This document shows, one piece after another, positions 1-47,066 of a stretch of DNA of 47,066 nucleotides. The notes under the pieces were generated by a model, which made no database searches, was not told the DNA's origin, and was given only the letters and a program-made list of their open reading frames with translations. The stretch lies in the NCBI GenBank assembly GCA_022787085.1, contig JALFVE010000006.1, positions 1-47,066 on the forward strand, read 5' to 3'. The stretch is from Oscillospiraceae bacterium. GTDB lineage: Bacteria > Bacillota > Clostridia > Oscillospirales > Ruminococcaceae. The translations under genes were made by a program, and so were the position numbers. Position 1 is the stretch's first letter. Each line of letters begins with the position of its first letter.

Positions 1-1
1 C

Positions 2-900
2 GGCACATACACTGTAAAGATTGACATTACAGCAGGCACAAATTATGCAGCTGTTACCGATCTGACAGCGGACGACTGGACATTTACCATAACATCAGGC
101 ACACTAACAGCAGCTGATTTCACTTTCGCAGCACCCACAGACCTTGCTTATGACGGTAGTGCAAAGACAGGGACAATCACAGCAAAGAGCGGCATAACAG
201 GAATAGGCACAATTACGGTGAAATATTATAATAAATCAGGCAGCAAGCTTGATTCAGCCCCCATTGTTCCCGGCACTTACACTGTTAAGATAGACGTTAC
301 AGCAGGCACAAATTATGCTGCTGTTACCGATCTGACAGCGGACGACTGGACATTTACCATAACATCAGGCACACTAACAGCAGCTGATTTCACTTTCGCA
401 GCACCCACAGATCATGCTTATGACGGTAGTGCAAAGACAGCGACAATCACAGCAAAGAGCGGCATAACAGGAATAGGCACAATAACTGTGAAATATTATG
501 ACGCAGCAGGAAACAAGCTTGATTCAGCACCCATTGATCTCGGCACATACACTGTTAAGATAGACGTTACAGCAGGCACAAATTATGCAGCTGCGACCGA
601 TCTGACAGCTGATACTTGGACATTTACCATAACATCAGGCACACTTACAGCATCTGATTTCACTTTCGCAGCACCCACAGATCTTGCTTATGACGGCATT
701 GCAAAGACAGCGACAGTCACATCAAAGGACGGCATAACAGGTATAGGCACAATAACTGTGAAATATTATGATGCTCTGAACAATGAGCTTGACTCAGCAC
801 CTGTTGTTCCCGGCACATACACTGTAAAGATTGACATCACAGCAGGCACAAATTATGCAGCTGTTACCGATCTGACAGCGGACGAGTGGACATTCACCAT
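2..900 (+). repeat. 270-bp in-frame tandem repeats
   Basis: The string GGCAC(A/T)TACACTGT(A/T)AAGAT recurs at nt 2, 272, 542 and 812, an exact 270-bp (90-codon) period. Copies 1 and 2 are identical for roughly 90 bp (nt 52-142 against 322-412). Such identity suggests recent duplication or ongoing homogenisation and also makes the region prone to assembly collapse. Confidence 0.9.
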
Positions 901-2878
901 CAACAGGGCAGCAACGACAGTAACAGCTCCCACAGCAACTGCGATCACATACGGACAGGCACTTTCTGCATCAACGTTAAGCGACACAAATTGGAGCTGG
1001 GTTGACGGAACAGTGATTCCTGACGTTCAGAACAACGGCTATCCTGCAAAGATAACTGTTGATGACAGCAACTACGATTATACGGACGTAGAGGGCTATG
1101 ACAGCAGCACTCATACGGTTACAAGGACAATAGCGGTATCCGTTAATAAGGCAACACCCACAATTACCGTAACGGCAACCCCCGTATCTGATATTGCAGG
1201 AAAGACCGTAACAGTATCGGCAATAGCAGTAAATCCCAATAACAGCACACTCACAGATGTTCCTGCACCTACACTTACATATAAAGTCGGGGACAGCGGA
1301 ACAGAAACAACCTTCACAGGTTCCTTTGTAATACCCGAAGACACAGAGGACGGAACAATTATTACCATAACAGCCGCTACCGCCGAAAATGGCAGCTATG
1401 AGGCAGGAGCAAACACAGCAACTGTTACTGTTACCGACTGCCTGCATAACGATAAAACAGCAGCATGGGAAAAGGACAGCACAGGTCATTGGCATATCTG
1501 TAATTATTGCGGTGCCGAAGTTGATAAGGCGGCTCACAGCGAGGACAGCGGTACGGTAACAACAGAGCCTACCGAAACTTCCGAGGGCATTAAGACATAC
1601 AAGTGTACAGTGTGCGGTTATGTTACAAGAACAGAGACTATTGCAGTTCTCGACCACACCCACGTTCCCTCCGAAGAATATTCAAAGGACGAAACGGGAC
1701 ATTGGCACACTTGCTCGGGCTGCACAGAGAAGCTTGATCTTGCGGCACACACCTACGGCAAATGGAAGATCACAGTTCCTTCAACAGCTCAGGCAAACGG
1801 AAAGAAGGAAAGAAGCTGCACAGTCTGCGGATATGTTCAGGAGGGCGTGGTAACTTACGGCGGCGATGAATCAACGGGAGATATGGATAATGCAACAAAG
1901 CCCGAGAATAATGCCTGCCACGCAGACCTTGAGCTTACCGATGAGGAGATAATCAATAAGATACCCCTCACACCCGAGGAGCTTGAAGATATCGAAAACG
2001 GCGCAGATCTTGAAGTATATATGGTAGTCATAGACTACTCGGGAAATGTTCCATCTGCGGACAAGGCTCTTGCGGAAGCGGTTCTTACCGATGGTATGAA
2101 GATAGGAATGTACATTGACGTAACCTTGTTCGTTAAGGTGGGAGACAATGACCCCAGAGCAGTTACCAATACAAACGGCGGGCTGAAAATTACCTTTGAA
2201 ATGCCCGAAAAGCTTATCAATACCGACACGAGCGTAACAAGAGAGTATTCTATCATTCGTGTTCACAGCGGCGAGGCAGAGATCCTTGCCTGCGAATATG
2301 ACAAAACAACAGCAAAGGGAAGCTTTGTTACTGATAAGTTCTCGACCTATTCAATAGCATACAAGGATATCACAGAGGAAGAACCTGATCCTGAGCCTGC
2401 ACCCGTTGTAAGGTATCCCATTGTAGTAAACGGCAACGTTACCGTTGACAAGACTACCGCAGCAGCAGGGGAGACGGTCAATGTAAGAACCGATTTTGGT
2501 TATGACATTATCGTTACCGCTGCAAATGGACAGCGCATTGCACAGATTACCGAAAAGGGCAGCTTTACAATGCCTGCCTGCAAGGTAAGTGTAACAGCAG
2601 TTCAGAACGAGACATTTGCTCTTATGTCAACCGCTTGGAGACAATCGTATGTTTACTCCTATGACAGCGATATGAACAAAATCAAGGTAAACTCCACCAG
2701 AAAGCAAGGTATCATTACTGTAAATCTTGGCAAGGAATATGCAGGCAAGTCCTTCACAATTTATGAGGGCAAAAAGAGCACCAAGGTAAAAGTTACCGAT
2801 GGCGTACTTGATGCAAAGGGCAGATTTACATTTGAAGTCCCCGACGGAAAGAATTACACACTTATTGTTGAGGACTGA
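2..2878 (+). CDS. Repeat-rich secreted/surface protein, 5' partial
   Basis: The frame is open from the first full codon of the window, so the start lies upstream; 958 codons are visible. The first ~300 residues are tandem 90-residue units (recurring GTYTVKID, AGTNYAA, AYDG and TWTFTI), resembling the YDG/MBG-type beta-sandwich repeats of bacterial surface proteins. Next come a partly similar segment (TVTAPTATAITYGQ) and an Ig-like stretch, then two modules with the pattern W..D..GHWH.C..C...H......C..CGY (nt about 1440-1640 and 1660-1840), which look like Cys/His metal-binding or disulfide modules. The C-terminal part holds beta-rich segments (VNGNVTVDKTTAAAGE). No LPXTG motif, dockerin or membrane anchor is visible at the C terminus, so it is probably secreted or wall-associated through N-terminal parts outside the window. 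Function is unknown; adhesion or wall structure is inference. Confidence 0.8.
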   Translation, partial: GTYTVKIDITAGTNYAAVTDLTADDWTFTITSGTLTAADFTFAAPTDLAYDGSAKTGTITAKSGITGIGTITVKYYNKSGSKLDSAPIVPGTYTVKIDVTAGTNYAAVTDLTADDWTFTITSGTLTAADFTFAAPTDHAYDGSAKTATITAKSGITGIGTITVKYYDAAGNKLDSAPIDLGTYTVKIDVTAGTNYAAATDLTADTWTFTITSGTLTASDFTFAAPTDLAYDGIAKTATVTSKDGITGIGTITVKYYDALNNELDSAPVVPGTYTVKIDITAGTNYAAVTDLTADEWTFTINRAATTVTAPTATAITYGQALSASTLSDTNWSWVDGTVIPDVQNNGYPAKITVDDSNYDYTDVEGYDSSTHTVTRTIAVSVNKATPTITVTATPVSDIAGKTVTVSAIAVNPNNSTLTDVPAPTLTYKVGDSGTETTFTGSFVIPEDTEDGTIITITAATAENGSYEAGANTATVTVTDCLHNDKTAAWEKDSTGHWHICNYCGAEVDKAAHSEDSGTVTTEPTETSEGIKTYKCTVCGYVTRTETIAVLDHTHVPSEEYSKDETGHWHTCSGCTEKLDLAAHTYGKWKITVPSTAQANGKKERSCTVCGYVQEGVVTYGGDESTGDMDNATKPENNACHADLELTDEEIINKIPLTPEELEDIENGADLEVYMVVIDYSGNVPSADKALAEAVLTDGMKIGMYIDVTLFVKVGDNDPRAVTNTNGGLKITFEMPEKLINTDTSVTREYSIIRVHSGEAEILACEYDKTTAKGSFVTDKFSTYSIAYKDITEEEPDPEPAPVVRYPIVVNGNVTVDKTTAAAGETVNVRTDFGYDIIVTAANGQRIAQITEKGSFTMPACKVSVTAVQNETFALMSTAWRQSYVYSYDSDMNKIKVNSTRKQGIITVNLGKEYAGKSFTIYEGKKSTKVKVTDGVLDAKGRFTFEVPDGKNYTLIVED

Positions 2879-2901
2879 TCCTTAATTAACTGAATAATAC
2901 G

Positions 2902-2940
2902 AAAAAAGCCGGGCTGCTTATTTTGGCAGCTCGGCTTTTT
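2902..2940 (+). terminator. Intrinsic terminator after surface protein
   Basis: AAAAGCCGGGCTGC and GCAGCTCGGCTTTTT form a long stem (one mismatch) with a short T/A-rich loop and a T-run, 24 bp after the stop codon. The A-run before the stem makes it potentially bidirectional. Confidence 0.9.
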
Positions 2941-3228
2941 GCCTGTGGACTTTTGAAAAAACAGAGTATGATACGCTTGTTTATGAGCTTGAAATGTTAA
3001 CAAATTGAATTATTTATTGCAGATGAAATTCAGATGATTTTGAGAGCTTTGAAAACGATACTAATAAAAGAAATGATATGGATATGGATATACTGCATTT
3101 TGTATATGAGAGATCATAATGTCAATTTACAAAATTTTTATTCTCTTATATATTATATATATTAGTGGAATTATCCGCCCTCACCCCGCATAAAATATCA
3201 TAATTCTAAGTAATGACGGGGGAGAACT
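2941..3228 (+). other. A+T-rich spacer with possible decayed coding remnant
   Basis: Nothing intact lies here. From nt 2946 one frame reads WTFEKTEYDTLVYELEMLTN then stop, and an offset frame from about nt 3006 reads IELFIADEIQMILRALKTI and on to a stop near 3165. These charged, gene-like stretches may be a frame-shifted relic of a small protein. The rest is A+T-rich and presumably carries the spoIIID promoter, which I could not assign. Confidence 0.3.
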
Positions 3229-3504
3229 ATGAACGAGCATTCATTTGACGACAAAAAGGAAAGGGCGGTTATTTTAGGGGAGTACATAGTTGAGAAAAAA
3301 GCGACTGTTCGTGCTGCTGCAAAGGCTTTTGGTATCAGTAAGTCTACTGTTCATAAAGACCTTACCGAAAAACTGCCGCACATCAGTGCGTCGCTGTATC
3401 CCGAGGTGAAGAAGGTGCTGGAGACGAACAAGAGAGAGCGGCATATTCGTGGAGGAATGGCGACGAAGCATAAATATGAGGAGATTAATAAAAATAGGCA
3501 TTGA
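3229..3504 (+). CDS. spoIIID: Sporulation transcriptional regulator SpoIIID
   Basis: A 91-residue DNA-binding protein. In Bacillus and Clostridia, SpoIIID is a mother-cell regulator that activates and represses genes of the sigma-E and sigma-K regulons during sporulation. The match rests on memory of the family: the N-terminal GEYIVEKKATVRAAAKAFGI with the helix-turn-helix SKSTVHKDL (about residues 38-47), followed by LP.I...L..EV...L...K..RH.RGG.AT..KY, which is the SpoIIID signature including its basic C-terminal region. The ATG is preceded by GGGGGAG at 5-6 nt. It stands alone here, upstream of pcrA. Its presence argues for a spore-forming lineage, or one that lost sporulation recently. 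Length is usual for the family. Confidence 0.93.
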   Translation: MNEHSFDDKKERAVILGEYIVEKKATVRAAAKAFGISKSTVHKDLTEKLPHISASLYPEVKKVLETNKRERHIRGGMATKHKYEEINKNRH

Positions 3505-3516
3505 GTTGGAACAAAT

Positions 3517-3553
3517 GTCCCTGTTTTCGCACAGATGCACATGAAACAGGGGC
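3517..3553 (+). terminator. Stem-loop downstream of spoIIID
   Basis: GTCCCTGTTT and AAACAGGGGC pair over 10 bp (one G-T) across a 17-nt loop, 12 bp after the spoIIID stop. There is no T-run on the plus strand, so it may be a weak or factor-dependent terminator, or an RNA-stabilising hairpin. Confidence 0.35.
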
Positions 3554-3650
3554 AAAAAACGAACGACAGTTTCGTGCTGAAAACAAATTAAAATAATTAT
3601 TATAAAAATGTTAAATATGATATTTACCTATTCCTATGAAAATGAAAATG

Positions 3651-3659
3651 TGCTATAAT
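3651..3659 (+). promoter_or_regulatory. Extended -10 promoter for pcrA
   Basis: TGCTATAAT is a perfect extended -10 (TGnTATAAT). The -35 position 17 bp upstream (TTCCTA) is poor, as expected for extended -10 promoters. The predicted leader is about 100 nt and contains a CCGAAG/CTTCGG hairpin near nt 3717-3731. Confidence 0.6.
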
Positions 3660-3767
3660 ATACATTAAACACGCCGAGGAAAATTTTTGTCGGGACAGGC
3701 TGTCTGTCCTATCATACCGAAGGGGCTTCGGCGAAGTGAACTTTTCAGCACAGATATATAGGAGAGC

Positions 3768-6152
3768 ATGAAAGAGATGAGTGATTTCATTAAGGCTAAG
3801 AGGGCCGCTTTGAACAAGTATTTTGAACGTATGAACGATATGCAGCGGGAGGCTGTGTTTTCTTTGAATGGGCCTGTGCTTATTCTGGCAGGCGCAGGAA
3901 GCGGAAAGACTACCGTTCTCGTAAACCGTATCGCTAATATGATCCTTTTCGGAAACGCTTATGCTGACGAGAGCAGCTATGCTTCCCTTTCCGATGATGA
4001 TATGAAATTCCTTGAGGGGTATAACGGCGACAAGTCTCCGGAGGTCGTTTCCCGTCTGGCGGATATCGTTTCCTCGAATCCTGTGAAGCCGTGGAATATC
4101 CTTGCAATTACATTTACCAACAAGGCTGCAAACGAGCTCAAGCAGAGGCTTTCGGATATGCTGGGCGAGGAGACGGGAAGCAGGATAAACGCTTCCACCT
4201 TCCATTCTGCCTGCGTTCGTATTCTCAGAAAGGAGATCGTAAGGCTGGGCTATTCAAACAGCTTTACCATCTACGACAGCGATGACAGCCAGCGCCTTAT
4301 CAAAACCAGCATGGACGCTCTCGATATCTCCGACAAGGCTATCCATCCAAAGGCTGTGGCGGCTGCGATCTCAGCCTGCAAGGATAAGCTTATTACTCCC
4401 GAGGAGTTTGAAGCTGAGGCAGCCGGGGATTACAAGAAGCTGACCGTTTCAAAGATTTATAAGGAATATCAGTCCCGCCTGAAAAGCGCTGATGCACTGG
4501 ATTTTGATGACATTATCATGCTGACAGTGCGGCTTTTTGAGGAGGAGCCCGATGTTCTCGAGCATTACCGCAATCTATACAAATATATAATGGTGGACGA
4601 GTATCAGGATACTAATATGGCTCAGTACCGCCTTGTGGCACTTCTTGCGGATAAATATAAGAATCTCTGCGTTGTGGGAGATGACGATCAGTCTATTTAC
4701 CGCTTCAGAGGTGCGACCATTGAAAATATCCTCTCCTTTGAGGAGCAGTTCGAGGGCTGCAGGACAATCAAGCTCGAGCAGAATTACCGCTCAACTCAGA
4801 TGATACTTGATGCAGCAAACTCGGTTATTTCAAATAATTCGGGCAGAAAGAGCAAATCTCTCTGGACGGATATCAAAAGCGGCGACAAGATCACCGTTTA
4901 CAAGGCGTCTGATGAATCTGCCGAGTCTAGATATGCTGCGAATATTATCCTTGACGGCGTTAAGAACGGCAGATCATACAAGGATTTTGCCATCCTCTAC
5001 AGAATGAATGCCCAGTCAAACTCCCTTGAAAAGGCGTTTACCAGCAGCGGGATACCCTATCGTGTGATCGGCGGAATGAGATTCTATGACCGCAAGGAGA
5101 TAAAGGATATCATTGCATATCTTTCGGTTATCAATAATCCCAATGATATGCTCAGATTCAAGAGGATCGTCAACGAGCCTAAAAGGGGTATCGGAGACAG
5201 CACCCTTTCAATGATCGAGCAGATATCCATTGACCTCAAGCGTTCTCCCGTGGATGTTATGAGCGAATCAGAATCCTTGGCACCTCTCAGCAAGAAATCC
5301 GCTTCCCTCATTAAAACTGCGGAGATGTTCAAGTCCTTCGAGGAAGCTGCAAAGGAACAGACTCTTGAGGAACTTTTCGAAACTGTGGTTGACAAATCGG
5401 GCTATGGGGCAATGCTCAGAGCTCAGGGCGAAGAGGGTCTTGCACGCCTTGAGAATATCGAGGAGCTTAAATCAAATATTGTTTCCTTTATGGAGGAAAA
5501 GACCGAGGCGGGAGAGCCTGCGGAGCTTTCGGATTTCCTTGAGGAAATATCTCTTTTTACCGATGTGGATAAGCTTGACGCAGACGCTGACGCTGTGTGC
5601 ATGATGACCATGCATTCCGCAAAGGGTCTTGAATTTCCCGTTGTGTTCATTGTGGGCATGGAGGACGGCATTTTCCCCGGACTTCGCAGCATTGACGACC
5701 CCGAGGATCTTGAAGAGGAGCGCCGCCTTGCATATGTGGGAATTACCCGTGCAAAGGAAAAGCTGTACATCACTCATGCACAGCAGAGAATGATATTCGG
5801 CTCCACTCAGCGCAATTTCCAGTCCAGATTTATCAAGGAGATCGACAAGGACTGCATCGAGCGCATTGACGGCACTGTTAAGACCACTAAGAAGACCGAT
5901 GACGGCATTACCGCTCCCGTTCATGCATACACTCTCCAGAGCCAGCTTGCCAGCAAGAAGATCGAGGCGGCTAAAAAGACTGCCGCAGCCGAGTTTGCGG
6001 TGGGCGACAGGGTAAAGCACAATACCTTCGGAGAGGGTACTATTGTTACAGTCAAGCCCATGGGCAGCGATCATCTTCTTGAGATCGCCTTCGATACTGT
6101 GGGTACAAAAAAGATCATGGCTAATTTTGCTAAGATAGTGAAAATATCCTGA
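3768..6152 (+). CDS. pcrA: ATP-dependent DNA helicase PcrA/UvrD
   Basis: A 794-residue superfamily 1A 3'-5' helicase for nucleotide-excision repair, replication restart and removal of RecA filaments or stalled RNA polymerase. Motifs appear in order: Q-motif region MNDMQREAV, Walker A AGAGSGKT (residues 41-48), motif Ia ITFTNKAANEL, motif II DEYQDTN (about 276), motif III GDDDQSIYRFRGA, motif IV QNYRS, motif V MHSAKGLEFP, motif VI YVGITRAKEK. The C terminus (FAVGDRVKHNTFGEGTIV) is the Tudor-like PcrA tail that binds RNA polymerase, which separates PcrA from Rep. There is an acidic insertion of about 45 residues between motifs I and Ia compared with Bacillus PcrA. The start is ambiguous: GGAGAG lies 3 nt before ATG 3768 and 12 nt before in-frame ATG 3777. 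Confidence 0.95.
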   Translation: MKEMSDFIKAKRAALNKYFERMNDMQREAVFSLNGPVLILAGAGSGKTTVLVNRIANMILFGNAYADESSYASLSDDDMKFLEGYNGDKSPEVVSRLADIVSSNPVKPWNILAITFTNKAANELKQRLSDMLGEETGSRINASTFHSACVRILRKEIVRLGYSNSFTIYDSDDSQRLIKTSMDALDISDKAIHPKAVAAAISACKDKLITPEEFEAEAAGDYKKLTVSKIYKEYQSRLKSADALDFDDIIMLTVRLFEEEPDVLEHYRNLYKYIMVDEYQDTNMAQYRLVALLADKYKNLCVVGDDDQSIYRFRGATIENILSFEEQFEGCRTIKLEQNYRSTQMILDAANSVISNNSGRKSKSLWTDIKSGDKITVYKASDESAESRYAANIILDGVKNGRSYKDFAILYRMNAQSNSLEKAFTSSGIPYRVIGGMRFYDRKEIKDIIAYLSVINNPNDMLRFKRIVNEPKRGIGDSTLSMIEQISIDLKRSPVDVMSESESLAPLSKKSASLIKTAEMFKSFEEAAKEQTLEELFETVVDKSGYGAMLRAQGEEGLARLENIEELKSNIVSFMEEKTEAGEPAELSDFLEEISLFTDVDKLDADADAVCMMTMHSAKGLEFPVVFIVGMEDGIFPGLRSIDDPEDLEEERRLAYVGITRAKEKLYITHAQQRMIFGSTQRNFQSRFIKEIDKDCIERIDGTVKTTKKTDDGITAPVHAYTLQSQLASKKIEAAKKTAAAEFAVGDRVKHNTFGEGTIVTVKPMGSDHLLEIAFDTVGTKKIMANFAKIVKIS

Positions 6153-6160
6153 TAATGATT

Positions 6161-6200
6161 CAAGCTGCTTCCGTTAATTTTGCGGAAGCAGCTTGTGTTT
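6161..6200 (+). terminator. Intrinsic terminator after pcrA
   Basis: CAAGCTGCTTCCG and CGGAAGCAGCTTG form a perfect 13-bp stem with a 9-nt loop, followed by TGTTTT. It lies between the convergent pcrA and asparaginase genes and may serve both. Confidence 0.9.
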
Positions 6201-6224
6201 TGACAGTATGATAATTGTAGGGGA

Positions 6225-7151
6225 TCACTGCTTGGTGCCAAGCATAAACATCATCTCAGACACAGCCGCCTCGGCTGTCATATCGCCGCCCGCAATAACG
6301 CCGAGCTTTGCGGCGTTCACACCCACCTCATATATGCTCATATCAACGCCCTCATGAAGGCACTGGGATATGAGCATTATTTTTATGCCCAGCTTAATTG
6401 CCCGTTCAACGGGCTCAAGGAGGCGCTTGGGGATACCGCCCATGCCGTAGCCTTCGATAACTATCCCTCTGATACCGCTGTCAGCAGCAAATCCGAATAT
6501 TCTGCCGTCAGTTGAGGGAGTGAGCTTTATTAGCATTACATTTTCGTCAAAATCGTCATTGAAGCAATAGCTTCCCGAGGCTTGCGAAATGGCTTTATAT
6601 TCAATTCCGTTTCCCGTTACGATCCCCGCATATTCACCCGAGCTGATAAATGCATTGTCATTTTTTGTATGTTCCTTGTGAGCCATATCACCTCGGATAA
6701 GCTTGTCACCGAAAAGGAGATATACCCCCGAAAGCCTGCCCTCGGCTGCAGCCGTGATGGAATTGTATAAATTCGCTTTTCCGTCGGAATTATCGGAATA
6801 AAAGGGTCTCTGCGCTCCCGTGATCATAACGGGAACAGGCGCATTTACGAGCATTTTGCGAAGCATTGCGGAGGTGTATGCCATGGTATCGGTGCCGTGG
6901 GTGATTACAATGCCGTCATAGCCCTCGTTTATCGCCCTGTGGACGGCAATGCCGATTTTTCCGATATCATTGCAGGAAATGTCCGAGCTGTCAATGTTCA
7001 TAATACATTCGGGGATAATTTCCGCACCCGTTTCGGGAATATGCAGGAGCATATCTCTCATCTGCGGCTCGGCTGCGGCAGGGGACAGTCCGTTTTCCGT
7101 GGGTATGCAGGATATTGTTCCGCCCGTGGAAAGCCATTTTATTTTTTTCAT
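6225..7151 (-). CDS. ansA: L-asparaginase, type I (AnsA-like)
   Basis: Hydrolyses L-asparagine to aspartate and ammonia; no signal peptide, so cytoplasmic. The N-terminal STGGTI carries the nucleophilic threonine (T12 from the chosen start), and ITHGTDTMAY (residues 83-92) supplies the second catalytic Thr-Asp pair (T87, D88) of the family. Further family blocks are MITGAQRPF and the C-terminal GIVIEGYGMGGIP. Length (308 residues) is close to usual. The start at 7151 is chosen because AGGA lies 9 nt upstream; ATG at 7157 would leave only 3 nt, and the TTG at 7169 has no binding site. A minus-strand promoter lies 35-63 bp upstream. It stands alone and is divergent from the TauE/SafE pair. Confidence 0.9.
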   Translation of the reverse strand: MKKIKWLSTGGTISCIPTENGLSPAAAEPQMRDMLLHIPETGAEIIPECIMNIDSSDISCNDIGKIGIAVHRAINEGYDGIVITHGTDTMAYTSAMLRKMLVNAPVPVMITGAQRPFYSDNSDGKANLYNSITAAAEGRLSGVYLLFGDKLIRGDMAHKEHTKNDNAFISSGEYAGIVTGNGIEYKAISQASGSYCFNDDFDENVMLIKLTPSTDGRIFGFAADSGIRGIVIEGYGMGGIPKRLLEPVERAIKLGIKIMLISQCLHEGVDMSIYEVGVNAAKLGVIAGGDMTAEAAVSEMMFMLGTKQ

Positions 7152-7185
7152 TTTCATCAGTCCTAACAATTTGTTTAATGCAATT

Positions 7186-7214
7186 ATTTTACCACAAAAT
7201 CACACTTTTGTAAA
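7186..7214 (-). promoter_or_regulatory. Promoter for asparaginase
   Basis: On the minus strand TTTACA (7214-7209), 17-bp spacer, TAAAAT (7191-7186). The predicted transcript starts about 30 nt before the ATG. Confidence 0.6.
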
Positions 7215-7263
7215 TCTTATATTTTCCTCGGAGCGGTAAACAATAGCTGTGAGGTGATATTAT

Positions 7264-7617
7264 ATGGATAAAAAGAATAAAATGAGACTTCTCGGCGGTG
7301 CTGCGGGGCTTGCCAACGGATTTTTCGGCTCGGGAGGAGGTATCATTGCCGTTCCCATGCTGAAAAGAAACGGCTTTGAAACAAAAAAGGCTCACGCAGG
7401 CTCTCTTGCCCTGACGCTGCCCTTGTCTGCGGTTTCCGCCCTGTTTTATCTCGGAAACGGCAGCTTTGACTATATGAGCGCCGTTAAGCTTATTCCCTTC
7501 GGACTGGCGGGAGCGGCTGTGGGGGCGGTGCTGATGAAAAGGATACCCGTAAGGCTTCTGACGGGCATATTCGGAGCGCTGCTCATTGCCGCAGGGTTAA
7601 GGAATCTGCTCTCATGA
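7264..7617 (+). CDS. TauE/SafE-family (TSUP) half-size membrane protein, N-terminal-type half
   Basis: A 117-residue membrane protein with the glycine-rich entry GLANGFFGSGGGIIAVPML typical of TSUP (sulfite/organosulfur exporter) family repeats, and about four hydrophobic segments. Full TSUP proteins have two such repeats in about 250 residues; this gene encodes only one and is followed, with a 4-bp ATGA overlap, by a gene for the other. The two likely assemble as one transporter. The substrate cannot be told from sequence. The ribosome binding site AGGTGAT lies 6 nt before the ATG, so the short length is real rather than a missed start. Confidence 0.85.
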   Translation: MDKKNKMRLLGGAAGLANGFFGSGGGIIAVPMLKRNGFETKKAHAGSLALTLPLSAVSALFYLGNGSFDYMSAVKLIPFGLAGAAVGAVLMKRIPVRLLTGIFGALLIAAGLRNLLS

Positions 7618-7985
7618 CGGTGCTGACATGGACAGCCGCCTTTCTTACGGGGCTGCTTGCTTCTCTGGGCGTGGGCGGCGGAATGGTGCTTATTTTATGG
7701 CTTACGGCGGTGATGGGTTTGCCGCAGCTTGAGGCTCAGGGAATAAATCTGATATTCTTTCTGCCCATTTCTCTGCTGTCGGTGATAATTCATCGGAAAA
7801 ACAGGCTGATATCCTTTAAGGAGCTTGTCCCCGCCCTCATAACGGGAATTGCGGGTGCGGCGGCAGGCTGCTATGGGGCAAGGCTCATAGGCTCTGAGCT
7901 TCTGGGGAAAATATTTGCGGGCTTTATCCTTGTGATAGGCATAAAGGAGCTTTTTTCGGCGCTTTTCGGCAATAATCGGGAATAG
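7614..7985 (+). CDS. TauE/SafE-family (TSUP) half-size membrane protein, C-terminal-type half
   Basis: A 123-residue membrane protein, translationally coupled to the previous gene (ATG at 7614 inside ATGA). It has the second TSUP glycine motif, ASLGVGGGMVLILWL, then hydrophobic segments, a basic cytoplasmic loop (HRKNRLISFKE) and a closing helix GFILVIGIKELF. With its partner it makes up the length of a normal TSUP transporter. The reading frame ends naturally about 80 bp before the next gene, with no sign of a frameshift that would join the two halves: they overlap in different frames and each has its own start. Confidence 0.85.
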   Translation: MTVLTWTAAFLTGLLASLGVGGGMVLILWLTAVMGLPQLEAQGINLIFFLPISLLSVIIHRKNRLISFKELVPALITGIAGAAAGCYGARLIGSELLGKIFAGFILVIGIKELFSALFGNNRE

Positions 7986-7994
7986 GTCTTGCTT

Positions 7995-8025
7995 TTGACA
8001 TGATGATATGCTATAATATTATAAT
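7995..8025 (+). promoter_or_regulatory. Promoter for sugar transferase
   Basis: A perfect -35 TTGACA (7995-8000) is followed by two TATAAT boxes, at 8012-8017 (11-bp spacer, too short) and 8020-8025 (19-bp spacer). Which -10 is used cannot be decided by eye. Confidence 0.55.
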
Positions 8026-8063
8026 ATAGCAAAGCATATTTCTGAAAGGAATGTTTCCGAAGA

Positions 8064-9434
8064 ATGAATATAAAAAAACGAGATAAGTATAAAAGATTTA
8101 TTATGGGTCTGATATCAATGGTGCTGATAGTATTTTTATTGGGCGCATATGCATATGTCTGGCTCACCCATTATAATATTAAGCTTGAAAATTCCCGTAT
8201 TCAGGCGGATTATTTCGGCTGGAAGGGAAATCTGCTGATATTCGGGGTATATCTGCTGCTTATCTTCCTTTTCTCCCGTATTTACAACGGCTTCAGGATA
8301 GGGCTTCTGCGGGTGTCGGATATCATCTATTCCCAAACCCTTTCAACGGTTTTTATAAATGCCATAACCTATATCCAGATAAGTCTTTTAGAGCGTGCTG
8401 TGGCGGATGTTCTGCCCATGGCGATCATTACGCTTATTGATATTGCTTTCATTTTCCTCTGGGCATATCTGGGAAACAGGCTTTATTCAAAGCTGTACGC
8501 TCCCAAAAAAATGGTGATAATCTACGGCAGCAAGCAAGCCGTTCCGCTGGTGGAAAAAATGAGCAGGCGGGAGGACAGGTTTATGATATGTCAGTCGGTG
8601 AGCTGCGATGAGGATACCGATACCATCACCGAGCTTGTTGATTCCTTTGATGCTGTTATTATCTGCGATGTTCCCAGCGAGCGAAAGAATGACATTCTTA
8701 AAATATGCTTTGCACGTTCCAAGCGTACTTACATTACTCCCAAGCTTACGGATATTATCATCAGGGGAGCGGAGCAGATCCATTTATTCGACACGCCCCT
8801 GCTTGTGTGCAGAAATTCGGGGCTTTCCGCTGAGGAGCTTATTATTAAAAGAGCGCTGGACCTTGCGGTGTCCCTTGTGGGCTTCATTATCACTTTGCCC
8901 ATTATGCTTATAACGGCTGTTTGCATTAAGCTTTATGACGGCGGACCCGTTTTCTACACTCAGGAGCGGCTTACCAAGGACGGAAAGATTTTCAAGGTTT
9001 ACAAATTCCGCAGCATGAGGACTGACGCCGAAAGCGACGGTGTTGCCCGTCTTGCGGGGGAGAATGATGACCGCATTACTCCTGTGGGTAAGATAATCCG
9101 CAAGGTGAGGATCGACGAGCTTCCTCAGATACTTAATGTTCTGAAGGGGGATATGTCTATTGTTGGTCCCCGCCCCGAGCGACCCGAGCTTGCTGCGGAA
9201 AACGAGAAAACTATGCCCGAATTCCGCTACAGGCTCAAGGTCAAGGCAGGTCTTACAGGCTATGCTCAGGTCCTCGGAAAATATAATACCACTCCCTATG
9301 ACAAGCTGCGTCTTGATCTGATGTACATTGAGCAGTATTCCATTCTGCTGGATCTCAAGCTGATACTTATGACCATTAAGATACTTTTTATTCCCGAGAG
9401 CACCGAGGGGGTCAAGGACGAAAAGTCAGCCTAA
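8064..9434 (+). CDS. Exopolysaccharide polyprenyl glycosylphosphotransferase
   Basis: A 456-residue initiating sugar-1-phosphate transferase that loads the first sugar phosphate onto undecaprenyl phosphate for exopolysaccharide, capsule or wall glycan. Four N-terminal transmembrane segments (residues about 13-33, 50-70, 95-110, 118-140) lead to a cytosolic Rossmann-like region (KMVIIYGSKQAVPLVEKM). A fifth hydrophobic segment (LDLAVSLVGFIITLPIMLI) follows, then the catalytic bacterial sugar transferase domain: GGPVFYTQERLTKDGKIF, KVYKFRSMRTDAE, DELPQILNVLKGDMSIVGPRPERP. This is the WbaP/CpsE/EpsL-like layout. No other polysaccharide genes are adjacent, so the target glycan is unknown. It overlaps the convergent ATPase gene by 9 bp at the 3' end. 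Confidence 0.92.
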   Translation: MNIKKRDKYKRFIMGLISMVLIVFLLGAYAYVWLTHYNIKLENSRIQADYFGWKGNLLIFGVYLLLIFLFSRIYNGFRIGLLRVSDIIYSQTLSTVFINAITYIQISLLERAVADVLPMAIITLIDIAFIFLWAYLGNRLYSKLYAPKKMVIIYGSKQAVPLVEKMSRREDRFMICQSVSCDEDTDTITELVDSFDAVIICDVPSERKNDILKICFARSKRTYITPKLTDIIIRGAEQIHLFDTPLLVCRNSGLSAEELIIKRALDLAVSLVGFIITLPIMLITAVCIKLYDGGPVFYTQERLTKDGKIFKVYKFRSMRTDAESDGVARLAGENDDRITPVGKIIRKVRIDELPQILNVLKGDMSIVGPRPERPELAAENEKTMPEFRYRLKVKAGLTGYAQVLGKYNTTPYDKLRLDLMYIEQYSILLDLKLILMTIKILFIPESTEGVKDEKSA

Positions 9435-10496
9435 GCTTTTTATATCCGAGATAAGCTTGTAGGCAAGCCTGTTCAGAGCGTCAAAATCCGCTGCGGAGAT
9501 ATAATGCTCCTCGATCTTGTCGTGGATGGTCTTTGCGTCGATAAGTGCGGCGGCGGATTCCTTGAGAAATTCCGCACAAGCCTTTTTGCCGAAGCGTATC
9601 CTCTGCTTAACGGTTGGCTCTCCCAGAATATCGCTTGAGTAGAAACGCCTGAAATTTATCTGCTTGTCATAGTCCTCAAGGGTAAGGCTGTTTATGCAGG
9701 TGGAGGCGATAAAATGAAGCTCAAGCTCGGGTACGCTCAGATATTCGATAAATCGCCTTGAGCTGAGATAACATTCGCTGATGTGAACCTCATAGCCCTT
9801 GTCTGCTATCCTTTCCGCAGCTGCGGCGAGAAATTCTGCTGCTGCTGCGATATTGTCGTCGCTTAACAGATATATTTTTCCACTCTCGGGAGTGAAAACG
9901 GAGTAGCCGTTCATGGTGATAGCCGCTCTCTGCTTACGGTATATCCTGCCACGACTGCTGCCGTTCTTTTTGGGTATTACCCGCTTGATGAATTTTTCCG
10001 TAAACGAGGACAGCTTTTCTTTATCAAGCGCCATGCCTGCGGAGGCTTCGATATCCTCTATCACGGAAGCCGCTGCCCCGAGACAAAGACGGCACCGCTT
10101 GTGACAATCGCTGTATTCATCCGTGAGGCTGATTACCTCCTCTTTGGCGGTACGAAGCTTCTGCGTCTCGATATATGCTCCAAGATCAACAATGCTCTCC
10201 ACCGCCTTCGGATATACGGGGTCTATGCAGTGGGGGGATGTTCCGTCGATTATGAGAGCCTTGCTTTCTGGCAGATATACTGCGTCAAGGGAATAGGGGT
10301 CGGCGGAGCAGTGATATATCTCCTGAGGCTTATCTCCGAAGGCTTCGCTTATTTTTTTCATAAGGGTGGATTTTCCGCTTCCCGCTGTGCCCTTGAAGAT
10401 ATAAACAGTGCCGCTTTTGTCCTCCAGAAGCTCATTTATGGGAGTCAGGAAGCCAGATGGCGAGGACGAGCCCAAAAAATAGTGTTCATGTGACAT
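9426..10496 (-). CDS. P-loop ATPase of a clostridial family (PRK06851-like)
   Basis: A 356-residue cytoplasmic protein with one clear Walker A motif, KGTAGSGKST (residues 35-44), in the setting VYIFKGTAGSGKSTLMKKI. The layout resembles a conserved clostridial family of internally duplicated P-loop proteins, in which a second nucleotide-binding half follows near residue 200. Here the second half can be traced (SGKIYLLSDDN, then AAERIADKGYEVHISECYLS parallels the first half's FGDKPQEIYHCSADP), but its P-loop has lost the glycines and lysine. Function is not known. The start is ATG 10496 because GGAGGG lies 5 nt upstream; the longer frame to 10556 would put the start at or before the promoter. 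It is divergent from the HD-domain gene. Confidence 0.7.
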   Translation of the reverse strand: MSHEHYFLGSSSPSGFLTPINELLEDKSGTVYIFKGTAGSGKSTLMKKISEAFGDKPQEIYHCSADPYSLDAVYLPESKALIIDGTSPHCIDPVYPKAVESIVDLGAYIETQKLRTAKEEVISLTDEYSDCHKRCRLCLGAAASVIEDIEASAGMALDKEKLSSFTEKFIKRVIPKKNGSSRGRIYRKQRAAITMNGYSVFTPESGKIYLLSDDNIAAAAEFLAAAAERIADKGYEVHISECYLSSRRFIEYLSVPELELHFIASTCINSLTLEDYDKQINFRRFYSSDILGEPTVKQRIRFGKKACAEFLKESAAALIDAKTIHDKIEEHYISAADFDALNRLAYKLISDIKSLG

Positions 10497-10520
10497 AATA
10501 TCCCTCCATGATCGTTTCTT

Positions 10521-10535
10521 ACCGAAATTTTCGGT
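10521..10535. promoter_or_regulatory. Operator-like palindrome at ATPase promoter
   Basis: ACCGAAA-T-TTTCGGT is a perfect inverted repeat with 7-bp arms and a 1-bp centre. It sits directly downstream of the minus-strand -10 element, over the predicted start of transcription. Confidence 0.45.
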
Positions 10536-10537
10536 TG

Positions 10538-10566
10538 ATGATAATATTTTATGCATATTTTTTCAA
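10538..10566 (-). promoter_or_regulatory. Promoter for P-loop ATPase
   Basis: On the minus strand TTGAAA (10566-10561), 17-bp spacer, TATCAT (10543-10538). Transcription would start near 10531, inside the palindrome. Confidence 0.6.
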
Positions 10567-10589
10567 TTGTTGAAAGAAAGGTGAGCTGA

Positions 10590-11090
10590 ATGAAAATTTC
10601 TGATGTGATAACCGGGGCAGTGGATTATGACAGGGGAGACCCTAGGCGGATAAATCACTTTATGAAGGTGTATGCCTACGCCCGTTTTATCGGAATGGAA
10701 GAAGGTCTTTCCGAACGGGAGCTTGATATTCTTGAAGCGGCGGCAGTGCTGCACGATATCGGCATACATAACGCTGAAAAGCTGCACGGCTCCTCCGACG
10801 GCAAATTTCAGGAGCTTGAAGGACCTGCTGCGGCGGCAGAAATCCTTGCCCAGCTGGGAGCGGATGAGGACTTTATCCAAAGAGTCTGCAATATGGTGGG
10901 ACGGCACCACACCTATCACGGAATAGATTCCCTTTCCCTGCAGATACTTATTGAAGCTGATTTCCTTGTAAATATCTATGAGGATAATATGCAGGACAGT
11001 GCGGTTTCCTCGGTCAAAAGCAGGATTTTTCGCACAGAGACGGGGTTAAGGCTTCTTGAGCAGATCTATGAGGAGAAATATTCTATATAG
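10590..11090 (+). CDS. HD-domain phosphohydrolase
   Basis: A 166-residue single-domain HD protein. Metal ligands are visible in order: H23 (RINHFMKVYAYA), the HD pair H55-D56 (AAVLHDIGIHNA), the paired histidines in MVGRHHTYHG and the aspartate in ILIEADFLVNI. These proteins are metal-dependent phosphohydrolases acting on nucleotides or related phosphates; the substrate here is unknown. The start has AAAGGTGAG 6 nt upstream. It is transcribed away from the P-loop ATPase across a 93-bp shared region. No transmembrane or regulatory domain is attached. Confidence 0.85.
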   Translation: MKISDVITGAVDYDRGDPRRINHFMKVYAYARFIGMEEGLSERELDILEAAAVLHDIGIHNAEKLHGSSDGKFQELEGPAAAAEILAQLGADEDFIQRVCNMVGRHHTYHGIDSLSLQILIEADFLVNIYEDNMQDSAVSSVKSRIFRTETGLRLLEQIYEEKYSI

Positions 11091-11185
11091 CAGCATATTT
11101 CCGAAATGCACAAAAATATTGCTCTGAAATATTTAATTGTGTTATTATTGCTAAAAAATCTGAATAAATTTGTGTAAAAAATGAA

Positions 11186-11214
11186 TTGATTATTTATTTG
11201 TCATGGTGTATAAT
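11186..11214 (+). promoter_or_regulatory. Promoter of orphan short transcript
   Basis: TTGATT (11186-11191), 17-bp spacer, TATAAT (11209-11214). It precedes no open reading frame before the terminator at 11288. Confidence 0.65.
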
Positions 11215-11220
11215 TATATC

Positions 11221-11322
11221 AAGCTCAGAGAAACATTACAATTTCTTTGATTAACCAAACACACTATCCTCTCTTAAAATCTTTCCATAAAAAGCAGTCA
11301 CTATTTTCGGTGGCTGCTTTTT
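11221..11322 (+). ncRNA. Candidate small RNA (~100 nt)
   Basis: A good promoter is followed about 70 nt later by a strong intrinsic terminator, with no ATG or GTG between them. The predicted RNA has a 5' hairpin (AGAAA/TTTCT), an unpaired pyrimidine-rich middle (TATCCTCTCTT, resembling an anti-Shine-Dalgarno sequence) and the terminator stem. It could be an independent small RNA or the attenuated leader of the downstream HAD gene, which however has its own promoter at 11367-11395. Confidence 0.45.
11292..11322 (+). terminator. Intrinsic terminator in leader region
   Basis: AAAAGCAGTCAC and GTGGCTGCTTTTT pair (one G-T) around a short loop, TATTTTCG, with a T-rich tail continuing TTTTTATTTGTTTT. 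Confidence 0.85.
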
Positions 11323-11366
11323 ATTTGTTTTCTCTTTCGATTTATTTTTATATTGAAAAATTTATA

Positions 11367-11395
11367 TTGACGGGGGTAAAATTATATCATAAAAT
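11367..11395 (+). promoter_or_regulatory. Promoter for Cof-type HAD gene
   Basis: TTGACG (11367-11372), 17-bp spacer, TAAAAT (11390-11395). It lies downstream of the terminator at 11292-11322, so the HAD gene need not depend on read-through. The leader would be only about 13 nt. Confidence 0.5.
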
Positions 11396-11414
11396 GAAAT
11401 CAGGAGCAGATTCG

Positions 11415-12221
11415 ATGAAGTATAAGATCATTTTTCTGGATATTGACGGCACCCTCACTGACAGCAGAAAGCTTATTTCCGAAAACACAAGAAGGGCGCT
11501 TATGAAGGCTTCCGACATGGGACTTATCATCGCCATTGCATCGGGACGTCCCGAGCCGGGGCTTGCCTATGCGGCGGGAGAACTGGAGCTGTCCTCAAGA
11601 GGGGGATATATCCTTCCCTTTAACGGCGGGATCGTAAAAAATGTCTCCACAGGGGAGGTCATTTCCGAAAACTCAATCTCAAGGGAGACTCTGGAAACAG
11701 CCTATTCTGCTGCAAAGGAGTTTGGCATCGGGATCATCACCTACAAGGATGGCGAGATCATTGCGGCGAACCGCTCCGATGAATATATTGCCCTTGAGTC
11801 AAGAATTAACGGTATGCCCGTGCGGATAACGGACAATTTCCTCGGGGACATTGCTCATGACCCTGTGAAATGCCTGTTGACGGGGAAGCCTGAAATTGCC
11901 GAAAAAGCGGAAATGCACCTCGCAGAGCAGCTTTCGGGCAAGGCAAACGTATTCCGCTCGGAGCCTTTTTTTGTGGAGGTCGTTCCAAACGGCATTGACA
12001 AGGCTGAGTCAATTAAAATGCTTATCGCAAGGCTCGGGATCTCAAGGGAAGAGGTCATTGCCTGCGGCGACGGCTTCAATGACGTTTCCATGATAAAATT
12101 TGCGGGACTTGGAGTGGCAATGGAAAACGGCTGTGAGGCTGCAAAGGCTGCGGCGGATTATATTGCTCCTTCTAATGATGATGACGGTATCGTAAACGTT
12201 ATCGAAAAATTCGTGCTGTAA
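11415..12221 (+). CDS. Cof-type HAD-family hydrolase
   Basis: A 268-residue haloacid dehalogenase superfamily phosphatase of the Cof/YbiV class (sugar phosphates, FMN and similar small phosphoesters). Motif I is FLDIDGTLTD (D9 and D11, nucleophile and acid/base), motif II is IAIASGR, the cap domain fills residues about 90-190, and the C-terminal motifs are KAESIKMLI and CGDGFNDVSMIKFAGLGVAM, where GDGxND binds Mg. The start is ATG 11415 with CAGGAG 8 nt upstream; the in-frame TTG at 11247 would add residues encoded across the upstream terminator. The substrate is not predictable. Confidence 0.9.
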   Translation: MKYKIIFLDIDGTLTDSRKLISENTRRALMKASDMGLIIAIASGRPEPGLAYAAGELELSSRGGYILPFNGGIVKNVSTGEVISENSISRETLETAYSAAKEFGIGIITYKDGEIIAANRSDEYIALESRINGMPVRITDNFLGDIAHDPVKCLLTGKPEIAEKAEMHLAEQLSGKANVFRSEPFFVEVVPNGIDKAESIKMLIARLGISREEVIACGDGFNDVSMIKFAGLGVAMENGCEAAKAAADYIAPSNDDDGIVNVIEKFVL

Positions 12222-12237
12222 AAATGTAAAATTTCTA

Positions 12238-12266
12238 TTGCAATTTAAATGGAAATGGTGTATAAT
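12238..12266 (+). promoter_or_regulatory. Promoter of small protein-ychF operon
   Basis: TTGCAA (12238-12243), 17-bp spacer, TATAAT (12261-12266), about 50 bp before the first start codon. Confidence 0.7.
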
Positions 12267-12314
12267 ATATAATAAACTCAGTTTATTTCATTTCAGAAAG
12301 GCGGATGTTTAAAT

Positions 12315-12545
12315 ATGTTAGAGGAAATCATCTCCACTGTGGGAAAATATGCCGATGAAAAGGTGAAGATATCCAAGGGGCTTTTTATTTTCCTTACTGT
12401 GGGAGCTTTTATCGTAGGTATTTTCACAGGCGTTGCCGCTGCAAAGCTCACAAGCAGCAGAAGGGCTGTCTGCAAATACTCCTCAGGCGAGGATTTTGAC
12501 GCAGACGAATATGTTCGCAATCTCAGCTTTGATGACGAAGAATAA
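12315..12545 (+). CDS. Small single-pass membrane protein, unknown function
   Basis: A 76-residue protein with an amphipathic N-terminal helix (LEEIISTVGKYADEKVKISK), one transmembrane segment (GLFIFLTVGAFIVGIFTGVAAAKL, about residues 21-44), a basic stop-transfer SSRR and an acidic tail (DFDADEYVRNLSFDDEE). The ribosome binding site AAAGGCGG and a good promoter lie upstream, so it is a real gene. It is 20 bp before ychF and presumably co-transcribed. I do not recognise the family; the layout resembles small YtxH-like membrane proteins only in size. Confidence 0.75.
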   Translation: MLEEIISTVGKYADEKVKISKGLFIFLTVGAFIVGIFTGVAAAKLTSSRRAVCKYSSGEDFDADEYVRNLSFDDEE

Positions 12546-12565
12546 TTGCAAAGGAAATCGGTAAT

Positions 12566-13660
12566 ATGAAATTAGGTATGGTTGGTCTTCCGAATGTCGG
12601 AAAAAGTACGCTTTTTAACGCTCTTACAAACGCAGGCGCAGAGTCGGCAAATTACCCCTTCTGCACCATCGAGCCCAATGTGGGAATAGTATCCGTTCCC
12701 GACAGCCGTCTCGACAAGCTCAGAGAAATGTACGAGCCTGATAAATTCACCCCTGCGACCCTTGAATTTGTTGATATTGCAGGTCTTGTAAAGGGTGCGT
12801 CAAAGGGCGAGGGACTGGGAAACAAGTTCCTTGCGAATATTCGTGAGGTGGACGCTATAGTTCACGTTGTCCGCTGCTTCGAGGACCAGAATATTATCCA
12901 TGTTGACGGAAATATCGACCCTCAGAGGGATATCGAGACTATCGACCTTGAGCTTATATTCTCGGATATCGAGCTGCTTGAAAGACGTATCGACCGCACT
13001 AAGAAGCTTATCAAGGGTGACAAGAAATATCAGATCGAGCTGGATTTCCTTGAGGAGCTGAAGGCTCATCTTGAGGAGGGTCATTCAGCACGCTCCTTCG
13101 GCTTTACCGAGGAGCAGAGCGAGATCATCAAGACAACTCCGCTGCTTTCCGCTAAGCCTGTTATATATGCGGCAAATCTCAGCGAGGAGGATTTCAAGAA
13201 CAATATTGAGACTTCCGTTCATTACAAGACCGTCTGCGACATTGCTAAGCGGGAAAATGCGGCTGTGCTGCCCATCTGTGCTCAGCTTGAGGCGGAGATC
13301 TCCGACATGAGCGACGAGGATAAGGAAATGTTCCTTTCCGAGCTGGGTCTTGAGGTATCGGGTCTTGACAGGATAATCAAGGAGGGCTATTCTCTGCTTG
13401 GTCTTATTTCCTATCTCACTGCGGGAAAGCCCGAGGTCAGGGCGTGGACTATCACAAAGGGCACCAAGGCTCCTCAGGCTGCGGGCAAGATCCACACCGA
13501 TTTTGAAAAGGGCTTTATCAGAGCTGAGGTCGTTTCCTTTGACGATCTTATGTCCTGCGGCTCCATGGCTGCCGCTAAGGATAAGGGGCTTGTCCGTTCC
13601 GAGGGCAAGGAATACGTTATGCAGGACGGGGATATCGTTCTGTTCAGGTTTAACGTGTGA
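12566..13660 (+). CDS. ychF: Redox-regulated ATPase YchF (Obg-family)
   Basis: A 364-residue conserved P-loop protein that hydrolyses ATP rather than GTP, binds ribosomes and is linked to stress responses. Visible features: G1 GLPNVGKS (residues 7-14), G3 [20 protein letters not shown], and NLSE in YAANLSEED in place of the GTPase NKxD motif, which explains the ATP preference. There is a helical insertion rich in charged residues (about 120-190) and a C-terminal TGS-like domain ([28 protein letters not shown]). Length is standard. It is followed by a strong terminator. Confidence 0.96.
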
Positions 13661-13682
13661 TCTTACATAGCAGATATGTTTT

Positions 13683-13719
13683 ACGGGGTATATTTCATTA
13701 AGAAATATACCCCGTTTTT
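13683..13719 (+). terminator. Intrinsic terminator after ychF
   Basis: ACGGGGTATATTTC and GAAATATACCCCGT form a perfect 14-bp stem with a 5-nt loop and a T-run. Confidence 0.95.
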
Positions 13720-13742
13720 GCTTATTTTGTAGGATTTGTCAA

Positions 13743-13771
13743 TTTAAAAATTTGTACAAGTATGATATAAT
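13743..13771 (+). promoter_or_regulatory. Extended -10 promoter for ABC operon
   Basis: TGATATAAT (13763-13771) matches TGnTATAAT, with TTTAAA (13743-13748) 17 bp upstream of the -10. Transcription would start near 13778, which rules out the in-frame ATG at 13752. Confidence 0.55.
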
Positions 13772-13820
13772 TATTTTGGTTAACTATACAAAAATTTCTT
13801 TGGATAGGATGGGTTTGGCA

Positions 13821-14522
13821 ATGAGCTTTGTTTCATTAAAAAATGTTTACAAGCGATATAAAATGGGCGAGGTCACTATAACCGCTTCGGACGGAGTTTC
13901 CTTTGATATCGAAAAGGGTGAGTTCGTAGTTATTACAGGAGCCAGCGGTGCCGGTAAGACCACCGTTTTAAATCTCCTGGGCGGCATGGATGTGTGCGAC
14001 GAGGGCGAGATAATCGTTGACGGAAACGATATCGCAAAATATAAGCCCAAGGAGCTTACCGCTTACAGAAGATACGATATCGGCTTTGTTTTCCAGTTTT
14101 ATAACCTTGTGCAGAATCTCACCGCTCTGGAAAACGTGGAGCTTGCCGCACAGATATGTAAAGACAGCCGTGACGCTGCGGAGGTCCTCAGTCAGGTGGG
14201 GCTTGCCGAAAGAATGAATAATTTCCCTGCCCAGCTTTCTGGCGGAGAGCAGCAGAGAGTTTCCATTGCAAGGGCTCTGGCGAAATCCCCCAAGCTCCTT
14301 CTCTGCGATGAGCCAACGGGCGCTCTGGATTACAATACGGGTAAAACTATCCTCAAGCTCCTTCAGGATACCTGCCGTGAGAAGGGCATGACGGTCGTTG
14401 TCATAACTCACAATCAGGCGATAACTCCCATGGCTGACAGGGTCATCAAGATAAAAAACAGCAAGGTGGCTAAGATCGCCCTGAATCCCAATCCCACACC
14501 CGTTGAAAATATTGAATGGTAA
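13821..14522 (+). CDS. ABC transporter ATP-binding protein (MacB/LolD/FtsE type)
   Basis: A 233-residue ATPase that powers the FtsX-type permease encoded next. Walker A is GASGAGKT (residues 40-47), the Q-loop [19 protein letters not shown] (Q92), signature LSGGEQQR (139-146), Walker [13 protein letters not shown] (D163, E164) and the H-loop VVITHN. The Q-loop and signature wording is that of the MacB/LolD subfamily. These are mechanotransmission machines or lipoprotein/antimicrobial exporters rather than importers. ATG 13821 gives the usual start [14 protein letters not shown] 13809 is an alternative. The permease begins 12 bp after the stop. Confidence 0.92.
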
Positions 14523-14534
14523 GGAAAGCGGCTT

Positions 14535-17500
14535 ATGAAAAATATGTTATTGCAGAACACTCTGCGAAGCGTTAAAAAGGCGCCGGGACGGTTTATCGCC
14601 ATTGCTGCCATAATTGCTCTCAGCTGCGCATTCTACTCGGGAGTCAAGGCAGCCTGTCCCGATATGAAAAGGTCTGCGTGGGAATATTATGATAAGCAGG
14701 CTCTTGCGGATATCTGGCTCAAGTCCACTCTGGGCTTTGATGACGGGGACTGCGGCAGGCTTCTTGAAAATGATGAATTTACCGAGGGCTATGCGGGCTA
14801 TTCCGCCGACCTTTTTATTGAGAACGGAAACGGCAGGGCTGTTGTCAGGTTAATGTCCTATTCGGAGGAGCAGCCCCTCAACAAGCTCTATCTCACCGAG
14901 GGAAGGCTTCCCGAAAAGCCCGGTGAATGTGTTGCGGACAGCGCACCGAGAGACAAGCTTTCCTTTAAGGTGGGGGACAAGCTCTCCTTTCATGCGGATG
15001 CAGGTGAGGAAACTGAGGATTATCTTTCTCAGAATGAGTTTACCGTTGTGGGAATTGCTCAGTCTCCGCTGTATGTGAATTTCGAGCGTGGTGCTTCCTC
15101 CATCGGAACGGGCAGTGTCAGCGCATTTGTGTATATTCCCGAAGAGGATTTTGCCCTCGATGCTTATACGGATATATATCTTTCCGTGGGAAAGGCTCAT
15201 GAAAGCAGCGTTGCTCCCTTTTCCGAGGAGTATGAGAATATTGTGGGCGATGCAGAATATCTTGCGGAGACTTTATCGGAATCGTTTCTGAGTGAGCGTG
15301 AGGCAAATATCCGTTCTGACGCTGACGAAGAGCTTGCCGATGCGAGAGAAAAGCTTGCCGACGGCGAAAAGAAGCTTGCTGACGGCAAAGCCGAATATAA
15401 CGACGGGCTGCGCAGCTATAACAATGCCCGTGAAGAGCTGAAAACAAAGCGTGACGAGCTGGATTCGGCAAGAAAGGATTATGACGACGGACTTGCCGAG
15501 CTTGACGAAAATCAGTCAAAGCTTCAGGAGCTTGCCGATACCTGTCCGAGAGTTGACAATATTCTGAATAGCCACAGGGATCTTTATATGAAGGTGCTTC
15601 CCGAGGAGCTTTTAAATGTTCTCAAGGACATTCAGCGGATATATGATGATAACGGCGTTGAAGCCTCCATTTCCGATCTGCTTGCTGTATATATCATCAC
15701 AGACCCCGAAAGAGATCCCCATTCAAAGGCAGCCGCAGAGGCAGCCATCACGGGTGCAAACGAGCAGGTAAAGGCAGCCTCCGCCGCAGCCCTTGCCGAG
15801 ATAGACAAGCAGCGAAAGCTCCTTGAGGAAACGGGAAAGCAGTTTGAAGAGGCTGAAACTGCCATTTCAGACGGCGAGAAAGAGCTTGCAGACGCAAAGC
15901 ATGAGCTTGATGATGCTCAAAAGGAGCTTGACGACGCTCAGGCTCAGATAGACGACGCAAATAAGGAAATAGCTGATGCGGAAGCTGACCTTGAGGATAT
16001 ATTCAAGGATAAAAAGTGGTATGTATGGAACAGGGGAGAGTGGTCTCCCGACTGCCTTTCCTACGGTGACGATGCGGAAAGAGTTGATTCCATTGCGGCT
16101 GTGTTCCCCGTATTCTTTATCCTTATTGCCGCTCTGGTTTGCTGCACCACAATGTCACGAATGGTTGAGGAGCAGCGCACCGAAACGGGTACTATGAAGG
16201 CTTTGGGCTTCGGCTCCGGTGCTATTATCGCTCAGTATGTGCTCTACGCTTCCATTGCAAGCGTTATCGGCAGCGTTATCGGTACTTTGATCGGCTTCCC
16301 GCTGCTGCCGACCATCATTTTCAGATGCTATCAGACTATGTATAATATCCCCGAATTTGAAGCGCCCTTTATGCCGCTGTTTGCGCTGGGCTGCTGTGGT
16401 GTTTCGCTGCTCTGCACGGGTCTTTCGGCTGTTTATACATCTGCGGTGGAGCTGACCTCGGTTCCTGCGGCGCTTATCCGTCCCAAGCCTCCCAAGGAGG
16501 GAAAGCGGATATTCCTTGAAAGGATAGGCTTTCTCTGGAAACGCATGAAATTTACCTCAAAGGTCACATTCAGAAACCTTTTCCGCTACAAGAGCAGATT
16601 CTTTATGACTCTTATCGGAATAAGCGGCAGCACCGCACTCCTTCTTACTGCCTTTGCACTCAAGGAATCAATTTCCTGCATTGCCGACAAGCAGTATGAA
16701 GAGCTTTTCCTTTATGACGCTATGGTGATCCTCAGCGACAAGGCGGAGGACGAGGAAATTGCAGAGGCTGACAGGGTCATTTCCGAAAATGATATCATCC
16801 TGTCTTCAATGAAGGCTCTGCAGGAAACAAAAACAGTTTTCAGCGAGAAGGACAGCGTGGACAGCACTGTTATGGTGCCCGAAAATGCTGAGGAGCTGAG
16901 CGGATATATCGTTCTGAGGGACTTCTATGACGGCTCTCTCCTTTCTCTTGAGGACGGCTCTGTTATCATTACCGAGAAGCTGTCTATTCTCCTCGGCGTG
17001 AACCCCGGAGACGAGATCTTCATCGAGGGAGCGGAGCTGCCCGTTAAAATTGCGGATATAGCCGAAAATTACACCTTCCACTTTGTCTATATGACTAAAA
17101 ATACCTATAATACACTTTTCGGTGAAGCAGTTCCCAACACTGTTCTCATAAACACAGGCGGTCTTCCCGAGGAAGGTGTGAGAGACGAGATATCCTCCGA
17201 GCTTATTTCCTGCGATGCCGTTATCTCCGCGTCCTTTACGGTTGACGGAACGGACAAGTTCAGAAAGCTTATCTCAAGCCTTGATCTTATCGTTGCGGTA
17301 ATAGTTATATTTGCGGGCGCTCTTGCGGTTGTCATCCTCTATAACCTTGCAAATATCAATATCAACGAGCGTGTGAGAGAGCTTGCCACAATCAAGGTGC
17401 TGGGCTTCTTTGACGGTGAGGTGGGGGCGTATGTTTACAGGGAAAACACCGTTTCTACCATTCTCGGAATTATCATTGGGCTTGTTGTGGGAATTTTCTT

Positions 17501-17681
17501 CGAGCATTTCGTTATTGTTACGGCAGAGGTGGACGAGGTAATGTTCTCCCGTGATATCCCATGGTTCTGCTTTGTGATGGCTGCTGCGGCAATGGCTGTA
17601 TTTACAATTCTTGTTAATCTCCTGCTCTATTTCAAGCTGAAAAAGATTGATATGGCTTCCTCCATGAAGGCTATTGAATAA
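14535..17681 (+). CDS. FtsX-like ABC permease with long extracytoplasmic coiled coil
   Basis: A 1048-residue permease with an N-terminal transmembrane helix (FIAIAAIIALSCAFYSGVKA), a large extracytoplasmic MacB-like region, then two coiled-coil stretches made of repeats such as ADGEKKLADGKAEY and DAQKELDDAQAQIDDAN (residues about 255-330 and 415-475). A FtsX domain with three helices (residues about 515-640, AVFPVFFILIAALVCCTT; ETGTMKALGFGSG), a second periplasmic-type domain and a C-terminal FtsX domain (AVIVIFAGALAVVILYNLANI; ELATIKVLGFFDGEV) follow. This is the common Firmicutes two-FtsX-domain type. It partners the upstream ATPase. The coiled coil probably spans part of the cell wall to touch a substrate or enzyme. 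Substrate unknown. Confidence 0.9.
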   Translation: MKNMLLQNTLRSVKKAPGRFIAIAAIIALSCAFYSGVKAACPDMKRSAWEYYDKQALADIWLKSTLGFDDGDCGRLLENDEFTEGYAGYSADLFIENGNGRAVVRLMSYSEEQPLNKLYLTEGRLPEKPGECVADSAPRDKLSFKVGDKLSFHADAGEETEDYLSQNEFTVVGIAQSPLYVNFERGASSIGTGSVSAFVYIPEEDFALDAYTDIYLSVGKAHESSVAPFSEEYENIVGDAEYLAETLSESFLSEREANIRSDADEELADAREKLADGEKKLADGKAEYNDGLRSYNNAREELKTKRDELDSARKDYDDGLAELDENQSKLQELADTCPRVDNILNSHRDLYMKVLPEELLNVLKDIQRIYDDNGVEASISDLLAVYIITDPERDPHSKAAAEAAITGANEQVKAASAAALAEIDKQRKLLEETGKQFEEAETAISDGEKELADAKHELDDAQKELDDAQAQIDDANKEIADAEADLEDIFKDKKWYVWNRGEWSPDCLSYGDDAERVDSIAAVFPVFFILIAALVCCTTMSRMVEEQRTETGTMKALGFGSGAIIAQYVLYASIASVIGSVIGTLIGFPLLPTIIFRCYQTMYNIPEFEAPFMPLFALGCCGVSLLCTGLSAVYTSAVELTSVPAALIRPKPPKEGKRIFLERIGFLWKRMKFTSKVTFRNLFRYKSRFFMTLIGISGSTALLLTAFALKESISCIADKQYEELFLYDAMVILSDKAEDEEIAEADRVISENDIILSSMKALQETKTVFSEKDSVDSTVMVPENAEELSGYIVLRDFYDGSLLSLEDGSVIITEKLSILLGVNPGDEIFIEGAELPVKIADIAENYTFHFVYMTKNTYNTLFGEAVPNTVLINTGGLPEEGVRDEISSELISCDAVISASFTVDGTDKFRKLISSLDLIVAVIVIFAGALAVVILYNLANININERVRELATIKVLGFFDGEVGAYVYRENTVSTILGIIIGLVVGIFFEHFVIVTAEVDEVMFSRDIPWFCFVMAAAAMAVFTILVNLLLYFKLKKIDMASSMKAIE

Positions 17682-17738
17682 TTGGCAGGATATACAGATT
17701 TTTTTAGATTATATTGTACAATTTGGATATCTTTTGTA

Positions 17739-17767
17739 TTGACATTATCCGACATTTGTGATATCAT
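17739..17767 (+). promoter_or_regulatory. Promoter for SulP transporter
   Basis: A perfect -35 TTGACA (17739-17744), 17-bp spacer, TATCAT (17762-17767). The leader is about 70 nt long. Confidence 0.75.
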
Positions 17768-17780
17768 AATTAACGGTTTG

Positions 17781-17819
17781 TTCGGCGGTGCTGATTATCA
17801 GCTGCCGCCGAATATTTTT
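17781..17819 (+). terminator. Terminator-like hairpin in the SulP leader
   Basis: TTCGGCGG..CTG and CAG...CCGCCGAA pair as an 8-bp outer and 3-bp inner stem with a small internal loop, followed by TATTTTTG. It lies between the promoter at 17739 and the ribosome binding site at 17831. It may be an attenuator, or the terminator of the upstream permease operon. Confidence 0.5.
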
Positions 17820-17843
17820 GTGGGATTTATGGAGGAATCAGAA

Positions 17844-19478
17844 ATGTTGATAACGGATTATGTTAATATCCTCAAAATAGAATTTTCGGGATATAACGGC
17901 AAAAAATTCGGCAAGGATGTTCTTGCGGGTATCACAGTTGCGGCGGTTGCGCTGCCTCTGGCTCTTGCCTTCGGCGTCAGCTCGGGGGCTACGGCTGCTT
18001 CGGGACTTGTTACGGCTATTATTTCGGGACTTATCATCGGTGTTCTTTCGGGCGCTTCTTATCAGATAAGCGGTCCTACGGGCGCTATGACGGCTATTCT
18101 TGTTTCGCTTGTGGCTCAGTACGGTATGCAGGGAGTTTTTGTTGCAAGCCTTATGGCGGGCATACTGCTGCTGTTATGCGGTATTTTCAAGCTGGGCGGG
18201 CTCGTTTCCTATCTGCCCTCTCCCGTTATCACCGGCTTTACCAGCGGTATTGCTATCATTATCGCTCTGGGTCAGATCGACAATCTTACGGGAATGAAGT
18301 CCTCGGGACTTACCAATCTTGCAAAGCTTGCAAGCTATTTCACCACTCCTCAGACTGTGAATTACACATCTCTTATAATCGGTCTGTGCGTTATCGTGTT
18401 CATGTTTATTTATCCCAAGAAGCTGGGACAGTACTGCCCGGGCTCTTTAGCCGCTATCATTATCGCAACGGCTGCAAATCTTATCTGCAAATTTGATGTG
18501 AACACAGTCGGCGCTATCCCCAAGACAATCTTCTTAGATGACCGCCTTTCTCTTGCGGAATTTGATATGGGAAATGTAGGCGATCTTATCGTTCCCGCTT
18601 TCTCAATTGCCGCTCTGGGTCTTATCGAATCCCTGCTCTGCGGCGCTTCTGCGGGAAGAATGAAGAACGAGAAGCTCAATGCCGATGTGGAGCTTGTGGC
18701 TCAGGGTATCGGAAATATCCTCCTGCCCTTCTTCGGCGGAGTTCCCTCCACTGCGGCGATCGCCCGTACCAGCGTTGCTATTAAGAGCGGCGGCGAAACA
18801 AGGCTCACCTCAGTTATCCATGCGGCTGTGCTGCTCCTTTCCATGTTCGTTCTGGGCGATGTTATGTCCGCTATCCCTCTTTCCGCTCTTGCAGGCGTGC
18901 TTATCGTCACTGCATGGAGAATGAACGAATGGAGCACCATCAAGTCTATCTTCGGCAAAAAGCTGAAAACTGCCATTTTCCAGTTCCTTATCACCATGGC
19001 TGCGACCGTTGTATTTGACCTTACAAAGGCTATTCTCATAGGCGTTGCCTTCTCGCTTATCATGTTCGTGGTAAAGGTTTCGGATATGCAGGTGACTGTT
19101 GCCGAGGTGGATCAGGACAAGCTGGATATGGATAATGTTGACCCCGAAAAGCTGAAATTCACAAGCGTTGTTTATATCACAGGTCCCCTCTATTTCGGAA
19201 CCTGCGCAAAGCTTGAGGACAAGGTTTCCTCTCTGGGCGACAGCTATAATATCATCTTCTCAATGAGAGGCGTTACCGTTGCGGATATTTCGGGAATCGA
19301 AGCGCTTCACGAATACTGCGAGAGGCTTATCTCCCAGGGAAGAATGGTTTATTTCTCCTGCGTTCAGCCTCCCGTTATGGACCTTTTTGAAAGAACGGGT
19401 CTCAAGCAGGAACGCTTTAAGCATGAGATGTTCTTCTGGAGCACAGACAAGGTTTTTGAGCATATTTCAAGCTTATAA
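17844..19478 (+). CDS. SulP/SLC26-family inorganic anion transporter
   Basis: A 544-residue membrane transporter for sulfate, bicarbonate or similar anions. The start ATG 17844 has GGAGGA 7 nt upstream; a longer in-frame TTG at 17682 lies upstream of the promoter. The N-terminal transmembrane core contains the family blocks DVLAGITVAAVALPLALAFG, GASYQISGPTGAMTAI, FTSGIAIIIALGQ, and LLPFFGGVPSTAAIARTSVAIKSGGETRLTSV written across residues about 290-325. A C-terminal STAS domain (about residues 430-540, VVYITGPLYFGTCAKLED, ISGIEALHEYCE) completes the usual SulP plan. Length is normal. The anion is not predictable from sequence. Confidence 0.93.
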   Translation: MLITDYVNILKIEFSGYNGKKFGKDVLAGITVAAVALPLALAFGVSSGATAASGLVTAIISGLIIGVLSGASYQISGPTGAMTAILVSLVAQYGMQGVFVASLMAGILLLLCGIFKLGGLVSYLPSPVITGFTSGIAIIIALGQIDNLTGMKSSGLTNLAKLASYFTTPQTVNYTSLIIGLCVIVFMFIYPKKLGQYCPGSLAAIIIATAANLICKFDVNTVGAIPKTIFLDDRLSLAEFDMGNVGDLIVPAFSIAALGLIESLLCGASAGRMKNEKLNADVELVAQGIGNILLPFFGGVPSTAAIARTSVAIKSGGETRLTSVIHAAVLLLSMFVLGDVMSAIPLSALAGVLIVTAWRMNEWSTIKSIFGKKLKTAIFQFLITMAATVVFDLTKAILIGVAFSLIMFVVKVSDMQVTVAEVDQDKLDMDNVDPEKLKFTSVVYITGPLYFGTCAKLEDKVSSLGDSYNIIFSMRGVTVADISGIEALHEYCERLISQGRMVYFSCVQPPVMDLFERTGLKQERFKHEMFFWSTDKVFEHISSL

Positions 19479-19487
19479 TAATATTTC

Positions 19488-19518
19488 AGCTGTCGTCAGA
19501 TGATACGGCAGCTTTTTA
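19488..19518 (+). terminator. Intrinsic terminator after SulP gene
   Basis: AGCTGTCGT and ACGGCAGCT form a 9-bp stem (one G-T) with an 8-nt loop, followed by TTTTTAT. Confidence 0.85.
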
Positions 19519-19542
19519 TATTAATTAATTTGCAATTTTCTA

Positions 19543-19571
19543 TTGAAATATGAGCTTTGCCGTGATATAAT
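19543..19571 (+). promoter_or_regulatory. Promoter of two-component system
   Basis: TTGAAA (19543-19548), 17-bp spacer, TATAAT (19566-19571), with the extended form TGATATAAT. Confidence 0.75.
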
Positions 19572-19603
19572 TAAAATGTATAATTATTTTTTGAGGGGCG
19601 GTT

Positions 19604-21403
19604 TTGAAAATTAAGCATATCAAATTAAAAAACAGCTCTATCAGAAATCAGATGCTGATAATGTTCCTGATCGTTATCCTGCCAATGTTTGCGGCAAGTA
19701 TTATGCTTCTTGTAAATATTCGTTCCGAGGTCACAGACAAGATACTCAGCATTGCTAACGAAAGAGCGGACAGCATCAGAAACAGGCTGACCGATCTTAC
19801 GGATTCAACGGAGGCATTGGTGGATTCCTTTATTTCCGATGAAAGGGTCATTTCCTTTCTGACAAATGATTATAAGGAAAATGCCGATTATTACCGCTAT
19901 TACAGCAGAGGCCCCCATCAGGAGCGGCTCAGGGCTGCGCCCTTTCTGAAAAGCATTAAGGTCTTTACCGAGCGTGAGGATTTTATTACAAATGTGGATT
20001 ACATATATGCCGATGAGGATATCCGTTCCGAGCAGTGGTACAAGACGGCTGTGGAGAACAGCGGAGAATTTTTCTGGGACGCTGCTGCCGATCCCTCCGA
20101 CGGTGTGCGGCGGCTGAGCTGCATAAAGGCGGTAACCAAGGACGGCAGTGTTATCGGAGTTGTATCCGCAATTGTTTCCGATGAATGGATAAACAGGGGA
20201 GTCACCTCGGAGAATAACAAAACAATTCTGTGCGTTGGCTCGGGAAATGTTTTTTTCAGCAATTATGACACGGTCAATTCCGACGGCAGGATCGAGTTTG
20301 ACAGCTCAATTTCCATGAACGGCAGCAGAATGGTCATGAAGGAGGGGCTGCTTGGCTTTAAGGGTCATACCATTGCCGAAACCTTCAATTACGGCACCGA
20401 TTTTCAGATAATTCTTATGATACCTGCGGGTGTTACCGATCTGGAGATAAATAAGCTGTCTGTGATCTACACTGGATATTTCTGCCTGTTTTTCATACTT
20501 TCACTGCTTATTATCGTGCTGTTTACAAGTGTGTTCTCACGGCGAATCACACTGCTCAGCGAGAAGATGCACGCTGTTGCGGGCGGTGATTTCAAGGTGG
20601 AGATAAGCGATGAGGGAAAGGATGAGATCGCTCAGCTTTACACCGATCTCGAACAGATGATACACAGTATGCAGACCATGATGGACGATGTTTATCAGGC
20701 AAAGCTACAGAATGAGGAATTCAAATTCGTTCAGATGGAGGCGGAATTCAAGGCGCTTGCCAGCCAGATAAATCCCCATTTCCTTTATAATACCCTTGAG
20801 ACCATTCGCATGAAGGCTTTCTGCAATAATGACAAGGAAACTGCCGATCTGGTCAAAAAGCTTGGTAAATTCATGCGCCGCTGTCTTGAATTTAAGGACG
20901 GCGAGGTCACTCTCCGCTCGGAGCTGGAATTTACAAACGGCTATCTCGAGCTTCAGTCCGCCCGCTTCGGGGACAGAGTATCCTACAGCATTTATTCAGA
21001 GGTTTCAAAGGATTACATGATACTGCCCCTTGTTATCCAGCCGGTGGTGGAGAATGCCTTTGTTCACGGCATCGAGGGCTGCAAGGATAACGGGCGCATC
21101 GAGATAAGGGTATATTACAGCGGTGAAAATGTGCTTATTGACGTTAAGGACAACGGCAGCGGAATGAGTGCGGAGAAGCTTGCGGAGCTTCAGGCAAAGC
21201 TAAGGCGCAACGATACCTCTTCGGGCAAGAGCATCGGTCTTACCAATGTAAACAAGCGAATTAAAATGTACCACGGCGAGCGGTACGGTTTGACTATACA
21301 GACCAAGGAGGGGGGAGGAACTACCATCAGGATCACTCTCCCAAGAGACCCTGCTGTTCGCAGCGCCGCTGCGGCAGGTGTAAAAACCGATTCGGAAAGG
21401 TGA
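19604..21403 (+). CDS. YesM-type sensor histidine kinase
   Basis: A 599-residue membrane sensor. The N-terminal helix (QMLIMFLIVILPMFAASIMLL) and a second helix near residues 285-305 (YTGYFCLFFILSLLIIVLFTS) enclose an extracytoplasmic dCache-like domain. HAMP follows (ITLLSEKMHAVAGGDFKVEI), then the LytS/YesM-type His_kinase block ASQINPHFLYNTLETIRMK with the phospho-histidine at about residue 391, and the ATPase motifs QPVVENAFVHGIEG and DVKDNGSGM, GLTNVNKRI. The start is TTG with GAGGGG 5 nt upstream. The next gene, 9 bp on, is its response regulator. In Firmicutes such pairs usually control carbohydrate uptake, but no sugar ABC transporter is adjacent here, so the target is unknown. Confidence 0.92.
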   Translation: MKIKHIKLKNSSIRNQMLIMFLIVILPMFAASIMLLVNIRSEVTDKILSIANERADSIRNRLTDLTDSTEALVDSFISDERVISFLTNDYKENADYYRYYSRGPHQERLRAAPFLKSIKVFTEREDFITNVDYIYADEDIRSEQWYKTAVENSGEFFWDAAADPSDGVRRLSCIKAVTKDGSVIGVVSAIVSDEWINRGVTSENNKTILCVGSGNVFFSNYDTVNSDGRIEFDSSISMNGSRMVMKEGLLGFKGHTIAETFNYGTDFQIILMIPAGVTDLEINKLSVIYTGYFCLFFILSLLIIVLFTSVFSRRITLLSEKMHAVAGGDFKVEISDEGKDEIAQLYTDLEQMIHSMQTMMDDVYQAKLQNEEFKFVQMEAEFKALASQINPHFLYNTLETIRMKAFCNNDKETADLVKKLGKFMRRCLEFKDGEVTLRSELEFTNGYLELQSARFGDRVSYSIYSEVSKDYMILPLVIQPVVENAFVHGIEGCKDNGRIEIRVYYSGENVLIDVKDNGSGMSAEKLAELQAKLRRNDTSSGKSIGLTNVNKRIKMYHGERYGLTIQTKEGGGTTIRITLPRDPAVRSAAAAGVKTDSER

Positions 21404-21412
21404 TGATATAAA

Positions 21413-22909
21413 TTGTTCAAGGTTCTTTTAGTGGACGATGAGCCTAATGTCAGACTTGGCATAAAAATGATGATCCCGTGGGAGGATATCGGCTGCGAGA
21501 TCATCGGAGAGGCGGAGGACGGAGATGACGGGCTTTCAAAGATTATGCTCTCCCGTCCCGATATCGTCATTGCGGATATCAAAATGCCCGGCAAAACAGG
21601 CATTGAAATGACAGAAGCCGCCAAAGCCTTAGGCTTTAAGGGCAAGGTAATAATCCTGTCGGGATATTCGGATTTCAGCTATGCAAAAACTGCCATATCA
21701 CTGGGCGTTGAGAATTTCATTCTGAAGCCCGTGGACGAGGACGAGCTTACCGAAGCCATAAAGGCGGCGGGAGAGAAGATACGGAACGAACGTGAAAAAA
21801 GCTATCAGCAGGAGATCGGCAGCGAATATCTTTACGAACAGCAGGTCAAGGGGCTTTTTGCTGGAGACGGCGGTCATATTGCGGACGCTGTGGCGGCAGG
21901 AGCATTTTCTTCCTACTGTGCCGCAGTTATCGGCTTTGATGATGAAAGCAGCTCCGACAGTACGGAAGCTGTCAGAAGCTTTTTCAATAATATGAAGAAT
22001 GTGGATATCGTTTCCGTTGATATAAGCGGCGTTCTGGGACTGCTTTTCAAGGGCTGGGATCGTGAGGACGTTAAGGAATCCCTTATCAGGCTGAGTGAAG
22101 CTCTTATGGGACGGGCGTTTATTGCCTTCGGCGGAAATGCTTCTTCTCCCGCCGAGATTTCCAGATCATATAATGAGGCTAAAAGCATTTATGCAAACAG
22201 GTTTATTTTCCGTCACTGCGGAGTTGCGGCTCCCGATCTTCTGAAATCCTCCCGTGTTGATGAAAATATTGATTTTGCCTCACAGATATATGCCTACATG
22301 GAGATTAACGATATCGAGAAGCTGAGCCGCACTCTGGATATGTTCATGGAATCCATGCAGACTATGGATAATACCCCCGAAAAGGCGAAGATAAGCTGCA
22401 TTACCCTTGTAATGGATATCCGCTCGAAGATAGTCAGAAGCGCCTCGGACAAAAAGCCCGAAGCCCTTATTTCCGATGAATTTGTTTCCCGTATCAGCGG
22501 AATGACTATCCTGAAGGACATTATCGAGGAGATAAGAAAATGCCTTATCGGCGTGTCCGACGCCTGCTTCAGCAAGACCACCAAGAGCAATATGGAAAGG
22601 GTGGTCCAGTATATCAGGGCAAACTACAACCATGAGCTTCGCCTTGAAATGCTTGCAGGGATATTCGGCTATAACAGCGCATATCTGGGCAAGGTCTTTC
22701 ATCAGTACACAGGCGAGAACTTCAACAATTACCTTGACGAGATTCGTATTTCCGAGGCGAAAAGGCTCCTTGCTGAGGAGGATTACAAGGTTTATGAGGT
22801 CGCCGAGATGGTCGGATATTCAAATATCAATTATTTCCACAACAAATTCAAGAAATATGTGGGAACAAGTCCGTTAAGCTACAAGAAGTCCTTCGGCAAA
22901 GATGAATGA
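21413..22909 (+). CDS. YesN-type response regulator, AraC-type DNA-binding domain
   Basis: A 498-residue regulator. The N-terminal receiver has the acidic pair in LLVDDEPNV, phospho-acceptor D55 (DIVIADIKMPG), the conserved serine in VIILSGYSDF and lysine in FILKPVDE. A long middle region of unknown fold follows (residues about 130-390). Two AraC-type helix-turn-helix motifs end the protein (LRLEMLAGIFGYNSAYLGKVFHQ and YKVYEVAEMVGYSNINYFHNKF). The start is TTG, with AGGTGAT overlapping the kinase stop codon, so the two are coupled. It presumably controls a nearby or unlinked transport or glycoside-degradation operon; the direct target is not visible in this window. Confidence 0.92.
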   Translation: MFKVLLVDDEPNVRLGIKMMIPWEDIGCEIIGEAEDGDDGLSKIMLSRPDIVIADIKMPGKTGIEMTEAAKALGFKGKVIILSGYSDFSYAKTAISLGVENFILKPVDEDELTEAIKAAGEKIRNEREKSYQQEIGSEYLYEQQVKGLFAGDGGHIADAVAAGAFSSYCAAVIGFDDESSSDSTEAVRSFFNNMKNVDIVSVDISGVLGLLFKGWDREDVKESLIRLSEALMGRAFIAFGGNASSPAEISRSYNEAKSIYANRFIFRHCGVAAPDLLKSSRVDENIDFASQIYAYMEINDIEKLSRTLDMFMESMQTMDNTPEKAKISCITLVMDIRSKIVRSASDKKPEALISDEFVSRISGMTILKDIIEEIRKCLIGVSDACFSKTTKSNMERVVQYIRANYNHELRLEMLAGIFGYNSAYLGKVFHQYTGENFNNYLDEIRISEAKRLLAEEDYKVYEVAEMVGYSNINYFHNKFKKYVGTSPLSYKKSFGKDE

Positions 22910-22921
22910 GTGTTATATATA

Positions 22922-22948
22922 AAAATACATATACTCATGTATTTTTTA
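22922..22948 (+). terminator. A+T-rich terminator-like hairpin
   Basis: AAAATACAT and ATGTATTTT form a perfect 9-bp stem with a 6-nt loop and T-run. Weak stem, so moderate confidence. Confidence 0.5.
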
Positions 22949-22951
22949 TAT

Positions 22952-22980
22952 TTCAAAAAATCGGCGTGATGTGATATCAT
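22952..22980 (+). promoter_or_regulatory. Promoter of nfnAB
   Basis: TTCAAA (22952-22957), 17-bp spacer, TATCAT (22975-22980) in the extended form TGATATCAT. The predicted leader is about 100 nt. Confidence 0.5.
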
Positions 22981-23084
22981 AAAAATATATGCAGAAAGTG
23001 CTGATTTTCGGTGGAAATTGACGGATTATCAGTATTTATGTCCTGCTTATCTGTTCGTATTATTACACGAAAGGAAAGTGTGCA

Positions 23085-23924
23085 ATGTATAAAATTGTCA
23101 GAAAAAAAGCTTTAAATCCTACCGTTACCCTTATGGATATCGAAGCTCCCGCAGTTGCCCGGAAGGCTGAGCCCGGTCAGTTCATCATCCTCAGAACCGA
23201 TGAAAACGGCGAGAGGATACCCCTTACCGTTGCCGATTTCGACAGGGAAAAGGGTACTGTTACCATTATTTTTCAGATCGTCGGCGCTACTACCGAAAAG
23301 CTCAATCATATGAATGAGGGCGATTATTTACAGGATTTCGCAGGACCTCTCGGCAGAGCTACTCACACCGAAGGCCTTAAAAAGGTCGCTGTTGTTGGCG
23401 GCGGCGTTGGCTGCGCTATCGCTTATCCTGTGGCTAAGAAGCTTCACAGCGTGGGCTGCGAGGTACATTCCATCGTCGGCTTCAGAAGCAAGGACCTTGT
23501 TATCCTTGAGGACGAGTTCAGAGCCTGCTCGGACAAGCTTTGCATGATGACAGACGACGGCTCCTACGGCACAAAGGGTCTTGTTACAAATGCTCTCAAG
23601 GAGCTTATCGACAGCGGTGAGCAGTATGATGAGGTCATCGCTATCGGTCCTCTGATAATGATGAAGTTCGTTGCCGCTACTACTAAGGAATACGGCATCA
23701 AGACCGTTGTTTCCATGAATCCTATTATGATCGACGGCACGGGAATGTGCGGCGGCTGCCGTCTTACTGTGGGCGGAGAGACTAAGTTTGCCTGCGTTGA
23801 CGGTCCCGAATTTGACGGTCATCTTGTTGATTTCGACGAGGCTATGGGACGTTCCACTATGTACAAGCCTTTTGAAAGAAAGAAGCACGAGGAAACCTGC
23901 AACTTATTCAAGGAGGTAAAGTGA
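23085..23924 (+). CDS. nfnA: NfnA-type FAD/NAD-binding subunit (sulfide/dihydroorotate dehydrogenase-like)
   Basis: A 279-residue flavoprotein. The N-terminal FAD domain (AEPGQFIILRTDENGERIPLTV), a glycine-rich NAD(H) domain (VAVVGGGVGCAIAYPVAKKL) and a C-terminal [2Fe-2S] site (MCGGCRLTVGG..KFACVDGPEFDG, cysteines about residues 221-236) are in the order found in NfnA and in PyrK-like proteins. With NfnB it forms an NADH-dependent reduced ferredoxin:NADP oxidoreductase, which bifurcates electrons to balance NADH, NADPH and ferredoxin in anaerobes. The partner gene begins 1 bp after the stop. The alternative reading is a small subunit of a ferredoxin-dependent glutamate synthase; pairing with a GltD-like protein and absence of a large GltB favour Nfn. 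Confidence 0.85.
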   Translation: MYKIVRKKALNPTVTLMDIEAPAVARKAEPGQFIILRTDENGERIPLTVADFDREKGTVTIIFQIVGATTEKLNHMNEGDYLQDFAGPLGRATHTEGLKKVAVVGGGVGCAIAYPVAKKLHSVGCEVHSIVGFRSKDLVILEDEFRACSDKLCMMTDDGSYGTKGLVTNALKELIDSGEQYDEVIAIGPLIMMKFVAATTKEYGIKTVVSMNPIMIDGTGMCGGCRLTVGGETKFACVDGPEFDGHLVDFDEAMGRSTMYKPFERKKHEETCNLFKEVK

Positions 23925-23925
23925 A

Positions 23926-25311
23926 ATGCCTAATATGTCTCTTAAAAAGAACCCCATGCCCTCTCAGGAGCCTGAGGTAAGAAACAAGAATTTCCTTGAG
24001 GTAGCTCTCGGATACACCGAAGAAATGGCTGTTGACGAGGCTCAGAGATGCCTTAACTGCAAGAATATGCCCTGTGTAAAGGGCTGCCCCGTTAATATCG
24101 ACATTCCTGCATTTATTAAGGAGATCGCAAATAAGAATTTCGAGGGCGCTTACGGTATTATTTCCAAGTCAAGCTCTCTCCCCGCTGTTTGCGGAAGAGT
24201 TTGTCCCCAGGAGACTCAGTGCGAGGGCAAGTGCGTGAGAGGAATCAAGGGCGAGCCTGTGGGTATCGGCAGACTTGAGAGATTTGCTGCAGATTATCAC
24301 AATGCAAATTTCAAGGGCAAGCCTGAAAAGCCTGATTCCAACGGCAAAAAGGTTGCTGTTATCGGTGCGGGTCCTGCGGGTCTTACCTGTGCGGGAGATC
24401 TTGCAAAGAAAGGCTATGACGTTACCGTTTATGAGGCGCTTCACCTTGCAGGCGGCGTTCTGGTTTACGGAATCCCCGAGTTCAGACTTCCCAAGAGCAT
24501 TGTTCAGCGTGAGATAGATGGTCTGAGGGCTATCGGCGTACATATCGAGACTAATGTTATTGTCGGCAAGACCATTACCATTGACGAGCTTTTTGAGCAG
24601 GGCTTCAAGAGCGTATTTATCGGCTCGGGTGCAGGTCTGCCCAGATTTATGAATATCCCCGGCGAGAATCTCAAGGGCGTTTATTCCGCAAACGAGTTCC
24701 TCACAAGAGTTAACCTTATGAAGGCATACAAAGAGGGCAGCGACACTCCCGTTAAGGAGAATAAGAAGGTCGCTGTTGTAGGCGGCGGAAACGTTGCTAT
24801 GGACGCTGCAAGATGTGCTTTGAGACTCGGTGCAGAAGAAGTTTACATCGTTTATCGCAGAGGCGAGGCAGAGCTTCCCGCAAGAGCGGAGGAGATCGAG
24901 CACGCTAAGGAAGAGGGCATTATCTTCAAGACCCTCACAAATCCCGTTGAGATCCTTGGCGACGAGAACAAGTTCGTAAGCGGCATCAAGTGCGTGTCCA
25001 TGGAGCTTGGCGAGCCTGACGAATCGGGCAGACGCCGTCCCGTGGTAAAGGAAGGCTCCGAGCACGTTATTGATGTTGACTGCGTTGTAATGTCCATCGG
25101 TACATCTCCCAACCCCCTTATCAGAAACACCACTGAGGGACTTGAAACTAACAAGCACGGCTGTATCGTTGTTAAGGACGACAGCGGTCTTACCTCCCGC
25201 GAAGGCGTTTATGCAGGCGGTGACGCTGTAACGGGCGCTGCTACTGTTATCCTTGCAATGGGCGCAGGCAAATCTGCTGCTGAGGCTATTGACGAATATC
25301 TTTCCAAGTAA
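23926..25311 (+). CDS. nfnB: NfnB-type NADPH-binding subunit (GltD/GltA-like)
   Basis: A 461-residue iron-sulfur flavoprotein. Cysteine clusters for two [4Fe-4S] centres are at the N terminus (RCLNCKNMPCVKGCPV and CGRVCPQETQCEGKC), followed by an FAD dinucleotide fold (VAVIGAGPAGLTCAGDLAKK), an NADPH fold (VAVVGGGNVAMDAARCALRL) and the C-terminal FAD block (GVYAGGDAVTGAATVILAMG). It is often annotated as NADPH-dependent glutamate synthase, homotetrameric type. The near-fused neighbour NfnA argues for electron-bifurcating transhydrogenase. AAGGAGG lies before the start. Strong terminator follows. Codon use is highly biased, suggesting strong expression, and an open frame of 418 codons on the opposite strand is a by-product of that bias. 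Confidence 0.9.
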   Translation: MPNMSLKKNPMPSQEPEVRNKNFLEVALGYTEEMAVDEAQRCLNCKNMPCVKGCPVNIDIPAFIKEIANKNFEGAYGIISKSSSLPAVCGRVCPQETQCEGKCVRGIKGEPVGIGRLERFAADYHNANFKGKPEKPDSNGKKVAVIGAGPAGLTCAGDLAKKGYDVTVYEALHLAGGVLVYGIPEFRLPKSIVQREIDGLRAIGVHIETNVIVGKTITIDELFEQGFKSVFIGSGAGLPRFMNIPGENLKGVYSANEFLTRVNLMKAYKEGSDTPVKENKKVAVVGGGNVAMDAARCALRLGAEEVYIVYRRGEAELPARAEEIEHAKEEGIIFKTLTNPVEILGDENKFVSGIKCVSMELGEPDESGRRRPVVKEGSEHVIDVDCVVMSIGTSPNPLIRNTTEGLETNKHGCIVVKDDSGLTSREGVYAGGDAVTGAATVILAMGAGKSAAEAIDEYLSK

Positions 25312-25327
25312 GATAATGAAAATGTTT

Positions 25328-25366
25328 TTCACCGTACCCGTTTTACGGGTGCGGTGAAGCTTTTTT
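25328..25366 (+). terminator. Intrinsic terminator after nfnB
   Basis: TTCACCG-T-ACCCG and CGGGT-G-CGGTGAA form a 12-13-bp stem with a short loop, followed by GCTTTTTTG. Confidence 0.95.
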
Positions 25367-25442
25367 GACCGTTCTAAGGAATAAAAGAGCGACATATCGG
25401 AATTTACAGAGTTGATGAAACACAAAGGGAGACGGAAAAAAT

Positions 25443-25760
25443 ATGATTGAACAAATTTTTAAATTAACACAAGGAAATGAAAAAACAGTTGAAAAGGTAA
25501 TTATTGATGAAAATATACACTATATGCATATGATCTTGAATAAGGGTAAATGTCTGCCAGAGCATTTTTCAAATGCAAAAAATGTGTATATTACAGTTGT
25601 TCGCGGAACATTATCAGCGACTTTGAATGAACAGGAAACACATGAATATCAGGCAGGAACAGTATTAAAAGTTCCATTCCATACAAAAATGAACTTAAAA
25701 AATGTTTCTGAAGAAACGCTGGAGTTTATTGTTGTTAAAGCACCGGCGCCAAACTGCTAA
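25443..25760 (+). CDS. Small single-domain cupin protein
   Basis: A 105-residue cupin-2-like beta-barrel. The first cupin block is degenerate (MILNKGKCLPEHFSNAKNVYITVVRGTL) and the second is EYQAGTVLKVPFHTKMNLKNVSEETLEFIVVKAP. The usual first metal histidine pair (HxH) is replaced by a single EHF, so metal binding is uncertain. Function unknown. The gene is visibly richer in A/T-ending codons (TTA, AAA, ATA) than its neighbours, which suggests recent transfer. AAAGGGAGA lies about 12 nt before the ATG. It stands alone between two terminator-bounded units. Confidence 0.75.
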   Translation: MIEQIFKLTQGNEKTVEKVIIDENIHYMHMILNKGKCLPEHFSNAKNVYITVVRGTLSATLNEQETHEYQAGTVLKVPFHTKMNLKNVSEETLEFIVVKAPAPNC

Positions 25761-25878
25761 ATTCCAATATATCGTGCTGATTTTATTCGGCACAGGGCTT
25801 TGCCTCCGTCCGTATCATAATGCGACCTCGCCGCGGGGCATCTCCCGCAAATTTATTTTACAGGGAAGAAATCAGCCA

Positions 25879-26841
25879 ATGAAAAAATTTATTATCAATT
25901 CAAACGACGCAGGGCAGAGGGTGGACAAATTCATTCAGAAAGCTGCTCCGAAGCTGCCTCAGAGTGCAATGTACAAGGGGATCCGCACGAAAAATATCAA
26001 GCTTAACCGCAAGCGCTGCGAGATATCAACACGTCTTTCCGAGGGAGATGTGCTTGAACTGTATCTGCCCGACGAGTTTTTCGAGGAGGAGGCTTCGGCG
26101 GAGAAATACGAATTTCTCAAGGCTCCCAAGGACATTTCTGTTATCTATGAGGACGAGAATATTATCCTCATTGACAAGAAAAACGGGCTTGTGGTGCACG
26201 AGGACAATGAGGGTTCGTCAGACACCCTTGTTAACCGAATGCAGCATTATCTTTACAGCAAAGGGGAGTATGACCCTGCTGACGAGAATAGCTTCACTCC
26301 CTCTCTGTGCAACAGGCTTGACAGGAATACGGGAGGAATAGTCATTGCCGCAAAAAATGCGGAGTCCCTGCGGATACTCAATCAGAAGATAAAGGACAGA
26401 GAGCTTGAAAAGAAGTATCTGTGCATTGTGGTGGGTGTGCCGCCGAAAAAATCCGATACAATGACCGCATATCTTTTTAAGGACAGCAAATCAAACACCG
26501 TTACCGTTTCGGACAAGAAAACCGACCGAAACAAGACTATTGTGACCAAATACAGGGTCTTGAAATCCGACGGGAGGCTGAGTCTTACTGAGGTGGAGCT
26601 GCTCACTGGGCGCACCCATCAGATAAGGGCGCACATGGCGTATATCGGCTGTCCGCTTCTGGGTGACGGAAAATACGGCAGCAACAAGGTTAACAGGAGC
26701 TATGGGATAAAAACTCAGGCGCTTTATTCCTACAAGCTGAAATTTGCCTTTTCCACCGATGGGGGATTACTCGAATATTTGAACGGCAGGGATTTTACCG
26801 TTCCAAAGGTGTGGTTTGAGGATATGTTTCTTGAGAAATAA
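25879..26841 (+). CDS. RluA-family pseudouridine synthase (RluC/RluD type)
   Basis: A 320-residue RNA pseudouridine synthase. The N-terminal S4-like RNA-binding domain (GQRVDKFIQKAAPKLPQSAMYKGIR, with RLSEGDVLELYLP) is followed by the catalytic domain: motif I LIDKKNGLVVH, motif II NRLDRNTGGIVIAAK with the catalytic aspartate near residue 147, and motif III LLTGRTHQIRAHMAYIGCPLLGDGKYG. It isomerises uridine to pseudouridine in rRNA or tRNA; which position is not clear. The start is ATG 25879 with AGGGAAG upstream; the longer frame from 25702 overlaps the cupin gene and encodes non-conserved residues. Confidence 0.93.
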   Translation: MKKFIINSNDAGQRVDKFIQKAAPKLPQSAMYKGIRTKNIKLNRKRCEISTRLSEGDVLELYLPDEFFEEEASAEKYEFLKAPKDISVIYEDENIILIDKKNGLVVHEDNEGSSDTLVNRMQHYLYSKGEYDPADENSFTPSLCNRLDRNTGGIVIAAKNAESLRILNQKIKDRELEKKYLCIVVGVPPKKSDTMTAYLFKDSKSNTVTVSDKKTDRNKTIVTKYRVLKSDGRLSLTEVELLTGRTHQIRAHMAYIGCPLLGDGKYGSNKVNRSYGIKTQALYSYKLKFAFSTDGGLLEYLNGRDFTVPKVWFEDMFLEK

Positions 26842-26869
26842 TGTTAACGAAGTGTTCATGAAATGTTAG

Positions 26870-26898
26870 TTGTAATATTATTAAATTGAACGTATAAT
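26870..26898 (+). promoter_or_regulatory. Promoter of MarR-ABC exporter operon
   Basis: TTGTAA (26870-26875), 17-bp spacer, TATAAT (26893-26898). The operator-like hairpin begins 2 bp downstream. Confidence 0.75.
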
Positions 26899-26899
26899 A

Positions 26900-26934
26900 A
26901 ATGTTAGACTTCTAACCGATAGATGTCTAACATT
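26900..26934. promoter_or_regulatory. Large palindromic operator/hairpin upstream of marR
   Basis: AATGTTAGAC and GTCTAACATT form perfect 10-bp arms; inside them TCTA and TAGA pair again around ACCGA, leaving only one T-T mismatch. The half site ATGTTAG also occurs at 26863-26869 upstream. It covers the predicted transcription start, which is where a MarR repressor would bind. The T-run after it (ATTTTTAC) also allows an attenuator reading. Confidence 0.6.
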
Positions 26935-26961
26935 TTTACTTTTCTGTAGGGAGGCGGTAAT

Positions 26962-27498
26962 TTGAACGGCTCAGGGGAAGAATTTGATGAAAAGGAGGAG
27001 CATATCGGCAAATATGTCAACAGACTTTCAAAGGATCTTCGTTACTCGATAAACGGCTACCTGCTTGAAAAGGGCTACAGTATGACGGGGGAGCAGTGCA
27101 GGATACTGGGATTTATCCGTTTCTGCAATGATAACGGCAGCTGTGTTTATCAGAAGGATATCGAGAACAGCTTCGGGATAAAGCGTTCATCGGTGGCAAG
27201 TATCCTCTCTAATATGGAAAAGGGCGGATATATTATCCGGGAGGTTGACAGCACCGACGCTCGGATAAAAAAAGTTATCCTTACCGAAAACGGTCAGAAA
27301 TTACAGCGGGAAATGGGACTTACTATTGATATGATGGAAGGTATTATTACCCGAAATATGTCGGATAAGGAGAAAAAGGAGCTTATCAGGCTCATTAGGC
27401 TTGCAATTTCCAATATCGAGGACTCGGGACTTCTCGGGGATCACTGCGGAAAGAGCAAGGAAAAATTCAAAGAAAAGGAGACTTCCGAAAAATGTTGA
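26962..27498 (+). CDS. MarR-family transcriptional regulator
   Basis: A 178-residue winged-helix regulator, probably the repressor of the exporter encoded downstream. The core is visible: helix TGEQCRILGFIRFCNDNGSC, recognition region VYQKDIENSFGIKRSSVASILSNMEKGGYI and wing REVDSTDARIKKVILTENGQKL, which includes the conserved D-R pair (DARIKK). The start is TTG with GGGAGGCGG about 5 nt upstream. The ATG of the first ABC gene overlaps the 3' end by 7 bp, so all three genes are coupled. A lysine/glutamate-rich C-terminal tail (KSKEKFKEKETSEKC) extends beyond the usual MarR length. Confidence 0.92.
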   Translation: MNGSGEEFDEKEEHIGKYVNRLSKDLRYSINGYLLEKGYSMTGEQCRILGFIRFCNDNGSCVYQKDIENSFGIKRSSVASILSNMEKGGYIIREVDSTDARIKKVILTENGQKLQREMGLTIDMMEGIITRNMSDKEKKELIRLIRLAISNIEDSGLLGDHCGKSKEKFKEKETSEKC

Positions 27499-29222
27499 AA
27501 AAACTGCTGTCCTGCGTGGGAGAGTATAAAAAATATGCGATACTGACTCCCATTGTAATGCTCGGCGAAGTAATTATGGAGGTTCTGATACCGCTGGTCA
27601 TGGCGTGTATCGTGGATTACGGTATCGGCAAAGGCGATATTTCCTATACCGTTAAAATGGGTCTGCTGATGGCTCTTATGGCAATATTCTCTCTTGCCTG
27701 CGGCGCTCTGGGAGGAAAATTTGCTGCTATGGCAGGCATGGGCTTTGCTAAGAATGTGAGAAAAAAGCTTTTTGACAAGGTGCAGGATTTTTCCTTCTCA
27801 AATGTGGATAAATTCTCCACAGCCTCTCTTGTAACAAGGCTCACCACAGATGTTACAAACGTGCAGAACACCTTTATGATGGTCATCAGAATGGCTGTCC
27901 GCTCGCCCTTCATGCTTATTTTTGCGCTTATCATGGCTATTTCCATCAACGCAAAGCTGGCAATGGTGTTCCTTATCGCAATACCCGTTCTGGCAGCTGC
28001 CATGATACTCATAACCACAACCGCATTCCCCAGATTTGAAAAAATGCTCTCCAAGTATGACGCACTTAACTCTCGTGTTCAGGAAAATCTCATCGGAATA
28101 AGAGTTGTCAAGGCATTTGTCAGAGAGAAATTTGAGGGGGAAAAGTTCGTCGCTTCGGCTGACGATGTCCGTGCGGCTCAGGTCAAGGCGGAAAAGGTAG
28201 TAATTCTCGGTCAGCCTCTTATGCAGATATCCATGTATGCCTGCATCGTTGCGGTGATTTATTTCGGCGGAAATATGGTCATCGGCGGAAGTATGAAGAT
28301 AGGTCAGCTTTCAAGCTTCATCACATACATTACTCAGATACTTATGTCTCTGATGATGCTCTCAATGATTTTTGTGATGACTACCATTTCGATGGCGTCC
28401 ATGCACAGAATCGTGGAGATATTTGACGAGGTTCCCGATATCGCTGATGACAATGCAGACCCTGCTCTTCTTCCCGAGGACGGAAGCATTGTATTCGATA
28501 ATGTATCCTTCAGCTATTCAAAGGATAAGGATAATCTGAATCTGAGCAATATAGATCTAAGCATAAAGTCGGGCGAGACTATCGGAATTATCGGCGGAAC
28601 AGGCTCGGCGAAATCCACCCTTGTTCAGCTTATCCCAAGGCTTTACGACGTTACCGACGGAAGGATCCTGGTGGGCGGTCATGATGTCAGGGATTACAAG
28701 ATAGACAATCTCAGAAACGAGGTCGCAATGGTTCTCCAGAAAAACGTCCTTTTCTCGGGCACTATCAAGGACAATCTCCGCTGGGGAAATGAAAATGCCA
28801 CAGACGAGGAAATTATCGAGGCTTGCAGACAGGCGCAGGCTCATGACTTCGTTATGAGCTTCCCCGACGGATATGACACCGATCTGGGACAGGGCGGCGT
28901 TAACGTTTCGGGAGGTCAGAAGCAGAGGCTTTGTATCGCAAGAGCGCTGCTCAAAAAGCCTAAGATAGTTATTCTGGACGATTCCACCAGCGCTGTGGAT
29001 ACCGCCACAGACGCAAAGATACGTCAGGCGTTCAGAACGGAGCTTTCCGATACCACAACTATCATAATCGCCCAGCGTATTTCATCGGTTGCCGAGGCAG
29101 ACAGGATAATCGTTCTCGATGACGGTAAGATCGACGCCTTCGACACCCATGAGAATCTCCTGAAATATAATAAGATCTATCTCGAGGTTTACAATTCACA
29201 GAAGAAAGGAGCTGAAGAATAA
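27492..29222 (+). CDS. Heterodimeric ABC exporter subunit 1 (degenerate-site half)
   Basis: A 576-residue half transporter: six-helix exporter domain (residues about 15-310) plus nucleotide-binding domain. Walker A is GGTGSAKST (the glycine before lysine is alanine), signature NVSGGQKQR, and Walker B IVILDDSTSAVD, where the catalytic glutamate is aspartate. In heterodimeric exporters such as LmrCD, BmrCD or TM287/288 the subunit with this substitution supplies the non-hydrolysing site, while its canonical SGGQ signature completes the active site with the partner. Its stop overlaps the start of subunit 2 by 1 bp. Likely role is efflux of drugs or amphiphilic peptides, inferred from MarR control. 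Confidence 0.92.
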   Translation: MLKKLLSCVGEYKKYAILTPIVMLGEVIMEVLIPLVMACIVDYGIGKGDISYTVKMGLLMALMAIFSLACGALGGKFAAMAGMGFAKNVRKKLFDKVQDFSFSNVDKFSTASLVTRLTTDVTNVQNTFMMVIRMAVRSPFMLIFALIMAISINAKLAMVFLIAIPVLAAAMILITTTAFPRFEKMLSKYDALNSRVQENLIGIRVVKAFVREKFEGEKFVASADDVRAAQVKAEKVVILGQPLMQISMYACIVAVIYFGGNMVIGGSMKIGQLSSFITYITQILMSLMMLSMIFVMTTISMASMHRIVEIFDEVPDIADDNADPALLPEDGSIVFDNVSFSYSKDKDNLNLSNIDLSIKSGETIGIIGGTGSAKSTLVQLIPRLYDVTDGRILVGGHDVRDYKIDNLRNEVAMVLQKNVLFSGTIKDNLRWGNENATDEEIIEACRQAQAHDFVMSFPDGYDTDLGQGGVNVSGGQKQRLCIARALLKKPKIVILDDSTSAVDTATDAKIRQAFRTELSDTTTIIIAQRISSVAEADRIIVLDDGKIDAFDTHENLLKYNKIYLEVYNSQKKGAEE

Positions 29223-31129
29223 TGCCTCCACGCAAGCCTATACCCTTTCAGAAGCCGAATAATCCTGCGGCGACCTTTAAGAGAATACTGAGCTATGCTT
29301 CGGAATACAAGGGACTTCTGGCGCTGGTAGTTGTATTCATCATTTTCAGTTCTCTTGCAAATATCATCGGAACATCGTTTTTGCAGGTTATCATTGATGA
29401 TTATCTGATGCCGATGATCGGCAATAAGGACGAGATCCTGTTCGGTCAGTTCGTCGGGAAGCTTATCCAGATGGCATTTGTTTATGCGGTCGGCGCACTC
29501 TGCACCTTTGCATATGCAAGGATAATGCTCGCTGTTTCCACAAAAACTCTTTTCAATCTCAGAAAAGAGCTTTTCACCCACATGGAAACTCTCCCCATCA
29601 AATACTTCGACACCCATACCCACGGCGATCTTATGAGCCGATATACAAATGATACCGACACCATCCGTGAGATGCTTTCCAATTCCATTGCAAGCTTTAT
29701 TTCATCAACAGTGACCGTTGCGGGCGTTTTTGTGATGATGGTATATTACAGCTGGCAGCTGACTCTTATTGTTATCGCAATGCTTTTCCTTCTCCTGTTT
29801 ATTACGGGAAAGATCGGCTCCCAGAGCGGAAAATTTTTCAAGGAGCAGCAAAAGGAAATAGGCGCTGTTAACGGATATATCGAGGAAATGATCGACGGTC
29901 AGAAGGTCGTCAAGGTATTCGTTCACGAGAAAAAGTCCAAGGAGGAGTTTGACAAGCTTAATTCCGCTCTCTGCGAGGCTTCCACCAAGGCAAACACCTT
30001 TGCAAATATCATGGGACCCGTTAACAATAACCTTGCCCACATTCAGTATGCAATTCTTGCGGTTGCGGGAAGTATTCTGGCAATTCTGGGAGTCAATTCC
30101 TTCAGCGGAGTTATCACTGTGGGAACAGTTGTGGTATTCCTGCAGTTTTCCAGGAATTTCTCAATGCCTATCGCACAGGTCGCTCAGCAGTTTAATGCAG
30201 TGCTTTCCGCACTGGCAGGTGCAGAGCGGATATTCGGACTTATTGATGAAAAGTCCGAAACGGACGACGGCTATGTTACTCTTGTAAATGCCGAGATAAA
30301 GCCCGACGGAACCATCGTTGAAAGCGAAAAGAGAACGGGCGTATGGGCATGGAAGCATCCTCATAAGGCTGACGGAACTGTTACCTACACCAAGGTTGAG
30401 GGCAGAGTTGAATTTGACGATGTTACCTTTGGATATGAGGAGAACAAGACTGTATTAAACGGCGTTTCGCTTTATGCAAAGCCCGGTCAGAAGATAGCAT
30501 TTGTGGGCTCCACAGGTGCAGGCAAGACTACTATAACCAATCTGATAAACCGCTTCTATGATGTTCCCGACGGAAAGATCCGATATGACGGCATTAACAT
30601 CAACAAGATCAAAAAGGACGATCTCAGGCGTTCACTGTCAATGGTTTTGCAGGATACTCATCTTTTTACAGGCACAGTTATGGATAATATCCGCTATGGC
30701 AAGACCGACGCCACCGATGATGAGGTCATTGCAGCTGCAAAGCTTGCAAATGCAGATTCATTTATCAGACATCTTCCCGAGGGCTATAACACAATGCTCA
30801 CATCTGACGGAGCAAACCTTTCGCAGGGACAGAGGCAGCTTCTTGCCATTGCCCGTGCGGCGGTTGCAGACCCTCCTGTTCTGATACTCGACGAGGCGAC
30901 CTCCTCCATTGATACAAGAACCGAGGCTCTCATTGAAAAGGGCATGGACAGCCTGATGAAGGGCAGAACGGTATTTGTTATCGCCCACAGGCTTTCCACC
31001 GTAAGAAACTCCAATGCCATAATGGTTCTCGAGCACGGCAGGATCATCGAGCGGGGAGATCACGACACGCTTATTGCCGACAAGGGCAAGTATTATCAGC
31101 TTTATACGGGTATGTTTGAGCTGAGCTGA
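29222..31129 (+). CDS. Heterodimeric ABC exporter subunit 2 (catalytic half)
   Basis: A 635-residue half transporter with the six-helix domain (residues about 20-325) and ATPase domain. Walker A GSTGAGKTT and Walker B VLILDEATSSID are canonical with the catalytic glutamate; the signature is NLSQGQRQ, a deviation from SGGQ that falls in the degenerate site with subunit 1. An insertion of about 45 residues (VTLVNAEIKPDGTIVESEK through TYTKVEG) links the two domains, as is common in this family. The X-loop and switch histidine (VFVIAHRLSTV) are present. It forms the second half of the MarR-controlled exporter; a bidirectional terminator follows. Confidence 0.93.
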   Translation: MPPRKPIPFQKPNNPAATFKRILSYASEYKGLLALVVVFIIFSSLANIIGTSFLQVIIDDYLMPMIGNKDEILFGQFVGKLIQMAFVYAVGALCTFAYARIMLAVSTKTLFNLRKELFTHMETLPIKYFDTHTHGDLMSRYTNDTDTIREMLSNSIASFISSTVTVAGVFVMMVYYSWQLTLIVIAMLFLLLFITGKIGSQSGKFFKEQQKEIGAVNGYIEEMIDGQKVVKVFVHEKKSKEEFDKLNSALCEASTKANTFANIMGPVNNNLAHIQYAILAVAGSILAILGVNSFSGVITVGTVVVFLQFSRNFSMPIAQVAQQFNAVLSALAGAERIFGLIDEKSETDDGYVTLVNAEIKPDGTIVESEKRTGVWAWKHPHKADGTVTYTKVEGRVEFDDVTFGYEENKTVLNGVSLYAKPGQKIAFVGSTGAGKTTITNLINRFYDVPDGKIRYDGININKIKKDDLRRSLSMVLQDTHLFTGTVMDNIRYGKTDATDDEVIAAAKLANADSFIRHLPEGYNTMLTSDGANLSQGQRQLLAIARAAVADPPVLILDEATSSIDTRTEALIEKGMDSLMKGRTVFVIAHRLSTVRNSNAIMVLEHGRIIERGDHDTLIADKGKYYQLYTGMFELS

Positions 31130-31149
31130 TTTACCTGATAAATACAAAT

Positions 31150-31194
31150 ATGGCTGTACCCTTTCCGAAACGGAAGGAGTACAGCCATTTTTTT
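31150..31194 (+). terminator. Bidirectional terminator between convergent genes
   Basis: ATGGCTGTAC.C..TTCCG and CGGAAGGAGTACAGCCAT form an ~18-bp stem (one mismatch, one G-T) with a 3-nt loop and an 8-T run on the plus strand. Confidence 0.92.
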
Positions 31195-32612
31195 TATTTC
31201 AGATCAAAATAAGCGTATTTCACAAAGCCATCGGCATCCTTGAGCTGAATTGAGTATCTGCCCTTTTTAAGGTCCGAAAGGTTGTAATAATCGCTGAGAT
31301 AAAAGCTTTTGTCCCATTTCGTCATTGCGGGAACGGTAAGCTCGGTGTCAAGCTTCTTCCCTTTTTTAAGTTCCAGTTTTTTCCATTTGTTGCCGCTTAA
31401 ACGGTAGAGATCGCCGTAATTTTTAAGCTGCACCGTTCTGTCGGTATCGTTTATAACGGTAATGGTTATCTGCTTCAGACGGGGGCTTTTTGTTTCAAAC
31501 TGCACTGCGGAACATTCATAGGGAGCGATAAGCTTGAAATCGCAGGAAAGACCCTCTCCCACCACAGCACGGTATTTTCCCGTTTTCAGTGAGGAAACGC
31601 TGTATCTGCTGAGGTCAAGCTTTGCAGTCACAGTACTTCCCGCAGCAGCCTGATATGAGGAGAGCGTATTGCTTTTGTCTTTTGGGCTCACCTTTTCCCA
31701 TTGACCGCTCGGCTCGTTTTTATAATAAAGCATGACAGATTCGGAACGGTAGATCTCAGAGGGCTTGTTTACCTTAACGGTAAGGCTTATTTCTGAGGTG
31801 TCTGCAAGGTAATATTCGTTTTGTGGAGCAGTAACCTCCACGCCCTCAATGACATTGAACTCGCAGTATTTCGTGATTGATCTTCCGTCAGAATAAATTG
31901 GTATTTTAACACGGTATAACCCCGATTCCAGACCAAGCTTATAATCCTCGGGGGTGAAGCTGAGAGCTACAGATTGGGTGCTTGAGCCGTACTGACTGCT
32001 TTTTCCAAGAGTATAGGCTATTTCGGGAACGCTGAAGCTGCTGTCGGGCTTCACCTTGTACCATTTTCCGTTCTTGAAGCGGTGAAGCTCGTAAATATTT
32101 CCGAGAATAGCTTCGGAGCCGATATTATCCGTTGAAACAGTGAAGCAAATGCTTTCACGCTTTCCTGTGACTACTGAGCTTTTGTCAGCATTAACGGTAA
32201 AAGATGTCTTATCCTTTTTCAGCGCTCCTGTTGAGGTGAAATAGTAGGTCTTTCCGTCAATTTCAGTAATGCCCACAGCTGCGGAGCCGTCGGGATAGAA
32301 ATAGTAGGTCTGTCCTCCCGTTTTAAGCCAGCCGTCTCTGTAAAGGATGCCGTTGTCATAAAAATGCATGGTCTGACCCTTTTTGCAAAGACCTGTGTAT
32401 ATCCCGATGTAATTTCCGTCGCCGTCAAATTTATACGCAACTCCGTCTATCACATATATTCCTTTGGCATATTCATCGTTTTCCATGAAATATTTTTTAT
32501 TGCCGTTTGACTCCTGCCAGCCGTATTCTGCGGCAGAAACCTGCGGCACAGCTCCTGCTGTGATAACTGCGGCTGCGGCGAGAGCTATGAGCTTCACTTT
32601 TTTTGTAATCAT
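31194..32612 (-). CDS. Secreted cell-wall-binding-repeat protein with Ig-like domains
   Basis: A 472-residue exported protein. A classic signal peptide (MITKKVKLIALAAAAVITAG, cleavage near VSA-AE at residue 27) is followed by about five aromatic/glycine repeats of the choline/glucan-binding type (GWQESNGNKKYFMENDE, GWLKTGGQTYYFYPDGSAAVG, ITEIDGKTYYFTSTGAL), which attach proteins to wall polymers. The remaining 330 residues form three similar beta-sandwich units, each ending in a pattern like L..G.Y.....(SGLYRVKI, TGKYRAVV, KGRYSIQL), resembling bacterial Ig-like domains that start with a "YxLxxxxNGKWxKxxxK" core (LHRFKNGKWYKVK, YRLSGNKWKKLEL). Likely a wall-anchored adhesion or scaffold protein. 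No catalytic domain is visible. Confidence 0.88.
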   Translation of the reverse strand: MITKKVKLIALAAAAVITAGAVPQVSAAEYGWQESNGNKKYFMENDEYAKGIYVIDGVAYKFDGDGNYIGIYTGLCKKGQTMHFYDNGILYRDGWLKTGGQTYYFYPDGSAAVGITEIDGKTYYFTSTGALKKDKTSFTVNADKSSVVTGKRESICFTVSTDNIGSEAILGNIYELHRFKNGKWYKVKPDSSFSVPEIAYTLGKSSQYGSSTQSVALSFTPEDYKLGLESGLYRVKIPIYSDGRSITKYCEFNVIEGVEVTAPQNEYYLADTSEISLTVKVNKPSEIYRSESVMLYYKNEPSGQWEKVSPKDKSNTLSSYQAAAGSTVTAKLDLSRYSVSSLKTGKYRAVVGEGLSCDFKLIAPYECSAVQFETKSPRLKQITITVINDTDRTVQLKNYGDLYRLSGNKWKKLELKKGKKLDTELTVPAMTKWDKSFYLSDYYNLSDLKKGRYSIQLKDADGFVKYAYFDLK

Positions 32613-32646
32613 GAATCATTCCGCCTTTCTGTAATTATATAATCAT

Positions 32647-32675
32647 ATTATAGCAGATAATCCGGGATGATTCAA
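32647..32675 (-). promoter_or_regulatory. Promoter of wall-binding protein gene
   Basis: On the minus strand TTGAAT (32675-32670), 17-bp spacer, TATAAT (32652-32647), with the extended form TGCTATAAT. The ribosome binding site GAAAGGCGG follows. Confidence 0.75.
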
Positions 32676-32719
32676 GGGAAATGGCAAAGCTGTAACCGAT
32701 TGTTGTTAAATTTGATTTT

Positions 32720-33682
32720 TCAGGAAATATATCCCAGGAATTTAACAATAAATATCCAGAAGGTCAGTGTGACTGATGACAGCAGGGTAGTGGCAGCAAT
32801 TACGCTGGAGGTCAGAACGCCGTCATTTTTCATATTCTTTGCCATGATATAGCAAGAGGGAGTGGTGGGGGAGCCCAGCATTATCACAAGGGCAAGGAGA
32901 GCTTCGTTCCGAAATCCCATCATTATCGCTGCTGTAAGGAATACAAGTGGCATTGCTATAAGCTTGATGGCGCAGCAGACTGCGGTGGGCTTCAGCTTTG
33001 CGATCGCTTTTTTGCCCTCAAAGGAGGCGCCTATAACTATGAGCGAAAGGGGCGTTGCTATTATGGAGAGATTGTTCAGCGTTTTTTCGATGATAGGCGG
33101 GATATAGCTGTAAATATTCAGCAGAGAGCCGATACATCCTGCGATTATTCCCAGTATGATGGGATTTGTTATCATTCCCACAGCTGCCTTTTTCAGCTTG
33201 CTTTTCTTGTCGGGGTCATTGCGTGAGTCTTCGGCTTCAAAGGTGAGGACGGTCACGGCACAGATATTATAAAGGGGCACACAGCCGATTATTATCATGG
33301 GTATAAGCCCTGTTCCGCCGTAGATATTCTGCATGAAGGCAAAGCCCATTACCGCTACAGAGCTTCTGTAGGACGCCTGAACAAAGGCGCCTGTGATAGA
33401 TCTGTCCTTGATAAACAGTCTTGCGCATATCCATATGACTGCAAAGGCGATTATGGTTATCACAGCGCTGTAAATAACAAGTCTGCCGTTAAAGGTGGTG
33501 ATGATATTCTCCTTTGCCAGATCGCTGAAAACCATTATGGGCAGGCAGACATTGAAAATGAATTTATTGCAGGAGGGAACGAAGCCCTCCTTGAACATTC
33601 CCATGCGGTTGAAAATATATCCCGCAAGGATAACCAGGAAAACGGGCATTGTGGCGTTGAGGCTGTAAATCAGATTGTTCAT
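32720..33682 (-). CDS. AEC-family permease (auxin efflux carrier/malate permease type)
   Basis: A 320-residue membrane protein with about ten hydrophobic segments in two five-helix halves, separated by a charged loop (FEAEDSRNDPDKKSKLKK, residues about 148-165). Family wording includes PVFLVILAGYIFNRMG at the N terminus, NKFIFNVCLPIMVFSDL, and the C-terminal LALVIMLGSPTTPSCYIMAKNM. Relatives transport malate, malonate or amino acids; the substrate here is unknown. AAGGAAC lies about 10 nt before the ATG. It follows the FecR-protein pair on the same strand but after a terminator, and no clear promoter of its own is visible in the 68-bp gap. Confidence 0.9.
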   Translation of the reverse strand: MNNLIYSLNATMPVFLVILAGYIFNRMGMFKEGFVPSCNKFIFNVCLPIMVFSDLAKENIITTFNGRLVIYSAVITIIAFAVIWICARLFIKDRSITGAFVQASYRSSVAVMGFAFMQNIYGGTGLIPMIIIGCVPLYNICAVTVLTFEAEDSRNDPDKKSKLKKAAVGMITNPIILGIIAGCIGSLLNIYSYIPPIIEKTLNNLSIIATPLSLIVIGASFEGKKAIAKLKPTAVCCAIKLIAMPLVFLTAAIMMGFRNEALLALVIMLGSPTTPSCYIMAKNMKNDGVLTSSVIAATTLLSSVTLTFWIFIVKFLGYIS

Positions 33683-33700
33683 TTCAGATGTTCCTTTTCG

Positions 33701-33740
33701 GAAAAAGTATCAATGACCGCTCCGAGCGGAACGGTCATTG
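33701..33740 (-). terminator. Terminator of FecR-protein operon
   Basis: CAATGACCG and CGGTCATTG form a perfect 9-bp stem; inside it TCCG and CGGA pair again. On the minus strand the hairpin is followed by ATACTTTTTC. Confidence 0.8.
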
Positions 33741-33750
33741 GGAAAGACTG

Positions 33751-35295
33751 TTAAAGAGTAACGTCAACGAAGGAATTTGATGTAACTGTGGTCGTTGCTG
33801 ACGTGCTGTCGTTATAGGTGGGGTCGGGAACGAGGATCGCCGTGATAGTGGTATCGGCTGTAATATAGGAGCCGTTGCCCTCCCAGCCTAAGAAGGTGAA
33901 GCCGGGAACAGCCACATTCGGAAGGACTGCGCTTCCTCCGAAGGGAACAGACTGAGTGGTGCTCTGACCGTTTACCACAACGGTAACGGTGAAGGACTGA
34001 ACGGAAGTATCCGAAGCAGAGGAATTGTCAAAGGGATTTTCATAATCGGGAGCGGAGGTCTGGGATTCGGTGGAGGAGCTGTCGTCCTCAAAGATAGCGG
34101 TAATATTTGTTTCCTCGGTAATGTTGTTGAAATCGCCGTCCCAGCCGATGAACTTCTTGCCGGGTATCTCCGGAACGGAGGGCTGAGAAGCATTTCCGCC
34201 GTATTCAACCTCCTGAACGATAACCTCGTCCTCAATGAAGATGTAAACGGAGATAAACTGAGGCTCGGGAGCTTCCGTTTCTGTGGGCGCTGCAGTGGTT
34301 GTGGTCTGAGGTGCGGCAGTTGTGGTCTGAGGCGCAGCGGTTGTGGTGTAGGGAGTGGTTGTGGTAACGGGAGCTGTTGTTGTGAAGGGCGTTGTGGTGG
34401 TAGTTTCCTCGGTTTCAGTTTCAGGAGGGGTGGTCTCGGTGGGAGTGGTTTCGGTCTCGGTGGGAGCTTCCGTCTCTGTTGGTGTTGTTTCGGTGATATC
34501 GGGAGCGGAGGGCATTTCCTCGGGAGCGCTGTCATATGCCGCCTTTATCTCCTCGGCGGAGAATGCCAGCTCTCCGAAGGTGGAGGCTGTGAAAAGCTCA
34601 CGGAGGGTCGATGCGCTGTAATCGGAAAGAACTGCGGGAACATTCAGACTGTCAAAGGAAGGAGTTGCTCCGCTGATAACCACCGATGTTCTTCCGCTGC
34701 CTAATATCTCGGGAGAGGGGGACTGGAGCTTATAGCCGTTCCTGTCCACCAGATTGCCCATAGTATCGTAAAGAGTGACCTCGGAATTTCCGCCGAAGGA
34801 GGCTGCTTTTGTCAGTGCCTCTGTTTCGCTGAGCTCGTAGGCAACTCGCATTACTGTGCTTTTTGTGACATAGGAGGAGCTTTCGGTTCGTACGATGACA
34901 TTTGCGGGACAGTCGGTAAGAGAGCTTACGAAAACAGCGCCTCTGTTAAGGAAAAGCTCGCTGTCAGACTTACCGTTAAAATCGCTTGTAACAAAAACCT
35001 GTGTGGATGGCTCAAGAACAATGTAATTTTCGTCATTTGCGTTTTTTCTTGAGCGGTAAACAAGACGGCAGGAGCCTCCTTCATTTACGGTGATGATATT
35101 GCCGTTTGAAAGCTTAGTATCGGCAGCTGCGGGAGATGTGGCTCCATCGTCCGCAGTGCTGAGCTGAACGTCTCCCGAAACGGCGGATATGTACAGACCG
35201 CTTCCCGCATTGCCCATATTAAGAATAATAATTGTGGCAATGACGGCGACAAGTGCGATAGCACCTGTAATAATGGCTGTTTTATAGGTTCTCAT
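33751..35295 (-). CDS. Membrane-anchored FecR-like protein with Thr-rich stalk and InlB-type B repeats
   Basis: A 514-residue protein: N-terminal transmembrane anchor (TAIITGAIALVAVIATIIIL, residues 6-25), a FecR-like beta domain (GLYISAVSGDVQLS, KLSNGNIITVNEGGSCRLVY, NRGAVFVSS, SYVTKSTVMRVAYE), a low-complexity Thr/Glu/Pro stalk (residues about 265-350, many TTTAAPQT-type units), then two domains with the B-repeat (Listeria-Bacteroides) pattern: VEYGGNASQPSVPEIPGKKF with GWDGDFNNITEETNITAIF, and VPFGGSAVLPNVAVPGFTF with GWEGNGSYITADTTITAIL. It lies outside the membrane. No FecA-type receptor or sigma factor is nearby, so classical iron-signalling is unlikely. It is 25 bp downstream of a second FecR-domain gene. 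Confidence 0.8.
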   Translation of the reverse strand: MRTYKTAIITGAIALVAVIATIIILNMGNAGSGLYISAVSGDVQLSTADDGATSPAAADTKLSNGNIITVNEGGSCRLVYRSRKNANDENYIVLEPSTQVFVTSDFNGKSDSELFLNRGAVFVSSLTDCPANVIVRTESSSYVTKSTVMRVAYELSETEALTKAASFGGNSEVTLYDTMGNLVDRNGYKLQSPSPEILGSGRTSVVISGATPSFDSLNVPAVLSDYSASTLRELFTASTFGELAFSAEEIKAAYDSAPEEMPSAPDITETTPTETEAPTETETTPTETTPPETETEETTTTTPFTTTAPVTTTTPYTTTAAPQTTTAAPQTTTTAAPTETEAPEPQFISVYIFIEDEVIVQEVEYGGNASQPSVPEIPGKKFIGWDGDFNNITEETNITAIFEDDSSSTESQTSAPDYENPFDNSSASDTSVQSFTVTVVVNGQSTTQSVPFGGSAVLPNVAVPGFTFLGWEGNGSYITADTTITAILVPDPTYNDSTSATTTVTSNSFVDVTL

Positions 35296-35320
35296 AAGAT
35301 TTATCCTTTCTGCTGCCGCT

Positions 35321-36595
35321 TTACGAGGACAGAGCGGCTGAATTTATGATCTCCCACCAGGGGATGGTTGATACGGGAACTGTAGTTTCGGATGTCTCCG
35401 TCAGGGATGTTGTCTGATCGGTGCTTTCCGAGGGCGTAATTGCCGATGGTGCTGATGTGACCGGAGCTGCGGGCTTTATCACAGGGATAGCCGTGGTCTG
35501 CTCCTCGGTGACGGAGGGGGGAGATGTGACCGCAGGCAGCTCTGTTGTCTCAGCGGGAGCCGTAGTCACGTTATATATCCTTGTGGTGGTCTCCGCCACA
35601 GAAATCGGCGTGGTTCCCGTTGTGGTTACGGGAGTGGTCTCTGTGGGCGGCAGGGTCGTCTCAGATGCAGTGGGAGATGTGATGACCGCTGTCTCGAAAT
35701 TTGTTTCTGAGCTGATCTCTGTTTCTGCGGGCGGGGCAGTCTCGGAGGGGAGCTGCTGTGAAGGAGCAGTCTGCTCCGTCATGGAACCGCCCGATATTCC
35801 CATTGCATTCTGATATGCATTGTTCAGGGAGGAAAGGGAATATTCAATAGGACGCTCTGCGGATATCCTGAGATAGGCTTTCAGCGTGGGGATGCTCAGA
35901 GAGAAAAGGTCTGTATCGCAGTTCAGGTATTCAAACCTTGTCAGGTCTGCGCAGGTGATAAGTCTGGCGCTTTTTCCCGCCGCAAGGAGCATTAGCTGAT
36001 CGGCAGGAGAGGCATTATCGTCATACAGCTGGATATTCACCGCACCGTCGGCACATTCCACCTCAGTGAGCTTGACAGCGTTATGACCGCCGTAGGAATC
36101 AAGATAGGTGAACTCTGTGCGGAAAACTGTTCCCGCAGCGGATACCACCGAATTGGGGGTACGGACCTCAAAGGCGGAATTTTTCGGGAGCTTTGAGTCT
36201 ATACGGCAGATAGCCGACCCCTCGGAGATATTCACAACGATGCTTCCCTTTTCCGCCCTGTCGGTGAAATTGACGTAAAGAGTGGAATCAGGCTCTATGT
36301 AAATGAATTTGTCCTTATCCACCGAAAGCTTTACCTCGCCGTCGGAGGAGGTGATTATCACATCGCCGCTTTCAAGCTCGGCATTCTTGTTTGCGGGTAT
36401 CTGACCGTCGTTTTTTAGAATAAAGGCGCTGCCTGTGATATCCTTTACGACGAGCCGTCTGTCTGTGCTTCCCGAGCTTGCAAGGGTGAATACTATTAAA
36501 ATAAGGATCAGTGACACTGCGCTGATGGCTGCGATCACCAGCACGAGTGCGTGTTCTGTGAGGAATTGAATAAGCTTTTTCATTACTGCAATCAT
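35321..36595 (-). CDS. Membrane-anchored FecR-domain protein with Ser/Thr/Pro-rich tail
   Basis: A 425-residue protein from ATG 36595 (ATG 36583 is an alternative; the AAAGGA site lies 1 or 13 nt away, so neither is ideal). One N-terminal transmembrane segment (LVLVIAAISAVSLILILIVFTL) is followed by a full FecR domain: VVKDITGSAFILKNDG, NAELESGDVIITSSDGEV, IEPDSTLYVNF, ISEGSAICRI, FEVRTPNSVVSAAGTVFRTEF. The last 150 residues are a Ser/Thr/Pro-rich stalk resembling a mucin. Paralogue of the downstream gene, probably co-transcribed. FecR domains elsewhere sense partners or bind glycans on the outer side of the membrane; in Clostridia without FecI/FecA their job is not established. Confidence 0.8.
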   Translation of the reverse strand: MIAVMKKLIQFLTEHALVLVIAAISAVSLILILIVFTLASSGSTDRRLVVKDITGSAFILKNDGQIPANKNAELESGDVIITSSDGEVKLSVDKDKFIYIEPDSTLYVNFTDRAEKGSIVVNISEGSAICRIDSKLPKNSAFEVRTPNSVVSAAGTVFRTEFTYLDSYGGHNAVKLTEVECADGAVNIQLYDDNASPADQLMLLAAGKSARLITCADLTRFEYLNCDTDLFSLSIPTLKAYLRISAERPIEYSLSSLNNAYQNAMGISGGSMTEQTAPSQQLPSETAPPAETEISSETNFETAVITSPTASETTLPPTETTPVTTTGTTPISVAETTTRIYNVTTAPAETTELPAVTSPPSVTEEQTTAIPVIKPAAPVTSAPSAITPSESTDQTTSLTETSETTVPVSTIPWWEIINSAALSS

Positions 36596-36629
36596 TTCCT
36601 TTGATGATCGGGATTTTATACTTTTTCTT

Positions 36630-36658
36630 ATTATAGCACAGGTTATGAGATTTGTCAA
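36630..36658 (-). promoter_or_regulatory. Near-perfect promoter of FecR-protein operon
   Basis: On the minus strand TTGACA (36658-36653), 17-bp spacer, TATAAT (36635-36630), preceded by TG in the extended position. Both hexamers are consensus. Confidence 0.85.
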
Positions 36659-36705
36659 ACCTGATTTATTCTTTTTCGACAATTGGTAAAAATACAGAAA
36701 GGTAA

Positions 36706-36734
36706 TTGACTTCTGAAAAAAAATTTGGTATAAT
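36706..36734 (+). promoter_or_regulatory. Promoter of CAP-protein operon
   Basis: TTGACT (36706-36711), 17-bp spacer, TATAAT (36729-36734). Divergent from the FecR promoter, about 50 bp apart. Confidence 0.8.
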
Positions 36735-36802
36735 AATTATTGTATAAATGTCATATCAGTGCCTTGGGGAAAGGTCTTTTTATGATGAAAGGAATGGATG
36801 AA

Positions 36803-37891
36803 ATGGATTTGAGTATCAGAAAAACATTTGCGGTGTTTGTCTCAGCCTTGATTATGATGCTGGGCTTGACGGTGCTGCTTGCTGCGCCTGTCAGTGCGGC
36901 TCAGAAGGTGGGACTCAGCAAGACCTCTGTCACCCTTGAAGTGGGACAGACTACCACCCTGAAGCTCAACGGAGTGTCAGGCGGCACGGTAACATGGTCA
37001 ATGTCAGACAAAAGCATTGCCAAGTATTCCAAGGGCGGCAAGGTTACTGCCGTCAGCGAGGGAACTGCTTATATTTACGCAAAATACAACGGCAAGAAGT
37101 ACAAATGCAAGGTAACTGTAGTTCCTGCTGAGAAGGAAGCTATTGAAGTAAATGACGAAAGCACTGTCAGAGTAAAAAAGGGCGGCACCGTCAAGGTCTA
37201 TATCTATACCGACGTCAGCTCAATGACGGTAGGCTGCTCGGATGAAAGCGTATGCTCATTCACGGGAGCCGCACTGAGCGACGGCAGCGGTTATCGACTT
37301 ACATTAAAGGGCAAGAAAAACGGTACTGCTGCGATAATGCTTTACGATTCCTATAATTCAAGCAATAATATGACATTTGATGTTCAGGTGGGCTCTGTTT
37401 CGGATGATACAGTTTATATGAATTTCGGCAGCGCACCATTAATATTTGCAGAAGCAGACGGCTTTATCTTTGCCGGTACATGGGGCGGCGACGGCAGCTC
37501 GGCAAATGAATCGGAGAATACAAGCTCCTCCGCTTCTGCCGTTGACGAGGTCATTGAGCTTATCAACAAGGAGCGTGCTGCTGCAGGCAAGAGCGCACTG
37601 AAGAAAAATGACGAGCTTTGCAAAAACGCTCAGCTCCGTGCGTCCGAGATAGGCGGATATTTTTCTCACACCCGTCCCGACGGCACAGATTGTTTCACTG
37701 CAATCACCGTTCCTTACGGCTATGCGGGTGAGAATATCGCAAAGGGTCAGCGCAATGCGGAGGAGGTCATGGATTGCTGGATGAATTCCTCGGGACATAA
37801 GAAAAATATCCTTTCCTCCAATTACACCTCTGTGGGTGTAGGCTACGATCCCTCGACAAATTCCTGGGTGCAGATATTTATTTCCGAATAA
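36803..37891 (+). CDS. Secreted CAP-domain protein with Big_2 Ig-like domain
   Basis: A 362-residue exported protein. The signal peptide (KTFAVFVSALIMMLGLTVLLAAPVSA) is followed by a Big_2-type Ig-like domain (VGLSKTSVTLEVGQTTTLKL, VTWSMSDKSIAKYSKGGKVTAVSEGTAYIYAKY written over residues about 35-105), a second beta domain and a C-terminal CAP/SCP domain (residues about 235-362): EVIELINKERAAAGK, CKNAQLRASEIGGYFSHTRPDG, GYAGENIAKG, CWMNSSGHKKNILSSNYTSVGVGY. The two CAP histidines and paired glutamates are present. Bacterial CAP proteins are extracellular; function is mostly unknown, in spores and walls they may act as hydrolases or binders. ATG 36803 has AAAGGA 9 nt upstream. First gene of a seven-gene run. 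Confidence 0.9.
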   Translation: MDLSIRKTFAVFVSALIMMLGLTVLLAAPVSAAQKVGLSKTSVTLEVGQTTTLKLNGVSGGTVTWSMSDKSIAKYSKGGKVTAVSEGTAYIYAKYNGKKYKCKVTVVPAEKEAIEVNDESTVRVKKGGTVKVYIYTDVSSMTVGCSDESVCSFTGAALSDGSGYRLTLKGKKNGTAAIMLYDSYNSSNNMTFDVQVGSVSDDTVYMNFGSAPLIFAEADGFIFAGTWGGDGSSANESENTSSSASAVDEVIELINKERAAAGKSALKKNDELCKNAQLRASEIGGYFSHTRPDGTDCFTAITVPYGYAGENIAKGQRNAEEVMDCWMNSSGHKKNILSSNYTSVGVGYDPSTNSWVQIFISE

Positions 37892-37913
37892 GTTTTATAC
37901 AGGAGGCTTTGCT

Positions 37914-38501
37914 TTGAGTAGTTTCAGCAGCTATTCCGCAGCGGACAGGAAAAAAATGGTTTTACTCCTGCTGTGGCTCATATCAGGGGTCGGAATGATT
38001 ATTGTGGGGATCATGGCGCTTATCCGCCGAAAAGAGGCGATCGGCGCAATATCGGGATTTCTTGGGGTGTGCGCTCTGATAACGGGTATTATCACGCTTA
38101 TTCTGAGGATATCTCAGGTTAAAAGGCTGGGAAAGAGAAATATCGGTCTTGATATCCTTATTTGGATCGCTCTGGGAATCCTGCTGCTTAATACGGGTAT
38201 CCTGCAGAGGCTGGGCAAGCTTGCCTTCGTCATTTTCGGCGTGGTGCTGATCTGCGAGGGAGTAAGAGCATTCATTGCCTGTCAGAAAAACAAGGAGGAA
38301 AAGGACTGGTACATTCCTCGTATCATCTTTTCCGTGGGATTTGTGATACTGGGCGTGATAGTGCTTGTCAATGCCGAGGCGATATTCACAAACCTGACCG
38401 CTTTTGCTGTGGGAATATTTTTCATTATTCACGGAACAGAGCTTCTCTATGAATGGATAGGCAGAGCAAAGCATTTCTATTATTTCAGAGGAACAGAGTG
38501 A
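37914..38501 (+). CDS. DUF308/HdeD-like integral membrane protein
   Basis: A 195-residue membrane protein with six hydrophobic segments in three helical pairs (LLLLWLISGVGMIIVGIMAL, ISGFLGVCALITGIITLIL, IWIALGILLLNTGI, KLAFVIFGVVLICEGVRAFI, IIFSVGFVILGVIVLVNAEA, FAVGIFFIIHGTELLYEWI). The repeated "hG...hhxG" pattern matches HdeD/DUF308 proteins, some of which are linked to acid resistance in enterobacteria; here the role is unknown. The start is TTG with AGGAGG 7 nt upstream. It lies 22 bp after the CAP gene in the same run. Confidence 0.8.
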   Translation: MSSFSSYSAADRKKMVLLLLWLISGVGMIIVGIMALIRRKEAIGAISGFLGVCALITGIITLILRISQVKRLGKRNIGLDILIWIALGILLLNTGILQRLGKLAFVIFGVVLICEGVRAFIACQKNKEEKDWYIPRIIFSVGFVILGVIVLVNAEAIFTNLTAFAVGIFFIIHGTELLYEWIGRAKHFYYFRGTE

Positions 38502-38517
38502 AAGGAAAATCCTGCTG

Positions 38518-39162
38518 ATGGGCGCAAAGGGCATTATTTTTGATATGGACGGTCTTATGATTGATTCGGAACGGATCATAAACCGTGCTGTGGTGAGAGC
38601 GGGCAGGGAAATGGGGCTTGCGGACATTGAAAGCGTGAGCCTCAGGACCATCGGAACAAGCAATGCCCGCACCCGTGAGATATATTCATCGGTTTACGGA
38701 GAGGATTTCGGCTTTGAACGCCTTATGGACCTAAAGCACAGGTATATCGACGAGATCATCGGCGACGGTGGATTCCCGCCGAAGGAGGGTATTCACGAGA
38801 TACTTGAATATGTTTCGGGAAAGGGATATATTGTTGCCGTCGGCTCTTCAACCAGAGAATGGGCGGTGAAGGAATTTCTCGGTAAGATCGGCGTTCTCGG
38901 GTATTTTAAGATATTTGTCTGCGGCGATATGGGGCTAAGAAGCAAGCCTTATCCCGATATTTTCCTTGCCTGTGCCGAGAAAATGGGAATACCTCCCGAG
39001 GAATGTTTCGTTCTCGAGGATTCCCCCAACGGCATAAGGGCAGCCTTTTCGGCGGGCATGAAGCCTGTGATGATTCCCGACATGATAGCTCCCGAGGAGG
39101 ATATCATGCCGATGCTTTATGCACTTAAAGGGTCGCTGACAGAAGCAATGGAGCTGTTCTGA
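38518..39162 (+). CDS. HAD-family phosphatase (beta-phosphoglucomutase-like) A
   Basis: A 214-residue HAD subfamily I enzyme. Motif I IIFDMDGLMIDSE carries nucleophile D9 and D11; the helical cap covers residues about 15-85; motif II VAVGSSTREW; motif III lysine in GLRSKPYPDIFLACAE; motif IV ECFVLEDSPNGIRAAFSAGM. It is most like phosphatases or phosphomutases acting on sugar phosphates. It is followed, with a 1-bp overlap or a short gap depending on start choice, by a related HAD gene. Substrate unknown. Confidence 0.9.
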   Translation: MGAKGIIFDMDGLMIDSERIINRAVVRAGREMGLADIESVSLRTIGTSNARTREIYSSVYGEDFGFERLMDLKHRYIDEIIGDGGFPPKEGIHEILEYVSGKGYIVAVGSSTREWAVKEFLGKIGVLGYFKIFVCGDMGLRSKPYPDIFLACAEKMGIPPEECFVLEDSPNGIRAAFSAGMKPVMIPDMIAPEEDIMPMLYALKGSLTEAMELF

Positions 39163-39185
39163 TGATTTTTGGGGAGGTCGTTGGC

Positions 39186-39848
39186 TTGAGCGTTTTTTCG
39201 GGTATCAAGGGATTTATTTTTGACCTGGACGGCACAATTGTCGATTCAAACGGCGTTTGGGAGAAGATAGACAGGAAGCTGATGGAGAAAAATCATATCA
39301 TGATCTCCGACAGGGAGCTTCATGCCGCTGCGGCAATGACATATGAGGAGGTTCTTGAGTTTTTTCACTCAAAGGGGCTTTGCTATTCGCTGGAGCAGCT
39401 GAGATCGGAAATCAATGCTCTTGCCGAATCAGAATACCGTTATAATATTTTTCTCAAGGACTGTGCAGAGGAGGCTTTGCGGCTTATAAAGTCAAGGGGC
39501 GGCAGGATCGCTCTTGCAACTGCTTCCCCGAGAAGATTATATGAGCCTGTTCTGCGGAGAAACTGCATTTACAGCCTTTTTGACGCATTTATCACCACCG
39601 ATGAGGTGGGAGCAGACAAGGATCACCCCGATATTTATCTGAAAGCGGCGGAGATGATCGGCGTTCCTCCTTGGGAATGTGCTGTTTTTGAGGACGTATT
39701 AAAGGGGATCGTCAGCGCAGGAAATGCGGGAATGGTCACTGCGGCGGTTTACGATGAATATTCCTCGGAGGACTTTGTGACCATGAAGCAGATCGCAGAT
39801 GTTTTTCTTCTGAGCTTCCGTGACCTGCTGCCAATGCTCCTATCATAA
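39186..39848 (+). CDS. HAD-family phosphatase (beta-phosphoglucomutase-like) B
   Basis: A 220-residue relative of the preceding enzyme. Motif I FIFDLDGTIVDSNGVW, cap with EEVLEFFHSKGL, motif II IALATASPRRLYEPVL, motif III VGADKDHPDIYLKAAEM, motif IV ECAVFEDVLKGIVSAGNAGM. The motif III lysine is K in GADKDHPD. The start is placed at TTG 39186, which has GGGGAGG 8 nt upstream; ATG 39162 overlapping the previous stop (TGATG) is an alternative with a weaker site. Probably a tandem duplicate that has diverged in the cap and hence in substrate. Confidence 0.9.
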   Translation: MSVFSGIKGFIFDLDGTIVDSNGVWEKIDRKLMEKNHIMISDRELHAAAAMTYEEVLEFFHSKGLCYSLEQLRSEINALAESEYRYNIFLKDCAEEALRLIKSRGGRIALATASPRRLYEPVLRRNCIYSLFDAFITTDEVGADKDHPDIYLKAAEMIGVPPWECAVFEDVLKGIVSAGNAGMVTAAVYDEYSSEDFVTMKQIADVFLLSFRDLLPMLLS

Positions 39849-39865
39849 TTTTACGGAAGGAATGT

Positions 39866-41086
39866 TTGCATTTGAGAAGATTATTCAAGGCTGCGGTTTC
39901 TTTTTTTGCCGCTTCTGTTATCGCAGTCTGCCTTTCTGCGGGCGCATCCGCTTATGCCGGAAACGAGGTTTATAAATTGTATGGCTTCGATAAAAATGAG
40001 ATATCTCTTGCCAAGCTTATCAAAAGCACTCTGGAGAATTTTGTGGAGGAGGAAGTGGATATCTCAAAATATAATGTGAGCTATGACGAGTTCGAGGAAA
40101 TTTTCGCCGCAGTCATGCTTAACGAGCCGACGCTTCATTATGTTGACTGCACGCAGGTGTCGCTGTCCTATAAGACAACGGACCATATTATGAAATTCAA
40201 GCCCCTTTATCACTGCACATTTTTTGAGCTTGATGAAAGAAACGAAATGATTGAGAAATTCTCAAAATCCGTTATGAGCGGAGTTAAAAGCCGCTGGAGC
40301 GACGAGGAGAAGATACTTTACATTCACGACTGCCTTGCCGCTCATATCACATATTATAATGGGGATGATGTGAAATACGGCAGGAATATCTATGACGCAT
40401 TTGCGGAGGGATCCTCGGTGTGCGTGGGCTATTCGCTGGGCTTTCAGTATTTCATGGATAAGCTGGGGATACCCTGTGTGAACGTTACGACTCCCGACCA
40501 TATCTGGAACATGGTCTGCGTTGACGGGCAATGGTATCATGTGGACATTACATGGGACGATTCCGTGGAGGTCACACAAAACACAGTGTTCCATGATTCG
40601 CTGCTCCAGAGCGAAGAGAGCATGACGGAAAACAACGGTCATGACATAGCGGACAAGGCGATGGAAGCGGATGACAGCTTTTTTGCCAACGCTTTCTGGA
40701 CGGAATCCTCCTCTGTTATCAGATACCTGAACGGCTACTGGTATTACACAAATCTCGAGGGCTTGAACAGATACAGCTTTGAAACCGGGGAAAGCAAGCT
40801 CATTTATTCCATTGATGACGTCTGGTACTCGGGAAAAGACAGCGTCTGGAAGACATCCTTTTCCCGCACTGCAGTAAGCGGCAAAAGCATTTATTTCAAC
40901 AGCGCAGATACCATTTACAGATACGATACATCAAAGAATAAGGTCTATAAGGTCTATTCTCCGAAGCTCAGCGGGGGCGAGCAGATATTCGATATCTATA
41001 TTTCGGGCAGCAAGCTGGTATTCGGAACAGGTTCGGGCAGCGAGCCTGTAAAAACAAAAAGAGCTATCCGTCTCAAGGCTTCTTAA
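39866..41086 (+). CDS. Secreted transglutaminase-like (papain-fold) protein
   Basis: A 406-residue exported protein. A signal peptide (AAVSFFAASVIAVCLSAGASA, cleavage near residue 30) precedes a transglutaminase core with the complete triad: Cys in GSSVCVGYSLGFQYFMDKLG (about residue 185), His in TPDHIWNMV (about 211) and Asp in YHVDITWDDS (about 226). Bacterial relatives are thiol proteases or cross-linkers acting at the wall. The C-terminal 150 residues are beta-rich with repeated Trp/Tyr (YLNGYWYYTNLEGLNRYSFE, SIYFNSADTIYRYDTS), like a propeller or carbohydrate-type module. The start is TTG, at 39866 or 39872, after GGAAGG. Same run as the CAP protein. Confidence 0.88.
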   Translation: MHLRRLFKAAVSFFAASVIAVCLSAGASAYAGNEVYKLYGFDKNEISLAKLIKSTLENFVEEEVDISKYNVSYDEFEEIFAAVMLNEPTLHYVDCTQVSLSYKTTDHIMKFKPLYHCTFFELDERNEMIEKFSKSVMSGVKSRWSDEEKILYIHDCLAAHITYYNGDDVKYGRNIYDAFAEGSSVCVGYSLGFQYFMDKLGIPCVNVTTPDHIWNMVCVDGQWYHVDITWDDSVEVTQNTVFHDSLLQSEESMTENNGHDIADKAMEADDSFFANAFWTESSSVIRYLNGYWYYTNLEGLNRYSFETGESKLIYSIDDVWYSGKDSVWKTSFSRTAVSGKSIYFNSADTIYRYDTSKNKVYKVYSPKLSGGEQIFDIYISGSKLVFGTGSGSEPVKTKRAIRLKAS

Positions 41087-41129
41087 TGGGACATTCGGGG
41101 GATAGCAGGAAGGGTCGTGTTTATTTTCT

Positions 41130-41888
41130 ATGGATAAGAGATTTGCGGTGCTTATTGACGCAGACAATGTTTCGGAAAAATACATCAAGCCGATTTTAGA
41201 TGAGCTTTCAAATGACGGTATCATTACCTACAAGCGTATTTACGGGGACTGGACCCGTCCCGCTCTGGGGTCGTGGAAGCAGGTGCTTCTGAATCACAGC
41301 ATCACGCCCATTCAGCAGTACAGCTACACAACGGGCAAGAACGCAACGGATTCGGCTATGATAATCGACGCCATGGATATTCTCTACTCGGGAAATGCGG
41401 ACGGCTTCTGCATAGTGTCCAGCGACAGCGATTTTACCCGTCTGGCGGCAAGGCTCAGAGAATCGGGAAAATACGTTATCGGCATGGGTGAGAAGAAAAC
41501 TCCCACCCCATTTATTTCCGCCTGCAACAGGTTCGTTTATCTGGAGATACTTGCTCAGGGTGATAATTCCGAAAGCCCCGAAAATACGGAGGCTGCCGAG
41601 CCTGAGAAGGAGAAAAACGGTGAGCCCGAGCATGAGGTCTTAAAGGTGAAAACCATTCGTTCAGCCATATGCGCAATTATATCCGAGGTTTCCGACGATG
41701 ACGGCTGGGCTTCCCTCAGCGAGGTGGGAAATATCCTTCTGAAGCGATATCCCAGCTTTGACGTGCGCAGCTTCGGCTTTCAGAAGCTGACTCCCTTTAT
41801 CAAATCCATGGGTATTTTTGAGGTTTACTCCATTCCCTCGGAAAAGGGCAATGTTAAGGTAATATACATTCGCAGAAAAAATAACTGA
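41130..41888 (+). CDS. NYN-domain protein with C-terminal OST-HTH/LOTUS domain
   Basis: A 252-residue cytoplasmic protein. The N-terminal NYN (PIN-like, LabA/DUF88-type) nuclease domain has the acidic residues in FAVLIDADNVS, AMIIDAMDIL and FCIVSSDSDFTRLAARLRESG. A linker rich in Glu/Pro (NSESPENTEAAEPEKEKNGE) leads to an OST-HTH/LOTUS domain (residues about 172-250: KTIRSAICAIISEVSDDDGW, EVGNILLKRYPSFDVRSFG, FIKSMGIFEV). NYN proteins are predicted metal-dependent RNases and LOTUS domains bind RNA, notably G-rich or structured RNA, so a role in RNA decay or processing is inferred. The gene sits in a run of unrelated genes. Confidence 0.88.
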   Translation: MDKRFAVLIDADNVSEKYIKPILDELSNDGIITYKRIYGDWTRPALGSWKQVLLNHSITPIQQYSYTTGKNATDSAMIIDAMDILYSGNADGFCIVSSDSDFTRLAARLRESGKYVIGMGEKKTPTPFISACNRFVYLEILAQGDNSESPENTEAAEPEKEKNGEPEHEVLKVKTIRSAICAIISEVSDDDGWASLSEVGNILLKRYPSFDVRSFGFQKLTPFIKSMGIFEVYSIPSEKGNVKVIYIRRKNN

Positions 41889-41906
41889 GAAGGGCGGTTT
41901 TTTAAA

Positions 41907-42758
41907 GTGCAGTACACAATCAGATCGGACAAGCTTACAGCGGTGATCGACAGCTTCGGCGGCGAGCTTCACTCCTTAAAGGACAAGGCGGGAAATGAAT
42001 ATATCTGGACTGCGGAGGATGTGTGGAAGCGTCATGCGCCGCTGCTTTTTCCGTTTGTATGCAATACGAAAAGCAAGAAATATACGGTCAACGGCAGTGA
42101 ATACGCTCTGTCAAACCATGGCTTTGCCAGAGATACGGAGTTTATAAAATCCTTTTCTGAGGAAAGCATTGTAGAGCTTTCTATCAGCTCCGATGCAGGG
42201 ACAAAGGCAAAATATCCCTTTGATCTGGATTTTTCCGTTACATATTCCCTTGACGGAAACAAGCTGACCGTCGCTATGAAGGCGGTTAACACGGGGGATT
42301 CGGATATGCCGTTTTTCATGGGAGGTCATCCCGGATTTCTCTGTCCCTTTGAGTGCGATAAGGACAGCAGCTTCGAGGATTACGATGTTATCTATGAAAA
42401 GAACGAAACCATTACTCAGGAGGATTTCGGTGTTACCGTTCTCGAAAACGGAAACAAGGTCCCTGTGAGCAGAGAGCTTTTCAGAAATGACGTTTTCCTC
42501 AAAGATAAGCCAGCTTCCTCATGGGTTGCTCTTGTGAGCAGAAAGAGCGGAAAAACGGTAAAAGTAAGCTATGATAATTCGGGCTGCATTGCAGTGTGGT
42601 CCCCCTACGATGACAGGGGACATTTCGTCTGCCTCGAGCCATGGACAAGTGCGCCCGTTTACTGCTGCGATACCGAGGAGCTGACCCGAATGCCCCATGC
42701 AAAACACATTGCTCCCGGCGAAAGCTTTACATTCACCTTTACAATTGAGATATTATAA
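41907..42758 (+). CDS. Aldose-1-epimerase-family protein (galactose mutarotase-like)
   Basis: A 283-residue beta-sandwich enzyme of the galactose mutarotase superfamily (YeaD/LacX-like branch). Family landmarks: GGELHSLKDKAGNEYIW, APLLFPFVCN, LSNHGFARDTEF with the histidine-arginine pair, FFMGGHPGFLCPF with the second histidine, and the C-terminal glutamate region CLEPWTSAP. Its likely role is interconverting sugar anomers or processing phosphosugars. The start is GTG 41907 after AAGGGCGG. Last gene of the run, followed by a strong terminator. Confidence 0.9.
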   Translation: MQYTIRSDKLTAVIDSFGGELHSLKDKAGNEYIWTAEDVWKRHAPLLFPFVCNTKSKKYTVNGSEYALSNHGFARDTEFIKSFSEESIVELSISSDAGTKAKYPFDLDFSVTYSLDGNKLTVAMKAVNTGDSDMPFFMGGHPGFLCPFECDKDSSFEDYDVIYEKNETITQEDFGVTVLENGNKVPVSRELFRNDVFLKDKPASSWVALVSRKSGKTVKVSYDNSGCIAVWSPYDDRGHFVCLEPWTSAPVYCCDTEELTRMPHAKHIAPGESFTFTFTIEIL

Positions 42759-42773
42759 TCAAATAATTCCTCG

Positions 42774-42807
42774 GCTCTCTCCGATACTTTCGGAGGGAGC
42801 TTTTTTT
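42774..42807 (+). terminator. Intrinsic terminator ending the seven-gene run
   Basis: GCTCTCTCCG and CGGAGGGAGC form a 10-bp stem (one G-T) with a 7-nt loop and a 7-T run. Confidence 0.93.
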
Positions 42808-42920
42808 GTGTAATAATCAATTGTGTGATTTTTTACACAGATAATATGATATGATATATATAATAGAAAAAATATAATATATTACAATTTGTTTTAAAAT
42901 TCCTATTTTTCGTCATATTG

Positions 42921-42929
42921 TGGTATAAT
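42921..42929 (+). promoter_or_regulatory. Extended -10 promoter for cas3 remnant
   Basis: TGGTATAAT fits TGnTATAAT; the -35 position is poor (TTCCTA at 42900-42905, spacer 18). The GGAAGGAGGG binding site follows. Upstream (42808-42900) is very A+T-rich with no other feature. Confidence 0.5.
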
Positions 42930-42951
42930 GTTTGGAAGGAGGGATGATTAA

Positions 42952-43764
42952 TTGGATATTCTGGCTCATGTGAACGATGATGGAAGAAAACAGACTCTGG
43001 AAGAGCATCTTAACGGAGTGGCGGAACTGGCAAAGGGATTTGCCATATCAGAACTGAAAACGGCTGCAGAATATCTCGGACTTATTCACGATATCGGAAA
43101 ATGCCGTCCCAATTTCCAAAGAAGGCTTTCGGGGGATAATATCCGCTGCGAGCACGCCTGCTGCGGAGCACAGGAGATCATTTCAGGAAATAAGAAAAAC
43201 GCCTTGGCATATCTCCTTGCATACTGCGCAGCGGGGCATCATTCGGGACTTCAGAACGGCGGAGCAAAAAACGATCCCGAGGATGAAGGCACACTGCATT
43301 CCGCACTGAACAAGAAAGCGGGGGATTACCTTCCGCAAGGTGAGCGTTTCAGGGTGAGCCTGCCCGATCTGAACGGACTGGATAGGCTGATTTCCGAGGG
43401 TGCGGAGAATATGCCTGAAATATTGGAGCGGGCAGCATTTTTCACAAGATATCTGTTTTCCTGCCTGACAGACGCAGATTTTCTCGATACGGAAAATTTC
43501 TGCGATTCGAATACTGACAGGGAGATAAAAGGGGATTTCTCTGAGGCTCTCCGACTTGTTTCGGGAAAAATTCAAGGCTTTATTGCGGATACCGATGTGA
43601 AAAGGGCAAGAAAAAGCCTTCAGCAGCAGGCAATGGACGGCTGCGGCAGTGAAGGTGTACATATTCTCAATATGCCCACGGGAAGCGGCAAGTTATCACA
43701 ACTTCCTAATGTGTCTAAAATAGATGCAATGGCTCACAAAGTCCCTATTATAGCTGTTTCTTAA
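42952..43764 (+). pseudogene. cas3: Truncated Cas3 (HD nuclease plus start of helicase)
   Basis: Cas3 is the HD nuclease/helicase that degrades DNA in type I CRISPR interference. The HD nuclease domain is intact: AHVNDDGRKQTLEEHL (H19), LGLIHDIGKCRPNFQRRL (H46-D47, K50), HACCGAQEI and CAAGHHSGLQ, LTDADFLDTENF. The helicase begins normally up to its Walker A motif, NMPTGSGK, ending at K247 (nt 43692), and the next 23 residues (LSQLPNVSKIDAMAHKVPII..) are unrelated. About two thirds of a normal Cas3 (700-900 residues) is therefore missing, and no other cas gene or CRISPR array is nearby. TTG start with AGGAGG 10 nt upstream. The isolated HD part could still be expressed as a small nuclease. Subtype cannot be assigned safely; the AHV..DG..Q.L.EHL opening resembles I-C. 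Confidence 0.85.
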
Positions 43765-43805
43765 CACGAAATCAGTTGTGGAATTCATCGTGTAAAATTA
43801 GACAC
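43711..43805. repeat. 95-bp segment with 8-bp inverted ends
   Basis: GTGTCTAA (43711-43718) and TTAGACAC (43798-43805) are exact inverted repeats; the region also contains CACGAAATCAGTTGTGGAAT and CATCGTGTAAAATTAG. It lies 19 bp past the point where cas3 breaks off. It looks like the joined ends of a lost insertion sequence, or a small MITE; no target-site duplication is visible. Confidence 0.45.
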
Positions 43806-43833
43806 GTTTTATATGAATATAATATGAACAGGC

Positions 43834-43857
43834 AGAGGCATAGCAGTCTCTTTTTTT
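43834..43857 (+). terminator. Weak terminator before restriction locus
   Basis: AGAGGC and GTCTCT pair over 6 bp (one G-T) with a 6-nt loop, followed by seven T residues. Confidence 0.45.
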
Positions 43858-43882
43858 ATGGTTTCAATTATGTAGATAAATA

Positions 43883-43911
43883 TTGACATATATCGAAAAA
43901 TATTGTATAAT
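43883..43911 (+). promoter_or_regulatory. Consensus promoter of HsdM/HsdR chimera operon
   Basis: TTGACA (43883-43888), 17-bp spacer, TATAAT (43906-43911); both hexamers are perfect. Start near 43918, so the in-frame ATG at 43903 is not the true start. Confidence 0.85.
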
Positions 43912-43944
43912 AAAAATATCAAAAATATTATTGGAGGCACACTA

Positions 43945-45750
43945 ATGATAACTGGTAGTCTTAAAAACAAAATCAATTCAATTTGGCAGGATTTTTATAA
44001 TGAAAATATGGCACAGACATCTGAAATAGTAAATCAGCTTACAACCCTTATGTTTATAAAGATGCTTGATGATAAGCAGAATGCTGTAGAGGCCCAAGCG
44101 TCTATTATAGGTATTGAAGCCCCTCAGAGTGAGCTGACCTTTAAAAAGGGTAACTACAAGAATATTGAGGTTATCAATGGAACAGAACAGGTTAAGTTTG
44201 AAATTCCATACGAAGACCTCAGATGGAAAAACTTTAAGAATCTGAACGGCAAGGACTTGGCCGCAAGAATAAAGAATTACGTCATTCCTTTTATTAAAGA
44301 CCCAAATAACAAATCCGTAGGAAAGTTTGCAGACTATGCAAAGAAATATACTTTTGGCTTTGATGATAAAGAACGACTTCTTACATCTGTTGTGGACAAG
44401 CTTTCAGATGATGAAATGAATTTTACTAACACTGACCTTATGGGCGATGTTTATGAATATATGTGTGGTTCGGGAGTTTCTGGACAGTTCAGAACCCCAC
44501 GACACATTATTGATATGGCTGTAGAAATGATGAAGCCGCAGCTCGGTGAAAAAATCATTGACCCCGCAATGGGTACAGCTGGCTTCATTATTGAATCGGC
44601 AAAGTACATTCAGGAACATCAGAAAAATGAACTTCTTAATGTTGAAAACAAAAAGAAGTTTAATTCCGAAATGTTTTACGGCTGCGATAATGATTCAAAT
44701 ATGGCCAGAATCGGATATATGAACTGTATCCTTCACAATATAAAGAATCCTATTAATGACAAGGCTTTTTATACCGAGCTGAAGGATTCTTTGGTATCAG
44801 ATGTTGTATCTCTCAATAGAAACTATATCGGCGTTCAGAAGAATCTGAAATATGTTGAAAAATATTCTGACCCTGTAAATTGGGAACATTTCACTCAGCA
44901 GAATTTCCTTGATATTAAGAAGTATATTGCCCCTAATATATCGGGTGATATCGATATTGAATCCGCACGATTCTTTGACCTGCTTTGTTATAAGTATTCT
45001 GCAACGAAATTCAATAAAAATAATACCTTCGCAATGACTGCAAAGACCATATATACTTTGGCTTGCTACCTTCTAGATAACAAAATGCGCATTTCTGAAG
45101 TAGCCGCACACAAAGAAACATTGGAATATATCAAGTCCGATGATTTCCTCACCAAAACAACTGTAACCAATATGGACAACATTCGTCAGGAAATAAGACA
45201 GTTAATAAAATATATTGAAAAAGAAATCATTGAACCAATCATATCTGATTTTGACGATAAGATTATTTCAAATGAAGATGCAGATGACGATGATGTTGAT
45301 TTCTCTGTTACTGTAGACGATTTTAAATCCCTGGAGGAAAAGGTAATTTTCTATATTAAAACGCACCTTGATGACAAACTGGTATATCAGGTCAATAATC
45401 TTATAAAGCCAACAGATAATGCTATAAGCGCTTTCAAAGCAGAGGTTATCAAAACTGCCAAAAGCAATGACGAATATGAAGGACTCTTTGCCTCTGATGA
45501 TGAAATTGTGCCGTTTGTCAGAAAATCAATCGGCTTAAACCCTGATGCTGTTAATAAGTTTATTGATTTGCAGTCAGCAAAGGGCTTAAACGATAATCAG
45601 ATTAATTATACAAGGGAGCTTTTAAATTTTATTGCTAATAATGGTAAATTTGAAAGAGCTGACCTTCTTCGTGATGAGCTGAACTTTGGAGAGATTTTCG
45701 ATAATGTTTCAATTAATGCTCTTATTGAGGATATTAACAGTATCTTGTAA
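43945..45750 (+). CDS. Chimeric type I restriction protein: HsdM N-terminus fused to HsdR C-terminus
   Basis: A 601-residue protein from ATG 43945 (GGAGG 7 nt upstream). Residues 1-286 are the HsdM methyltransferase front: LKNKINSIWQDFYNENMA, the N-terminal helical domain, QFRTPRHIIDMAVEMMKP and SAM motif I DPAMGTAGFIIESAKYI (D206), ending at MFYGCDNDSNMARIGYMNCI and ELKDSLVSD. The next element of HsdM should be the catalytic NPPF/Y motif; it is absent. From about residue 287 the sequence is the C-terminal domain of HsdR: KYVEKYSDPVNWEHF, YIAPN, ESARFFDLLCYKYSATKF, RQEIRQLIKYIE, and PFVRKSIGLNPDAV with LNDNQINYTRELLNFIANNG. Methylation, ATPase/helicase and nuclease activity are thus all lacking. 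A gene-joining deletion spanning hsdM to hsdR, kept in frame, explains it; a functional regulator or decoy is possible. Codons are A/T-ending, unlike the window. Confidence 0.8.
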   Translation: MITGSLKNKINSIWQDFYNENMAQTSEIVNQLTTLMFIKMLDDKQNAVEAQASIIGIEAPQSELTFKKGNYKNIEVINGTEQVKFEIPYEDLRWKNFKNLNGKDLAARIKNYVIPFIKDPNNKSVGKFADYAKKYTFGFDDKERLLTSVVDKLSDDEMNFTNTDLMGDVYEYMCGSGVSGQFRTPRHIIDMAVEMMKPQLGEKIIDPAMGTAGFIIESAKYIQEHQKNELLNVENKKKFNSEMFYGCDNDSNMARIGYMNCILHNIKNPINDKAFYTELKDSLVSDVVSLNRNYIGVQKNLKYVEKYSDPVNWEHFTQQNFLDIKKYIAPNISGDIDIESARFFDLLCYKYSATKFNKNNTFAMTAKTIYTLACYLLDNKMRISEVAAHKETLEYIKSDDFLTKTTVTNMDNIRQEIRQLIKYIEKEIIEPIISDFDDKIISNEDADDDDVDFSVTVDDFKSLEEKVIFYIKTHLDDKLVYQVNNLIKPTDNAISAFKAEVIKTAKSNDEYEGLFASDDEIVPFVRKSIGLNPDAVNKFIDLQSAKGLNDNQINYTRELLNFIANNGKFERADLLRDELNFGEIFDNVSINALIEDINSIL

Positions 45751-45767
45751 AGAGAGGTAAATATTAA

Positions 45768-45968
45768 ATGGCAAGAGCTAAAAAAGATGGAGTAAATATC
45801 AACTACTATATTCGTAAAGATGTAAAAAATAAGCTTGATGCTTATTGTGAGGACGTAGGACAAACAGCTACAACTGCAATTGAAAGAATCCTTGAAAAGC
45901 ATCTCGATGAATACTTTACGCAAAAAGACACAAACGACAGCAAAACGCAGAATACTAATAATACCTGA
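45768..45968 (+). CDS. Small ribbon-helix-helix-like DNA-binding protein
   Basis: A 66-residue protein: VNINYYIRKDVKNKLDAYCEDVGQTATTAIERILEKHLDEYF. A short strand followed by two helices, the second starting at T-A-T-T-A-I-E, fits an Arc/CopG/MetJ-type ribbon-helix-helix dimer. A polar, Asn/Thr/Lys-rich tail follows. It is placed 17 bp after the chimeric restriction gene and 17 bp before the recombinase, with GAGAGGT upstream of the ATG. It may regulate the operon or act as an accessory to the recombinase. I do not recognise a named family member. Confidence 0.65.
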   Translation: MARAKKDGVNINYYIRKDVKNKLDAYCEDVGQTATTAIERILEKHLDEYFTQKDTNDSKTQNTNNT

Positions 45969-45985
45969 AGATAGGAGGTTATACT

Positions 45986-47066
45986 GTGCAGCGAATCACT
46001 GAATTTAAAACGGGTAAAAAATCCATTTTTAAAGTTGAAACTGTAATAGATGGTGCTGTTGTTGATTCGAAAATGATTAACGTTCAGATTGATACAGTAA
46101 CTGTAAAAAATAAAGAGTATAACCTCCTATATAATAGCTCCTACGAGCTGGTTGAAGATGCATATAACTTCCTAAATCATAACCAAAAAAGACTTTCAGC
46201 TAATTCAATAAAAGCTGAAATGTATGCTCTAAGATACTTATATGTATTTAGTGAAATTATTAATAAGCCAATATCAGAGTTTACAAGGATAGATTTTATA
46301 AAACTCAATTATTTTCTATCAGGAGTATCCGCAGATGGCTCTGAGGTTGAATATAATCTTTTAACTAAAAGGAATTCAGAGACAATCAATAGTTTCTTTT
46401 CAGTATATAGGGAACTATACAGATATTTAGATTTAACAAGCGCTCCTATATTGAATGAGCGCTCATTTGCTAAATACACCCCAGCAGGCAGAAGGAACAA
46501 GTCAGCTAATATAACAAATGTCGAGGTCCCAAAGTACATATCAGTGGAAGAATTTCAAAAGATTATAAGCTACATTATTGAAACTGTAAAAATTCAGGCG
46601 GATATAGAACAAAATAAAACAAAGCTACTTCCTAGTTCATTTTACAATAAATATACCAACTTGCTGTATAATGCGGTTTTTGATGAAAACGAAATAAAGT
46701 ATAATAGAGGCTATTATGGATTATTGTATATTGGAACTCAAACTGGCCTAAGAGCATCTGAGATTGCAATATTACGAGTTCAAGACCTTGAAATAATATC
46801 ATTTAGAGATAAATCAATAGGTGTCCTTCATTATCGTTCTACTAAAAGCGGAAATGGAAAAAATAATGTTTATGATGAAGGAAAAACAAATGCAAATAAT
46901 AAAGTTATTGCTGTGTATGAAATGTTAGCTTCATTATTTAAGGAAGAAAGAATTACACAAAAAGTTGATTTTTTAGTTCCCAGAGATATGAATGCTCAAT
47001 CAAACGGCAGAGACAAATCATTAAGAAGCAATATTTCATCTACGGCATTGGAAAACACTAATATTC
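45986..47066 (+). CDS. Tyrosine recombinase/phage-type integrase, 3' partial
   Basis: Starts at GTG 45986 with AGGAGG 7 nt upstream and stays open to the window edge (360 codons). An N-terminal arm-type region with DNA-binding helical stretches (AEMYALRYLYVFSEII, FTRIDFIKLNYFLSGVS) is followed by the catalytic domain: ISVEEFQKIISYIIE, then YGLLYIGTQTGLRASEIAILRVQDLE with the first catalytic arginine at R256, and the beta-strand YRSTKSGNGKN with the conserved lysine. The second Arg, His and the nucleophilic Tyr lie beyond the window. It likely mobilises the surrounding A+T-rich segment or switches an hsdS gene downstream, as recombinases in type I restriction loci do. Confidence 0.85.
   Translation, partial: MQRITEFKTGKKSIFKVETVIDGAVVDSKMINVQIDTVTVKNKEYNLLYNSSYELVEDAYNFLNHNQKRLSANSIKAEMYALRYLYVFSEIINKPISEFTRIDFIKLNYFLSGVSADGSEVEYNLLTKRNSETINSFFSVYRELYRYLDLTSAPILNERSFAKYTPAGRRNKSANITNVEVPKYISVEEFQKIISYIIETVKIQADIEQNKTKLLPSSFYNKYTNLLYNAVFDENEIKYNRGYYGLLYIGTQTGLRASEIAILRVQDLEIISFRDKSIGVLHYRSTKSGNGKNNVYDEGKTNANNKVIAVYEMLASLFKEERITQKVDFLVPRDMNAQSNGRDKSLRSNISSTALENTNI

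Follow-up and report, generated by a model that had tools for sequence, protein, structure and literature searches.

A gene joining the front of a type I methyltransferase subunit (HsdM) to the tail of a restriction subunit (HsdR) lies in a 47,066-nucleotide stretch of DNA from an Oscillospiraceae bacterium, hereafter the window. The assembled sequence does contain this chimera, its two pieces joined without a frameshift or a linker. It is probably the scar left when one in-frame deletion removed about 3.7 kb from the type I hsdM-hsdS-hsdR cargo of a tyrosine-recombinase element inserted in cas3. The observation is true, and its cause most likely an ordinary one.

Composition of the chimeric gene

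The reading frame starts with the ATG at position 43945 and remains open for all 601 codons to position 45750, with no internal stops and no frameshifts (Table 1). Pfam recognises HsdM_N (PF12161) at residues 6-153 (E 1e-12), followed by a truncated N6_Mtase match in which residues 162-311 cover profile positions 2-143 of 311. Residues 1-269 are 87% identical to residues 1-269 of the HsdM from a Lachnospiraceae MAG (L002) and 84-85% identical to those of L003, L012 and L013, the last from Ruminococcus flavefaciens XPD3002. The C-terminal part alone gave a weak match to EcoEI_R_C (E 0.019, under the gathering score); its match to the C-termini of HsdR proteins is strong, with 63% identity to residues 611-946 of the L013 HsdR. 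The first-pass annotation, made from the letters of the window, had described an HsdM front and an HsdR tail in one gene without a frameshift, and the intact frame, the Pfam matches and the matches to the L013 proteins bear this out. The alternative it had itself named, that the C-terminal part belongs to an ordinary HsdM variant, was checked and is ruled out, since from residue ~272 to 601 the protein matches HsdR, not HsdM.

Table 1. Features of the chimeric gene and its surroundings, with positions in the window
Feature	Position	Strand	Evidence
Left half of cas3, HD domain to Walker A GSGK	42952..43692	+	Profile matches; best PADLOC match Cas3c
Left end of the element	43693..43721	+	Matches the right end, on contig C54, as an imperfect inverted repeat (23/29)
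Consensus sigma-A-type promoter, TTGACA-17-TATAAT, 12/12	43883..43911	+	Sequence match
HsdM/HsdR chimera, 601 aa, in frame	43945..45750	+	ORF list, Pfam, comparison with relatives
HsdM part, residues 1-269: N-terminal domain and first half of methylase domain	43945..44751	+	
Join (putative deletion), about residues 269-272, KNPI followed by NDKAF	44749..44760	+	Protein matches and alignment
HsdR C-terminal part, about residues 611-946 of the 946 of L013 HsdR	44755..45747	+	63% identity to L013, 61% to L002
Small Arc/RepB-like protein, 66 aa	45768..45968	+	PF10723, E 9e-6; phrog_876, E 7e-5
Tyrosine recombinase, incomplete at the contig end	45986..47066	+	phrog_1 integrase, E 3e-8; PF00589 below cut-off

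Searched against the genome that carries the chimera, the HsdM and the HsdR of L013 each had a single matching place, which was the chimera, with residues 1-271 of 514 and 611-946 of 946, respectively. These matches put the join at about residues 269-272, so that the earlier position at residue ~287 was wrong, lying some 17 residues too far downstream. Among the loci holding both parts, the HsdM match mostly runs up to residue 268-270 and the HsdR match from 270-274; in a few, a match overruns the join by at most about 17 residues.

The HsdM part retains its N-terminal domain and the SAM-binding motif DPAMGTAGF, at residue 206, and ends about 25 residues short of the position of NPPF. This motif was present in 16 of the 16 related HsdMs checked, at residue 288-313 (mostly 295), with the chain continuing via DSLL. 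The chimera contains no NPP, and thus has neither motif IV NPPF/Y, as had been noted, nor a full methylase domain. In the L013 HsdR, HSDR_N, ResIII and Helicase_C are matched between residues 56 and 529, ahead of the stretch kept in the chimera (611-946), and Pfam found no nuclease or helicase motor domains in the chimeric ORF. The absence of methylase catalysis, translocase and nuclease parts was therefore correctly predicted; what appears from sequence to be kept of HsdR is its C-terminal assembly domain. Having no catalytic motif IV, target recognition, nuclease or motor, the chimera should neither methylate nor restrict.

The promoter ahead of the gene is the sole 12/12 site found, and GGAGG stands 7 nt ahead of the ATG. 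The perfect promoter and good binding site claimed earlier are thus both present, though promoter-like sites in the window total 17, equal to the shuffled mean of 16.9.

Intact relatives and the search for the same junction

We compared the chimera with 19 related loci, 15 from genome contigs and four from IMG/VR viral sequences (L066-L069); several of the nearest relatives have rumen-named records. All 15 genome-contig loci match chimera residues 1-~270, except that L016, a broken record, matches just to 205. The C-terminal part is also held by 14 of the 19 loci, in 13 of them on the same strand and 3.65-4.2 kb downstream; in the remaining five the record stops at most 2.4 kb from the hsdM match. 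The two pieces are joined in none of the 19. The other two-part locus, L009 (3271-8858), differs from these 13 in having its hsdR part upstream of hsdM and on the opposite strand.

L013 encodes, in this order, an intact HsdM of 514 aa, a Methylase_S protein of 388 aa and an HsdR of 946 aa, and in L002, ORFs of 516, 376 and 958 aa stand in like order, the 376-aa ORF being without domain typing. The chimera resembles these operons in its HsdM part (84-87% identity), its HsdR part (61-63%) and the order of its pieces. It differs from them in lacking the 3' half of hsdM, the intervening hsdS and the 5' two thirds of hsdR, the remnant forming one ORF. Removal of ~3.7 kb from an hsdM-hsdS-hsdR order yields the chimera.

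The annotation had offered two readings, namely that the middle of an hsdM-hsdS-hsdR operon had been deleted or that the fused protein was a conserved one, and had proposed searching for independent proteins that share the junction. A search with the whole protein in 60 other genomes, 19 congeners among them, found no single place spanning both parts. The same held among the matches listed from 397 other genomes of the phylum, some of them common with the first set, in which up to three candidates were scored per genome. A few of these matches cross the join (G735, chimera residues 100-330; G679, 263-600), none spanning both parts. Used alone as a query, the C-terminal part has matches in 43 of the 393 further genomes of the order that were searched; most of these lie in frames of some 1100 aa, the size of an HsdR. 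Frames of 192-534 aa are few, and some of them were re-checked with the N-terminal part. Of the records with a match, 395 from plasmids and 53 from phages, none reached 80% query coverage, and a degenerate pattern of the junction had no matches in viral contigs. Matches thus fall on HsdM and HsdR separately, which is the outcome expected of a deletion, and the genome, plasmid, phage and viral sets searched give no support for a distinct conserved chimeric family. A phage origin was also rejected, since no phage record covers 80% of the query and the IMG/VR loci hold the two pieces apart.

The portions consulted of the literature on fusions and truncations, PMC6158711 and PMC3874165 included, contain no natural HsdM-HsdR fusion of this kind. 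Engineered HsdR-HsdM fusions, as described in part of PMC6158711, place the HsdR nuclease domain on the HsdM N-terminus and are active in modification. They are like the present gene in that parts of HsdR and HsdM are covalently joined, and unlike it in that here an HsdR tail follows half an HsdM.

Trees of both parts place the window beside L002/L003/L012 and L013. The two trees are not identical, but both put it near the same relatives, so one parent operon is enough. In neither tree does a near neighbour have a shorter terminal branch than the window. Of the HsdM columns invariant in the others (16 relatives kept, without L016, L068 and L069), it deviates at 1/123, the relatives at 0-14; of the corresponding HsdR columns (10 kept, without L066-L069), it deviates at 4/77 and the relatives at 0-9. 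The window thus deviates no more than the relatives do, and neither part shows decay or has evolved faster than in intact relatives. Such low divergence fits a recent event, and also a protein that is kept; an attempt at dN/dS does not distinguish the two, because synonymous sites are saturated.

A mobile element in a split cas3

Upstream of the chimera, a type I-C-like cas3 breaks at position 43692 in its Walker A motif, and the remainder (profile positions 195-603) is found at 249-1667 of contig C54 (G000:C54, L096) in the same assembly, within a region noted as 249-1673. The sequence 3' of it holds ORFs that fit cas5-cas8-cas7-cas4-cas1-cas2 in order and size, and a repeat-like array. With cas3 split by the element and the other cas ORFs left, interference has presumably been lost. 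The agreement of 23/29 between the two ends of the element was reached by 1 of 20000 random placements, and the short flanks, GGCAAG on the left and GGCAAA on the right, differ in one base. The element covers 43693-47066 of the window and 1-248 of L096, its middle being unassembled. The chimera lies just inside the left end, a setting that the first-pass annotation had missed. On the other side, the tail of an ORF (C54:3-122) is at most a hint of a last gene. The G+C content is 0.33 for the element in the window, compared with 0.49 for the cas3 part.

Among plasmids, the integrase has its best relative on the E. faecium plasmid pBN83-1, at 29% identity over 189 aligned columns (half of the query). 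In that record (L098, 3189-6302), the relative has a 217-aa Type ISP C-terminal specificity fragment upstream of it, so that restriction remains again stand beside such a recombinase. The integrase was not found in viral contigs and had one marginal match in 393 other genomes of the order; a second recombinase was sought in one search of the same genome, run without a control, and gave no match. A role as an hsd phase-variation invertase was considered and rejected, no related integrase being found among the loci compared.

The element resembles GInt/Tn554-like elements in carrying a tyrosine recombinase and in having both of its ends identifiable within a target gene. It shares with them the AT-rich ends, short flanks differing in one base and restriction cargo besides the recombinase itself. 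GInts, according to part of PMC5385486, carry three recombinases, are flanked by imperfect repeats and often have restriction-modification systems as cargo. Of a set of three recombinases with a small GinD/TnpC-type protein, one recombinase is visible here, up to the end of the contig; furthermore, published GInts carry their cargo after the 5' gin operon, whereas here it lies ahead of the recombinase. Membership in the GInt/Tn554 group is unproven because the middle of the element is unassembled.

Origin and meaning of the chimera

A single deletion of about 3.7 kb would have taken the 3' half of hsdM, hsdS and the 5' two thirds of hsdR from the cargo of the element. The product is probably made from its own promoter as an inert or unstable protein. 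The frame may have stayed open because the event is recent, or because an open first gene spares the small gene and recombinase close downstream from polar effects. Speaking against a scar are the 601 open codons, the perfect promoter and the fact that neither part evolves faster. Nor do repeats account for the deletion, since in four intact relatives, none of which is the parent, the breakpoints share 7-8 nt at most, as in shuffled sequences. The window's own repeats are uninformative on either misassembly or repeat-mediated deletion, because one repeat copy alone would remain.

It is unlikely that the operon is really intact and that hsdM was wrongly joined to hsdR, or strain variants collapsed, during assembly. 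The assembly is a draft of 56 contigs, and the contig in question ends 1.3 kb downstream, inside an element whose middle is unassembled, which speaks for such an artefact. Yet an artefact should leave the 3' part of hsdM or the 5' part of hsdR elsewhere, and neither was found with the L013 HsdM and HsdR in this 95%-complete genome. The L013 HsdS likewise had no match there, in a search run without a positive control. Moreover, the join is clean and in frame, and the 7-8 nt shared by the breakpoints in the four relatives are too short to fool an assembler.

The open frame, the perfect promoter and the retention of conserved residues could also be read as signs of a decoy or anti-restriction factor, whose HsdM N-terminal and HsdR C-terminal parts bind partners and poison complete type I complexes. 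This role, for which there is no conserved homologue, rests on an assembly role proposed for the HsdR helical domain in part of PMC5248579. We regard it as very unlikely: the junction is absent from relatives in the sets searched, and queries with the L013 proteins revealed no further related hsdM or hsdR in the same genome to poison. A half methylase fold is unlikely to be stable, which counts against a decoy as well. An AlphaFold2 model of the chimera (mean pLDDT 49.7, pTM 0.30, residues 158-498 nearly all below 50) is silent on folding because its input alignment was wrong: each of its nine HsdR rows had most of its letters placed on the HsdM part (223-237, as against 103-108 past it).

About as improbable is a translated leader, whose frame would be kept solely to carry transcription and translation through to the small gene and the recombinase. 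The promoter and the three genes, from the chimera to the recombinase, do run in the same direction with 17-nt gaps, but one third of random deletions would be in frame regardless. Also very improbable is a young decoy, in which one deletion turned the element's own restriction operon into a blocker of related type I HsdM/HsdR assembly, aiding entry to protected hosts. A decoy, if true, would be an anti-restriction protein arising from a restriction operon in one step.

Read as a deletion scar, the chimera is an example of restriction cargo decaying within a mobile element that has also split the cas3 of its host. Above all it warns that what a deletion leaves behind can look like a long open frame with a perfect promoter.
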